Part shown: in pieces, positions 1 to 64,000 of the stretch
How positions within the stretch are numbered: the stretch's first letter is position 1
Layout of the letters: every line of letters begins with the position of its first letter
Assembly (NCBI GenBank): GCA_025201375.1
Contig: JAIWZP010000013.1
Location: 372,001-436,000 of the forward strand
Length of the DNA: 64,000 bases
Direction of reading: 5' to 3'
DNA from: Gongronella butleri
Taxonomy: Eukaryota > Mucoromycota > Mucoromycetes > Mucorales > Cunninghamellaceae
Program-made: the position numbers and the translations under genes
Notes under the pieces: generated by a model
The model's input: only the letters and a program-made list of their open reading frames with translations
The model's database searches: none
What the model was told of the DNA's origin: nothing

Positions 1-429
1 AGCCAATGTCTTCCAATTTTGCTTGCTGCCAAGGAAACTGTGGCAAATGACAAAGGGTGGGCGGCTTGGACTGGATGGCGCTGCAAATTTGGTGAACACC
101 AGCTTGGTGGGCTGTATTGACGCTGTTGAAGCGGTCGTATACGCGCGCGCACAAAACGGTCGAGTGGCGCCGATGACGTGTAAATTCAGGGACATGATCT
201 TTGCGAGAGAAAAAAAATGCAAAAAGTTTGCCATTTTTCCCTGCGCCTGCTTTTTTTTTTTTTTATCCCGCGGCGGAAATAAGATCTTCCAGAAAGGCAA
301 GGTGTTGCCCGGCCAGCCGGTCGGCGTCCAAATGAGGGAATTGCTTTGACCCGTTCCGTTCATGCTGCCAATGTGCCAAACCAACAATGAAAATGCGCGT
401 TTTCAGAGTCATTGCGCACCAACTCCTTG

Positions 430-1790
430 AGATCTCAATGCAAAGTCTCCAAATCACAAGCGCTTTAACCGTCTTTGATCACAGATTCATTTTAGTGCCT
501 TGCGCGTCGATACGTTGGGCCGTAGTCGCGTACGCTACCAGAATAGAAAAAACCTTACCCCCTTTTTGCAGGGCGCTCCGAATCTTGCTCATCGGGTCCT
601 ATATTTGAGCTAGAGGATGCTGAACACAAAAATCCGACAATGTCAAGTTTTTTGAGAGATCGGATCACTCAGTCCTGACAAAATGCATTTTGCGTGAAAT
701 CAGGGCCAAATCAGGCTCAAAACGTTCCCTGAAGGCTAACTCGCCGAAAACTTGACGCGATGTCTCCAAACCACAAGCGATTTTACCGCGCTTGGACGCT
801 GATTCTTTTGAAGTGGCTCACGCGTCAGGGTACTCAGCCGTTGTCGCTGTACGAGACCAAATGTAAGTAATTTTACCCCCTTTACCCCTATGAAACTGGT
901 GCTTCATCAGATACTTGTTCCTCAGGTTCCAAATTTGGACCAGTTGATGGTAGATCCAGTTCTTCAGTGTTGTTAAGTTTTTTCGCGATTCGGATTACTC
1001 AGTCGCGAGAAATCTCGAGATTCGTGTTTGTTAGAGAAACCCCAGCGTTAAATGCTATTTAACGCGTTTCTCCCGATGAGCCTGACCATATGGTTCCAAA
1101 TTTAGACCAGTGAATACTCAACCCCAAACTTCGATGAATCCAAGTTTTTTTTTTTCCAAATCGGCTTACTCAGTCCTGAGAAAATGCATTTCGCGTGAAA
1201 TCAGAACCAAATCAGGGTCAAGACTATTCCTAAAGGCTAAGTCGCCAAGAACACGACGGGATGTCCCCAAACCACAAGCGATTTTACCGCGTTTGGCCGC
1301 TGATTCATTTGAGGTGAGTCATGTGTCGGGGCGCTCAGCCGTTGCTGCAGTACGACACAAAATGCTGCTGATCGTACCCCATTTACGCCTTTGGAACGGG
1401 CGCTTTCTCAGAAACTAGCTCCTCTGGTCCCAAATTTGGACCAGGTGATGGTAGATCCAGTTCTTCAGTGTTGTTAAGTTTTTTCGCGATTCAGATTACT
1501 CAGTCGCGAGAAATCTCGAGATTCGTGTTTGTTAGTGAAAAGTTGAAAACTCAGTGCCAAATAGTATTTTACGCGTTTCACGCGATGAGGCTGACCATAT
1601 GACGCCAAATTTAGACTAGTGAATACGCGACCCAAAACTTCGATGATTCCAAGTTTTTTCGCAAATCGAATCACTCAGTCATGAGAAATCTCGAGATGCG
1701 TGTTGCTAGTAAAAATGCAAGGCCAATCGCAGAGCCAAATGCATACCGTATTTTACGCGTTTTTCGTTTTTCGGGGTAAAATTACTGTAC
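430..1790. repeat. Tandem ~500-bp repeat, two full copies plus partial copies
   Basis: Copy 1 (about 644-1140) and copy 2 (about 1141-1649) match along their whole length, including the stretch with CCACAAGCGATTTTACCGCG and the stretch with AAATCTCGAGATTCGTG. A third copy starts near 1650 and fades by about 1790. A badly decayed piece lies at 430-560. Each unit is itself built from two related parts that both begin AAGTTTTTT followed by an ATTACTCAGTC-like string, so the array has nested periodicity. No convincing gene lies inside; short open frames in it are not conserved between copies. The origin (satellite or solo transposon pieces) is unknown. Confidence 0.85.
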
Positions 1791-2609
1791 TCTTCGTGAG
1801 TCCGTGTCAGTGACACTAGCTCCTTTTTCACTCGCACACAAGTCGTCACTTTTAAAAATGTATAATATGTCCATATGGAACGAGACACCGGAATCATTTC
1901 ACGCATCGTATGTGTTACGCTCCTAAATTGCACACACACAAGGCAACGCGTAAAAAAAATATGTGCAAATGTGTCTGCAATGACTGATCTTGAACTTAAA
2001 AAAAGGGGGGGTAAAGTAATCCATGGGGACATGCGTCATCGCATTTTGCCATTGGCATACAGCAAGTCAGATTGGGGAAATCTTGACGACGTGCCTAATT
2101 TGAGGCTGTTCAAATGTTCAAAAACAATGCACCACCTGTAAACAACGACCAACAGCGACTGAGCCCGCAACAACCACGATTCACGCTATTTTGTCTTGGC
2201 ATCTATCATGCTGTTTTCTAAAATTGTGCTTTTTATTGTGCTACGGCCAGCTTTTTTGTTCCAAAAATAGATGGTTGTGCCAGCACTTGCTGGAAGTCAA
2301 CACGACGCGCTCCAGCTCCAGCCGGCGGCATCTGATGGCAATTGCCTTTTTTGGACACCGTGATCACACTGTTTGCCGACTTCCTGGAATGGTGCGTTGT
2401 TTTGGCTCTGACAACGGGCTCTCCGCAACCTCCACTTTTTGACCCAAGAAGCCAAGACTGGCTGAAGATTCCCTTTTTCAACCAAAGTCAAAACAACATA
2501 TCAGATCAGCTCATCTTTTTTATACGCTGTGTTGGCCATTTTTTATTTTTTTCTTTGATTATTCTCTCCTCCTTTTTTTTTTTTTTTTTTTGTTCACTCC
2601 TCTTAGTCG
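1791..2609. other. Gene-free stretch upstream of the CaaX protein gene
   Basis: I see no supported gene here. The last 40 bases are pyrimidine-rich with an 18-T tract and end in CTCTTAG just before the ATG of the next gene. This could be a promoter pyrimidine tract or the 3' end of a 5'-UTR intron. Confidence 0.4.
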
Positions 2610-3470
2610 ATGAATCAGCAAGACCAATTGGAGGCGTACGCGCGCGACATGCTTTCGTCGTACTGGCTGCAGTCGCAGCAGCAGCAGCAGATGCAATTGC
2701 AGCAACAGATGGCCATGCCGATGCAATACGCGCCGTATGGCGCGCCGGCATCGCCTGTACAGCCGCAACAGCCGGATTATATGAGCAATTGGTTGCAACA
2801 GCAGCAGCAGCATGCAAACATGCCGCCGCGCGCCATGTCGCCGCCGGCGTCCGTGGCCGCACCGCCCAGTCATCACAGCCAATACAATGCCGCGCAGGCC
2901 GCCGCTTTGCCAACACCGACACCGTCGCCGCAAGCGCAGCCGCAGCAGCAAAAGATGGCCAAGGCCGACATGGTGCAAGGCGACAGCAATTTCTGGGCAC
3001 CGCGGAGAGACGTGAAAAAGCGCAAATCGTGGTTTAAGAAACGAAACTCGTTTGCGCGACCGGCGTCGGTGGTCGCTGCAGAAAATCAAGCCGCCCAAAT
3101 GGACAACCCGACGGCGCCATCCACGCCCATGCCCTCTGCATCACCCCCTTACGCAAGTCCGCCGCCTCCCACGCCCATGCAGCAGCAGCATCATCAACAA
3201 CAACACCAGCATCAGCCTGCTGCAGCACAATCACCATCAACACAGACACCGACGTCGCCCGCCAATCCATCCAGCACCCAAGACATGATGCAGACGCCCT
3301 TTTCTAATGTGCCCGTGCCGTCGCCCAATTCAGGCTACTTTGTCTATTACCCGCCAGCGCCGCCCCCTCCTCCTCCAGCCCCGGCACCTCAACCAGAACT
3401 ACCAAAGGGACCAAAGAGGACAATGGCCAATCCACGCGTCGAGTCTCACGATCGCTGTCTGATCATGTAA
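2610..3470 (+). CDS. Gln/Pro-rich low-complexity protein with C-terminal CaaX box
   Basis: One exon of 286 codons starts at the first ATG after a poly-T tract. The protein is almost entirely low complexity: polyQ blocks at residues 24-35, 61-67 and about 110-116, a second Q/H-rich block near 190-200, and a run of prolines near 250-262. The one ordered-looking piece is a basic patch around residues 130-150 (RRDVKKRKSWFKKRNSF). The protein ends in CLIM. That is a perfect CaaX box with Met in the last place, which in known CaaX proteins directs farnesylation at Cys283. The inference is a lipid-anchored, disordered membrane-associated protein with the basic patch helping membrane contact. I do not recognise the family. 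An A/T-rich trailer with AATAATAAAAAATAA follows the stop. An upstream exon cannot be excluded, because CTCTTAG directly precedes the start. Confidence 0.75.
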   Translation: MNQQDQLEAYARDMLSSYWLQSQQQQQMQLQQQMAMPMQYAPYGAPASPVQPQQPDYMSNWLQQQQQHANMPPRAMSPPASVAAPPSHHSQYNAAQAAALPTPTPSPQAQPQQQKMAKADMVQGDSNFWAPRRDVKKRKSWFKKRNSFARPASVVAAENQAAQMDNPTAPSTPMPSASPPYASPPPPTPMQQQHHQQQHQHQPAAAQSPSTQTPTSPANPSSTQDMMQTPFSNVPVPSPNSGYFVYYPPAPPPPPPAPAPQPELPKGPKRTMANPRVESHDRCLIM

Positions 3471-3602
3471 AAAAAAATAATAAAAAATAATAAAAAAGGA
3501 ACTTTTTTTTTTAATCGTGAGGATGGGGAGCAAACCCGGATTTGCGTCCTCCCCTTCTCCTTGCATCAACACGCGCGCTCTCACACACTCCGCACAGATG
3601 CC

Positions 3603-4195
3603 CTATTGCTCCTGCAGAATGCCTTGATCTACCAAATCTTCCTTGGTAGGCCGAACAGCCATCTTTTTTTCGAGATTGTCGTGTAGCTCCTTCTTGCCGT
3701 GCTCGCCAGCAGGGTTTTGCAACGCAGGAGCAACGCCCATGTCTACCCAGACGACAAAAAAAATCGAGACCCACGCGTCAAACCGCGTTTTTTTCTTTTG
3801 TTTGTCACGCCCATTTGCTTACTTGTCAAAATATTTTGCTTTAACAAGGTTTCAGGGGACGGGCGATGATCAATCTTGTGGCGCAACGAGTCCTCCACCT
3901 TGCGTTTCTCAAGCTCATCTCGCTGTTTTTGCAAGGCGGGTGCAACACCGGGATCTATGAGATCCATGAGAGAGAAATATTAAGATGCGACAACGATGAA
4001 TTGGACGTGACAGCTTACTTTTCAAGATATTCTTGTCGACCAAATCTTGAACATCGGGTCGCGATGACAAGAATGAGGCAAGCGGGTTTTCCGTGGCAGC
4101 TGTAGCAAGGAAAACAAAGAAAAAAAAAAAAAAGAAAGGGGAGCGAAAATCAAGGATGAGCGACAAGCAATGACAATGACCGATCACATACTCAT
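3603..4195 (-). CDS. RPEL-repeat protein (predicted G-actin binder)
   Basis: Four coding exons on the minus strand: 4195-4192 (only ATG plus one base), 4099-4019, 3954-3823 and 3742-3603. They join in phase to 118 residues. Three RPEL repeats fill the protein: FLSSRPDVQDLVDKNIL (about 11-27), KIDHRPSPETLLKQNIL (about 55-71) and KMAVRPTKEDLVDQGIL (about 99-115). Each has the RP pair followed by the L-x-x-x-x-IL core. Spacers repeat the string GVAPALQ. RPEL motifs in MRTF and Phactr proteins bind monomeric actin, so a G-actin buffering or sensing role is inferred. Similar short proteins made almost only of RPEL repeats are known in fungi. The weak point is the 4-base first coding exon (donor GTATGT at 4191). 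An upstream start is possible, but the second to fourth exons are firm. Confidence 0.85.
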
Positions 4196-4546
4196 TTTTT
4201 TTTCGAGGAGAAAAAGTAGGGAAGAGAGACAAAGATTATGGATCAAGCAACAATAAGGCAGGTTATGCACAGGCAAATAGGCCCTGCGGCGAGTTTCAAG
4301 GGATGAAACAGTTTGGGCTCAATCTTCAATGCGAGAGCGCGCCTACGCGCGCCGCTGCTTGAAATTTTCCCTGACCCAAAAAAAAAAAAAGGTCTCGGCA
4401 ACTTTTTTTTGCTTGTGCAACTCGGAGGCTGCGCACATCTTTGCTGGACATGATGCGATTTTTCATCAAACGGCACAGCACGCGGCCACATCACACGCTC
4501 TTGTCCACCCAATGGGCAACTTTAGAAAGTTCTCAATCAGCACAGT

Positions 4547-4590
<44 letters not shown>

Positions 4591-4979
4591 ATTTAAAGTC
4601 AAAGCACGACCTTCTTTTGCAACTGAAATTAAAAAAAAAACAGCTTAAAGAGGAAGGAAGGACGCGCGCCAGGCGATAGGAAGAGTCCAAGCAAGAAGAC
4701 CATGTGGATCGTTGGGCGTGTGAGCTGTCACACCAGCTTGTGCAACCATCGATTGTTCTTTTCAAGTGGTCGTGAGTTCATCCTGTAGCACCAACTCTGT
4801 TTTTTTTTCAAAAAGTCGGTTATCCACAAAGTTCTTTTCTGCGATTCACTTGGCATATCTTTTGCGCTATTTTCTTTCGCTCTTTCCGTCTCTATTTTTT
4901 TTTTTTGTTGAGTCCACTCTTTGGCGTGTGGTTGTTTCAAGGAAACCATTTGAAAATAATAATAAACGAGTGCAGAGTC
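4196..4979. other. Intergenic stretch with 40-nt poly(A) tract
   Basis: Upstream regions of the RPEL gene (minus) and the RING gene (plus) meet here, so it probably holds both promoters. The main feature is an uninterrupted run of 40 A at 4549-4588. No gene is supported; the open frames across it are poly-Lys/poly-Phe translations of the tract. Confidence 0.5.
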
Positions 4980-6071
4980 ATGGTCAATTTCTTTGTATTT
5001 GGATTGTGTCTGGTGCTTGCTGCACAGCAAATTCATGCCGATCCGACCAGCTCCTCCACAGGCTCCGCGGCCGCAAACACCGACACTGTCGACAGCTCAA
5101 ATAATGGCGTTGCTCTAGGTGGTGGGCAAAAAAAATGGGAATATTTTTTGATCAGCGCCACGATTCTCTTTATCTTCATCACGGGTGAGAAAAAAAAAGA
5201 CAAAGGGCCTAATTGGCGCCTGGCGTTCGTGGATCTCACAAGAAATGGGATCTTTTTTTTTTTTTGCAAGTTCTCGTCTTTTGCCAGCTCTATCGCAGAT
5301 ACAATCCAGAGCCCGATGACGAAGAAATCGATTACACGCGATATCCTTACTCGTTGTCGATGATGCCGCAACACCAACTTGAGTCGCTGCGTCGGCGCCA
5401 AGCTGCAGCTGCAGCGGCGACAGCAGAACCTTCGCGCACGTTCCTGAATCCCATGAAAATTGATCTGATTTATCCACGCCACGTCTTTGTGGAGAAGCAG
5501 CACAAGGTGCCAATGGACAACGGTGCTGCTGATATCAAAGATGTAAACACAAAAGCCACGTTGACCGAGCTGCCGGGTGAAAATGCTTCAGAAGCGTCGT
5601 GTCAGCCCGCTCCACGTGATCCGGTCGATCAGCCCGCAGTCATTGACGTCCCCTCGGATGACGACGACCAGCCCAGCCAGTCCGCAGACACCGACCATCC
5701 CGAGAAAAAGAGCCTGCATAGCCTGTTTGTTGAAAATTGCGTGCAGACTTGCATCATCTGCTTGGAGGATTTTCTTCATGAACAATCCGTCATCAGAGAG
5801 CTGGAATGCAAGCACATTTATCATGCCGACTGTATTGGTAAGCACCAGACTGGGGGTGGAACACAATAAAGGCCGCTCGGGATGCTCAAATTCTTCGTTT
5901 TTTTTTTTGCTAGATTCATGGCTTTCCAGAAACCAAATTTGCCCTCTTTGCAAGACACCGTGCGTGCTACCAGAATCGGACAGAGAAGATACAAACGAAG
6001 CCCAAGAAGAACAGCCAACGACCACGGTCATCATCACAACGCAGCCATCTCATTCTTCGCTCGCTTTGTAA
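4980..6071 (+). CDS. Single-pass membrane RING-H2 protein (predicted E3 ubiquitin ligase)
   Basis: Three exons, 4980-5184, 5271-5837 and 5914-6071, give 309 residues. The ATG at 4980 is chosen because it begins a clean signal peptide (MVNFFVFGLCLVLAAQQIHA). A short Ser/Thr/Ala luminal part follows, then a transmembrane helix at about 52-75 (YFLISATILFIFITVLVF), split by intron 1. The cytosolic part has an Ala-rich stretch, an acidic Ser-Asp stretch and a RING-H2 finger from Cys229: CIICLEDF, then ELECKHIYHADCI, then QICPLCKTPC. All eight zinc ligands are present, and intron 2 cuts inside the finger. This is the architecture of PA-TM-RING/ATL/TUL1-like ligases, but without a recognisable luminal domain. 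The inference is ubiquitination at an endomembrane or vacuolar membrane; the substrate is unknown. AATAAA lies about 20 bases after the stop. Confidence 0.9.
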
Positions 6072-6336
6072 ACTTAATATTTATCAATAAACCTCTCTTG
6101 GGTCACTCTTTGTCCCACTGTATTTTTATCACGCTGAAATTGAATGATGATCCAATTCCTGTCTTTGTCATATAACCTTGCAAAACAAACAAAAAATGCA
6201 AAAAAAGCATTTTTTGCTTTTTGGATGGCTCTTCTGAGGACAAAGCTGCTCGTATCTTTACTGCCGAGGCGCAGCAGTGTCTTGAAACGCATTGCCACAC
6301 AAGAGTGTCAGCTAGGGAGCCGAGAGAATCATGCTT

Positions 6337-7080
6337 TACACAAATCAAATTTTACCTGTCGGCGAGCTCCATTTCCAAAATTACAAAATGAGGTCCTCCA
6401 AATGGCGCCAAATGGACACGCAAGAAAGACCGCGTGCAGAAACCATGAAAAAGGAAAAAACATGGGCTGGTCCATCAGCTAATTGCCGAGCAATGCGCGA
6501 TTTTCACTTTAGCTTCAAATGCGAATTGCTCCACAGAAACGCATTCAAATAGCCTCGCTGACGCGTCCACCTGAATGTTGCACTTCCAAAGCATCCGTTT
6601 GATAACGGCAAAACGCGGATACCACGGTGTTTGACGCGCTTTTTCACGCGTCGAAAATGCACAGCCAAATATTGTCTCATATAAAAGTCAGTGGGAACTC
6701 GTTTTTTCATAGATCACCCATATCCACGCATGAAGCAAGCTGCGTTCATTCTGTACATCTTCATTTCCAAGTGCTGCGACAAAACTTCACCGAGTTGACC
6801 TTTGGGTGGAACGTTTGCCCAAAAACGCGAATATTTCCAAAACCAGACGATGGACCCCTGGTTTTTATCTCGTTTCCGTCGGTCAATAAGGTCCGTTTAC
6901 CATGTCGCTGAATGCCACCGCGATCTGAGGACATAAATTCCACGGTTTTCCGGTGATCGACTGCACCCCTTGGAAAATCCGTGAGTTTTGAAAATGGCCA
7001 TTACGCGCCATCCAGTAGACATGGCGAGCCAAGGGCGGCCTCATTCGAACGAGAAGCTTGGATGCAATGATTTGGCATGT
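6337..7080 (+). repeat. Dispersed repeat R1, copy 1 (inverted partner at 35110-35862)
   Basis: About 740 bases here are the reverse complement of 35110-35862, with matches spread over the full length. Examples are the segment with TTTTATATGAGACAATATTT (seen here in reverse complement near 6670-6690) and CCTTGGAAAATCCGTGA near 6965. No long reading frame is intact in both copies. I see no clear terminal inverted repeats or target duplication, so its class is unknown. Confidence 0.85.
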
Positions 7081-7650
7081 CTTTAACTTTGTTGTTTATA
7101 AAAATGATCGACAAGCAACCAAAAAAACATAAAAGAGGAGCCACTTAACATTTTCAAAAACAACGTGATAAATGCTTTCATTTTTGTTGCACACTGTGTA
7201 GCTGGCAGTCGTCCTCGGCTTATGCAGGATAGTGGAGCCCATGGCAGCTCAGGAAATAGGGAGCACTGCAACAAAAAAGACAAAAAGCATCATTTAATGA
7301 TTTTTCTTTACGATACAGAGATTGGATTTCAATCAAATTTGGACCTGGAAATTTCTCATGAAGACGGAAAGCATTCAGATAAAGTTTGCCATCTCTTAAT
7401 GTCTGCCCTCTGAAAAGTGTTCATCGCAAAACAAAATCCCATGCTCGATCGAAGCAAGGAAGAAGCAATTGGTCTCTTGTGACGCTGCGAAAGAACTTTA
7501 AAGTGTCAGACAATAATTTATTACAAAAAATGTAGGGGTATCATGAACAAGAAAACGGCAAAAAGTCCTATAATGTATGGAAATGAGGCAAGCACCGGGC
7601 TTGCTGTGTTGAAATGTAGGAACAAGGGATTCAATTGGGCCAGGAAAAGA

Positions 7651-7926
7651 TCAGCGGCACGCCAAATAGGCAGCTCGACGCTCTTGCTGATCAATTGCCA
7701 TGTGCACGCCCTTGCCAGTGCACCAGAGAAGCGTTGAAATGGAGATGGCAATGTAGAACAGGGTGCCATTCAGCAGAATGGGGGGATTGGCCCACACAAA
7801 TGTCTTGGCCGATTTGCGCGCCACGAGATCCACCGTGTGGGCATGTTCCGCCAGATCAGAGGCTTGAGATGTGACAAAAAAGAGGCAGGCAACCAGCAAA
7901 ACGAGGAAAAAGACAGAACGCGCCAT
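7651..7926 (-). CDS. Small secretory-pathway membrane protein, 91 residues
   Basis: A single exon encodes a 91-residue protein. It opens with a strong signal peptide (MARSVFFLVLLVACLFFVTSQA). A short luminal segment follows, then one transmembrane helix around residues 48-68 (PILLNGTLFYIAISISTLLW), then a short tail with QQERR. An AATAAA-type signal lies about 130 bases downstream on the same strand, near 7515. It is 3' of SSD1 on the same strand, about 590 bases away. I do not recognise the family. Topology suggests a type I ER/Golgi or plasma-membrane protein. The start is the only ATG that gives the signal peptide. Confidence 0.7.
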   Translation of the reverse strand: MARSVFFLVLLVACLFFVTSQASDLAEHAHTVDLVARKSAKTFVWANPPILLNGTLFYIAISISTLLWCTGKGVHMAIDQQERRAAYLACR

Positions 7927-8516
7927 TGTTCAAGGACAAAGAAAAGTGATCAGGAAGAAATAAAGTGATTATCAGGAACAAAAAGATGATCAGATAAAAA
8001 AAAGCAAAACGTGACATCAGGTCCTTTTATATGGAATCGCCGCCAAAAAAAAAAAAAAATTTTTTTGATCAAAACGAACGATCTGATAAGAAAACGACCT
8101 GGTAAAACCCAATGCATCGGATCGCTCCGCTCCTTTGTTTTAAACCTTAACTTGGCGCCCCACACCTTGAGTTGATCATCGCCATTAGAAAAAAAGTAAG
8201 AGATACCTGCAAATTCATCATTTTCAAAGATTCCCCTTCCCATTCAACACATCTGACCCATTGTTTGCTCATGCATCTCCAATTACTACAAATTTGTGTG
8301 AATTCTCGCACGAAAGAAAAAAAAAAAAGAAAGCACGCGCTGCAACGAGAGTGGAACGGCGATCCACGGCTTTTGATGACTTTCATCTGATAGTCCATTT
8401 GACAGGGTCGCTTTCGCGAGAGATCGGAGCGGAGAGATTTTTGATGGTCAACTTTTTTGGGTACTTTTTTTTTACTTTCGTCAGATGATTTAAATAAGAT
8501 ATAAAAAAAAACAAAA
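7927..8516. other. Intergenic stretch between SSD1 3' end and the small membrane protein gene
   Basis: It should contain the SSD1 3' UTR and the promoter of the downstream small gene (both minus strand). I see A/T homopolymers near 8045-8065 and 8310-8330 and no supported gene. Confidence 0.4.
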
Positions 8517-11500
8517 TCAGGTGGTGGACGATGAAATAAAGGGATTGGCGGCCAAGACGCGGATCAGGGGCGGGTTTCGCGTGGCCTCTGCGGTGATGAC
8601 GACGCGGATAAAGTCGAATGGGCGGATGACGGATCGGGCCTCTTGGGGGATAGTGCAAAGTTGCTGGCTGTCACTGGACTCGCCATTGATGGCGCGAAGT
8701 GACATGGAACGTGGTCGCCGCCTTTGGCCTGCGGATGCTGGCGGCGACGTCGCATCGTCCTGTGAGCCGCCCTGAGCCGACGCAGATGTGGATGACGAAT
8801 TGGCCATGGACGAGCGCTTGTCGGACACGGACAATTGGCTAATGGCGTGATCGGTCAATTTTTGGACGTCGTCGCCTCCTCCTCGGTCGCCGTGGCTGCC
8901 ACCGCTGCTGTTGCTGCTACTGCTGCTGCTACTGTCGAGCATTCCGTGGAAATCATCGTCGTCATCGTCTTCGCGGTCTGTTTGTTCGACAATGGCATTC
9001 GACGTGGGCACACCCGGTAACCAGAACAAATTGAGCACACCTTCCATCGTGCTATAGTGTGACGTGCGGAGCGGAAGGTTGATCACATGGATGCGTCGCT
9101 CGAGACCCAACGTCGGAACAATCACATCAAAAGCTTGTTTTTGCACACCGACCACAATCGCATCGTGCGTCGTCGACGTGTGATTCGAGAGCGTCAGGTA
9201 TTTCGAAAGGAGCAAATGATGCCCTTGCTCCTTGGCATTCAGTAACGACTGCTCACGCGCATTGCAATGTTGCGCAATCTTTTGCACGTACTCTTCCTCC
9301 AAATAAAAGCGACGCTCTAGGTAAAAATCGGTAAAATCAGTCACATCACGCCCGCCATCTTTTTTTTCTTTGTTTTTCGCGGCTTACCGCCAGCCAAAGC
9401 AGCTTGCAAGAGTCGATGGACAATGACACACGCATATTTGCGAGTCGGGCACGTGAATTCCGTGTAAAGAGGCACATTCAGCGAGTAATGATGATAGCGG
9501 CTGATATCATAGGCGCCCGTGCAGTAAAATTTGATGGGGCGCATCGCCTTGAGGATCAATGTCGTGATGACGTTGCGCGCGTCGGCATTGTCAATGGCCT
9601 CGACTGATGCTTGCATCGCCTTGGCGCTCGACACATCAATCATATAGCCAAGCGAGTCCAAATACTTTGCAAGCTCCTGCAACTTGCGCTCATTGGGCGG
9701 GGCTTGCGATTGAAGCAACGCGGTCTCGGGAAATCCACGCGAAATGGTCTGGGCGACACCAATGTTGGCCAAAATGCTGAATTCTTCGAGAATTGACGTG
9801 CTTGGCAGAGGCGCGACTCGCGTCACCTTGACAGGCTGCCCATCTTGCATCTGCACGTCCAACGCCTCGCTATTGATGAAAAGCGCGCCGCTTTCCTTGC
9901 GCTTGGCTCTGAGATGCTGTGCAAGCGCATACAATTGCTTGATGTCGCGCTTTTGCCGAGCCTCATCATCCATCACGGCCCCGGCACTGCCGTCCATGCC
10001 CTGGCTGTCCTCGTCACTATCAAGGATGGCTTGAAGATCACGCGGTGAAAGCAATGCTCGTGATCTACGCGCAAGAAAATGCGTGAATTTCGTCTAGTTG
10101 CCGTATTTGACGGGCTTTTTTTTTTTTTTTTTTTTTACCTGACGACCGTCTTGCCAACCCACGTATCAATGACCTGATGCTCCGAGCTGAACTTCCAAAT
10201 GACGGAGAACGCAAATCTACGAAAAAAATGGAGATGAAGCATTGGGCTAATGGACGCAGCGTATTTTTTTCACTTACCTGTCCCGATCTGGCACCAGGTT
10301 TGTACAGTTCTTGGTCAATTCATCGGGCCAAAGCGGCACAGAGTGCTCTAGGACGATGCCGCAGCCACGATCGCGTGCTTCTTTATCCATGGGCGATTTC
10401 GGTTCGACAAACGCGGTCAAATCAGCCACATGGAGGCCCACTTGATACGCGTCCGTGCCGAGCTTTTCAAAGGACAAGGCCACGTCTTGGTCTGTGTTGA
10501 AAAAAAAAAAAAAGAAAACGGGCATGAGGAATCGGATCCTTGTGAAAAAAAGGAGTTACCATTGGCAATTGGATTGTCCACCGTAAAGCAAGGGATGGCG
10601 CGCAGATCGCGACGCGTCGTCAATGCCTCTGCAGGTGGCGACCACGGAAGTGCAGGCACCTGATCTTTAATTTGCGGCGAGAATTCATCCATGAGGAACT
10701 TGTTGTCTGCAAGAATGGCGCGGAATTGCACGGAGAGCGTGTCCACCAAGCCGATCTGCGACTCCAAAACACCAAATGGATGCAGCGACGTGATTGGCCA
10801 ACGCTTGATGGAGCCCTAAGGAGCGAAGACAGAGAGAAAAGAGAAGGAGAAAATGAGAAAAATGCAAAAAAACAAAAAAAGCTCAAATGGCCGCCTTTTG
10901 GTGTTCACCAAACGACGCAAAATGACATACAAGGAAAAGCGTCTTTTCAAAGGCCTTGCAATTGTCCACAAAGCCTTCCGGCGCTTGCTCGACAGGGATG
11001 GCAATCAACGGCACGCGCTTATCCGTCGGCTTAAACCACACAATGCGCGGCGAATTGTCCCTGTCATCCTCCTGCTGATCACGCTTTGGGTTCTGCTGAT
11101 TCTGACGCTTGTTGCTAGGCCGCATCAGACCGAGAGTTCTACAAAATAGAGAGTCAGAGAAGAAGAAAAAACGAAATACGTGTCAAAACATTTAAATCGA
11201 GCAAGAACGCGAGAAAAAGCGTGTCCAAAGCGCGTCCAAAGCGAGACAAATGGCGCAATGATGATAATAGTATGGCATCGACACGCGTCAAAAGACATCG
11301 ATCCTCGAATAACGGTGCATTTTCTCTTTTTTTCTTTTTTTTTACCCCGAAAACACTTGATTTTGGACCCGTTCCAAGATGGCGACGACGACGCCACAAT
11401 ACTTTGGCTTGACCTGGTCGACATCGTCCTCGCCGCCAAAAATGATTTCCTTTTCATCTTCCTCGTCGGGCTTGCGGACGATGGGTTGGCCATTGTTGCG

Positions 11501-12861
11501 CGCGAGCTTGGCCTCCTCCTTTTCCATTTTCTCGCGCATAACGCGGTCGACTTCCACAAGGCGCACGGCCACCAAGTCGCCCTCCAAAGCACGATTTCGA
11601 TCGCGCGAGCCGCAAATGTAGATATCGGCATTGAAGCCCTCGCAAAAGACATAGGCGTCCGAGCGATTGCGCTTGTTGACGCGCAACAGGCCGCTGACGA
11701 GCTGATACGACTTTAGATGCGGGGCCACGGCCGAGAATGGCAGGTGTGCCGTGAACAGGGCACGGCGCTGCTGCAATTGCTGCTGCACCGTGTTGTCATC
11801 ACGATTGAAGCTCATGCGCGACGGAGTCAGGGGCACAAACCCGTAGCCCGACGACCGGCGGCTCGATGCTGTGTAACAGAAAAGAAGATGAAAAAAAAGA
11901 AAAAACGTCAAAAAAAGCTCGATTTTCGTGGGGGGGTTTAGTTTTTGGGTAGTTTACAGGCGCGCCAGTCATTGTTTAGGTTTCGAGAGCGGCGATTGGC
12001 GTCATTGGTGTCGAGGAACAGGGCCGGACGAGGATTTTGGCGACTATCGAGTTGCAATGAGACGCGACGATTTGGCGGAGATGGCTGGTGAGAGCGGCGA
12101 TCCGGTTGTTGGCGGTCTGTGACCAGATCCGAGTAGCGATAGTAGATGCGAGCATTGGGCTCGGAGAGACGACGATTTTTGCGCTCAAGAGCGGCGGCAT
12201 CGTCGTCTTGGGTTTGCGGTTGTTGATGTTGTTGTTGCTGTTGATGCTGTTGTTGATGCAAAGAGGGCATCGACGGATGTTGCTGCCGCGATAGGCGTGC
12301 ATATTGCGACTCGCGGCTGAAAGCGTGCCATGCAGCATTGTTATCCTGCGACGCGGGCTTGCTGTACCCATTGAGCTTGGCCTCGGCCTCGGCCACAGCG
12401 TCTTCACGCGATGTCGGCGTGTCGTCATCGGGATCGTACGCGTCATGCTTGCGTCCCATACCGTGTTGCTGCTGTTGGACATGAATTGGACGCTCCTCGT
12501 CCACAGTGTGCAACGCCGACCGTGTCGATTGAAGCAACGATGTTGCTGGCGGTTGCACAGGCGACGAAAACCGGTGATGATGTTGATTGCCGTGCGATGA
12601 CGCGTGCAACGCCCCGTACACCGAATGGCTCCTGAGCGACGTCGACCCCGATCCAGAGACGTCCATCGACGACCCCGGCGCGTGCGAAAGTTCAATGGCG
12701 GAACGACGCTTATCCACCTTTTTTTAAAAAAAAAAAAAAAACCGCGTTTCATGAATTTTCTCGCGTCACATCCCAATTTGAAACGGTACCTTCATCTCGG
12801 AGGGTGATGGGCCAAAGAGTCCATGCGTAGACTCGGGTGCAGTTTGACCATTCAAATCCAT
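8517..12861 (-). CDS. SSD1: SSD1/Sts5-type RNB-domain RNA-binding protein
   Basis: Nine exons on the minus strand: 12861-12790, 12717-11958, 11868-11346, 11138-10931, 10815-10560, 10491-10278, 10216-10139, 10064-9388 and 9358-8517. All phases agree, giving 1209 residues; yeast Ssd1 is 1250. The N-terminal ~280 residues are disordered and Gln/His/Ser-rich. The OB-fold part carries the Ssd1 hallmark strings LRVNKRNRSDAYV and DIYICGSRDRNRALEGDLVA (about 315-350), then RIVWFKPTDKRVPLIAIP and IKRWPITSLHPFG. The RNB fold follows from about 600 (VGLHVADLTAFVEP). The active-site loop reads D-Q-D-V where active RNase II/Dis3 enzymes have D-x-D-D, in line with the known loss of nuclease activity in Ssd1. 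Known family members bind mRNAs of cell-wall proteins, repress their translation and are controlled by the Cbk1/Orb6 kinase. The ATG at 12861 gives a 24-residue first exon that joins in phase. Confidence 0.95.
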
Positions 12862-13493
12862 TTTACAGAGTTTTACGTGAGAAAAAAGAGCGGCGCCTCT
12901 AAAACGGATTTAAAAATAAAACGAACGGGAAGGGGACAAAAGGATTGCTGGGAGACGACAATGAAAGCAAGATGATGAATTGCTCGTTACAAAACTAGTG
13001 GGCAATGCGGATACTTTTGAACAACAGTGTGAATTTTGTATTTTTTTCAAAAAAAAAAAAAAAGGATGCGGTCCGGAAGGCTGGACGATCAATAGCTTTG
13101 AGGGAAGGCAGGAGAAGAAGAGAAAGAAAGAAAAAAAGGAGACAGGGGCGACACCACGCTGAAAAAAAAAGGGGGAATGATAACCATACGAACAAAAAAA
13201 ACCATAATATTAGGGAGATGGGCTGGTGAGCAGGTGACTGCATCCAATTGTTTACCAAAAGGTTGAATCAGGGAGCGTTCAAAGGGGACGGGGGGAATAA
13301 GCACATTTGAGACAGCAAAGAGTGCGCGAGTCCAGACAGACATTCACACAACTCGCGGCACCTAAAACAAGGCCTTTGGTCTAATCCCAGCTAGAGTGGC
13401 GTAACAAGCACAAATAAAGAACAACAAAGACGCCTGGTCACATCATCCACGGCAACCATCGCCCTTTTGCACCAAGATGCACGTGATGAGTCA

Positions 13494-13544
<51 letters not shown>

Positions 13545-13948
13545 CCGCGACACGCGTTTTATTCGAAAATATGGCGCGCGCAGCAAGCGTGTTCCATTTT
13601 TGAGCAACTTGTCCATCACAGGTCAACGCCGAAATAACATAAAAAAGACAGGGAGAAAGTGGCATGGGATACAAGGAAGGGGAGAGGCGGGTGCAAAACG
13701 CCTATGCCGGATAAAGGCAAAAAAAAGGGGGGGGGCAACATGGGTGTTTGGTGCACAAGACACTTTAAAAATGTTTCACCCTAAACTTGTTGTGCGCGAC
13801 GTTGGTCGCGTCGGCGTCTTTATCTTTTAGCTCTTTCCTTCTCAATGACGATTCATTCGTTCATGGAATCAATGAAAAACAAAGAAGAAAAAAAGAAAAA
13901 AGAAGAAAAAAAGGCAAAGAGCAAGAGTGGATGCGTCGTGCCAATGGC
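12862..13948. other. SSD1 upstream region and ADAT1 3' region, with 46-nt poly(A)
   Basis: This is the space between SSD1 and the upstream ADAT1 gene (both minus strand). A run of 46 A lies at 13497-13542. Long open frames here are poly-Lys or poly-Phe artefacts of A/T tracts. I see no supported gene. Confidence 0.5.
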
Positions 13949-16332
13949 TTATTTTTTCGCCTCCGAGGGTGCCGATGGATCGTCTGGATCATCCACGTCA
14001 AACTCGTAATAGGATACGGGCGTTTGCACCCAGGCGCCAAAGCATTGATCCAAAAGCACGTGTTTTGCAGCTTGATAGTCGACTGCGTCCTTTTTACATT
14101 GGCCATAAGACCCCGATGCCTTTTCAGCATGATGTCTAAGCAAGGGCGAAACAAAACAAAACAAAATAAGGCACGAATGAATGAAAAAAAAGGGAGTGTA
14201 CCTTGCAAAATCCGAGTAAAGGGCTTTTTGGCAAATCACAGATCTAAAAGACATAAGCTTGCATGATTAAATCACGCGTTTTGTGCCTCTCCCCACACGT
14301 AAAACGTGTCAGCGTGCCCTGCGACCAGCCTCGTGTGTACCTTGTCTTGCGCGTCGCATCTTCACCCTTGCGAGCTCCTTGCTTTTTGCCGTAAATCAAC
14401 GTCTCGTGCTTGGTCATGCCCACAGCCCATGCAATGCCTAATAGAAAGAGAGAGAAAAAGACGAGCTGTGAGCGAGCCAATTCACGAGGTGACGAGAAGC
14501 GCCCCAACTGACTTGAAAAGTTGGAAACAAAGGAGGTATATTTTCCATCTGCTTGCAACGCCGACTTGGCATATTGAAAGGCGACACGGGTATGATAAAT
14601 GTGTGGTCGATTCAGACGAAAAGAGGGCGGAAAGGAGACTACACGTCGGGCATGATGCGTGAACAAGGTGCTTTGTGCGTGCTAATTTTTTTTTATTTTA
14701 TTGTTTTACCTTGTTCCAGCGCGGCCAGGCGACCATAGAGGGCTCGTTCTAGCGACTGCGTGTCAAATAGATCACCAATGACGATGGAATCCAAATAAAT
14801 CGGCTCAAAGATATGGGATAAGATGGCAGATTGGATCCCAAGCACATTCCAGCGTGCCAGCTTGTCGCTACGCAATGTGACAAGAAGAAAAAAAATAATT
14901 TGAGTGGTCCGGCACTTTGCTTTTCGGTTGGGGGGGGGATTGATTATTTTATTCCCTTACCTGCATGACATGCAAATGCTGAGCTCGGAATCAAGGCGCC
15001 CTTTTGCAGAAAAGAATGCCATGTGTAAAAAAAAAATTATAAAATAAAATAAAATCGGCACACTCGAAAGCCCGCATCCCCTTTTTTGTTCCCTGTGAAC
15101 GACCGTTTCTCTCCCTTTGCGCGACAAAGGTAACTCCCATTCATCATGCCTCCCCGTTCTCTCATCATCTCCCTTTTGGCACATCCCCTGCTTTTTTTTC
15201 CACTTTTTCCCTACCTGGCTTTGTTCTTAAGCGTCCCAATTGCTCATAACCGAGACGTCCGCGGCTCACGGCATGCTGTGGGTCCGGGTCCACGGGTCCA
15301 GGCTGCTGCTTTTGCTTTTTGTTTGCGTAAACGTACTCGGCAAGACGATCGTCGCTTAGATCGTCATTTTCCCTTTTCCGTTTTGCCCCAGCATGGAATA
15401 GAGCCTTGGAATCATCTGTTTGAATGTCGGCTACAGCAGACATGGAGGCATCTCCACCTGCAAATCAAAAAAAATAAGGGGAAACCCTGGGTGAGTCTCC
15501 CGCCTTTTTTTTCAATTTGGCCTTAATTACATGGGGATTGGCTGACATACATGTGAAATGAATGTCCAGGGCGCGGCACCCATCGACCGTTTTCGTTTTG
15601 TTCAAAATAACGGCTCGGGTCGTTGCTGAGGTGCCTTTTAAAAAAACAGCACGTCAATGGCTCGCTTTTTCTAATTTTTTTTCTCGAAAGCGCGTTGCGT
15701 GTGTCACGCGCGCTTACCATAAAAAGCCACGGCGCGCCAGAACCTCTGCATGACAATCATGCACCAATTGGCCCTGGCGATCCACTTTTGAGAGCGGCAG
15801 ACATTTCAATCCGGATCTGGCGTCAATAAAAGATATGAATCCGTCCTTTTTTTTCTCCCCCTTGCAGTCGCGATCATACAGGTGTTGCGGCGCGCGTCCG
15901 CGTGCGTGTGCCTCCTCGTCGCCCTTCCCCTTTTATCGTGTTCCCCCATTTACGCCCTCACAGCTTTTGCCCTCGCGCCCCCCTCTTTCACGCGCTCCCC
16001 TCGTTCCACCCCCCGCCCCTTTTCCAAACATCAAGGTTCATCCATCGGGATGTCGATGGCCTGCTTACCCTAAAGAGACCACTTCCAACGTGTAATTGTC
16101 GTCGGTCACTACAAAAACACCGAGAATGAGCCCAAAATCACGAAAAAAAATCGAAAGACAAAGAGTGGCTAAGCTGTTTACCATTGTGAAGAACGACAAC
16201 GGACGCGAGCACTGTCCACTCGGCCTTGTTACTATGTAACTGAGGCTTTCCGTTCTTTCCTAAGCGGTCATAACACGCAAACGTGGTCGTTGCGACTCGA
16301 TCGGCAAAGTCAGGTATGCGTGCGCTGGCCAT
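13949..16332 (-). CDS. TAD1: tRNA-specific adenosine deaminase 1 (ADAT1/Tad1)
   Basis: Eleven exons on the minus strand: 16332-16182, 16108-16069, 15816-15718, 15634-15531, 15457-15215, 15000-14961, 14867-14710, 14638-14513, 14437-14341, 14243-14202 and 14135-13949. They join in phase to 428 residues. The zinc site and catalytic base of the A-deaminase (ADAR/ADAT1) domain are complete: His86 and Glu88 in [11 protein letters not shown], Cys132 in SQSPCGDASM, and Cys225 in [13 protein letters not shown]. The downstream string [19 protein letters not shown] is typical of the family. Known Tad1 enzymes convert A37 next to the anticodon of tRNA-Ala to inosine. Residues 140-200 form a lysine/glutamine-rich insert. 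Several exons are only 40-42 bases long. The gene shares a ~500-base divergent upstream region with the cyclin gene. Confidence 0.95.
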
Positions 16333-16836
16333 AATAGTAGCAGCACGTCAAGGGACATACAAAAAAAAAAAGGAGAAAGGGGGGAGGTCTCGGCAGTCAA
16401 GCAGGACTTTTTTTTTGAGCGTCGTGGTTTGAAAATGCGATTTGCGGATGGCAATCCGTTGTCAAAGGGGGGGGATGATCAAGGAGCTTGTGTCCAAAAG
16501 AGAGGGGAAAAGGCGCCTGGGCTGGGCAAGGAGGCTTTGGGAATGTAGGCATGATGGATCTTTTTTTGTTTTTGTTTTGAGTTGCTCGCAAATTAGGGGA
16601 AATGAAAAACATATAATTTATGCCTGTGTGATATTGTTGTTTGAACGCTGGCGTGTGCGCCAACAGGTGCGTGTGTTCAACCCTTTTTCCCCCATTGTTG
16701 GTTACACGATTCGCGGTCGGAAATAAGCAGAGCGCCAAAAAAAATCATATTTATTTCTCTTTTGATTTTTTTTTTATCTCCTTTCCCTTTTTTTTTCCAT
16801 CATCCTCTCTGCTTTTCTTGTGCTGCTACAGCGAAA
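16333..16836. promoter_or_regulatory. Shared divergent upstream region of ADAT1 and Pcl cyclin
   Basis: 504 bases separate the two start codons, which point away from each other. The cyclin side is pyrimidine-rich (16745-16800) and has TGCTGCTACAG six bases before its ATG, which could be the end of a 5'-UTR intron. No gene is seen. Confidence 0.5.
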
Positions 16837-17174
16837 ATGGTGGGTCCACAAGGCCTTTTTCATTCCACGCTGTTGATATGCGAAGATCCAGTGCAGCTTG
16901 CCGAGCTCTGCAGCTACCTCGTCCCTCGCATTTGGACAGGCCATCCGATCCGCCCTGTCCGACGCGCAACCACCTTTAAGCAATTCTGTCAAAAGCTGTT
17001 CAAGGACACACAAATCTCGTCTGGATGCATCCTTTTGGCGCTTTATTACCTCCAGCAGCTGCGAATCGCCTATGCCATCCTTCCAGGCACCATTGGCTCC
17101 GAAATACGCATCTTCACCACGGCACTCATCCTGGCCAATAAGTATTTGGACGACAATACATTCACCAACAAGGT

Positions 17175-17206
<32 letters not shown>

Positions 17207-18056
17207 CAAATTGTCATGAATTGATCTGTTTTTTTTTTTTTTGCCCTTTTTGTAGACATGGTCCGAGGTGTCTGGCATCCCGACACACGAGCTCAACATC
17301 ATGGAAATGGAGTATCTCTCGGCCCTCGATTATCAAATTCACGTTCATTGCATCCGATTCTGTTCATGGGTCACTCAATGCCAAAAATGGCTCCATCAGT
17401 TCAAAACACCATCGTCGGTGTCGTCGACGGGTCTCTCGGTTAAGCGATCACAGAGCCACCAAGATACCTCGCGCAACAACAAGAAAAAGCGCATCATTTT
17501 GCCGTGTCCGCGCCAACAGGCCGTGTCGTCGTCATTCACGTTTCATAGCTTGCCTGCCGCAGCGACACCCATGTCGCAACCTCCATTCCACCAAAAGCAA
17601 CAGCAGCAACAGCAGCAACAGCATCACCAATCCCTGCCTCACATGTCCAACAAGGCATCTTTTGCACCAAACATGACTTCATCGACATCCACGTCGTCCA
17701 TGGCCCAATTGCTGCCGCCGACGCATCTGCTGCCATTGCCGCTCACGTCGTCCACATCTGCACACCATCACCATCACTATCATCAGCCCGCACCCTCCTT
17801 TGCATCCGTCTCGTACTCATCTTCTGCATCCTGCGCGTCTCACGCGTCACCCCTGGCTCCTGCATTGCCGCACACAACCACATTGCCACCACCACCAGCC
17901 TTTATGAGCTGGGATTCAACAATGCTCCCATTATTGCCAACCTCTGGTGCCACGGCCGCCGCCAGTGCCGCCGCTTTTGCAACTTATCAGCAACGCCAAT
18001 ATCCATACCATCATCATCCGGCAGTCCTTGTCAATCATATTCGCTGCCTTGAATGA
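16837..18056 (+). CDS. Pcl/Pho80-type cyclin
   Basis: Two exons, 16837-17172 and 17256-18056, give 378 residues. The cyclin box lies in residues about 25-150: QKLFKDTQISSGCILLALYYLQQL, then [29 protein letters not shown], then LNIMEMEYLSALDYQIHV. The pattern [15 protein letters not shown] plus LN-x-ME-x-x-[FY]L is characteristic of fungal PCL cyclins, which activate the Pho85 CDK. The C-terminal 220 residues are disordered, with polyQ (about 215-225), His-rich and Ser/Ala/Pro-rich runs. The single intron contains 25- and 13-base homopolymers and sits inside the cyclin box in phase 0. The likely role is Pho85-dependent control of the cell cycle, polarity or nutrient signalling; which subfamily cannot be told from the sequence alone. 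Confidence 0.9.
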
Positions 18057-19052
18057 GAAACCTCATTTTTGTAAATAGCCTTTTTTTTTTCTTCATCCAA
18101 TGTCACACACTTGTCCTCCTCTTGCCCCTTTCTCGTGCTTCTATTTTCCTTTTTTTTTTTTTGCGCATGCCAATGCTCAATGGCTCCCCCGCCATGGTCC
18201 CATTCCCCCCCCCTCGTCTGTTAATTCTTTTGTAAAGGTTCGCAATAAAACTGCTTTATTTTGCATCATTTACACAGGCTCGCTTGTATTAATATTGTTC
18301 CTCATGCCGTCTCGGCATATTTTTCGCGTTTTGCGCGTGACAAGCGGGCACCTTGCGAAAGGACCGTCGATCCGCATAGGATGTTTATTGTCTGTCCAGC
18401 CGAATTAAAGAGTGGGCAGCCTCCATCGCGACCAGGCGGCCTTCGATGGCTGTCAAAATCAAAAGATGCGTAAAAAAAAAAAAAAAAAAAAAAGTCCTGG
18501 CCTCATGCCTCCGGCTCTCCAATGCATCGCTCCAAGAAAGAGAGGGAAGGTGGACCGGCATGGTCTCCGCGTGCCCGTCCTTCTGTTTTGCTCCATTCCC
18601 AACATAACCAGGGCAAAGGCTCTTCCAAGCCTCGCCTTTTTTTTTTCTGCGCGTCCAGCTTTTTTGACGTGCGCGCGCCCATCTAGCCTTTTTTGGGCAA
18701 TCACAAAAAAAAAGACCGGGTGCCTTGCAGCCAAAAATCATCCTTCTCGCACTTGTCATCACACACACACAAAATATACACATTATAATACACACACAAA
18801 CATACACACATACTCACACACACAAAACATACACACGCATACACACATACATACTTACACACACGCGCGTGCGCGCGCGCGCATCTCCCTTTCCCCCCCC
18901 TTACGCGCTTTTGCTCCTTTCTCTCTCCACTTCGACCAATGGCTCATTCGTAGCGCACAAAAATAGATTTTATTGGCTTTTGACAACATGATTGGAAACC
19001 AGAGCATGTTCCTTGAAAAAATCGACATACATTTGCTTGTTGGGCAAAAGAC
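18057..19052. other. Convergent 3' region between the cyclin and PMP3 genes
   Basis: Tail-to-tail intergenic DNA. It holds an AATAAA near 18245, a CA/CG simple repeat and T-rich tracts. I see no supported gene. Confidence 0.4.
18757..18882. repeat. Imperfect (CA)n microsatellite ending in (CG)n
   Basis: About 125 bases of CA-rich repeats with interspersed TA steps, ending in GCGCGTGCGCGCGCGCG. It lies in the convergent 3' region. Confidence 0.85.
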
Positions 19053-19420
19053 TTAGTAGCGTAAAATAATATAAAACGCGTAAATCACGCCTAAAATAGA
19101 AAAGGAGACGGCCAAAAGGTTGATGAGATGGCTGCACGCGCCCCTTCTCCATGAAGAACTTTTTACCTGGAATCCAACCCAAGCATGTCAGACCAATACA
19201 GATGAGGACAGGCAAACCACAGCCTCTGCAAATGTACAACATGCGTTAATGGTGCTTGCTCATCTTGTCGTTTCCACTTACTTTTCAGCAAACACGCCCA
19301 AAGGTGGCAGAATGACGGCTATGTGCAAAGATAAAAATGGATCAATGGCTTGCCACTCAAGGCACACGGAAAACACTTACCCAAGATGAACTTGCAAATG
19401 TCGGAGCAGGTCAGAGCCAT
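19053..19420 (-). CDS. PMP3: Pmp3/RCI2 family plasma-membrane proteolipid
   Basis: Four exons on the minus strand, 19420-19381, 19318-19282, 19225-19167 and 19090-19053, join in phase to 57 residues. The protein is a near-textbook Pmp3: it opens MALTCSDICKFIL, continues AVILPPLGVFAEKGCG and ends with GVIYAFYIILRY. Two hydrophobic helices (about 11-27 and 34-53) fill it. In yeast this protein tunes plasma-membrane potential and salt tolerance. Family length is about 52-60, so it is complete. Three introns in a 57-codon gene show how intron-dense this genome is. Confidence 0.96.
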
Positions 19421-19688
19421 GTTGAATCGCGCAAATTAGAATGAAAAGGATGAAAAGAAAAGAAAAAGGAACTTTAATCGTCTGTTGCTCCCCTTTTTTT
19501 TTTTTTGGCTTTGGCGTCATTCATCTTGGTTGGGATCTGCTTCGTGTTGTTATTCAACGATGATGCACGCCCTCCTCCATGCACCCAATGTTGGGATGGG
19601 CCGAATCACATGTCCATTTGCATGATGCATCGTCATGCACGGCGTTCAAAAAAAAACACTCAGGGGCTTCACTTTATTTCATTTGGCC

Positions 19689-20507
19689 TCAACGACGCGC
19701 TCGATTGGCGTGATGTTGGCGACTGGATGACGACGAGCGCCTATCATGGTGTTGACGACTGCTTCCGGGTGACACAGAACGCCGAGAATGATGGCGGTGA
19801 CGTGGCCAATCGCCATTGTCATCAATGGCATTTGATTTTTGCTTGGCGTACACTGGGTTGTGTGCTGAATCGCCGCGTCGATCGTGCGACGATGATTGGC
19901 GGGAACGTCGCGTCGATTTCTTCACGGGGTCGCGTCGCACATGGCGGCCAAAGTCAATTGAGCGCGAAGCCCGTCGCGCCGTGTCATTTTCCAAGGTCGC
20001 ATCCTCCGAGTCGCTTGTGTCACGCGGAACACGCGTCGCACAAGAGGTCGGATTCGCCGTCGCTTTGGCGGCTTTCCGCTTTCGTCGGCCAAAATCATCC
20101 CATTCGTCGTCACTGTCGCTCTGGTAGCGCGATGACTTGTATTGGATCACAGAATCGCGCTCCATAAACCCACCACCTGTGCCCTTGCGTGCCCTGGCCT
20201 TGGCGGCAGCAGAGCCTGGGCGTGCACCAAGGCACTGATTGCATTGGTCACGCTTGGCCCAATTGATGTTGCTGCAGCTAATCACCATGATAAAAAGGAA
20301 AAATCAATCAAAAAGGACGCCGCGGAATTGGATCAAATCGTCATCATAGCTCTCTTACTTGCTGCACTTCCAATCTTGCTCAGAAAAGAGACCCTGCAAG
20401 ATGAGAAAAGGAGAGCCAAAATGAGCAATTGGGCCTCGCGCATCGTTTTTTTTTTCTACCTTGAATTTCTTTGCTTCGTGTCCCAGAGCGCCTGTTTTGG
20501 TGACCAT
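19689..20507 (-). CDS. ZRANB2-like RanBP2-type zinc-finger protein with RS tail
   Basis: Three exons on the minus strand, 20507-20460, 20393-20359 and 20277-19689, give 223 residues. Exons 2 and 3 meet inside a RanBP2-type zinc finger: DWKCSNCSNINWAKRDQCNQC, with ligands Cys26, Cys29, Cys40 and Cys43. The W, N and xxxCxxC spacing is diagnostic. In ZRANB2 (ZIS) such fingers bind single-stranded GGU RNA. The rest is charged and disordered, with Ser-Asp blocks (SDSDDEWDDFG) and Arg-Ser/His runs at the C-terminus (about 185-223), as in splicing factors. The predicted role is a nuclear RNA-binding splicing accessory with one finger rather than two. It shares a 221-base divergent promoter with MHF1. 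Confidence 0.88.
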
Positions 20508-20728
20508 GGTGATGGAAGAATAAAAGAAAAAAGAGAGGTAAAAGAAACAGAGTGGGCTCGCGTGATGACAGCTTTTATAGCCCCAATTTGCACAATTTAA
20601 TTTTGGTGTGAACTTCAGGCTTTCATTTTAGACGCGGTGGAGGCATGAGCGAGGTGACACAAAGAGCGGGATTCCCAAACTTGTTTTTTTGCCTTTTTCT
20701 TTGTTCCTTTTTTCTCTTGCCTTTTGTC
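20508..20728. promoter_or_regulatory. Compact divergent promoter between the ZRANB2-like and MHF1 genes
   Basis: 221 bases lie between two start codons that point away from each other. It contains T-rich and pyrimidine tracts on the MHF1 side and no coding signal. Confidence 0.55.
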
Positions 20729-21428
20729 ATGCCAGACCGACGCTCCGTACGTGGTCTTGAAATACGCACGCGTACAAAGCGCTCACGCTGAATTGCTTGT
20801 TTCTAGGAGCTACAGGCGGCCGTGATGGCCATGGTCAACGATATTGTCAAAGAAACGAGTAAGTGACGCGGCCGCAGCGGTCCTACGACTCGATCAGCGC
20901 TTGCTCACCCTCGCTTTTTCTCTCTTTTGCAAGCCTCTGAGCTTGCAATTAGCTCCACACCCGCATTTGTAGCGGCCCTGAGCGACGTTGTGTACCAACA
21001 AATGGGTACGAATCTCGGGAGAGAGAGAAAAAAGACGCGTCGCGTAAGCGCATTCATATCTTTTTTTTTTTAGTCACATTGGGCATGGATGCGGAAGCTT
21101 TTGCCAAGTGAGTGTCATTTTCAAAGCTCAACCAAGTTGCTCATGGCGCACTGACCATTCTGTTGCATTAGGCACGCGCGACGCTCAACGATTAATATGG
21201 AAGACATCTTGGTAAAAAGAACATTCGCCGACTCGCTTGGCCATCGCGCTCACCAATTCCTTTTTGTTCAGCTGTGTGCTCGGCGCAATGATGATCTGGT
21301 AAGTGCAATTGTCATCTTGGCCACCGGCAAAGGCTCATACACCTGTTTGTCTTTTGTAGCTTCAAAAGCTGAGCGAGTTTGCAGACGACATCCGAGGTGA
21401 ACCCAGCGCAAAGAAGAAACGCGCATAA
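20729..21428 (+). CDS. MHF1: MHF1/CENP-S histone-fold protein
   Basis: Seven exons, 20729-20746, 20807-20858, 20934-21005, 21074-21107, 21172-21211, 21272-21298 and 21360-21428, join in phase to 103 residues. The match to CENP-S/MHF1 is clear: LQAAVMAMVNDIVKET (helix 1), ISSTPAFVAALSDVVYQQM (helix 2), DAEAFAKHARRSTINMEDIL then LCARRNDDL (the diagnostic AxHARRxTIN-x-EDxxLxxRRN pattern), and a short basic tail KKKRA. Known MHF1 pairs with MHF2/CENP-X, binds FANCM-type translocases at stalled forks and joins the CENP-T-W-S-X complex. No gene of this family appears in the long open frames, because every exon is 18-72 bases. AATAAA lies about 35 bases after the stop. Confidence 0.95.
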
Positions 21429-23829
21429 ATCGATACCTTTTTCAACGTGTAAATATAGCTGTGCAATAAAAGAGCAGTCGACGAGAGTGAATTTACGACG
21501 CGCCTTGGAATGTGGTGCAAACCTTTCTGCCGCACCCGAAAACGAGGAAAAGACTCGTCACAACGCGGCGAATCTTGGCCACGTTGATGATTTGGACCCT
21601 CTCTTCTCGAAAAAAAAAAAACAAAAGTCAATCAGGTGGTTTGACGAGGATAAGATCTGGTGGCCCTTGCCTGACCTGGTAAGACGTGGGGCCACTTTTG
21701 GCTATGAAGATGTGCGAGGCCAATTGAAGCTTGTATTATTTTTTTTTTTTTTGATTTCCTCTCCTCATGAGAAATTAAAACCGGAGGTCGACGGGATCAT
21801 TGTGCAGGAAAATCCAAAATTCGTTAATTTTCACAACTTTGCACTGGCTTTCGTTTTAAGCGCAATTTCAGAGCAACTTTGTTGCTCTACCAGTTTAGCT
21901 TATGAATGCAGCAACGCGTCTAAGAAAAAGGCACGCAAAACGCAGTTGTCTGGGAGCGCCATATACTCGCAGGCTGTTGGCAATTCCTTTTCCAAATAAA
22001 ATTGAGCAAATTGAGGTTTTTTTTTTTGCTTGTTATTTTTTGGGCGAGGGCTGGGCCCTCTTTTCCCTCATTGTTGTACGGTAAGGACAACCCTTTTGGA
22101 TAAACAGCATAAAGAAGCAGTTCATTAGTAGTTGGTGAAGGCCAGCTGGGTTTTTTAATCTGGTTGGACTGGAGACGAAAGTGGAATGTCACTGGACGTT
22201 TGGATCGCCTTGAGCGGACAATTCGTATGGGTTTCTTTGTGTGTGTGGACGATGCAGTGCGTTACTAGTTGGTGAAGGCAAGCTGGATTCGATCTGGTTT
22301 GACTGGAGACGAAAGCGCAATGTCACTGATGTTTGAATCGCCTTTGGCGAACAATTCGTTCGGGTTTCTCCACGGTTTCCAAAGGGGTGTGGGTTAAAAA
22401 CGATTATTTCTTACTCACATGCATTTTTTGCCATTTTGAAAAAAAAGAGCACGCCTTGTGCCCATCATGCATCTGCCACCCAAGACGTGCGCCCATACTG
22501 CATTATGCTCTCTTTTAATCTGAAATGGCGTCTCAGGGTTGAATTGAAATCCGTCGTGGGCCATCATTTTTACCTCGTACGTCGCTTCTCCACCTTTGGT
22601 CATCTGCACACTCGTTTTTTTTTTTTTTTTTTTTTACCCGGCTGCACCTGGATCCTTCTCTCTTTCCCGGCGCATTGTTTCAATAAATCCAAAATACATG
22701 ACTTGCACCTTCATTTTAGCTGCATTGATAGAAAATAAGAAAAAGCATCGATCATGCGAGCAAAGTCAAAAAGGTTCACTCAACCTTGGACCTCGCATGG
22801 ACAGGCGCGTCGGCCCAACGGCAAACAAAAGGCGATGACAGACAAAAATAGCCAATGCTTGCCAACCAGAGTAGATAGGGACTTGAGCGTCGGGAATCCA
22901 CGAGCAAGATCAGATGGTGGTAAGGGAATTGCACGGTGGCCAAAGGAGGCGAATAAAGGACTGAAGGCAAAAAGCAACGAGAAAAAAAAGAGGTGTACGC
23001 CTGACAAACTGATGCAATGCGGCCACAGCCAAATACGCGCCATTGATCCCTTTGTTTGATTCAATGCAAGTGCGACAGAAAATATTTCATCACCAAAGGC
23101 TTATCGCAGCGCCATGTACAGTAACTTCTTCATGTAGCTGATGTTGCCTCTCTCTTACTTCTCAGAAAAAAAAAAAAAAGACGAAGGTCAGCCATGTGGT
23201 TTGTCCAGGAGCACAACTCATTGCTGAAAATTTGGCTGTATCATAGCACGATTTTGTAAAAATCTTTTCGCAATAAAATCGTGATTCTATCATCACCAAA
23301 CTTTGTCCCTTGACTATTTCACCATCTCTCTTTGAAGGAAAAATTAAAAAATCAGAGGTTGATCAGGCCGTTTTTGAGGGCATGCATCGTTTTCAAGAAT
23401 TGTCACAAATTCAATAATAACCAACGCAACCCATGATTCAATTGCCTCCTAATATAACTTTTACTCTTGACTATTTCGCCGAACCTTGTTTCAACAAGAC
23501 ATTGAAAATCAACCTCAAATACAGTATAGAATTAAACATCACTTACCTAGACCATGGTTGGGCCACCCAAAATCTTCACATTTATACAGTACTGTATAGG
23601 TTAAATCGACGCGTCTCTTCTTATTCTGACAAGACGTTCAAACCAGGAGTCGACCGAGCCGTTGTGCAGATGAATCCAACAAAATCCTAATATTTTCACA
23701 AATCCAGAACAGGTTTTCAAAATACTGTATTTGGTGGATCGCCGCCATGAAAATGGCACTGATCGAAAGAAACGCACTCTGGTCTCATTTCCTGATTTGC
23801 GCGCCCGATGAACGAACTTTGCACGCTTG
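21429..23829. other. Gene-poor, repeat-derived stretch
   Basis: I find no supported gene. There are recurring degenerate blocks. A GAGGTCGACGGGATCATTGTGCAG block near 21785 resembles 23348 and 23648, and a CTTGACTATTTC block recurs near 23312 and 23467. There is a duplicated segment at 22115-22375, a 20-T tract near 22616 and several TACAGTA/TACTGTA heptamers from 23117 on. The short open frame at 23433-23690 could be transposon coding debris. Confidence 0.5.
22115..22375 (+). repeat. Direct duplication of a ~110-bp segment
   Basis: The segment beginning TAGTTGGTGAAGGCCAGCTGG (about 22129) recurs near 22266 as TAGTTGGTGAAGGCAAGCTGG. The two stay aligned through GGAGACGAAAG, AATGTCACTG and ACAATTCGT-CGGGTTTC, with small indels. 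The period is about 137 bases. No coding signal. Confidence 0.75.
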
Positions 23830-24660
23830 CAAAAGTTGATCAAACATTGAATCAATTTTCAAGCTCAATTTTCTCGATAGCTGGAAAAACTACCAACGGT
23901 GCTTTTGGAATGTCAAAGGTATCTGTTGAATCTCTATCGAATGAAACCAGTTTCATCGATGGATGGCTAAAACTCGCAGAGAAAATAGACTTTTTCATCA
24001 AAATTTTAGATTGCGATTTACTCGTCAACGGTATACCGGTAGTCAACCCTCAATTTTTACTGCAGTTTTACTAACAAACACGGCGGGGCAAAGCATCTAG
24101 TGGGGTGACTTGCAGTGCGCTAGCTTGGGTTTGAACTTTTTGCATCGGTCATTTCACCAGGCTGCAGCCCACTCATCATCAGCGTGCGTTCAACGCACTA
24201 CTGTTGTAAAATGTGCAAAATAAAAAAAATAAAAAAATACGTAAAAAAATAAAAATTCCATGCAATCCACCGCCTTAATTTGGAAGTGTCAAACCTTAAA
24301 TTTTTCCAAAAAAAATCTTGACCAAAGTAGGCACTTTTCTCCAGTCGATCGCCGTTCATGCGTCACCCTTTGGGCTTTTTCTTCAAGTTGGGGTGAGCTG
24401 CCATTTGGTCTGCCAATAGCAAATTGTCGGAGTTACCTGTTTGAGATGCATTGATCACTCGGAGATCGAAATGCGTGACCCCTGAGTGACCCCTGAATTT
24501 TTCAAAAGTGGCCGTAGCGCTTTGCTTGGGGGTGTCTAGGCTTTTTATTGTTGCAATTTCTACGCTGAATGCGATGGTACAGCTATTTTCGAGCGGGCTC
24601 GATCAAGCGGATGACGAGATAAATGTAAAATAGTACAAATTTGGCGTTTTTGGAATTTGC
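23830..24660 (+). repeat. Dispersed repeat R2, copy 1
   Basis: It aligns with 48940-49850 (copy 2) and in part with 54425-54790 (copy 3), all in the same orientation. Shared landmarks are TTTTACTAACAAACA followed by GGGGCAAAGCATCT, AATTGTCGGAGTTACCTGTTT, and GACCCCTGAATTTTTCAAAA. The first part overlaps an 88-codon open frame (23808-24074) whose reading frame is broken in copy 2. It is likely a decayed mobile element or LTR; the class is not established. Confidence 0.8.
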
Positions 24661-24735
24661 CGGGTGCCGGCTGAAAAAAATTAGGTGGAGGAGGAGCTTC
24701 ATCAGTCATACTGTAACAGCCCACTCCTGTTGTAC

Positions 24736-24772
24736 TACTGTACTGTACAGTACTGTACAGTACAGTACTGTA
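24736..24772. repeat. Stacked TA-C(A/T)G-TA array, 7 units (footprint stack)
   Basis: Thirty-seven bases parse exactly as TA followed by seven CTG-TA or CAG-TA steps. The order of triplets is CTG, CTG, CAG, CTG, CAG, CAG, CTG. Each unit adds 5 bp and ends in a new TA, as expected if Tc1-type elements repeatedly entered a TA and left a 3-base footprint. Single heptamers of the same kind flank it at 24709, 24818 and 24837. Confidence 0.8.
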
Positions 24773-24959
24773 ATTCATCCCCTTGCCATGTGGATCAATC
24801 GAGCCTTTTACTGTGTGTACTGTAGTACAATATCTTTACTGTATAGGACTATTATAGGTTTACAGTGTTAATAAATTGGCAATGACCTGTGCATCGTTGC
24901 GTCGTGGTCTGGTTGATTAGTCACAAAGAAAAACGAGTCGACAATTTTCTTTTTTGCTT

Positions 24960-25834
24960 GCTCGGATTGGACGCGAGATGAGCATTGGCAGCATCAGACA
25001 CGAGTTGTCACGCATAAAGTAGGTAATGCAATCAGGTTTCTCACGGTATGTAAGCATAAACAGTGCCACAAAAATCAGGGATGAAAACTTAACAGGAGTG
25101 AATAGACCTTGCTCTTTATCTTTTTTCTTTTTTTTTTCAACATGAGGGAGTGCACCCGGGCAAGCGATGTCTTGGCAAAGTTTGAGCAGCGCGAACGACG
25201 ACTTCGAGACAGATGGCCATGAATACTGTACTCCTCCTGCTCCAGCTTCACTTGCTCAAGCTGCTCCTGCTCCACCTGCTGCTGCTCCAGCTCCAGCTCG
25301 TCCACTGTCGTCTCCTTTTCGCTTTTCCAGACCCAGGCTTTGCTGCTGCCTATGTGCGCGCTTCTTTTGCAGACGACACTGTGTATGGAATTACAAAAAA
25401 TGGCGACCCCTGCATCAGCTTTTTTGAAGAAATCATGAGCACTTTGCAGCACATGTACTACGGTATGTGTTTTTACCCGCAAGACTTCCCTAGGCGTAAT
25501 AAAAAACGCTTGTACCACGTGTGAGAATAAAAGCACGCCATCTGGCTTGTCCGCGTGCTCGTGGCAACTTCCGATTTTGGCTGGCATCATACACCTTTTT
25601 CGCCAGCCTCGCCCCCCTCCACAACCGAAGGGATTTGGAATATGATGATCTTTTTCCACGGACCAGCCCCCGCTCATCTTCCTCTTTGCTTACACCGGCG
25701 ACCAGTCCCAGGGTCAGAAAATAAACCTTTGGCGAGCCGCTTCAAAAAAAAAACGCGTTTAGTTCGTGTCAATGAATAAAAGCTTCCCTTTCAACTGCAA
25801 ACAGTCGTTCTCGACCCGTGGTCGTCGTCTAAAA
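24960..25834 (+). other. Possible small or broken plus-strand gene, unresolved
   Basis: Some pieces look coding. ATG at 24978 runs to a GTAGGT donor at 25019 and can join in phase to 25147, giving an N-terminus with AKFEQRERRLRDR, but it stops at a TGA just before 25224. A later frame on the same strand (about 25330-25464) contains ADDTVYGITKNG and SFFEEIMSTLQHMYYG and reaches a stop at 25524 followed by AATAAA. Between them is a CTG/CTC-rich simple-sequence stretch and a TACTGTA heptamer at 25224. It may be a real gene with exons I cannot place, or a pseudogene. The overlapping 200-codon minus frame is less convincing. Confidence 0.25.
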
Positions 25835-26660
25835 ATAAACATTCAACCATAAATGAGCATCATACATGAGTCTCCGTGTGCTACCGCGGTACGGATTGTC
25901 ATCACGCACACACATTCAGGAGAAAAAAAAGAGCATTCATTACCAATGATCTCCCTGCTGAATGGGCTGCAAGGCGTCGATCGATCTGAGCGCGGTGGCT
26001 CTTTTCTAAAAAACAATCCGACCAAATGATGGGTAAATGGCGTCCATGAGCCGCTGCTATGATACAGAAAAAAGCCGACGTCACACACACACACACACAC
26101 ACACACACATTCATGAAAAAAAAGCATGCATTACCAATGACAACCACTCCACGATGACGTGCAGTCGATCGGAGCGCATGATGCTCTATGTTTTTTAAAA
26201 AAAACATTATCATTCGACCTTAATGAGAATATGGTGGCGCAGCGTGACTATTTTTGAAAATTACTTCTCCTATGCAGTCGGCCGCATAGCGGCATAAGGA
26301 TCAGTTCCTCGGGCCAAGGGCCTGGGAACCTAAGGGAAATAATATGCTGTAGAGGACGTAATCGATGTCACACACACACGGAGGAGAAAAAGCACGTATT
26401 GCCATTGCAACCTTTTCACGAAGACATGCAAAGAGTCAACCTGAACGCGTGGTGCTCTTTGAAAAATAAGCATTCGAATTATAATGAGCAAACGGCGCTC
26501 TGTGCGCTGCCGTGGGAGGGGTTGAAATCACACGGACTCACATACACACATTCAGGAGAGAAAAAAAAAGCACTCATTATTAATGATCGCCTTGCTGCTA
26601 TGAGCTGCAAGGAGGCAATCGAAACGCGTGTTGCCCTGCTCTTTTTTTTTTTTTTTTTTT
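25835..26660 (+). repeat. Degenerate satellite, about four units carrying a (CA)n block
   Basis: Units recur near 25905, 26095, 26365 and 26542. Each runs CACACACATTCAGGAG-like, then A-rich, then GCATTCATTACCAATGA-like, followed by a stretch with AAGCATTCGA/ACATTCAACC and TAATGAG. Spacing is 170-280 bases. A clean (AC)14 lies at 26082-26109. No gene is seen. Confidence 0.7.
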
Positions 26661-26826
26661 GCGACATCTCCTTTTGTAGTGCAATAACGCTTAAAATCAA
26701 TGCGCGCGTATTTTTTTTTTATTTTTCTTCCCCTCACATCCGTGCACACGCGCAAAAACCAAATCGTGCACGCAATGTCAAGAGATAATAAATGTAGAAT
26801 CATGGGTGTTTAAATGTCTCAAATCA

Positions 26827-27402
26827 CTAAACGAGTCGATTTTCCTTGTGTCGATGCATCTGGTCCATCTGATCCATCATGTCGTGTCGGAGTGCATCGG
26901 CATGGGTGCAGCCCGGTGTGTTGGAGGGCGATATGCCAGGGAACATGCTTGTTACGACGTCGGCCAGCGGCGAACCATGGGGCGACGTTGCATTTTTGTC
27001 CGCGGTGTCGGTGGTAGCATTGGCGTGCGCCTGGACCGTGGCTCCCGCAGTAGGGATAGGCTCGGCAGTGGACGACGTAGAGCCAGTGGCCACCGTGGCA
27101 TCATTGTTGCGTGGCGATCGATCGTCGGACAACTGATCCTGGTCGCCATGCGTGACCGACTTGTCGTGCTTTTTTTGCTGTCTCTGGTCGTGGATATCAT
27201 GCACGGCATCGCGCACAAAGCCGGCAACATCGCGCACGTAGCCAGCAACACCAAGCTTCTCTGGTGACAGGCTGTGGTCGCTCATGTGCGTGCGCTCGGA
27301 TGGACGGTCGTCCGCGTGCTGCTTGCGTGGCCGATAGGGATCCTGGTCAGGCGCAAGTCCTGCATCCACAGGAATGTGCTTTGGAATATCATCGTTCATC
27401 AT
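26827..27402 (-). CDS. Hypothetical disordered 191-residue protein
   Basis: One open frame with an ATG at 27402. The composition is rich in Asp, His, Ala, Thr and Gln. The only helix-like part is about residues 45-75 (SPEKLGVAGYVRDVAGFVRD), an amphipathic repeat of the type Y/FVRDVAG. There is no signal peptide or transmembrane segment. I do not recognise it. Its uninterrupted length, balanced codon use and the absence of homopolymers favour a real gene over chance, but there is no family support. Confidence 0.5.
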   Translation of the reverse strand: MMNDDIPKHIPVDAGLAPDQDPYRPRKQHADDRPSERTHMSDHSLSPEKLGVAGYVRDVAGFVRDAVHDIHDQRQQKKHDKSVTHGDQDQLSDDRSPRNNDATVATGSTSSTAEPIPTAGATVQAHANATTDTADKNATSPHGSPLADVVTSMFPGISPSNTPGCTHADALRHDMMDQMDQMHRHKENRLV

Positions 27403-27633
27403 GGAAAAAAATATAAATTCAGAAAAGAAAAAGGATGGGAAGAAAAGCGAAAAAAAATCTCACACCATATATTTAGCTGTAAAACCGCATGAAATTGTGT
27501 GCCAACAAATCTGAAACATCCTGTCAAATGACCAATCAGGAAATGTAAGAATTGGCCCGTCCACGCGCGCCGTCAGTCTTACGTGCTTGATGATTATGCA
27601 AAAGAAAAAAGTTGCGTCATTGCCAGTGATTAG

Positions 27634-27683
<50 letters not shown>

Positions 27684-28465
27684 ACAGCATTCGAATAGCT
27701 GGCAAAAGGGCCGCTTGAGGGTTGTCAGGCAATGAAAATTGAGTCAATGCCTGCAATTGTGGCCGCCGCCTCAACCATGTGGTAAATTCAGCCAATAAAA
27801 TCGCTTTTCTGGCCCGGCTAAATAATCGGGCCGAGAAAATTTAAATGGAGCTGTCAAGGACCAAGTACTTTTCTTGACATGTTACGGCCATACGATTCTG
27901 AAAGCGCCAGATCCCGTCCGATCTCTGCAGCGATCCAGAATACGGCCTGGTTAGTACTGCGGTGAGAGATCACGCGGGAATACCAGGTGCTGTAATTTTT
28001 TTTTAAAAAATTGCTTTTGAACGCGTCGATTTCAGTTTTATTTTCGCTTTTTTTTTTTCGAAGGGTTTGTTTTTGTGCGCATTAGCACTTGAGCACGTGC
28101 TAGTGTGATTGTGGATGGGTGTGCATGTCGATCAGCCGAGCAATAATCATGCATTGGCGCTACTCGTGCCCTGTGAAGTGCACCAAAGCCGAGATCTTTG
28201 CAATTTATGGTGCATTTATGCTTTTTTTTTGTGACGATTGTGCTCGCATTTTCTGAGTGACGTGTAGTCGATGAGCGCAAGGGGGGGGGGGAGGATGAGG
28301 GGCACAATGGAATGCGGTTTGCCTGAGATGTGTGCGCAGGCGTGGTTTTTTTAAAGCCAGCCCCCAAAAGGGCGATGCGGGCCTTGTGTTTTTCTCGCTC
28401 CTTCTCCCGTTTTCTCTCGCGGCCTTTTTTATCACTCTTCTCTTTCCTGCCAGATCCTTTTGAAC
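27403..28465. other. Gene-free stretch with 46-nt poly(T)
   Basis: It holds a run of 46 T (27636-27681), a run of 11 G near 28282 and A/T-rich sequence. No gene is supported. It separates the minus-strand hypothetical gene from ERH and should contain both promoters. Confidence 0.45.
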
Positions 28466-29295
28466 ATGGTAAAGCAGAAAAAAAGGGAGAAAAATACAGG
28501 AAAAGTAAGGGCCGTGATCTCATTTTCTTTTTTATCTGGCAGACGCACACGATCCTGCTGGTCCAGCAGACACCTGAACAAGCGTAAGTTGGGGTTATGC
28601 CAAAAAAGCCAAGCTGGCCACGTTGTCCCTGGATAAATCAAGACAAGGTGACTGACGCGGATCTCTTTTTGCATTCTTCATCATAGAACTCGACGATACT
28701 AGTAAGTTGGCATGGATTTTTTTAAAACCGCGTACACGATCTGATGAATCAATTTCTCATAGCGACTTTGAATCGATCGGCAGCGCGATGGAAGGTATAA
28801 AAAAGAGAAAAAGACGCGTCGACGCGCAAGAATTGATGGCCGAATTTTGTTTTCATTAGAGGTGGCGACTCTGTACGAAGCGCAATTATTGCGCGTGAAT
28901 CCACGATTGACCAAGCTAGAATACAAGTGAGGGCGAAAAGCGACCGCCAATGCGTGTCCAAAACTGACTTTTTTTTTTCTCATTGCGATAGCGCCGAAGA
29001 TCTGCTTCGTTTTATAGATCAGCACGAGGAATTCGTAGCATTGGTGTTGAACAGCAGCACAAAAGTACGAGCAACCGGGGCACACGGCCAACGAAATACA
29101 AGTTGGCCATCGGGAGAACTTAATTTTTTTTGATTTTAGATGTACGAAGCACGCGATCCAGCGTGGATCAAGGACAAATTGATTGCGCACTTTACGGCGC
29201 AGCAGCAACATCATCAACAGGACGTTCCCCAACGATCAAATCACGGCCCACGAGGTGGTGGTAGGGGTCGTGGCCGAGGAGGACGTCGATTCTAG
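28466..29295 (+). CDS. erh1: Enhancer of rudimentary homologue (ERH) with RGG tail
   Basis: Seven exons join in phase to 128 residues: 28466-28468 (the ATG alone), 28543-28583, 28687-28701, 28763-28794, 28860-28926, 28992-29064 and 29140-29295. The core opens MTHTILLVQQTPEQATR and continues DFESIGSAMEEVATLYEAQL, LLRFIDQHEEFVALVL and DPAWIKDKLI, matching ERH from end to end. ERH is a ~104-residue homodimer that in fission yeast works with Mmi1 in nuclear RNA elimination. After the core comes an added tail that starts QQQHHQQ and ends GPRGGGRGRGRGGRRF, an RGG-type RNA-binding or methylation-prone sequence, unlike the short ends of animal ERH. The ATG-only first exon (ATG|GTAAAG) reproduces the expected N-terminus. 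Confidence 0.93.
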
Positions 29296-29809
29296 AGAAA
29301 ATCCAATAAAAAAGAAAGCAATAAAGTTGGTCGTGAACCTGCTGTGTAACCAAAACGCCATATTTAGTGACAAGCCGCGCGGGGCAAAAAATCTCAAAAG
29401 ACACGCTTTTTTTTTGTTGCCCTGTTGCCTCGGTTTTTCCTCTTTTTGCTCTTCTTCTTTGTTTGCTCTCTTTTTTTTTTCTCCCCTTCTCCTTAAAGAG
29501 GTCCGTCTCGCTCGCTTTGACAAAAACAGGCCCTTTTTTCATATCATTTGCTCCCCCCCTCGTCTCCCTCTTCTTTCTTTTCCGCTGACCTTTTGTATTT
29601 TTTGCCCCCCTTTTTTTGGTTTCTTGTAAGTTGGCACTTTTTTTTTATTATTTTGCCTCTCTCTCTTTTTGCTTCTTTTCCCCTCCTTTGCTTTTGGTGA
29701 TTGGACCTGAGCGCCCCCACACGTTCGCAATACTCATCTTGCCCTTTGTCTTGGCTCCTCTTGTCGCTCTTTTGCGTTTTTTCCCCGCTTTTCAGACACA
29801 CCCGCTCCT
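29296..29809 (+). promoter_or_regulatory. Strongly pyrimidine-rich upstream region of rrm4
   Basis: From about 29400 to 29800 the plus strand is mostly C and T in long runs. It ends in CTTTTCAG ten bases before the rrm4 ATG. It may be a CT-rich promoter, a 5'-UTR intron, or both. No gene is seen; open frames here are low-complexity artefacts. Confidence 0.5.
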
Positions 29810-32800
29810 ATGACGGACTTTGCACCGGTGATACGGCTCCCCAAGAGCAAGGTCGACACCTATCAAGACACAGAGACGCTTGTCTCCGACACCTTGTTCC
29901 TCAAAAACTTCCCCTCGACCATTTATGAACAAGACTTGCGCCAATTGCTGGAAAATTACCAGCCCGTCGAGTAAGGGCGATTTGCCATTGGCCGACAACA
30001 CGCCGATCCGGTACCTGATTTTTGGAAACGCGCTCACCGGTCTTTTTTTCGCCCTTTTTTATTTTTTTTTTCATTTTTAAAAAAGGATTGTTTTGGATCG
30101 TCAGAGTGGCGAGGGTCACATCATTTTCCCGTCCAATGCAATCGGTAAGAAAAAGAGAAAAAAAAAAGAGAGAGAGGCATTGGGGGCTATCAAATGAACT
30201 GTTTCACAAGTCACTTGATCCGCTTACACTCTCTTTTCATGCAAATCTTAGCTGACCAAGTGTACGCATTGTACCAAGATTATGAATTCCACAATGGGAC
30301 ACGTCTTTTCTTTGCCATTGAGCAAGATGCAACGCTGGAGGCGCAGGGTCAATTGTTGCGCATTCTGCACCTGCCACACTATGTTGAGAACAACATGGTG
30401 TATCAGCTTTTCCGGCCCTACGGGCCATTGGCCCTGTGCAAGCTGCTGCTGGAGCCCGATGATTCGTCTTTTCACGGGTCGGCGCTCGTGCAATACTTTT
30501 ATCAAGAAGACACCAATGCGGCACTCAATGAAATGGTAAAAAAAAGGGCATCATGTTGTTCCAGTTGTAACCAGGTTTTTTATTATAGGATGGTCAATAT
30601 ATCGATGGGAACACCATGTAAGGAGAGAGAGGGGGAAAGAGAAAGAGAACAATGATCTGTGTGCTGCCCAAAGAGAAAAGGGAGGACAGGGGATGGCCAA
30701 TGGCATGAAAGGAGGTGGAAAAAAAGGACAATGATGAAACAAAAGGGGGACAAAAAAAAAAAAAGCCGACCTGACTTTTTTTTTGCATCTTGTTTTGTGT
30801 ATAGATCTGTGGAGCCCCTGATGATGAATGATTACTACCAAAAGCCAGTAAGCAAACAAAAAAAAAAAAAAGAAAGAAAGAGGGAGCGTGGGTGCCATTG
30901 AACAAGGTTGGAGCGGCTTGCGTCGTGTTTATATGAAAAAGAAGGATTTTATGCGACCTGTCTATAAATGTGCATATGTAGATTTGTGTTGTGTTGTTTT
31001 ATGTTGAGTGTTGTGTGTGTGTGTGTGTGAATCGTGTAGCACATGAGCGAGTGAAAGCAGGCGACCGAGTGCCGCACTGATCTCCCAATCTTACTTTTTT
31101 ATTCGATTCCGACGATTCTCAACTTTTTTTTTCTTTCCCTTTTTTTTTTTCTCGCTCTCTCTCTTTCTCCAGTCGCCCATGATGGTCCCTGACAAGGCCA
31201 ATGATGCGGTCTATGTGGACATGCTCAATTTGTACATCAAGAATCTGGACGCCAAGGTGACCAATGCGGATCTGTTCAATGCGTTTCGCACGTTTGGACG
31301 CATTGTGTCTGCACGCGTCATGTCCAACCCGAGTACAGGTCAATCCAAAGGCTACGGGTTTGTCAGCTATAGTCGGCCCGAAGAGGCCAAGGATGCCATT
31401 GAACAGATGCATGGCAAGATCATGTTTAGCAAGCCATTGATCATCTCGTATCACACGCCCAAGAAACCACGCCAACAAACCAGTCCTTCGGCTCCTTCGG
31501 CTCCACCCGTGTCCATACCACAACAACAGCAACAGCAGCAGCACCACCAACAGCAGCAACAGCAGCAGCCATATCAGGCGCCCCGTCACCAGACACCATC
31601 CCTGTCGCCCACATCCACCATGACTCCACAGCGGTCCCTGCTTCCGTCCTCGTTGTCGCCCACGTCTCCTTCGCAGCCCACGCCCACCCCTCCTCCTGCG
31701 GCCGCTCCTGGTCCTGGTCCTTCTCCAGCAACCACCAACCACGCCGCAGCCGCCGTGAGCCCCGTGTTGCATGGGCTCGGCATCGACAATGTCGAACAAC
31801 TTGCCATGGATATCAAGGAACTCTCTGTGGGCCACAAGTATCAGATCAATGCCCATCCGCTCCAGCGCAAGGTAAATAATTTAACGAGAAAAAAAAGGGG
31901 GCAAGGGAACGGGGGAGGACGCAAAAGGGATGAAGGACGACAAGCTTGACTCTCGTAAAAAAAAAAAAAAAAGGGGAAATGAGGAGCAAATCCTCTTTTT
32001 TTTTTTTTTGTTTTACGCTCGATTTAATGGAATTGATGCGATTTTTTTTTCAATAGTCGTCTAATGCCGCGGAACAAGCAATGACGAACAACGGCATGGT
32101 TTCTGGGATGCGGACGTCTCCTCCCTTTTCATCGTCGCCCATCTCGGGTAGCACAACAGGTGGTCACTCGCTGGCATCGCTTGCATCGGGTCTGAGCATC
32201 CAACAGCCGCCTGCAGCGCCTGCCGCTGCGGCCAATGGCCATCCGCGCAACGAATACAAGCAGACGGCAGACGGACGGCCCTCATTGCGCCGTCGCTCTT
32301 CGTTGGAAAGCATCAGCACCGTCATGACCGAGTCCACCGCCAGCTTGCAGCGTCAAAAAATGTCCATGGCCGTCGCAGAGTGCCTCGACGACCCAACCGT
32401 CATTGCAGACGTCGTCGATATGCTGCTCACTCTCAAAAAGAAGGAGCGCTCCCTCTGTCTTTTCAATCAAGACTTTTTAAAGAGCAAAATCGAGCTTGCC
32501 CTCGAGGCATTGGAGGTCTTCCAGGCCGACGACGAGGACATAGACGACGAGGATGAAGAACTTCAGCAAATGTACGTAAAAAAAAAAGCGAGAAATCGCA
32601 AAAACTTTAAAAATTGAACAATAGATCTCATTTTTTTTGAACTCGTTAGGATGCCTCGACAACCGTTCAAAAAGCCAGTTGTGCCTTCGGCTCCGTCCAA
32701 CATGTATGGTGTTGCTGCAAGCATGTCGCCGCCCACACCAATGCATTATGACGACATCCCAAAGGTGATTCCCAAGCGTGTCTCTAGAGCGATCCCCATT

Positions 32801-33211
32801 GTGCCTCCTCCCCCGGCTGCGGCACCTACCAACAAGCCGTCGTCGCCTCCTGCGCCGGCCAAAAGCACGGCCAATGGCAACGGAAATGGTGCCTTGGCGC
32901 CCAAACCAGCGGCCAGCGCGCCATCGCCCTCGACTGCGACAAATGGCCGCAGCAAGTCATTGACGGCGGAGCAGCAGGGCATTGTGGACATGGTGCTTCG
33001 CGGCATGGAAAACAAGCCGAGCCACGAGCAAAAGCAGCTGCTGGGCGACCGATTGTTCCCACTCGTCAAGGCTTCAGGCACAAAACAGGCCGCCAAAATC
33101 ACCATCCGCCTGCTCGACACCGTGGATCTGCATGAACTCACCCATCTGATGTTTGATAAGGATGAGCTCAAGAAGCACGTGGATCAAGCTTTTGCATCCC
33201 TGAACAAATGA
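29810..33211 (+). CDS. rrm4: Rrm4-type endosomal mRNA transporter: three RRMs plus C-terminal MLLE
   Basis: Eight exons join in phase to 783 residues: 29810-29970, 30086-30144, 30252-30535, 30589-30617, 30805-30847, 31173-31871, 32057-32571 and 32650-33211. RRM1 spans about 27-100 (DTLFLKNFPSTIYEQDL), RR M2 about 109-185 (LLRILHLPHYVENNMVYQLF) and RRM3 about 211-285 (NLYIKNLDAKVTNADLF, with the RNP1-like GYGFVSYS). A Gln/Pro linker follows. A helical segment at about 525-585 (PTVIADVVDMLLTLKKKE) looks like a degenerate MLLE. A clear C-terminal MLLE spans about 700-783 (QKQLLGDRLFPLVKASG). Ustilago Rrm4 has this order and about this length. It carries mRNAs on early endosomes, with MLLE domains binding the PAM2 motif of Upa1. 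A hyphal, microtubule-based mRNA transport role is inferred. Confidence 0.88.
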
Positions 33212-33770
33212 GCACAAAAAAACAAAAAAAAAAACACGTAATTGTGCGCCTCCTTGGTGACCCTGTCCCATGCAAAAAAATCACACGTGCCTCACCGCCA
33301 ATTGTTGCCCTGCCCCCAGCTCCTCCTCTTCCCTTTTTTCCCCTTTCCCTTGTGTATCCTTCCTAATGAAATACCCTTTCTTGTCTTTCGATGAACAGCT
33401 TTAGGCGTTCCCCCTCTCTCAGCTTCTCACTCACACTCTTCTCACTCTCCCCCATGGTCAAAAAGAAACGAAAAATATACCTTTTATATTTTATTTTATT
33501 AGATTTCTGTCGAAAATAAAGAAAGCTCGTTGAAATTGAAAGCCAAAGGCACGTTTCTTCAAATCTTTTGGCGGAGACCAAAAGTAAAAAAAGGGGTGAG
33601 CCGACTGTTCAGGGGGCGCGCAAGGGGTCACGCACTTCTTTTTCGTCCTTTTTTTATACTATGCTTGGAACGGATCCCAACGTACGTATGTTTTGGCCGC
33701 TGTCGACCCTCTTTTTGACTTTTTTTTTTGATTTTCTCGTGGACAAAAGAGAACACTAGGGAAGAACGCG
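33212..33770. other. Intergenic stretch between rrm4 and the next plus-strand gene
   Basis: It holds the rrm4 3' region with CT-rich sequence, an AATAAA near 33517 and upstream sequence of the next gene. I see no supported gene. Confidence 0.4.
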
Positions 33771-34851
33771 ATGCGACTCGAGCGCTATTGGAAGCAGTGT
33801 GCCGCGCTTGGCTGCCTTTCTGTAAGTTTTGCGGTTCTTTTCAACGCAGCCCGTTCTTTGTTACTGCTCACACCCCAGTACTAGGGGTTTAAACACTTTG
33901 AAGTGTGCATGCTCAGTCAGGAGGAATTGCTCTTTAGCCTGTTGCCAGCTGGAATCCCGCGCGACGCGTAAAAAAATCGAAAAAAGGAGAAAAGAGGGGC
34001 GAATGCACCACAACTGACGTTTCCTGAGTCTTTTCTTTGACCGACCAGCGACGCGTTAGGCTCCTTTGGTTCATCACATCTTCTTGACAATGCGTACATT
34101 CATGTAATAACGCCCATTTCGCGTCAAATCCGCTATATTCACCATTGTGGTCATTTTTTTCCGCGCAGGATAAGGACCGCACGGTGTTTCTGTTCACAGG
34201 CTACGCCATCTACAGCTGCCCTTACGTGTACCCCTTTATCCAATCACAACACCAGGACAATGTGCGTCACATGATTGACCAGACTGACAAACAGTACCCA
34301 ATTCATCTCAATTCCACAGACACATGGCACAAAAAAGGTGAAGAAGCATGTCAAATCACTGGAATCATCGCGAGACGCGTGAAAAAGGATGCTTTATGCA
34401 AGCGCCGTTCGAATCGAGCGCGTCATTGCGCAAAAATGTTAATTTTGCCTTTTTTATGTAATAGACGTGTCACTCTGGGAAATGATTTGGGAACTTGTGT
34501 CTCGGATTTCGTGGCCAAGTCCCAAGAACCCCTTTGCCTTGGACTTTGATTATCTCGAGCGCCTGCCGTTGCCTCAGCTGCTCTTTCTAAGCGGTGGACT
34601 CATAGGCTGCCTGCAGTCACTCTGGATCGAAGCCGAGCCACAGACCGTGGCCTTTGTCGACGATGGTAAGCGCCTTGCTCTCTCCCCATCGACAACAACG
34701 ACAAAAAAAAAAAAGACGTTGCCCCAGGCTGAATTTCTTCTCATTCTTGCCAGTGTTTCAGGATTTGCAGCGTTTACAGCAATTGCATCTCAACGCAATG
34801 CGCGACTATGCCCATATGTGCAACACCGCATCTCTCACCTCGGTTTCATAA
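33771..34851 (+). CDS. Unrecognised 218-residue protein, six exons
   Basis: Exons 33771-33821, 33885-33967, 34049-34103, 34169-34337, 34465-34665 and 34754-34851 join in phase with standard GT-AG ends, and the frame is open throughout. That is good evidence of a gene. The protein starts MRLERYWKQCAALGC. Its middle reads TVFLFTGYAIYSCPYVYPF and VSLWEMIWELVSRISWPS. It then has a hydrophobic segment with LPQLLFLSGGLIGCLQSLW (about 165-185) and ends in a helical stretch. It is rich in Trp, Tyr and Leu, so it is likely folded, possibly with one membrane-associated helix. I do not recognise the family. Confidence 0.65.
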
Positions 34852-36315
34852 ATCTAAAACGATTAAATGGGTCGTACGATTCAGAGGGTTAGTGGAATTT
34901 GTGCGTTTTTGGTTTTTGATGGATTAGCAGCTTTGCATTGTATAAGCTACAAAACATCAAGACTGTTACAATGGGATTCTTAGCCAGCAATTGCCATGTG
35001 CTGTGTATAAAAGTGAAGAATAATTTGATAGTTCGTCGAGAAAATAACGACTGTGTTATATTTATTGTTTTTCATCGCTTTGTCAATAAATACACTGCCT
35101 GCTGGGACATTTGTTGCATGAAGCAGCAAGTTTCAAGCAACTCCGTTCAAATGAGCCCACCCTTGGTGCGTCACGGCTGCTGGATGGCGCGTAATCACCA
35201 TTTTCAAAAATCACAAATTTTCCAAGGGGTCCAGTTGAGCACCTGAAAATGGTGGAACTTTGGTCCTCGGGTTACCGCGGCATTCAACGATATGGTAAGC
35301 ATGGCTCATTTACAAACAGAAATGAGATAAAAAACAGGGGTCCATCCTGCGGTTTGAGAATTGCTTGCTTTTTTCGCCATAATTACTCTCCAGAGTCAAA
35401 TCAACAAAGACGGGGCGCAGCACTTGGAAACGAGAATGTGACGAAAGAGCTCAGTTTGCTGCATGCGTGGATGCGCATGATCTGTGAAAAAGACGAGCTC
35501 CCACCAACTTTTATATGAGACAATATTTAGCTGTGCATTTTCGACGCGTGAAAAAGCGTGTCAAACACGGTGGTATCCGCGTTTTGCCCTCCTCAAATGG
35601 ATGCTCCGAGGTACGACTTTCAGATGGGCGCGTCGGCGAGGCATTTAGAGCGCGTTTCTATAGAGCGATTTGCTTTTGAAATAAAATCTCAAATCGCGCA
35701 TTACTTAGCAATGAGCAGATGGATCCGCCCATGTTTGGTCCTTTTTCGCGGTTTCTCTACTCTGTCTTTCTTGTGTGTGGATTTGGCGCAATTTGGAGGA
35801 CCTCATTTTTCGATTTTGAAAAAGGAGCTTGTCGATGGTTAAAATCTGATTTGCGTGCGGCGCGCCCCCAACGGCCACGAGCAGCTGCAAAAGCAAATCT
35901 CATTAGGGTTTCTACCATGTTCTTTCACGTCAGACCACGTTTCGCGGTTTCATAGTGCATAGCTAGAGCGAGCTCTATTCATTTTTTTTCTAAAAGCGAC
36001 AAATCTAATAAATTCTTTCCAATGGATATGGCAAGATGCTCCCAAATTTGAACCAGGAGATGTTCTAGGTGTTTCCGGCATGCTATGTGTCTTTGTGGCG
36101 CAATTTGATGCGTATCGCAATGTCCGATTTGCGAGTTACGAGCCAAAAGGAATAGCTTCGTGGGTGTCCCCTCCTTTGCAAAGTTTCCCAGAGTCTATTT
36201 GACCTCCTCTTGCACCTTTGTTACACAAATCCGGTCCATGACATCAATTTCACTTTAAATGATTTTTACAAAGATATAAATTACAAAATTTTATTGGTTT
36301 GAACAAAAAAAGGAT
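34852..36315. other. Gene-free stretch around repeat R1 copy 2
   Basis: Outside the repeat at 35110-35862 I see only A/T-rich DNA. The string CCAAATTTGAACCAGGAGATG near 36044 resembles the CCAAATTTGGACCAGGTGATG found in the tandem repeat at 644-1649, which hints at a common ancestor. Confidence 0.4.
35110..35862 (-). repeat. Dispersed repeat R1, copy 2 (inverted relative to 6337-7080)
   Basis: The reverse complement of this block aligns with 6337-7080 over its full length with scattered substitutions and small indels. The two copies lie about 28 kb apart and would pair as a giant inverted repeat. No intact common reading frame is visible. Confidence 0.85.
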
Positions 36316-37665
36316 TTACAGGACACGGTCTTTTTCATTTGCGGTCATGCGGACGGTGCGAGCGCGGCTCTTGTAGTCGTCCCATGGGAAGTAAGCGCCG
36401 CAGATGCGGCGGTGGCCTGTGAAAGCGGAGCGGCCGTGCAAAACACGCCAATTGTCAAAGATGACGACGCGACCGGGGGTCAATGGGTCCCAATACTCGT
36501 TGTCGGGCTTGGTCAGCAGCTTGTGCCACTCAAAGAGAGCGTCGTAGAATTGGTCGAGCTGCTTGGGCGTCAGATGGTTAAGTGTCGAGCGATCGTCGTT
36601 GTTGTAGCGCACCTGGAACAGATCGCCGGCATGGTCGTGGTTGAGGATGGGGAATGCGCGTGGACTGGGCACAATGAGCACCTGCTCATCGCCTGCAGAG
36701 TGCGTGGGAATCAGCGTCGTTGAAAGCACCTCGTATGCGCCCGGATCTTGCTTTTTGAGCTGCGCAGCAACCTCAAATCCGTCCACAAACAGAGAATCGC
36801 CGCCTTTGCCCTGGAATTCAAGCTTGTGGAACATTTGGAGACCGCTAAAAAAAATAGATGAGAAAAAAACGCGTCCAATCTGGGAAAAACGCGCTTTTTT
36901 CTTTTTTTTTTTTCTCTTTCATTTTTTTTCATTTTTTTTCCCGTACCTAGGCTCTGTAAAGTACGTATTGTCGGTATGAGCACCGAGGGCGAGTTGTGTG
37001 TAGGCGGTATCGGCGTGCGCGAGATCGGCGGTGAAGGACCACATGCCCTGGGCATAATGAGTCTCGCGCAGGAAGCAGAGGCGGCGCGCGAGCTTCTCTG
37101 TGGCCTCGACGGTGGTAGGTGCGCCCTCGACAAAGGCAATGCCGTCGGTTTCAAGGCGATCGAGCCATTTGGCAAGACCCTCCTTGGAATTCACGACTTC
37201 CTCGTAAGAAATTGCCGGGCGCGGGTTCGCGGCATAATCCTTGCCGGTCCACAGACGCAAGGGGCCTGGATGCGCCAGCGGATCCGCCTTTTTCTGCGCG
37301 GTGGCGCCGCCTGTGTGGCCGTGCGTGGCAATCCAGTCGTACGCGTACTCGCTCGCGTGGCCGCCGGGCCATGACACGCGCAATTTGCCGCCCTCACACG
37401 TCACAGATGTCGGCTTGATGGCGCGATCCAGAGCAAACGTGTTCACCTGCCGCTGGCGCGTCACAGGGTGGTAGCATTCGGGGCAATGGCAATGGTCCCG
37501 CAGCCAGAAATAGGGCAACGTGTAGGCCTGCTCACTGCCCGACGGCGTCACAACCACATGGCGATCCGCTTGCTCAATCTTGGTCGAGTACAACCGTGAC
37601 GCGCTCGAAAGAATCGGCTGCACACGAGGCACCGCGCGCGTCAGTCGCAAAACAGAGGTTAACAT
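36316..37665 (-). CDS. TMLHE: Trimethyllysine dioxygenase (carnitine biosynthesis)
   Basis: Two exons on the minus strand, 37665-36947 and 36844-36316, give 415 residues; human TMLHE is 421. The N-terminus (MLTSVLRLTRAVPRVQPILS) is Arg-rich and amphipathic, fitting a mitochondrial targeting peptide. The N-terminal domain shows the zinc-type cluster WLRDHCHCPECYHP. The Fe(II)/2-oxoglutarate site is complete: His230 and Asp232 in LGAHTDNTYF, and His376 in DNWRVLHGR. The downstream pattern FTGHRRICGAY is the TMLHE form rather than the gamma-butyrobetaine hydroxylase form. The reaction is hydroxylation of N6-trimethyllysine with 2-oxoglutarate, O2 and Fe(II), the first step to carnitine. Confusion with BBOX is the main alternative. 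Confidence 0.9.
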
Positions 37666-38266
37666 AATAAAAGGCCTTGAAAAAGTCGAAACAAAAAATG
37701 AAAAAGAAACAAAGGAAGAAAGAACAAACGCCGGCTCTTTCCGTCGCCCTTTCTTTTTTTATAGCCTGACAATCGCCGAACCTTAATTCCAAATCATGGA
37801 AAATGGGCATTGTGAGCAAGGTTCAAGCAGAATTGAGTCCTTACCCCGCCATGCCGGGCCCCCCTGCCCATTTGTCAATGTGGGGGTGCACCCGTCGCAC
37901 ATTGGTGCCCAACCAGAAAAAAATAAAAAGACGGGACCCATCGTAAAAAAAGGTCGTCTGCAATGCGACACGGGTTCCATTGCGTGTCTTTTATGATGGA
38001 TCATATTCCCTCGCCTATCTGAACTCTCATGAAAAGGTTCAAGCTCAGAAAGATATATCAATGACGCTACGTCATTCACAAAAAATCCTCTCAATCTGGC
38101 CAGTGGTCATCATTTTGGCGGTGATCTGCCTGCGGGTCGCGAATTCATGTTTCCATTACGCATTCCCAAAGGCCGGGCGCTGCACTCGAGGGAAGAACAC
38201 TCTAAAATCGACTCTAGGGTTACCATCGGCGCTTCCAGGCGGCCAGATGAAATGACATGTTGCGAT

Positions 38267-38316
<50 letters not shown>

Positions 38317-39154
38317 CAGAAAAGTATAGAAAAACGGAATTGGGAAGAACGAATCCTGCCTTGAATTCACCGGCATCCGCGTCGTTTCAACTATGCCTCG
38401 ATTTGCACGCTTCAAGGAAAACGCCGTTGTAGGCCATTGGAGGCCGTTTGCCGCTCGCGTTATTGGGCAGTCAGGCGAAAAAGGCTTAAACGTGTCGAAA
38501 GATGCGTCAAAAACACGTCGCAAAAGGCCACCCCAATTCCAAATCTGGCGCATCTTTTTTTTGCCCCTCGCAAGCTTGCCCATTGTGGACGAGGTTCGCG
38601 CTCTTTTTCTTTTCGTTTCTCTCCCAATCGCTGCACAATGGCTTTTGCAGTGCTCTGGGGCAACACAAGGAGAAGCGAGTTTCGCACCCAAGGAAATAAA
38701 AATCAGGAGGAGAAGCGGGACACTCTTCGTGAGAATGAGAGAGAGGCGTGTCCAAGCCAATTGGCCGCGTCGTGAGCGGTTCTGAGCAAAATGCAATTAA
38801 ATCTTTTCTTTTTTTTTCAAGGCCAATTGGGGTTCAGCTGCTCTGGTGGACCCCACTGTCCCAAAAAAGGGCTGGGGACTCTGCTGCGTCCTGCAAAAAA
38901 CAAGATTGGGCACAGAAAAATATAAAAAAAAAGAGCCGTAGGGTGATCATTTTCTTCTCACGCTGGGTCCATCCATTGGAGGGCTTTTGCAACCTCGGAA
39001 AATAAGGGGGCCCTGTTGCATCATCAAACGCAAGAGGGCTTGGTTCCCCTTTGTGTTTTAAAAAGAGAGGGGTTCTCTTTTTTTTTTTTCCCCACTTTTT
39101 TATTTTTTTGTTTTTTGATCGCTCTCTCTCTCTTTTTTTTTTTTTTTTTGTACC
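37666..39154. other. 1.5-kb gene-free stretch with 47-nt poly(A)
   Basis: A run of 47 A lies at 38268-38314. The open frames across 38260-38800 are created by it or overlap without features. The end next to 39155 is T-rich (39120-39150), a pyrimidine tract before the start of the amidohydrolase gene. No gene is supported. Confidence 0.45.
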
Positions 39155-40105
39155 ATGATTACCGCGGAAGAGATGGACCAGGTCATCGACACGCACGTGC
39201 ATTTTTTCCTGCCACAGGAAGTGCACACGCCTTGGGTCAAGGGCACGATGTTTGAGAATGGACGCAACGAGGCGGATTATTGCGCTGCGGTGAGCAAGAC
39301 GGGTGTTTCGCAAGGCGTGTACGTGGAGGTGGACGTTGAGCCAACGCAGGGCCTGGCGGAGGCGGCGGTCATTCGTGCGCATATTGAAGAGAAGCGCGGC
39401 GCGGACGAAAATGGGCGCGCGTTTGGCGGCATTGGTGCTGTTGTCGCGTACGTGCCCATGGACAAAGGCGAGCAGCACGTGCGTGGTTATTTGCGCGAGC
39501 TGCAGACCATTGTGGGCACCGACTTGCTGCGCGGTGTTCGATTCTTGCTGCAGTCGCCGAACTCGGCGGAATTGATGGGCACCGATACCTTTCGTGATGC
39601 GCTTCGTGTGCTGGGCGAGCCAGAGTTCCAGGCGCTGCATTTCGAGCTCGTGATCGATAGCCGGCAACACCCCGCGCAATTCGATGCACTGCTTGCCATG
39701 GTGCGCGCGTGCCCGTCGACTCGCTTTGTGCTGGATCACATGGCCAAGCCGCCTTGTAGCTCGCACCCTGGCCAAAAGGCATTCGATGCGTGGGCGGAAA
39801 ACATGCAGCAATTGGCTCAATGCCGCAACGTCGTCATGTGCAAAGTGTCAGGCTTGCTCACCGAGTTGGATGGCGCTCCAATGACCACCCAGCAGCTCGC
39901 CCCATTTGTCCAAGCCGCACGAAACGCCTTTGGTATCGACAGACTCTGCTTTGGCGGCGATTGGCCCATCCTCCATTTACAACAGGATGCAACTTGGCAA
40001 AAGTGGGTCGATCTCGTCCGCGACATGGTCGCAAATTGGTCGCACCAAGACCAACACAAGCTCTTTGTCGCCAATGCCGTCAAATACTACAAATTGCACC
40101 ATTAG
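39155..40105 (+). CDS. Amidohydrolase-2 family (COG3618-type) metal-dependent hydrolase
   Basis: A single exon encodes 316 residues, complete from a T-tract promoter to TAG. Motifs of the amidohydrolase-2 TIM barrel are in order: IDTHVHFF with metal ligands His14 and His16, a string with GVRFLLQSP, the LDHMAKPP motif (about 195-202) and FGGDWPI near 265, whose Asp is the usual catalytic residue. The family includes sugar lactonases and related C-O hydrolases; the substrate here cannot be called. The gene is intronless and rather GC-rich among intron-dense neighbours, so acquisition from bacteria is one possibility and simple intron loss another. Confidence 0.88.
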   Translation: MITAEEMDQVIDTHVHFFLPQEVHTPWVKGTMFENGRNEADYCAAVSKTGVSQGVYVEVDVEPTQGLAEAAVIRAHIEEKRGADENGRAFGGIGAVVAYVPMDKGEQHVRGYLRELQTIVGTDLLRGVRFLLQSPNSAELMGTDTFRDALRVLGEPEFQALHFELVIDSRQHPAQFDALLAMVRACPSTRFVLDHMAKPPCSSHPGQKAFDAWAENMQQLAQCRNVVMCKVSGLLTELDGAPMTTQQLAPFVQAARNAFGIDRLCFGGDWPILHLQQDATWQKWVDLVRDMVANWSHQDQHKLFVANAVKYYKLHH

Positions 40106-40441
40106 AACCCCTGGTTTTTTTTTTTTTTTTTTTACTGATTCCCTCCTCCCCCCCCCCCAAAAAGTCACCTGACGTGGCCATCCACCCCCCCTTTTTTTCC
40201 CCCTACCCCCGCGACTGCGCACCCGTTTGCCGCCCGCTCCCCACGCCCCGCGCCCTCACACGCCCATTGTTGCAAGCTCCGCTTGCACTCAGTCACAAAC
40301 ACCCATAAAATGGCACCACCCCGTTCTTTTTTCCCCTTTTTTTTCTTCTTTTTTACCAGATTTTTGATTTTTATACCCCTTCCGAGCCAATTGCCCTCTT
40401 TTTCCGCCACTCTTTAGCAATAAAGTACTCCCTCTGACACC
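40106..40441. other. Intergenic stretch, C/T-rich
   Basis: It contains an 18-T tract at 40115, a run of ten C near 40150 and CCCC-rich DNA. No gene is seen. Confidence 0.4.
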
Positions 40442-41268
40442 ATGGATGCCATGACAACAAAGGCCAATGCCCTGTCCATCCCCATCAACCATCAGGTACA
40501 CGACAACCGCAGGGGGGGAGGAAGGAGGAAATCACGGACCACTCACTTGGTTCCTTTTTTTTTAGACGGACGACACGACGCCGACGCCCAGTTCGTCGTA
40601 TTGCCAATCTCTTTCGTCCAAGGAGTCCAAAGTGTCCACGGTGTTTAGCCGATCAGGTAATGTGGGCCCCTGAAAGAAAAAAAAACAGGGTGCAAAACAA
40701 AAAGGGGCCTAGATTGTTTCAATTGACGCCATTGTAGATCGATTGTTGGCATCCAAGGCGCAACAATCTCGTCAATACGGGTCCTTTATGACCATGCCAA
40801 TATCCGGTAAGAGGGGGGAGGATTTTCAGGAGAAATCCGAGTGTGTGTCATGTCAGGGCCAAACAAAAACAAATTAGGGTTGGTTTTCTCGGCGGGGGCG
40901 AGCGAGATAGAGAGAGAGGCAAAGAGAAAGAAAGAGAGGGAGGGAGATTGAATTGATTGAGCAACAACAATGACGCCCTGCGCCTTTTAGATGACACCAT
41001 CTCATTCCAAGAAGCGCCGCCCACGCCGCCCACCACGACCATCAGCCCCAATGACGATGACGAAGGTCTTTACTTGTTGTGGACCCACCAAATCTTGCGC
41101 GACCACGGCCTGCGGCCCAGTTCTTGCCGTACAAGCTCCTTTGAGCGGCTTGCCGATGACGATGATGATGATGATGACGACAGCAGCCAATCTAGCTTTA
41201 CCTCCACGCCGCCAACCACTTCGTTATTCGCCTCCTTATGTGCCTGCTTCGTCGCCAATGCGAAATGA
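40442..41268 (+). CDS. Hypothetical Ser/Thr/Asp-rich protein, 163 residues
   Basis: Four exons, 40442-40495, 40566-40656, 40738-40806 and 40991-41268, join in phase. The protein is largely disordered, with Ser/Thr-rich parts and a run of nine Asp (about 135-143). One segment looks ordered and helical (DEGLYLLWTHQILRDHGLRP, about 105-124). The C-terminus is short and Cys-containing (FASLCACFVANAK). No signal peptide. I do not recognise the family. An AATAAA lies about 205 bases after the stop. The four clean splice junctions make it a likely gene. Confidence 0.6.
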
Positions 41269-42094
41269 TACCAATTGCGGGCAGCTTGTCGTCTCTTTTA
41301 TTTTTTTATTCAATGCATCTTGGAACTTGCACATTCCCTTGTTCCATATTTGATACCCTGCCTTTATCGTCTTTTTTTAAAGCCCTTTTTTGCCATTCAT
41401 GTCACAATTTTCCCCTTTGCCCATATCCGTGTAGATTTTTTTCCCTTTGTGTCACGATCCAATGGCCGCTGGGCGCAATAAAATGAAGATTAGCCTCTTT
41501 TTTTTTCTTCTTTTCGGTGGCGCGTGAGCCGCGTCTTTTGTGCCGTGAGTGCCAATGTCCTGCAAGGCGCGTTTAGTGTGGGTATGTGAGCCATGCAAGA
41601 GAGCCAGCGCCCTTTTTTTTTTTTGTGACCCAAGGAAAATCATCAGAAAATGCAAATCGGCATCTGACAAGTGAGGCCCTGAAGGTCAGGTGGGGTGACT
41701 CAAAGCGGCATGTGCCCCTTTTCTCCCCCCCTTTTTTTTCGTCGAGATCGTGTGATTGGTGTAAATTCCGTGAATTGTTTATCTGTGCGCGCCAGTAAAG
41801 GCTCAAATGGCGTTGTTTCTCGGCAAATCCTTTAACATATCACGCGAGGTCACGCCCCCCTCTTTTTTTTGCACTGGAAAAGGATTTCCCATCATCAGAT
41901 GCCCCCATGGCCCCGGCGCGCTCGCAAAAAATTAAAAACTAGCGGATCAATGGCCATTTGGACTCGATTCCCCGTTGCACCGGGATCAATCCCACCCAGA
42001 ATTGTGTCACAAAATATCCGACTTGTATTTTTTTTAGAGATGCAACCGAGAGAGAGAGAGAGAGAGAGAGAGGAGGGGAGGGGGGAAGAACGTG
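41269..42094. other. Convergent 3' region, no gene seen
   Basis: T-rich tracts and a (GA)n run at 42050-42072 lie between a plus-strand gene and the 3' end of the minus-strand NodB gene. No supported gene. Confidence 0.4.
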
Positions 42095-43487
42095 TTAAAC
42101 AAGCAAAACGGCGCCCAGAACAGACGCGCCGAGGACCAGCATGGCCATGGCCTCGTGCCGCGCGCCGCCATTGGGCTTGACAAGTTGAATGTCGCTCGCA
42201 TCTTCGACCGTCTTGTTCATCAGGCCCGCGGGCACATCCACGGCAATCTGCCCTTGCTTGTAATCGGGCGAACCAAATGAATGCTTATCGCTGATGGTCT
42301 TTTTCGAGATCGAGCCTACAATTGAGTGTTAAAGCGTGAGCGACTAGCCCGTCATTGACGTCTGTTTCTCTATTTTTCTCTCTCTCTCTCTCTCTTTTTT
42401 CTAATTTGTTTTTACTCTCTTTGTACGGTTCCTTGTCCTTGAGACAGCCATCCAGTCGGACCATGGTATAACCGGACTCGTGGATCGCGTTGATTTGATC
42501 ATAGATGGCTTGCCAGGAGCCCGTGTCGGGAATATCGTATTGCATGGTGATGAAGCTGCCTTTTGAATCATACGTATCAATCTGCTTTGCAAAGGCATTG
42601 CGATAAAACTCGCCAATGCCCTTTGGATTGCCCTTGAAATTGTAGTCCTGTGGATCCAGATTGTAGGCAATGAGCGTGTACCCCATACTGCGCACAATGT
42701 GCTCAAGGCGATAATCCTCCGGCTGGGTATAGTGGAGGCGGATGTATTTTGGCGCAACGCCGATCAAAGTCTCGACAATCTTGGCATTATTCGTCACGTC
42801 CTGCATGATCTGTTGGTCCGTCAGGCCCTCGGATGAGTCGCCCGGCGCGCGGTATGTCATGCCAATCATGTGGCCGTCGTTATACGCGCGTTGCAAAATC
42901 ATCGCGTATTGCTGCGTGTACAGCCACGTTGCATTCACAAAGAAGCTTGCCTTGGCCTGCCCCGCCTTTAGGCCATTTAGCACCTTGGCCGTCACGTCGC
43001 TAGGGCCCTCGTTCTAGCCGAAAAAGAAACGAATTTAAGCTTTTTTTTCTTTTTTTGCTAAAAAGTGTGCGCGCCGCCGGAGGGGCACTACCTACAAAGG
43101 TTACGGCAATTTCGCCTTGGCCAGCACACGCCGTTGCTTGAGGTGCAGGCACGGTCGATGCTGTGACGGCTGTAGGATGATTCCAAATAGGCAGAGGCAC
43201 TATTATTTTTGAATATTTTTGTAATTTTGATGCGCATGAGTAAATAAATGATGCACTTTGGTCATTTTAGCATCTTACTATCGGCCATGACGCCAGTCGC
43301 CGCAGCCATCGCGGAGAGGATGACTAGATCGGACAAAAAAAAATCGCAAAAAAAGCAGAAAAAAAAAGACGTGAGCCTTTTTCGGCTGTCATTTTGCTAC
43401 CATGTTGAGCAACGCGTTCTGTGCGACCATCACGCGTCAGTGTTTGATGCACCATTTTTCTTTTTTACCGGGAACAGTGAGTTTCAT
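42095..43487 (-). CDS. GPI-anchored NodB-fold protein (chitin-deacetylase family) lacking metal ligands
   Basis: Five exons on the minus strand, 43487-43469, 43323-43279, 43199-43096, 43013-42416 and 42315-42095, give 328 residues. A signal peptide (MKLTVPVILSAMAAATGVMA) is rebuilt from exons 1 and 2. The NodB domain is clear (VTFNEGP, AKASFFVNATW, YIRLHYTQP, LIAYNLDPQDY, SGYTMVRLDGCL). However, motif 1 is T-F-N-E-G-P instead of T-F-D-D-G-P, and motif 2 is GHMIGMTYRA where active enzymes have GH-x-I-x-x-H-[ST]-x-x-H. The catalytic Asp, the metal Asp and both metal His are thus changed, so chitin deacetylation is unlikely. The C-terminus has a small-residue site (NGGA) and a hydrophobic tail, fitting a GPI anchor. 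A wall-binding or structural role is inferred. Confidence 0.88.
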
Positions 43488-43845
43488 TTCGCAAAAACAG
43501 TAAAATGAGCAAAAAAAATAAAAAAACAAAAAAATAAAAAAAAAAGAAAAGCAACCGGGAATCTTTTTTATGACCTTGACCCGCTAAGAGTAAATTTATA
43601 GGGGCTCTTGATTTTCGTTACAACTATGCCTGCAAAAATAACCCGAATTGTAAGATGGAAGTTTTTTTTTTTTTTTTTTCAGCGGGTCCGGCCTTGTTCG
43701 GGTGGATCATCCCTTGTTGACCGAGAAAAAAAAAAGATGGGGGCGGGGGACAGAAATAGGATGATCCCCGTACATTTCACGTTGTGACTCGGGCACTTGA
43801 CGACACGAAAAAAGGAATTGGAGCGCGTCTATTTTATTTAATTCT
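43488..43845. other. Intergenic A/T-rich stretch
   Basis: It holds homopolymers and repeated AAAAATAAAA-type strings near 43505-43545, which would serve the WKF gene 3' end and the NodB gene promoter. No gene is seen. Confidence 0.4.
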
Positions 43846-44930
43846 CTATTGCAGAACGCGTACAATGGCTTTTGCTCGTTCCAACTTGACGACTATCTTG
43901 TTGTCCGAGGCATTGGCACCCGTGGCTGCCGCGCTGCCGCTTGTCGCCGCAGCAGCGAGCAGCTTTTCGGCGTCAAAGTCGTCATTGGGCGTCGCGGCGG
44001 GCGCAGGCGCGCTAGACACGCCAGCGAGCATCTTTTCAGCATCAAAATCGTCGTCATAGTAGTTGCCAGCATTCACCGGCTGCTGCAACACAAGCTTTGG
44101 CGCCTCCACAATCTTGGTCTCCTGACAAATCGTCTGTGCTTCCTCCAAAGTGGCCTTAAAAAAAAAAAAGAAAATAGAAATGAGCCAAAGGGGTTTCTTC
44201 TTGCACCTAGCGCTCTCCGTCACATACATCGCGCGCGCGTCCTTTCAGGTCTTTCAGGTAGTCTAGCAGCATGTCAAAGTCGTCCTTGGGCACCGCTTCG
44301 CCGTCAAACATGTATTGAAGCAACCATGTCTGGAACAATTTTGAAAACTTCCAATTGGCCCGATCGTGCGTGTAAGCTTTGAGGTATTCGAGAGAATCTA
44401 GCCCCCACCCCATGAAACAAGAAAACAAAAACAAAAAAAAATGAGCAGGGTTTCCCTACAAACCACTTTTAAATGATTATGGTCGCACCTTTTCGTCGTT
44501 TGGAATCCATGATCTGTGGTGCGGGTGCAATGGCGCGCTTTTTCTTTTTAGCCGTCTTGTCCTGGGCAGCTGCAGCTGCGCCTAGCGCGGTCTCGTCAAT
44601 GGCCTCTGTTTGCTTCTTCTTGGTGATCTGGCCAATATCGTTAAAGTAAACGTGCGTCTTTTTGGGCTTTTCGCCGCGCTCGAGCGCCTGCTGCACCAAA
44701 CGTTTGGCCGTCACCGCTTGCAGCAACGCCTGGCCCGTCGTGCGCCCGTCCGTGGACGGCGTGTGTGTCTTTTTCGTCGTTGTCGCCGCCGCCGGTTTGC
44801 TCTCTTTTGCTCGTTTGGCGTCAGAAGACGTCGTTTTGGCGTCGGGCGCCTCCTTTCGCTTGGAAGGCGACGACTCGCTTACAACGGGTTGTCCCGGTGT
44901 TTCGATGACGGTCGGGATCGTGGTCGCCAT
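43846..44930 (-). CDS. WKF-domain nucleolar protein (C7orf50-like)
   Basis: Three exons on the minus strand, 44930-44489, 44397-44228 and 44154-43846, give 306 residues. The WKF domain (about 148-204) reads SLEYLKAYTHDRANWKF, then KLFQTWLLQYMFDGEAVP, then LLDYLKDLKGRARD. This matches human C7orf50, a nucleolar protein tied to ribosome assembly in large-scale studies. The N-terminal 147 residues are Lys/Ala/Thr-rich with basic clusters such as KKKKRA and SKRRKD, fitting nuclear and nucleolar import. The C-terminus has two copies of DDFDAEK[ML]LA (about 230-265), an acidic repeat I have not seen described. The start at 44930 is the first ATG after a poly-A/poly-T region; longer upstream frames are artefacts. 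Confidence 0.85.
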
Positions 44931-45202
44931 GGATCGATTGTGTGGAGAGAAAAAAAAAAAAAAAAAAGCAAAGAAACAAGGTTTTCGAGCTGCATTTTTT
45001 TTTTTTTTTTTTTTTTTTGTAAAGGGCGAGCGGAGTGCTAAATAAGGCATTGAAGACAGCCACCGGGAACCTGGCGCGCATGATTCGCGTCGCATTTGGC
45101 GCCCCATGAAAAAGCAATTGGAAATGGACGAACCATTTGCGCCGATTTTATTAAAAGTGAATTAATCATACACATTAAAATAATACAATGGAGGAGAGAG
45201 AT

Positions 45203-46657
45203 TCACCAGTATTCCATGCCGAGTCCAGGAACGAGGTCACGCTGATTTTCCAAGACGAGGGTCAGTGGGCGCGTGGCGTGGACGGGGGTGTATGCCTTGA
45301 TAGTGCGATCGTTGATATCCTGACGCGTCTTATCGTCAATGGAACGCGTCGATTGGGAATAGGTGCCGAGCATAAAATCGTTTTCATAGTAGCCACGGAC
45401 CATCTTGATGTAGCTGATGCGCGGGAAAAGCGCGACAATGTCATCAATGAGCGTCAATGGGCTGTGTTCTGGCAAGTCGTGCAGGATCAATCGGTTCAAT
45501 GGCGACGGGCGTACACCCGAGGCTGCCGTGATCGTGCCCTGTGCCTGGTGCGCGCGTGATGTTGCCAGCAAGTACCGCATCACCGGCATCGACAAGCTCA
45601 AATGCTGCAATTGCGGCGCATTCATAAGTAAATCATACAACGAGTCATGCTTGTCCTTCGTCGCGGGCTTGGATGCGTCCGATGACGGTGACGACGATGA
45701 TGGTGCTTCATCAGCCGCACTGGACATCGTGGAGGAGGCAATGTCTTTGTGCAATTGTTCGCAATGAGAGATATCCAGATATTTCCAAAAGCGATGATCC
45801 CAGCGGCGCAAAGTCGCGAGCGAAATCGGGCTGTTGGCAACACCGAACCACGAAAGATGCGTGCAGTACCGCGCGAGCATCGTGAGCCCTGCCTCGGTGA
45901 CTTTTGCGCAAAAAGCAATGTCGAGCTCCGTCAGGTAGATTTTGCGGAACTTTGCAATGGCGACCAGCGCCTCGTCGGTCAATAGCGTCTTTTTGAGAGA
46001 GAGCGAGTGCAGATGATCGCAGTGGTACGCGAGCTGGCCCACACCGTGGTTCACGCGCGTATTGTCAAGGCGTACAAGGCGCAATTGCGGGAGCAACAGC
46101 GCCAATTGCAGCAAAAGTGGGTCGCTCATGTGCTCGACGCCCGACACATCGAGCGTCGTAAGCTGCGCGAAGCTCTGGGCCGTCTTTGGCAGGTTGGATC
46201 GGTCAAAGAACGAAGCTCGCGCAAGATTGAGGGTTAAAAGGGCGGGTGTGTAGCGAAGCAGCTGTGTGAAAAAGTCCTTTGGCACACGCTCGTACATGGA
46301 TTCGTCCATTCCGGTCAGCTGCAGATCACGGATGCAACTGCGCGTGGCCTGTCTCAATCCGGGAAGCGCTACCAGAAACCGCTGGAATAAGGTAAGCGCA
46401 TCCGCCGTGGGACTGGCATGGAATGCCGGCCGACGCCACACATACTCGCGCACGACCGCGTCCACACCTGCACACGTTGTCTGCAGCTCCTTGAGTGTCT
46501 TTACCGGCACGTACGGCAGGCACAAACGAAGTGCGCGTAGAAAAGTGTCCACCGACACCGTCGGCGCACAAAGCCGCGCCAACTCGGGCGACGCAGGCGG
46601 ACGGAAAGGGTTGTACGGAGACACCTTCTGCTGAAACAGGGTCGGATTCGACGACAT
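45203..46657 (-). CDS. Leucine-rich-repeat (F-box-like) protein
   Basis: One exon, 484 residues. The N-terminal ~90 residues (SVDTFLRALRLCLPYVPVKTL) are a weak F-box-like helical region. LRRs follow from about 130 to 310: ALLTLNLARASFF, QLTTLDVSGVEHMSD, QLRLVRLDNTRVN, HLHSLSLKKTLLTDEAL, YLTELDIAFCAKVTEAGL and FWKYLDISHCEQL. These have the cysteine-containing spacing of FBXL/AMN1 proteins. A Ser/Asp-rich disordered loop (about 315-345) interrupts them, and more LRRs follow. The likely role is as a substrate adaptor of an SCF ubiquitin ligase, but without a firm F-box that is inference. The gene is intronless. AATAAA is present about 50 bases downstream. It diverges from GPI8. Confidence 0.82.
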   Translation of the reverse strand: MSSNPTLFQQKVSPYNPFRPPASPELARLCAPTVSVDTFLRALRLCLPYVPVKTLKELQTTCAGVDAVVREYVWRRPAFHASPTADALTLFQRFLVALPGLRQATRSCIRDLQLTGMDESMYERVPKDFFTQLLRYTPALLTLNLARASFFDRSNLPKTAQSFAQLTTLDVSGVEHMSDPLLLQLALLLPQLRLVRLDNTRVNHGVGQLAYHCDHLHSLSLKKTLLTDEALVAIAKFRKIYLTELDIAFCAKVTEAGLTMLARYCTHLSWFGVANSPISLATLRRWDHRFWKYLDISHCEQLHKDIASSTMSSAADEAPSSSSPSSDASKPATKDKHDSLYDLLMNAPQLQHLSLSMPVMRYLLATSRAHQAQGTITAASGVRPSPLNRLILHDLPEHSPLTLIDDIVALFPRISYIKMVRGYYENDFMLGTYSQSTRSIDDKTRQDINDRTIKAYTPVHATRPLTLVLENQRDLVPGLGMEYW

Positions 46658-47091
46658 GGCAACAAAAAGTGAGAGTGAGAGAAAAAAAAAAAAAAAAAGA
46701 AAAAGAAAAAAGAAAAAACGAGAGAATTGGGAAAAGAAAGAAAAGAATGGGTTGGTTCGAGGTCAGACCACTTCTTTTTACTCTTTTTGCTGAGCCATCC
46801 GTGTTCATGGTGGCACCAGAATGCACAGCACACCTGGCAACAGACCGTGGATGGCAGCTTCACGGCTTCACGGGTCCATTGTCGCTAAAACCCCGTTATT
46901 GATGTTTTTTTAGCTCCATGGCGTCTCTCAGAGATGCATTGAAACGATGTAATTTGCACCTCAAGGTTCAATTCAAATGGTGGGGAATAAAAGAGGCGGC
47001 CCTTAATTTTTTTTTTTTTGTCAGAAAAAAAGGCGGGCGCATTTTTCTTTTTCTTTTTTTTTTTTCGCTTTTTGTTTTCCGTCTTGCCGAT
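46658..47091. promoter_or_regulatory. Divergent upstream region of the LRR gene and GPI8
   Basis: 434 bases separate two start codons that point away from each other. It has an 18-A tract near 46681 and T-tracts at 47010 and 47055. No gene is supported. Confidence 0.45.
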
Positions 47092-48499
47092 ATGAAGTTG
47101 CAGTTTACGCTGTTGTCGCTTTGTCTAATATGGCTCGTCTCTATACCCGGCCTGACAGGCAGCCAGATGGAACAGGTCGAGTCGTTTTTCAGTCAAAGTG
47201 GGCACACGAACAATTGGGCCGTCTTGGTGTGCACGTCTCGTTTTTGGTTCAATTACAGGCATATTGCAAACACACTGTCCATGTACCGCACCGTCAAGCG
47301 CCTGGGCATCCCAGACTCCAATATCATCCTGATGCTCGCCGACGACGTCGCTTGCAACCAGCGCAACACGTACCCCGCCACCGTTTACAATAATGCCGCA
47401 CGCGCCCTAGATCTCTATGGCGACAATGTCGAGGTCGACTACAGAGGCTACGAGGTCACTGTCGAGAATTTTATCCGCATGCTCACAGGTAAGAAAAAGC
47501 GAAAAAAAAGAAAAAAAAACGAGGGAACACGGTCTCAATTGTCATCCAATGGGTCGCGCTTTTAGGCCGCGTTTCGCCCGACACGCCAAAATCCAAGCGC
47601 TTGCTGTCAGACGACCGCTCCAACATTTTCGTGTACATGACGGGCCACGGCGGCGACGAATTCCTGAAATTCCAGGATGCCGAGGAAATCAGCGCGTACG
47701 ATTTGGCCGACTCGTTTAAGCAAATGTACGAAAAAAAGCGCTACAATGAGATCTTTTTCATGATCGACACATGCCAGGCCAACACCATGTACAAGCACAT
47801 TGATTCACCAAACATCCTGGCAACCGGCAGCAGCAAGCTCGGCGAGAGCTCGTACTCGCACCACATCGATTACGACATTGGCGTCGCGGTCATTGACAGC
47901 TTCACCTACTACAATCTCGAATTCCTCGAAAAGATCGACATGACCAGCAATGCCACCTTGCACGATCTCGTAAGCACTCAGCGCAAATGCGTAGTGCGAG
48001 TGTGTTGGATGACTCAATTGCTCGTTTTTCTTAGTTTGCCACGTACGATCCGGCCAAAATTGCCTCGGAGCCGGGCATTCGATCGGATTTGTTCCATCGC
48101 CCATTAGACAAGGTGAGGCAAAAGAGGCCGTGAAAGAATAGAGGATGAGCAGCGGCTAACATTTTTGTTCTTCAGGTCAAGGTCACTGATTTTTTTGGCA
48201 GCGTGCAGCACATTGAATTGACGCGTCAACGATACCCACTTGTTGAAAATGACGACGCGGCGGATGTAAGGAGCAGCAGCGAGCACACCGCGCACCAGCA
48301 GCTGCCAAACGGCACGCTGGAGGCACATACGCCCGCCTCACCAGATGATTACCAGCCGTCGCCCCACTCTTTCAAAGTCCACCGCGCACAACCAGCGTCG
48401 TTCTCCGCCACCACTTTCTCCTCCAGCCCAATCTCCCTCGTTGGCGGCGCACTAGCCATCGGCTTGTCGTATCTAATCCTCTTTGTCGTTCAAAAATAA
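47092..48499 (+). CDS. GPI8: GPI-anchor transamidase catalytic subunit (Gpi8/PIG-K)
   Basis: Four exons, 47092-47488, 47566-47969, 48035-48112 and 48176-48499, give 400 residues; yeast Gpi8 is 411. Signal peptide [20 protein letters not shown]. The caspase-like C13 peptidase domain starts [18 protein letters not shown]. The catalytic dyad is intact: His160 in [10 protein letters not shown] and Cys202 in [12 protein letters not shown]. Other hallmarks are [29 protein letters not shown] and a C-terminal transmembrane helix (about 378-398, [18 protein letters not shown]) after a Ser/Pro-rich stem. The enzyme cleaves the C-terminal signal of precursors in the ER lumen and attaches GPI, and would act on the NodB-fold protein encoded 4 kb upstream. 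Family assignment is certain. Confidence 0.97.
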
Positions 48500-48939
48500 A
48501 ATGAACCCCCGTGATTTTTTTATACTGTATGTTGCGCGTAAAAAAAAAGGAGCAGCATCGCGTAAAAAAAACTTGATGCCATGCAGCGTTGCTTCCAATC
48601 ATTCTCTATCTGTTTCAAATATGGGACCGTTTGGACGCGCCCCTTCGTCTCCAGGACGCCAGGAGCCAGGACCGTCACAGGGGGATCGACATTTTCATTC
48701 ACAATGCCAGCAGTGGCTCGTGAAATATTGTGTGGAATGTGGAGCCTGGAGCGCCGTGAAACAGGTACCGCTCGTACGTACTGTAAGAGACGCGCTCGGA
48801 CGCCAGTTTCCAATGAGTTGCTCGCCCGATGGACAACATTTATACATTATACGCCCGTGCAAAATCCACTAATACAGTAGGTACTGTACTGTACGGTACT
48901 GTACTGTACAGTACAGTATTACGCTGTTGTTGTTTCGTC
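48500..48939. other. GPI8 3' flank and start of the transposon graveyard
   Basis: An AAATAAAATG string follows the GPI8 stop directly. TACTGTA or TACAGTA heptamers lie at 48523, 48779 and 48873, then the stacked array. No gene is seen. Confidence 0.4.
48882..48918. repeat. Second stacked TA-C(N)G-TA array, 7 units
   Basis: Thirty-seven bases parse as TA plus seven 5-bp units with triplets CTG, CTG, CGG, CTG, CTG, CAG, CAG. One unit is a point variant. It has the same length as the array at 24736-24772 but a different order, so it is not a copy of it. A separate TACAGTA ends three bases before it (48873-48879). Confidence 0.8.
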
Positions 48940-49850
48940 CACTTTTAATTAAATTCAATTTGCTCAACAACGAACATACAGAAGAAGAAACTACGGCACT
49001 TTTAACGTGTCGAAAGCAGCAGCTGCATCTTTACAATATTGAATGGGGCAGCAGGAGGTTTCGCCGATGGATGACGACAACTGGCAGAGAATTTCCACTT
49101 TTTTAACAAAATATAAAATATTTATTGGTGATTTGCTCGACAACTGTCTAGTCGACCCCCAATTTTTATGGCAGTTTTACTAACAAACAGGGGGGCAAAG
49201 CATCTACAGTAGTAATGGGATAACTTGCAGCGCACTACTGTAGGTTGGGTATGAATTTATTAGGCATCGGTCATTTCTGCAGCCTGCAGCCTGCAGCCTG
49301 CAGACACCCAGGACGACCCAGCACACAAAAATGTATGTGCAAAATAAAAAATAAAAAAATTCATGCAATCCACGTAACTTAATTTGGAAGTCTCAACCCT
49401 TAAATTTTTGCAAAAAAATTCGCACCAAAGTAGGCACTTTTTTCAGTCGATCGCCGTTCATGCGCCACTCTTTAGGCATTTTCTTACTGTAAGGTAGGGC
49501 GACCTGCCATTTTGTCTGCCAATAGGAAATTGTCGGAGTTACCTGTTTGGGATGCATTGATCACTCGGAGTTCGAAATTTCCCAAATTTGGCATTTTCTG
49601 AGATTGAAATGTGTGACCCCTGAATTTTTCAAAAGCGGTTATAGTGCTTCGGGGGTTTAAGCTTTTTTGTTGCAAATTTTGCGTTGATGCGATGCAGTTC
49701 TTCTTGTTGAGCGGGCTCGATCATGCAGATGTCGAGATGAATGCAAAAATAGTACAAAACTACAAATGGGAGGAAGTTTTTGGTATTTTCGCTCGACTCC
49801 AAAAATCGGGCGAGTCTTCTGTATTGAGCACTGGTGGGTCAAATGCTTGG
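48940..49850 (+). repeat. Dispersed repeat R2, copy 2
   Basis: It aligns with 23830-24660. Compared with copy 1 it carries extra 5-bp insertions that create TACAGTA at 49205 and TACTGTA at 49236, and it has a small triplication of CTGCAGC at 49280-49300. Its right half (from about 49500) also aligns with copy 3 at 54425-54790. Confidence 0.82.
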
Positions 49851-49859
49851 ATTTCGTGA

Positions 49860-50373
49860 AGCTTGCTTGGGGTCCTCTGCGCTGTTGAATCGCTGCAGGA
49901 ACATTTCGTGCGTTTTGCTGCTGCCAACAGGGTGGTAATGCAACGATGTCCTTGCTGGGGTAGCTCGTCAACGCCCGCCTTGCGCGCATAGCAACGTGCA
50001 TAGCGATCAAGATATTCATCGATAAACATTCCCGGCTTGAGCTTCATGTTGTCCAGCAGCTGCTGGTAGTGGATCGTGCGGGTGGAGCTGTCGAATAAGC
50101 GGGTGAGCGTGGGCTCGACATTGCCCAGCCATGTCCAATTCAGTGTGTCACGGGGGACTTGACTTCCTCGCGCCATTGCGAGAGATGATAAGCCTTGGTG
50201 AGCGCGGCGTCGATGATTTGTTGCCACGCATCATCCAGGGTAATGCCTGCGCGAGCCATGAGCGGCTTGAGATCATATAAGAACGCCTCCACATCCTCAT
50301 AGAATTTCTTAATATCGGAAAAATAGAATTTGCCGTATGTACCGTATGTCTTGAGCTGACTTACTGTAGCCAT
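49860..50373 (-). pseudogene. Gag-like retrotransposon fragment C
   Basis: Two overlapping minus-strand frames together read through a gag-type capsid region. It contains KKFYEDVEAFLYDLKPLMAR, then DDAWQQIIDAALTKAYHLSQW, then a frame change, then LFDSSTRTIHYQQLLDNMKL and DEYLDRYARCYARKAG. Fragments A and B share the FYEDV, L-x-P-[LV]MA, DDAW and HYxQLL blocks. A TACTGTA heptamer sits in its first codons (50362-50368). No protease, reverse transcriptase or integrase motif is visible. It is truncated and frame-broken. Confidence 0.7.
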
Positions 50374-50568
50374 TTTTTGCCTGGATGATCTCGAGTTTGC
50401 CAGAAGCTTTTGCCTGGCATGTTGCGATATGAAAGTGCTTTACTGTATATGTAATAATCAAGGACGCAGAATCGAATGGCAATGTCAAAATTTTATTTTG
50501 ATTCGATGAATTTCGAGAAATACTGTAGATGAATTTGCTTTGGTCATCAAAAATTCGCCCCGTCAACA

Positions 50569-50760
50569 AGATTTAGAGACAAAAACGCGATTTACCGTGG
50601 CTCCCAATAAAGTGAGCCAAATTTTGCAATTCCGGCGTGAATGTGCTTGTTTCTCGCTGGATATGCATCGCTCGCTTGCAATTTTAATCTATATCATTAA
50701 CTAGCCCTAAAACCGGTATTTCCACTTTATTATGTGTCAAAGTTTCTTTTTGATACGTTC
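50569..50760. other. Spacer between gag fragments C and B
   Basis: A/T-rich DNA with no recognisable feature. Heptamers lie just before it at 50441 and 50521. Confidence 0.3.
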
Positions 50761-51954
50761 AATACAGGTGTAGCTATAGCGCATTGGCTGCTGCTGGGCT
50801 TTGCCATTGTAGCCCTGATTACTATAGGTATTGGGCTTGTTGTGAATGAGAAAGGACAATGATAGGACTAAAGGTAGGCTTTTACAGTATGTCAAAAGTG
50901 ACCAATTGAGAGAGCGGTGGATCGGCCATTCGTGCAAACTCGCCGATGAACATGCTATGCGTGGCGCGGTTGGCGATCAGTGTGGTGATTGCCTGATGGC
51001 CTGCCTGATTCGCGCTCTCGGTGCCAGCTTTGCGGGCGAGCTCATAATAACGTTCCATGTAGTCTACAATGGATCGCCCTTTTTTGAGTCGCATGGCTTG
51101 CAAAAGCTGCGAATAATGAAGTGCACGGCTTGCGCCGTCAAAAAGCTTGATGAGCAGCGGCTCCACATTGGCACGCCATTTCCATGCCGAGGTGTCCAGG
51201 CCCTGAATGGCAACACGCCATTGCGAGAGTTGAGCGCGCGTTAAGGCAGCCTCGATAACCTGGTTTCATGCGTCATCCAGTGCAATACCTGCGCGGCCAT
51301 GACTGGTGTCAATGCCTGAAGGTACGCTTCAACATCCTCATAGAAAGTAGTGATGGGGCGTCCTTTGCGATCAAGCTTGGCGACCTTGTCCGACGAATCG
51401 TCGACAGAATCGCGATGGTAGTAGTCAAATCGCAGAAGGGGCAAATCCTCAGGAAGTGCTTTTTTCTTCTTTTTTCATTTGACTTATTATTATTTGCCTC
51501 GTCGCCGCCCAAGGTCTCAAGAACTTCGTCCTGGAACTTGATTTCAGCACGCCATTTAGCCATGGCGCGCTCACAGCGAGCAACGTCCTTTTGGTCGCCA
51601 TTGCGGACGGCCGAGGTGCGTTGCGTGACGCATACAGTACGTACAGTATAACACGCCAAAGCGCGTTCACGTTGGCTTTTTGCCGCACGACGAGTGTCCT
51701 CAATGGACGAGGTGGAAGCACCACATCGCCATCCACGGGAAAATCCCATGTTGAGGAGAAAATTGGGCCTGCTGCTGCCAAGTTACCTTCGATCCCTTGT
51801 TGGGAGGCCTCGGTCATTACAGTACAGTGTCCTCAATGGCGCCCACAAGGGGTACCAAGGAAGACGACGGCAGAGGAAGAGGTACCACTCGATCGCTAAG
51901 CGAGAGGGTAGAAAGGCTATTTACTGTATGGGATTGGATGCCAAAGCAGATGGG

Positions 51955-53018
51955 GCCAATCTTGAATTTTGGGGTACGATTTTTCCTTTTTTGGTACCCT
52001 CCCCTTTTTTTATGCCGTCGTTCCCCGCCATCTTTTTTTTTTGCAAGTTCTGCATGCACAGATCTTCCTCATGGATGGTAAAAAAAAAGACGCGCCAACC
52101 CAGTTTAAGTTACCTCGTTCATCGTGAGCTCGGTCTTTCTTCCACGCTTTGCACCAAGTTGATCTTGATACATAACAAAGTTGTCGCTGGCAGTGCGTTC
52201 GACGGGCTGGCAATGAGGACCAAACTTGTCGACGAACAAAGCATTGCGTTTAAGGTTCTTGCCACCGCTTCTGTTGTACCATTGGACATGGAATCGCTCG
52301 CTCTCAGCGTCGATGAAGTGCTTCAAAGTCGTGCGTTCCATGGTAGTGACAAAAGGATACGGTTCGTCGGGGTACGGGTGGATCACCTCACCACTTGTCT
52401 GCAGCTTGTATTTTTCCAAAATGCTGTTTACTAAGGACATGAGACAAAAAAAAAAGAGAGAGAAGAGAAGAGAAGAGAACAAAAATAACGTGTCACCCAT
52501 ATTTTTCAGCTGTCGCGCACCCCTAAAGTGCGCTTCCCCGCCCCCCTTTTTTTTGCTTGCACTGTCCTTAGATCTACCAACAGCAATAGTTTTACGTACA
52601 GTATCTTTTTATTATGTCTCTCTTGCTCCTGATTTGTTCAGTAGAACGGCTTCTCACAAGCACAGTCGTCCTCACTCATTCAATAGTTACAACTTTTTTT
52701 CCAGCCCTCTCTTTCGCCCGTCTCTTTTCACTCTTGTGACATGTCGTTTTTGGGCGCGATGCGTTGTTGTTCTAAGTAGACTGTTGTATGGTCAAACAAC
52801 GTCAGATGCTTTCATCACAGAAACACAAAGGAATGCACCTTTGCAACCAAGTAAAACACGACGACCACTCACTTCTGTCACCATCCATGAGGAAGATCTG
52901 TGCATGCAGAACTTGCAAAAAAAAAGAAAAGAAAAAAAAGATGGCGGGGAACGACGGCATAAAAAAAAGGGGAGGGTACCAAAAAAGGAAAAATCGTACC
53001 CCAAAATTCAAAATTGGC
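51955..53018. mobile_element. Mutator-like TIR element, 1064 bp, with 9-bp target duplication
   Basis: The left arm (51955-52079) and right arm (52880-53018) are inverted copies. Both start GCCAAT[C/T]TTGAATTTTGG at the outer ends and share TACGATTTTTCC, the GGTACCCTCCCC block and the GCATGCA...GATCTTCCTCATGGATGGT block. Immediately outside are identical 9-mers, GCAGATGGG at 51946-51954 and 53019-53027. Long TIRs plus a 9-bp duplication are the hallmark of Mutator-like elements. The interior is too short for a transposase and holds one 111-codon frame, so it is non-autonomous. Removing it rejoins gag fragment B in frame. It contains one TACAGTA heptamer (52597). Confidence 0.82.
52105..52440 (-). 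CDS. ORF carried inside the Mutator-like element
   Basis: Starts MSLVNSILEKYKLQTSGE and runs 111 residues to TAA. It looks protein-like: LKHFIDAESERFHVQWYNRS, then KRNALFVDKFGPHCQP, then LGAKRGRKTEL. A GTAACT just before the stop could be a splice donor leading into the left TIR, whose minus strand could add a Lys-rich exon. It could be the N-terminal part of a Mutator-type transposase (DNA-binding part) or a captured host gene piece (Pack-MULE style). I do not recognise a domain firmly. Expression is unknown. Confidence 0.4.
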   Translation of the reverse strand: MSLVNSILEKYKLQTSGEVIHPYPDEPYPFVTTMERTTLKHFIDAESERFHVQWYNRSGGKNLKRNALFVDKFGPHCQPVERTASDNFVMYQDQLGAKRGRKTELTMNEVT

Positions 53019-53122
53019 GCAGATGGGCTACTGCCCAAATCCGCTGATGTTGCAGATGGAGGAATGTCTACAACGGAGGTTAATGCAGATGACGCGACCG
53101 ATTGCGAGGGGGAGGACGACAT

Positions 53123-53630
53123 GACAAGAGGGGAAATGAGGTCCTGGGCGGAGTGAAAAAAATTTCACTTGGGCGAATAGACCGAAATTACTGGTGCAAT
53201 AAAATAAAAGGCGCGTCGCGATGCGAATTGATACAAAATCAAAATGTGGTTGGTTGAATAGATGGCGGACTGACGTGTTGGGATGAGTCAGGTCGATGTT
53301 GCAGTGGGAATCAATGATGATGATACCCAAAAAATAAAAGGCTGTTTTGCTGTATAATACAAGTTGTTTGTCGACGTACAGAGCGATTGACGTGCGACAG
53401 TGATCGAATGTGTGGTGTGTAAGAGGGAGTGTGTGTAAAAGTAGAGATGGACGTAGAACTTATTATCAAAAAAAATGTGAATGAGAAAGGACAATGATAG
53501 GACTAAAGGTAGGACTAAAGGTAGGCTTTTATGTCAAAAGTGAGAGAGAGAGAAAAGAAAGGGAAAATAGAGGGGAAAGAGGCGTTTAAATACCGTAGGC
53601 TATGGAAATAGGCTATGAGGCGAATTAGAT
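53123..53630. other. Spacer between gag fragments B and A
   Basis: It contains the string TGTGAATGAGAAAGGACAATG and the sequence after it (53475-53520), which also occurs at 50838-50885. It is therefore retrotransposon-derived in part. No gene is seen. Confidence 0.4.
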
Positions 53631-53631
53631 G

Positions 53632-54405
53632 TCAGGCATCACACGTCAGAGCGTGTGTGCAACTGAGCTTAAATGCAGGTCTGATCTGCTGCGCATCATC
53701 CAGATCAATGCCAAATTTGACAGGGCTGTTGTTGGGCGTTGGCATTGGGCGAATGCTGGTGGCCATTTCGCTGTTGATTGCGATTTCCACGCGTGTGACG
53801 GTCGCTCTTGCTGCGTCCCTGGCCCGATGATTGTTACGACGCCTGCTGCTGCTGTTGCTGGACGCCGCTGCCCGATGATGACGAAGCAGCGCCTTTGTTG
53901 GTCGTCGGCGGAGGGCCATCATGCAAAAAGTACAGTTGGTACTGTAGTAGTGCGCACTTTTTTGCAGATCCCGGGCGAAAGTGACCAATTGAGAGACCGG
54001 TGGATCGGCCATTCGTGCAAACTCGCCGATGAACATGCCGTGCGTGGCGCGGTTGGCGGCGATCAGTGTGGTGATTGCCTGATGGCCTGCCTGATTCGCG
54101 CTCAGCAAAGGCTCATGTTTTCGCGCCATTTCCATGCAGAGGTGTCTTGATCCTTGATCGCCATGCGCCATTGAGAGTTTGAGACAGCTGCGCGCGCGTC
54201 AAGAAGGCCGCGTCAATGACCTGGTCCCATGCATCATCAAGGGAAATGCCGGCACGACGAGCCATGACTGGCGTGAGGTCCTGGAGGTACTGTATGCGGC
54301 CCTTCACATCCTCATAAAAATCCTTGATGGGGCGGCCCTTACGGTCAAGCTTGGCCTCCTTGGCGGATGCATCATCCACAGCGTCCCGATGATACTGTAA
54401 TCAAA
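53632..54405 (-). pseudogene. Gag-like retrotransposon fragment A
   Basis: Minus-strand frames from about 54400 encode KDFYEDVKGR, LQDLTPVMARRAGISLDDAW and, after a frame change, NQAGHQAITTLIAANRATHG and MFIGEFARMADPPVSQL. This is the same order as in fragment B, followed by a Ser/Gln-rich tail. Heptamers at 54393, 54288 and 53940 lie in the coding part. Deleting the 5 bp at 54393 restores the reading found at the same place in fragment B. A segment present in B between DDAW and HYSQLL is deleted here. Non-functional. Confidence 0.7.
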
Positions 54406-54424
54406 GCGCAACAAAGGCAGGTCG

Positions 54425-54790
54425 AGTAGGGTGCGTGACCTGCCATTTTGTCTGCCAGTAGAAAATCGTCGGAGTTACCCGTTTGGGATCCATTGATCAT
54501 TCGGAGTTCGAAATTTCCAAATTGGGCGTTTTCTGAGATTGAAATGTGTGACCCCTGAGTGACCCCTGAATTTTTCAAAACTGGTCGTTGCGCGTCGGGG
54601 GATTATTAAGCTTTTTGTTGCAAATTTTGCGCTGAATGCGATGCGGCTATTTTTGAGCGGAGTCAATGATGCATATGGTGTAGAGATGAATGCAAAATCG
54701 TACAAATACCGTAGGAAGTTTTTGGCATTTTCGAGTGCAAAAAAATCGGGCGGGTCCGTCTTGAGCACTGAGCCGTAGTTTATGCCGTGG
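54425..54790 (+). repeat. Dispersed repeat R2, copy 3 (partial)
   Basis: It shares ACCTGCCATTTTGTCTGCCA, CGGAGTTACC, TTGATCA-TCGGAGTTCGAAATTTCC and GACCCCTGAATTTTTCAAAA with copy 2 (49500-49830). It sits upstream of gag fragment A on the minus strand, while copy 2 sits downstream of fragment C. The pair could be remains of LTRs, though intact LTR ends are not visible. Confidence 0.78.
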
Positions 54791-55332
54791 CGTATTTTTC
54801 GTTTGCGGGAGAGCAGTCTGTAAAAAAATTTCTGGAGGCACAGCTGGCCGTCAAAGTCTGAAAAACCCACTCTTTGGATTTTACAGTAAGACGTTAATGT
54901 GTACGTTTTCATGCAGTGATAGCGTGATGATTCAGGCAGTGGAATGATAGCCCGCGTCTGTTTTTGTCTACTGAGGTTGAAGAAGCATGGACAGATAAAT
55001 CGCTTTACTGTATTTGCGTGCGAAATCAAAAAACGGATGAAAATCGTGTATTTGTGCATTTTTCCGAGTTTTCTGCATCAGTCTTCAGGCAGTACTGTTG
55101 CAAGCAACGATACGTACAGTATTGCAGCTCACGATGCAGTTTAATTACAGTATATCATAGCGCTGCGCGTGCGTGTTTGAAACTTTGATGAGAGGAAAAG
55201 GATGATCTGGCCTTCTGGCGTGAAAAAAGACGCGAAAAACGCAATGGAAAAGAATGCTTTATAAATTATCTTATGAAATGTGGGCAAATGTGTTGTAAAG
55301 AATAATCAGGTATCTGTGTTAGGCAGCAAGAG
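54791..55332. other. Right edge of the transposon graveyard
   Basis: Heptamers lie at 54892, 55006, 55115 and 55146. None are seen after 55152. No gene is supported. Confidence 0.4.
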
Positions 55333-57337
55333 CTACTGGTCAAGGTGCTGATCATGTGCTTCGACTGCCAAATGACGGTCCTGCTCTTGCTGTTTTTGGC
55401 GGCGACGCTGGTACTTTGCGTACAAGTCTCTGAAGCCGTCCCAGCCGCGCAGAATCTGGTTCAACAACAGGCAAATGTACGTTGGGAGACCAATACCATC
55501 CAGCTGGAAGTTGCCCCATTGCAGTGTCGTCTGCATGGACGCGCCAATGATCACGGGAATACCGGCCACAAGCAGGTTGCGCGTCTGGGAAAAGTCGACG
55601 CGATTCTCCACCCAAATGCGCGCACCGGTCATGGCAATCATCGAGAACAAAATAATCGAAAGACCGCCAAAGACACCACTGGGAATCGAGTGAATCGCTA
55701 CAAAAAAAAAAAAAAGTTCAGTCCACACTTCCCTCTTTTTCTTTTTAATTTTTAATTTTTGATCGCTTACCAGCGCCGAATTTTTGGATAAAGCCCAAAA
55801 AGATGGCAATGATGGCGGCGCCAATGAAAATCAGCGTGCTGTAAACGTTGGTGACGGACAAAACGCCAATGTTCTCTGCATAGCTTGTGACGCCGAGCCC
55901 GCCAGCAGCTCCTGAGACGATGGTGGCAATGGCGTCGCCCAGGAGCGAGCGACCAATGTACTTGTCCAAGTTTGTGCCGGACATGGCCGAAATGGCCTTG
56001 ATGTGACCCAAGTTTTCAGCCGTCAGCACGACACACACGGGCACAATCGTGCTAATGGCCTGCGACTGGAAGATGGGCTTGGTAAACGTGGGCGCCGCCC
56101 ACCAGGGGGCGTTGTACACCTCGGTATAGTCAATGGGTGTCGCTACACCGCTCATGCCGCAGCCAAACGCAATCAAATAGCTCACAACCATGCCGATCAG
56201 AATAGGGATGCGGCGGAAATACGACGGCGCATACACGCTGGTCAGCGCAATGATCTACAGAACAAAAAGGGTCAGCTGAAATGAAGATTCTAAAGGGGGG
56301 TTGTAAAAGAAATCGACTTGCCATGACCGTCGTAAACGCCATCCAGCCATCAAAAGACGTCGCCGTAGCGCTTGCAAAGGCCGAGGCAGACAAATGGATG
56401 CCAATTGTCATGACAATGGACCCTGTGACCCTAGAAAAAAAAGGGGAAAAAAAGGAGGTCAGAGAGATGCTTGCAAAATTTTCTTTTCATGCTGGTTTTT
56501 TAAAGCAATTTACACAGGTGGCAGCAAAAACTCGACCCAGCGGGTGCCGAACAAGATGACCAGGATCGAGATGGCCATGTACACGAGGCCACACACAATG
56601 ATGCCGCCCGTGGCGACGCCGAGATTCTGGTTGTACCCGGCATTAGGGCCATAAGTGTATCCAGTGACGGACGTCACGACACCAATGAAGCCAAAGGACG
56701 AACCAAGATAGCTGGGCACTCTTCCCTTGGTGATGATGAAGAAAATAATCGTGCCAATGCCACTGAAGAACAACGCCGCTGCACGAAAAAGAAAAAAAAA
56801 AAGTTATTTCCAGCCCCCCCTCGTCAAACCCTAATCCAATGCAATCTTCGCATGATGGAAATCGATCCGAAATCCTTCCCATACGCTCTTTTCAATCTTA
56901 CTGTTGGTGCTCATGCCGATGAGTGTCGGAGCTGTTGGTCAGAAATCATGTTTGAAAAATAAAAAAGGGCGGGATCAGAAAATCCGCTTGATTCATTGTT
57001 TTCCCCTGTTGCTTCTTACCGAGCACCGTGGAGCCAAACATAGCCAGGACATGCTGCACACTGAGCAAGATGCCCTGAAGCACAGGAGGTCGCTCCTCAA
57101 TGTTGACAATGCCTAAAACAAACAAAAAAAATAAATAAAAAGAAACCGTCAGGGCGGTGTTCCTTTGGCCCTGTTCGCAAGCTCTTTTTCTTTACCCTGT
57201 TGTGCTGCGACCTTGTAGTGAGGAAAATAGTTATAAAAGTATTCCTTTGAAAAGAGTTTTGGCTTGGCCGTCGTGATATCTTGCTCCAAATTGGCCGTTG
57301 AACCGACGGGTCCGTCTTCCAAAGCGTGTTTCTCCAT
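55333..57337 (-). CDS. UraA-like nucleobase permease (NCS2 family)
   Basis: Seven exons on the minus strand: 57337-57196, 57112-57020, 56931-56902, 56778-56514, 56430-56322, 56254-55771 and 55697-55333. They join in phase to 495 residues with many transmembrane helices. NCS2 hallmarks: SVQHVLAMFGSTVLGAPTLI, ALFFSGIGTIIFFIITKGRV, SYLGSSFGFIGV, the AENLGHIKAIS substrate-site motif (the E-N-x-G signature), and FGGLSIILFSMIAMTGARIW. The strings are closer to the UraA/RutG uracil-type branch than to the fungal UapA xanthine/urate branch, so a uracil-like substrate with H+ symport is inferred. The intron at 56321-56255 uses a GC donor (ATG|GCAAGT); an alternative GT donor six bases upstream is also in phase. 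The C-terminal tail is Gln/His/Arg-rich and cytosolic. Confidence 0.9.
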
Positions 57338-59522
57338 GATCTAAAGAGGTCGAGCGAGAGTAACGAAAAGGAAGAAGAGGGGACAACAAGGAGGCACAGT
57401 CGGACCGCAATTGCCTATAAATGCACGCAAAAAAAAAAAAGGTTTCTCCACACAGCGATCCAGAGCCAATCATTCCCGATCAGCGGCCAAGCCATGTTTG
57501 CTTTTTTTGGGATCAGAGATACGGAACACGCGTAAGATAAAAAAATAAAAAAAAGCTATCATGGCGATACCCTATCATCCTGGGGAAAAGTCAAAAAAAA
57601 AAAAGAGGAAAAGAAAAAGAGAAAGGAGGGAAAATGGTAATATGGGAAATGTCAAATGTTGTGATATGGGCCCTGCTGTGTTTTTTTGTCGCTTCTTGCA
57701 TGAGCGTGCAACGGTGGGCCAAGGGGCTGGCTATTGATTTTGTTGAATCGGTTTCCTTTTTCGTCATCGGTCGGCTTTTTTGACACGCTCTTCGCGCGGA
57801 TCAAGCCTGTTTCATTGTTTGTGCATTACACTGCGAGCCATTGGTGCTCACGAGCAAGTCATCATTGTTCTCAATGTGCCCAAAATGGCGCGATCGAGCA
57901 CAGCTTTGCAATGCATCGTCCTCCTCCCCCCATTTTTTTTCTATTTCTTTTTTTTTTTTTTTTTTTATGGCAAGGTACGTACACGGGGCACGGATTGGAC
58001 ACTGAGAGCACAGGAGAACATTGCGCCGCCGAGTCAAAAGGTGCATATCGGCTGCAGCAGCCTAGATCAGGCTTCTCACGATCGTCACGTCTATTTTTAT
58101 GCATCGGATGCCTAATACTGGCCATTGCGTAGCGTGCCAGTGACAGCAAGTGAGGCTGAAAACGCAGCAACGGCTCAGCAAAGCGAGTAATGAAATGTCA
58201 TTTACGCACCGCAAAAAGGCCGAGATCCAAAAGAATATGAATGCATATTATAAGCGTTTTATTTTCCCGCGTTCGCTTGCTGACGTCGTTTTCGTTGCTC
58301 CCCCCAACCACATGATGGCCAATGATGAAGATGCACCGTGCCATCCCTTTTTTTTTTTTGGCGTTTCATCTCTATCGTTTAGCCTTGATGGGGGGGGAGG
58401 GAAGGAAAAGAAAGGGAAAAAAAGGGGTTTGGCGGGCGCGGGCATGGTCAAAGAACATCCGTCATGCAAGACGTAAACATAAAGGTAACCGCGGTGCGTT
58501 GTTTTGCCATGCTGCATGTTCTCTTTCACGCTCATGTTACACAGGTCGTCGTTTTCAAGCGTTTTTTTTCTTTTTTTTCGCAGACCCGCATCGGTGCGAA
58601 CGCGGCGAACAGACAATTGATGGAGAAAAAAAAAAAAGGTGTGCGATGCGGGCAACTGATGAAAAAAAAAAAGTGAGGCGTGCCTCGATTTTTGCCCGGG
58701 TTTGAATCCCAGCTGCGCGCATAAACTCTTTTTTGGGCGATTCGGAAACGCGCCCGAGGTGGTTGCACGTAAAAAAGCGAGCTGGCGGTCAAATGTGATG
58801 ATCGCACAAACTTTAAATTGGCACACCTACCCGCGAAAGCCGCCAAATGGGGCAATTTGCGTTCAATCCCATTGCAAAATGCGATGGGAAACGTTACAAA
58901 AGACATGAGGGTGGAGGCCAAAGAAGAACCCGTATCGCCAAGAGGCCCATCATGATGATCGTCGTCATGATGAACCAAATTAGGACCGCCTTGCTCTAAA
59001 TCAAGGCACGCGTCGGCACGTATAAAATAAAAAAAGAAAGAAAGAAAAAAATATTATATTTTATGTGTGCAGCCTGCTTGGAATCAACGCATGATCTGTT
59101 TTGGGATTTCGTGTCCTTTGGCCCCCATCTTTTTAAAATCTCGTAGCACAAAAAAAAAAAAAAAACTGAGACACGTATACCATGTGCTATTTTGCAGGCA
59201 AATAGAATGTCCATCTTTTTTTTTTTCTCTCGTACACGAGCCCTCTTTTTCCAAGCACAAGTAAAAATGTAAACAAAATGCGTGTGTGTCGCGTAACAGA
59301 TGATGGGAACGCTCCCGTCGCGTCGTTCTCGCGCTCTCACCCCACCCTTTTTTTTCTTCTCTTTTGGCGGCTTTTGATCCATTGGGCCGAAAAAAGCAAA
59401 ATGAATAGGCTCATGAAGCACAAAAGGACGTGCTAGATGGTAGCACACACGCGAACTTTTGGTTCGGATTTGTGTCTTGACATGGCAACAGTCGTGCTGG
59501 CGCGTCCAAATCCCCCAAAAAT

Positions 59523-59559
<37 letters not shown>

Positions 59560-60074
59560 ATTGCCATCCCCCTGCTGCACCTGAAAAAAGCACAGCAGCC
59601 TAAGATTAGAACCCTTTCGAAAGGCTAGACTGCAGCACACACACACACACACACGCACACACGCACGCTCACACACACACACATATACACACAGAAGCAA
59701 ACAATTTCGATTTGACGGGCAAGGTAGGGCGAAAAAAAAAAGTCGCGTCCAATTTGGGGGGAGCGGAGCTGGATAAAAAAAAAAGGGGAAAAACTCGCTT
59801 CGCGCGCCTTTCTTTTTTCCTTTCTTTCTTCTCGCTTGAAAGACCCTTCTTTGCCTCTTTCTATCCTTCCTCCCCTTCATACTCACTTCTTTTTGTTGTG
59901 AATTTGTCTTTTTGACACTTTTTTTTTTCTTGCTATCTGTGTGTGCTATTCCCCACTCCTCTTTTCCCTCTCTATACCTCTCCCAAAAAAAAGTACTCTT
60001 TCCCTCTCTTTCTCTCTATTTTACTGCGCAGACGTCTCTTTTGCACTTTTTTTTTTTTTCTCTTTTGACCAGTT
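57338..60074. other. 2.7-kb gene-free stretch
   Basis: I searched both strands and found no chain of coding exons. It has many A/T homopolymers (for example 31 T at 59527-59557), a CA repeat at 59636-59693, and a CT-rich stretch from about 59810 to 60070 that probably is the promoter and leader of the beta-trefoil gene. A GGTTTGAATCC string at 58697 recalls a tRNA B box but no tRNA folds there. Confidence 0.45.
59636..59693. repeat. (CA)n microsatellite
   Basis: About 58 bases of CA dinucleotides with interspersed CG and TA steps. Confidence 0.85.
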
Positions 60075-63000
60075 ATGTTTGAACAAGTCAACTTCCCTCA
60101 AGACTGGTTCTATGTCAAGAGCCATCAAAATGGCTACGTGCTCTCTATTGAAGACAATTCGCACGCGGCTGGCACGCCGATTGTCCTGTCAGCGCTGCGC
60201 ACCAAGGATATCGACGGCCAATTGTGGCGCGTCGATGGTCAGGGCCGTCTTTTGAACAAAAAGACCAACCAAGTGATGGGTGTCCCCAGTGGTGAGTTGA
60301 AAAAAAAGCGCGAAACATGACAAGAAAACGCGACCAAAAAATCTCATTATGAAAAACTAGGCAAAGTCAAGGTTGGCACCGACATTGTGCAACAGATTGC
60401 GAGCTCCGTGGCCCAGGACCCGCAACAAACCTTTGCACTGTCCCAGCAAGGCCATATTTATTTGCAATCCAACAACAAGTTTGTGCTGGGCATCAAGGAA
60501 TCTTTCTTTTCGCGACGTGAAGGGCTTCATGTGCATTTGCAATTGGCCGACGCCAAGCATCTTGATCGCAAGGAGCAACGCTGGGAAATTGCTGTCTTTA
60601 TGACCAAGCAATCGTCGTCCACGACCGTCCAACAGCGCAGCAGCAGCACGCTGACCAGTGGCACCTTTGATGGTAACTACAAAAAAAGAAAAAAAAAGAG
60701 AAAGATAAAAAAAAAGATGGTGTGGATGGGAATGTGCGCGTGTAACGCAGCTCTTTTTCTTTTTTTTTTTATTATTATGATATAAGACTCGCGCTCTTTT
60801 GCTTCGAGTTTGGATGATGAGGGCTCGAACAAGACGGTTGTCACGGGGACATTCCCTTCTGGGGATTTCTTCCTAAAGTCTGTGTCCAATGGGCTGTATG
60901 TTGGTCCTGAAGCGTCTGGCCAGGGCGCGTCTGGCAGCGAAACGCGTTTGGTGTTGGATGGTTTCAGAAAAGCGTTGTATGACAGCCAATTGTGGTCGTA
61001 CGATGGCGAGGCGCAGACGCTCAAGAACAAGCGATCGGGTCTGCTTCTCAGCGTGGAAGCAAGCGGCGGCCAGCTCAAGGAGGACGCGCATGTGTGTCAG
61101 ATTGGCGAGTCGGCGTCGCATCATCAGCAATGGGTGTGGTCCAAGACGGGCCAGCTGTATCTCAAGCAAGACCCGACGTGGGTGCTCGGCTTCAAGGATA
61201 GTTGGTTTGGCCTCAATCGCGAGGGTGCACACTTGTACTTGCAAAAGCTCAGCAGCAAGCAGCAAGCGTCGCAAACGTTCCAGGTCGTGCTCCCCATTTT
61301 CAAAAAGCGCGAAACGAAAAAGGAGACGGCCCTGGGCGACTTCCCCGAGGGCTGGTTCTTTGTCAAGAGCCAGGCACACAGCTTGGTCCTCACTGTCCAA
61401 GAATCTGGCACCCTTGCCGCCTCGGTCGTCACCGTGCCCCTCGACACGGCCAATTACAATCGCCAATTGTGGAAATTCAAGGATGGCTATTTGTTCAACA
61501 AGGCTTCCGACTTGGTTCTCGACATCAAGGGTGGTAAGAAAAAAAAAAAAGACGCCGAAAGGTGCAAAAATGTCGCCACCTTTTTTTTTTTTTTTTTTCT
61601 CACGAAAAAGACGTGCGCCGATCCTTATTTTTATTATTTTTATTTTTATTTTTTTCCAGGTGTGATTGCCGCCAATGCCGAATTGTGCCAATATAATAAG
61701 AAGCGCAAGGACAATGACAACCAGCAATGGGGTCTCTATGGTGACGGCAGCATCTTTGTCAAGGCCAAGGCCCAATTGGTCCTGACGGTGGATGAAAATG
61801 AGACCAGACAATCGCGTGTGTTTTTGGCTGATCGTCACACGGAAGGCGTCAAGCACCAGCGTTGGAACTTTGTGCTACCTGTCTTTAAAAAGAAGCAGCA
61901 AGGTAATCAAGTCAAAAAAAATGCACAAATCACATGAGCTGACGCCCTTCCCCCCCCTTTTTTTTAAACGGCAAATCAGAAACCAAGACCACTGTGGTGA
62001 AAAAGGCGATTGTGCATCGCTATGCGCAGTACCCCCGTGGCTGGTTCTTCATCCGTTACTTCGCCCCTGGATCGTCTGTCGATACTCCGCTCGTGTTGAC
62101 TGCCAAGGACAATCAAAAAGTCCACGTCACCGCTCTGGACCGCACCAATTGGCAATGGCAATTGTGGACCTACTCGCATGGCTGTCTTGTCAACTATGAA
62201 ACTCGCCACGCCTTGCGTGCCAGTGGTAAAAAAAGAAAAAAAAAACGAAAAAGCGTGTCATCTCACCCGTCAATTCCATTTTCTTTATGTATCATAGATT
62301 TGAAGGTGGGAGCTGCTGTTGTGCAAGACAAGTGTGAAAAGAAAAACAAGGTGCAAATGTGGTGCATGACGATCGATGGCGAGTTCATTCAGCAGGGCGA
62401 TTCGTCGCTTGCGCTTGCGCAAGAGAACGACGCGCTGGTGGTGGCTCACGTCGATCAAGTGCGCCAGCACACGCACCGTTGGGGCTTTTTGACGCCGGAA
62501 TTCCGCGTCGAGAAGCGCGTGCAGATCCTTATTTCGTGGAAGATCACCAGCATCAAGGAGTGGGCGCATGCCGGCGCCGTCTCCGTGCAGAAGCTTGCAC
62601 CCAGCACCGCCAATTGGCCCGAGGACACCTTTTATGTCGCTGTCGGCGACAAGGCGCTTGCCCCCATCAAGTCCGAGGCCGGTGCACGCCTCACTTTGCG
62701 CACTTTCTCTGAAAAGGACCATCAAGCGTTCCAATGGGTGTTTAAGAATGGCTACCTGGTCCATGTCGCGACGGGCCTCGTCTTGCATGCCGAGGGTAAA
62801 ATATCCATTTGAAGTTTTGGGCCATGTTCCCCATTTTCTCACCATTTTTTTTTAAAAAAATCATTTAGGCATGCTCAATGGCACGGCATTGGAGATTCGC
62901 GCGCAATTGACGGACAAGGAAGGCCGCGTTGACGAGCGCCAACGCTGGGCCATGCGCACCGACGGCTCGATCGTGTCGACCAAGTATGAATGGCTTGGTC

Positions 63001-64000
63001 TTGGCGGCTCCAGCCAAGTGGAGCTGCACGACGCCAAAAAGGGCCGCGCTCACTATTCTTGGGAAATCCTCTATGGCTATTATGAAGAATCGGTGCTTGT
63101 GCGCTTCCGTCGCTACATTTTGACCATTGCCACCACTCGTAAGACTTGTTTGCTCCTCTTTTTTTTTTTTCGTTTTACTTACCAAAATGCCTTTTTTTTC
63201 TCTCTGAAAAAGGTTCGGCGAGCCAGCACCAGCTTGTGACCAAGACCATTGGCGTGTTCCCCAAGCAATGGATCTTTATTCGATCCAAGCAAGACGCGAC
63301 GTTGGTGCTGACGGCGGTCGACACGAAAAAGGGGTCGAAATTGGTGTTGAGCAAGCTTGATTTCAAGTCGTACAAGCGTCAATTGTGGTTCCCGCGCGAC
63401 GACCAGTGCCTTGTGAATTTTGCCACGGACTATGTGATTGATGTGGCGGGTGGACAATTGTTTGCCGGTGCCAATGTGATTCAATGGAATGAGAAGTTCC
63501 TGCGCCGCAATCGCAAGAATCAAATGTGGGGCCTTTCTGTGGATGGGCACATCCATCCCGACTCGCGCTCGGGGCTCGTTCTCGCGCCGAAAAAGGCAGG
63601 TGTTGCTGGCGCGGAATTGACTTTGGTGGCGCGTGGTGCGTTGGACCGCGTTGAGCAGCAATGGACGTTTGCCACGCCCGTGTTCCGCTCGCTTGGCAAT
63701 GGCGGTGTGGTGTCGCTGGGATTGAGCGACAACAAAAAGGCCGAAGTGCAGGTGACCGAGACGCACGAGGTGGAGCATTCGTCGTCGGATTGCTGCGTGT
63801 ATCGTCGCACGGTGAAGAAGACGGTGACGCGTCGCTGGGGCGTGTTCCCCGAAGGCGAGGTGTTTGTGCGCATCGACGATGGCAAGGAACGACTCGCATT
63901 GACGGTCGAATCGACGCCATTCGAGGACCAAGTCCACCTTGTTTCCCTCAAACCTTTGAATTTCAAGGATCACAAGTGGCAACTTTGGATTTACAAGGAC
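60075..64000 (+). CDS. Giant multi-beta-trefoil (ricin-B-lectin-like) protein, 3' end outside window
   Basis: Exons 60075-60291, 60361-60672, 60787-61533, 61660-61902, 61980-62225, 62298-62795, 62869-63138 and 63213 to the edge give 1107 codons so far, all in phase. Seven modules of about 150-170 residues each open with FP-x-x-W-F-[FY]-V-K-S-like strings (FPQDWFYVKS, FPSGDFFLKS, FPEGWFFVKS, YPRGWFFIRY, WPEDTFYVAV, FPKQWIFIRS, FPEGEVFVRI). They carry Q-x-W motifs typical of the beta-trefoil lectin fold (GQLWR, SQLWS, HQQWVW, RQLWKF, WQLWTY, RQLWFP). There is no signal peptide, so it is probably cytosolic. All seven introns are phase 1, several at the same place in different modules, a mark of growth by tandem duplication. 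Carbohydrate binding is inferred from the fold only. Confidence 0.88.

Follow-up and report, generated by a model that had tools for sequence, protein, structure and literature searches.

The window analysed here, 64,000 nucleotides long (G000:C16:372001-436000), belongs to a genome of 33.0 Mb in 110 contigs and carries a gene whose best named relative is found in Hesseltinella vesiculosa (Mucorales, Cunninghamellaceae; 62% identity), which makes a mucoralean fungus the most likely host. Two repeat islands within it are studded with the heptamer TACWGTA (TACAGTA or TACTGTA). One, at 48523..55152, holds 28 copies, seven in a stack and 21 elsewhere, and the other, at 23117..25230, holds 16, numbers that agree with the preliminary description of this DNA (about 22 isolated units plus a seven-unit stack, and about 16). 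The stack at 48873..48918 consists of seven exact heptamers and a TACGGTA unit at 48892, in mixed orientation and with GG setting off the first unit; that at 24736..24772 consists of seven heptamers in 5-bp steps, with CAG and CTG mixed. The stretch 49060..49700 (+ strand) is a copy of a repeat designated R2. Also present are a TACG unit, a 2-nt variant, between two CAG units at 51633..51648 (TACAGTACGTACAGTA) and, as judged by eye, a relic on the + strand at 50593..50630 that resembles the end of a transposon family, family A (TACCGTGGCTC...). The term gag, used earlier for one of the repeats, found no confirmation from Pfam, which detected no domain in six island open frames.

The window contains 45 heptamers (18 TACAGTA and 27 TACTGTA), whereas 100 dinucleotide shuffles gave 0.86 on average and never more than 4. 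All except one, at 1783, lie in the two islands. Within island bounds of 23001-25300 and 48451-55200 there are 70 words of the form TA-NNN-TA, of which 44 are CAG/CTG, i.e. the TA-C(A/T)G-TA of a Sleeping Beauty-type 3-nt footprint, and only four belong to the next class, CCG/CGG; the whole rest of the window has one CAG/CTG word. The distance between island TAs peaks at the 3-nt spacer only (70 pairs, against 20–29 for spacers of 0–2 and 4–8).

Genome-wide, TACWGTA occurs at 16,213 places (8,059 + 8,154), 29-fold more often than TAGACTA, a control matched in spacing and composition (274 + 280 = 554). The excess over the reversed word is 2.6-fold only; reversed-word controls (6,355 for reversed TACAGTA and 9,577 for reversed TACCGTA) were judged misleading because these words are without TA at both ends, and TAGACTA was preferred. 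The heptamers are also clustered: the first 100 TACAGTA places on the plus strand all fall on contig C1 and leave 83 of 117 5-kb bins empty, against 49.8 expected, with a variance/mean of 4.0. Together with the genome-wide count, this rules out a background density. There is a smaller CCG class (1,999, against 9,577 for its reversed word and 554 for TAGACTA) and a second scar-like class, TATCATA (9,529, its reversed word giving 1,031); a search of the genome identified no element able to leave TATCATA/TATGATA scars. Among TA-NN-TA words in the retrieved loci and the islands, CG was the commonest class (91), followed by AA (88).

Heptamers as insertions in repeat copies

The preliminary description had read these heptamers as excision footprints of Tc1-like transposons, i.e. 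as 5-bp insertions at TA. At 50883..50889 a comparison of the pair bears this out, as TACAGTA is an exact 5-bp insertion relative to the twin at 53475-53535 (CTTTTACAGTATGTC versus CTTTTATGTC at 53520, a clean 5 bp). For 49205, claimed as a 5-bp insertion relative to 24098, the insertion stands and its cleanness does not: at this site the copy in the window exceeds the R2 consensus (CATCTAATGG) by 8 bp, i.e. 5 bp and an extra TAG-like triplet. The same copy has insertions of +5 at 49236 and +4 at 49485.

At least 40 copies of R2 exist in the genome (41 matches, the window included and one of them a short piece). In an alignment of 21 copies (20 retrieved plus the window copy), the consensus is without any heptamer. 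Of 21 heptamers, all except one at the edge could be scored, with the two overlapping heptamers of L081 scored separately, and 19 of the 20 add 4 bp or more on balance: five of 5 bp, two of 4, one of 6, two of 8, three of 9 and six of 12–20. Control TAs (n=505) showed net 0 in 351 cases and at least +4 in 69. The heptamers are therefore not ancestral, as had been claimed, although their size departs from the claim, with most of those that are not exactly +5 being compound. That only five of 20 are exactly +5, and that one has net 0, counts against the main reading. Each insertion is found in few copies and at varying, ordinary TA sites; consensus position 146 carries heptamers in three copies, and position 169 in four copies, plus a TATGATA of exactly 5 bp in L078. 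A conserved protein-binding motif, ancestral to the repeats, would suit a near-palindromic word that in the window is confined to the islands except for one copy. However, a motif missing from the R2 consensus and inserted in few copies each at varying TAs makes this origin highly improbable.

The 5-bp steps of the stacks, which a tandem repeat finder does call, might instead suggest a microsatellite of the pentamer TACTG, or insertion of a telomere-like repeat at breaks. Adjacent pairs (TACWGTACWGTA) number 1,613 genome-wide against 12 for the control, and 733 of them have the same and 880 the opposite orientation, a mild excess of the latter (p = 0.0003), whereas slippage would give the same orientation. 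Moreover, most arrays are single units (413 of 496 in the retrieved sequence and window, or 362 of 404 when those touching an element end are left out), and several 3-nt spacer classes are raised (CAG 643, TCA 198, CCG 86), not one pentamer. We give a repeat of this kind hardly any chance. Within stacks the W letters are nearly independent, and the outer contexts of the 413 single scars show a weak preference only.

Tc1-like elements with cognate ends

A Tc1-like source family absent from the window had been postulated, and TA-inserting, CAG/CTG-ended elements with Sleeping Beauty-like transposases were indeed found elsewhere in the genome: Tc1/DD34E transposons bounded by TA and ending in CAGTGCCC. 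There are 74 DDE_3 matches in the genome, and the four proteins tested (families A, B and C) all carry both Tc1 domains, DDE_3 and HTH_Tnp_Tc3_2, above cut-off. The Tc1 families have terminal inverted repeats with TA at both ends. No ends bounded by TA came to light when the surroundings of the L009-L023 transposases were scanned for inverted repeats. Family A, a different Tc1-like family with ends CCGTGGCTC next to TA, sits at ordinary TA sites.

Family C, with ends CAGTGCCCGGAC next to TA, occupies nine places of equal score (56.1 bits), and the four copies compared are 99.7–99.9% identical over ~1.35 kb. Its protein of 341 aa carries both Tc1 domains and shows the DD34E catalytic spacing, its second D and its E being 34 residues apart (counted by eye, for this family only). 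It has 2,569 related proteins, and those of the best that bear a name are labelled transposase; its sole match to a solved structure at E<=0.001 is SB100X (5cr4; E=2.9e-29), a likeness to Sleeping Beauty. Among 14 end stretches from seven presumed family C copies, nine showed the end pattern. Four of the remainder belong to C31 and C45, which form a sister group ending in CAGTGACAGGAC and CAGTGACCGGAC, and the fifth duplicates a known end. In another copy, C44 (L108), one end no longer has its TA. Family B and foldback elements of ~1 kb end in CAGTGCCCTA, CAGTACCCTA or CCGTACCCTA.

Sleeping Beauty inserts at TA and has CAG as its end triplet, and on excision leaves 3-nt overhangs that pair with an A.A mismatch. 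As described in passages of PMC3432063, the resulting footprint of this fish-type Tc1-like (Tc1/mariner, DD34E) element is TAC(A/T)GTA, as it is here. The source of the heptamers would then be Tc1-like (DD34E) elements with ends CAG...CTG bounded by TA, whose transposase would leave 3-nt CAG overhangs on the chromosome; these would pair with an A.A mismatch, fixed either way to give TA-C(A/T)G-TA, a net 5 bp at a TA. By analogy, this mechanism is probably the one at work in this genome. Footprints would have accumulated in non-coding repeat islands, and repeated visits to one site would have produced the mixed-orientation stacks. With both a net 5-bp insertion relative to empty paralogs and a cognate TA-CAG-ended element found in the genome, TACAGTA/TACTGTA are very probably excision footprints of Tc1-like transposons. 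The earlier reading is well supported because of the heptamer excess, the R2 insertions, the cognate elements and the known footprint of Sleeping Beauty.

Surviving elements inside footprint stacks

The triplet outside the TA at 123 distinct element ends is CTG in 68, CAG in 38, CGG in six, CCG in two and another in nine. Leaving out seven ends whose flank is another element's end, 107 of 116 sampled CAG/CCG-ended element ends have a CNG-TA flank against one of 19 for family A (p = 8e-15), although most CCCTA-type ends came from a search whose pattern already included a G directly before TA. A search free of this G found TACMGTRCCCTA at 105 places in the genome, 98 of them preceded by G; of the seven without G one was retrieved, and at least two with G were also unretrieved. 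Taking the six unretrieved G-less places as misses gives a cautious count of 107 of 122, and end types from searches with no G requirement have CNG in 28 of 30 (CCCGG 22 of 23, CCCTC 6 of 7). All four retrieved ends of C31/C45 have a CWG unit outside. Given these flanks and their near absence from family A, the elements reside inside scar stacks: the sampled surviving CAG/CCG-ended elements sit almost only there. This residence and the second scar-like class are new beyond the first reading. Some element ends adjoin the ends of other elements.

We rejected the idea that the entire heptamer is a target-site duplication, because by eye the left and right W are the same about as often as they are different.

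One way to account for the flanks is to take the outer CWG-TA as part of the element, an extended inverted repeat with the scar cut at the outer TA. This would account at once for single scars and for elements flanked on both sides, and the outer flanks are nearly always present. However, the W letter is not inherited, as it varies from one end of an element to the other and among copies that are nearly identical; CCG-ended elements carry CWG flanks; and at least two units are found in 42 of 96 TACWG flanks, close to the 66 of 148 expected from even use of the C1 stack junctions. We consider an extended repeat improbable.

Elements might otherwise insert at any TA, leave ordinary sites quickly and fail to exit where CWG-TA lies on both sides. 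Such a retention trap agrees with the dominance of single footprints and with a pair frequency (0.099) near that of a random-TA null (0.108, TA density being taken from the window alone). By our own arithmetic, ~60 elements in ~1% of island TAs would mean that insertions ran to several thousand, a figure of similar order to the 16,213 footprints. Against it, long arrays of at least four units on C1 are in excess (11 of 41 against 1% under the same null), a sign of preferential return; the youngest family, too, lies in stacks, with 22 of 23 distinct CAGTGCCCGG ends flanked by CNG; and the excess of CTG over CAG flanks is not obviously expected. Retention is thus possible, though we would not bet on it.

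We prefer targeting to selective retention, and give it roughly even chances. Present CAG/CCG-ended elements, both autonomous and foldback, would lie between two CWG-TA units within stacks because CWG-TA-CWG, made by two adjacent footprints, would be a favoured integration target, scars thereby turning into landing pads. It is about a toss-up whether we are dealing with a self-templating Tc1 group, in which the transposase prefers the CWG-TA-CWG of its own adjacent scars, each excision builds more target, stacks gather in the survivors, the pads serve several Tc1 families and gene space escapes insertion.

Two observations count against this main reading, namely that most arrays are single and that R2 scars lie at ordinary TAs where hardly any sampled CAG/CCG-ended element is found. 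Either, then, the survivors differ from the scar-makers or retention explains their location. BLAST with joined flanks recovered related sites without element or stack for some elements (e.g. L048, L056), which is compatible with both targeting and retention.

Known systems and the use of scars

The chemistry of the footprints is known, but the scale and the use of the scars are out of the ordinary. Scars here exceed matching ends (105) by two orders of magnitude, which we count as a difference from Sleeping Beauty, as we do the size of the fungal elements (~1.34 kb). Among fungi, impala and Fot1 are TA-inserting cut-and-paste elements, for which we know of neither a genome-wide carpet of scars nor residence in stacks. 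DDE_1 (Fot1/pogo type) elements are nearly absent from this genome (three matches, each with an internal stop) and were rejected as the scar source. The internal eliminated sequences of Paramecium are TA-bounded with a Tc1-like end consensus; theirs is a programmed somatic excision, whereas the genome described here is that of a fungus, judging by best named relatives, and nothing in it points to programmed excision.

As to targets, passages of PMC7913693 report that SB, Bari and ZB prefer ATATATAT, unlike the elements here, which sit at CWG-TA-CWG. The bacterial IS30 uses two kinds of target, hot-spots (one described as close to a palindrome) and the inverted repeats of the element itself, according to passages of PMC9333248, and the latter resembles the adjoining element ends seen here; IS30 is, however, an unrelated copy-out-paste-in element, and those passages do not speak of TA-scar targets. 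The literature searched yielded no scar-targeting Tc1 elements, which is no proof of their absence from print.

With ~16,000 scar words in 33 Mb of fungal DNA and only ~100 matching ends, excision has left a countable record, and the scars could double as strain markers. If scars are targets, a cut-and-paste transposon would be making its own safe harbours. That would offer a testable account of how a compact genome can house such elements over time and not be killed by them.

Foldback and other CAG/CCG-ended elements

Two foldback elements of ~1 kb were located in loci fetched from the genome, one at L089 96–1106 and the other at L090 2640–3618 (on the reverse strand of that locus). Their arms match exactly and measure 303 and 379 nt, and their ends resemble those of the Tc1-like families B and C. 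Across ten foldback elements of ~1 kb, the longest frames reach merely 52–80 residues. CAG/CCG-ended elements are clustered at G000:C27:474837–479292, where some abut end to end with one TA in common. A TA-bounded inverted-repeat candidate of 628 bp with CAGAGTTTCCA ends (L015 196–827) is possibly a further CAG-ended element.

Within the window itself, an inverted repeat at 51955–53018 has arms of 57 nt (98%), 53 nt (94%) and 61 nt (85%), spaced ~0.8–1 kb apart, and a single 5S rRNA gene lies at 27880–27998 on the plus strand.

A second TA-N3-TA class

Besides TACWGTA, another TA-N3-TA class, TATCATA/TATGATA, is plentiful (9,529 places genome-wide), examples being found in the R2 repeat copy L078 and at L045 159–170. 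The R2 alignment contains one case in which this class forms an exact 5-bp insertion at a TA, and the same TA carries TACWGTA in other copies. A search for its source element found none.

Transposase matches near contig ends

Six places matching the DDE_3 transposase domain share an equal score of 65.4 bits. The sixth, on C54, lies 18.7 kb inside its contig; the other five (G000:C5, C6, C15, C86 and C104) are within ~1.5 kb of a contig end and are perhaps subtelomeric.
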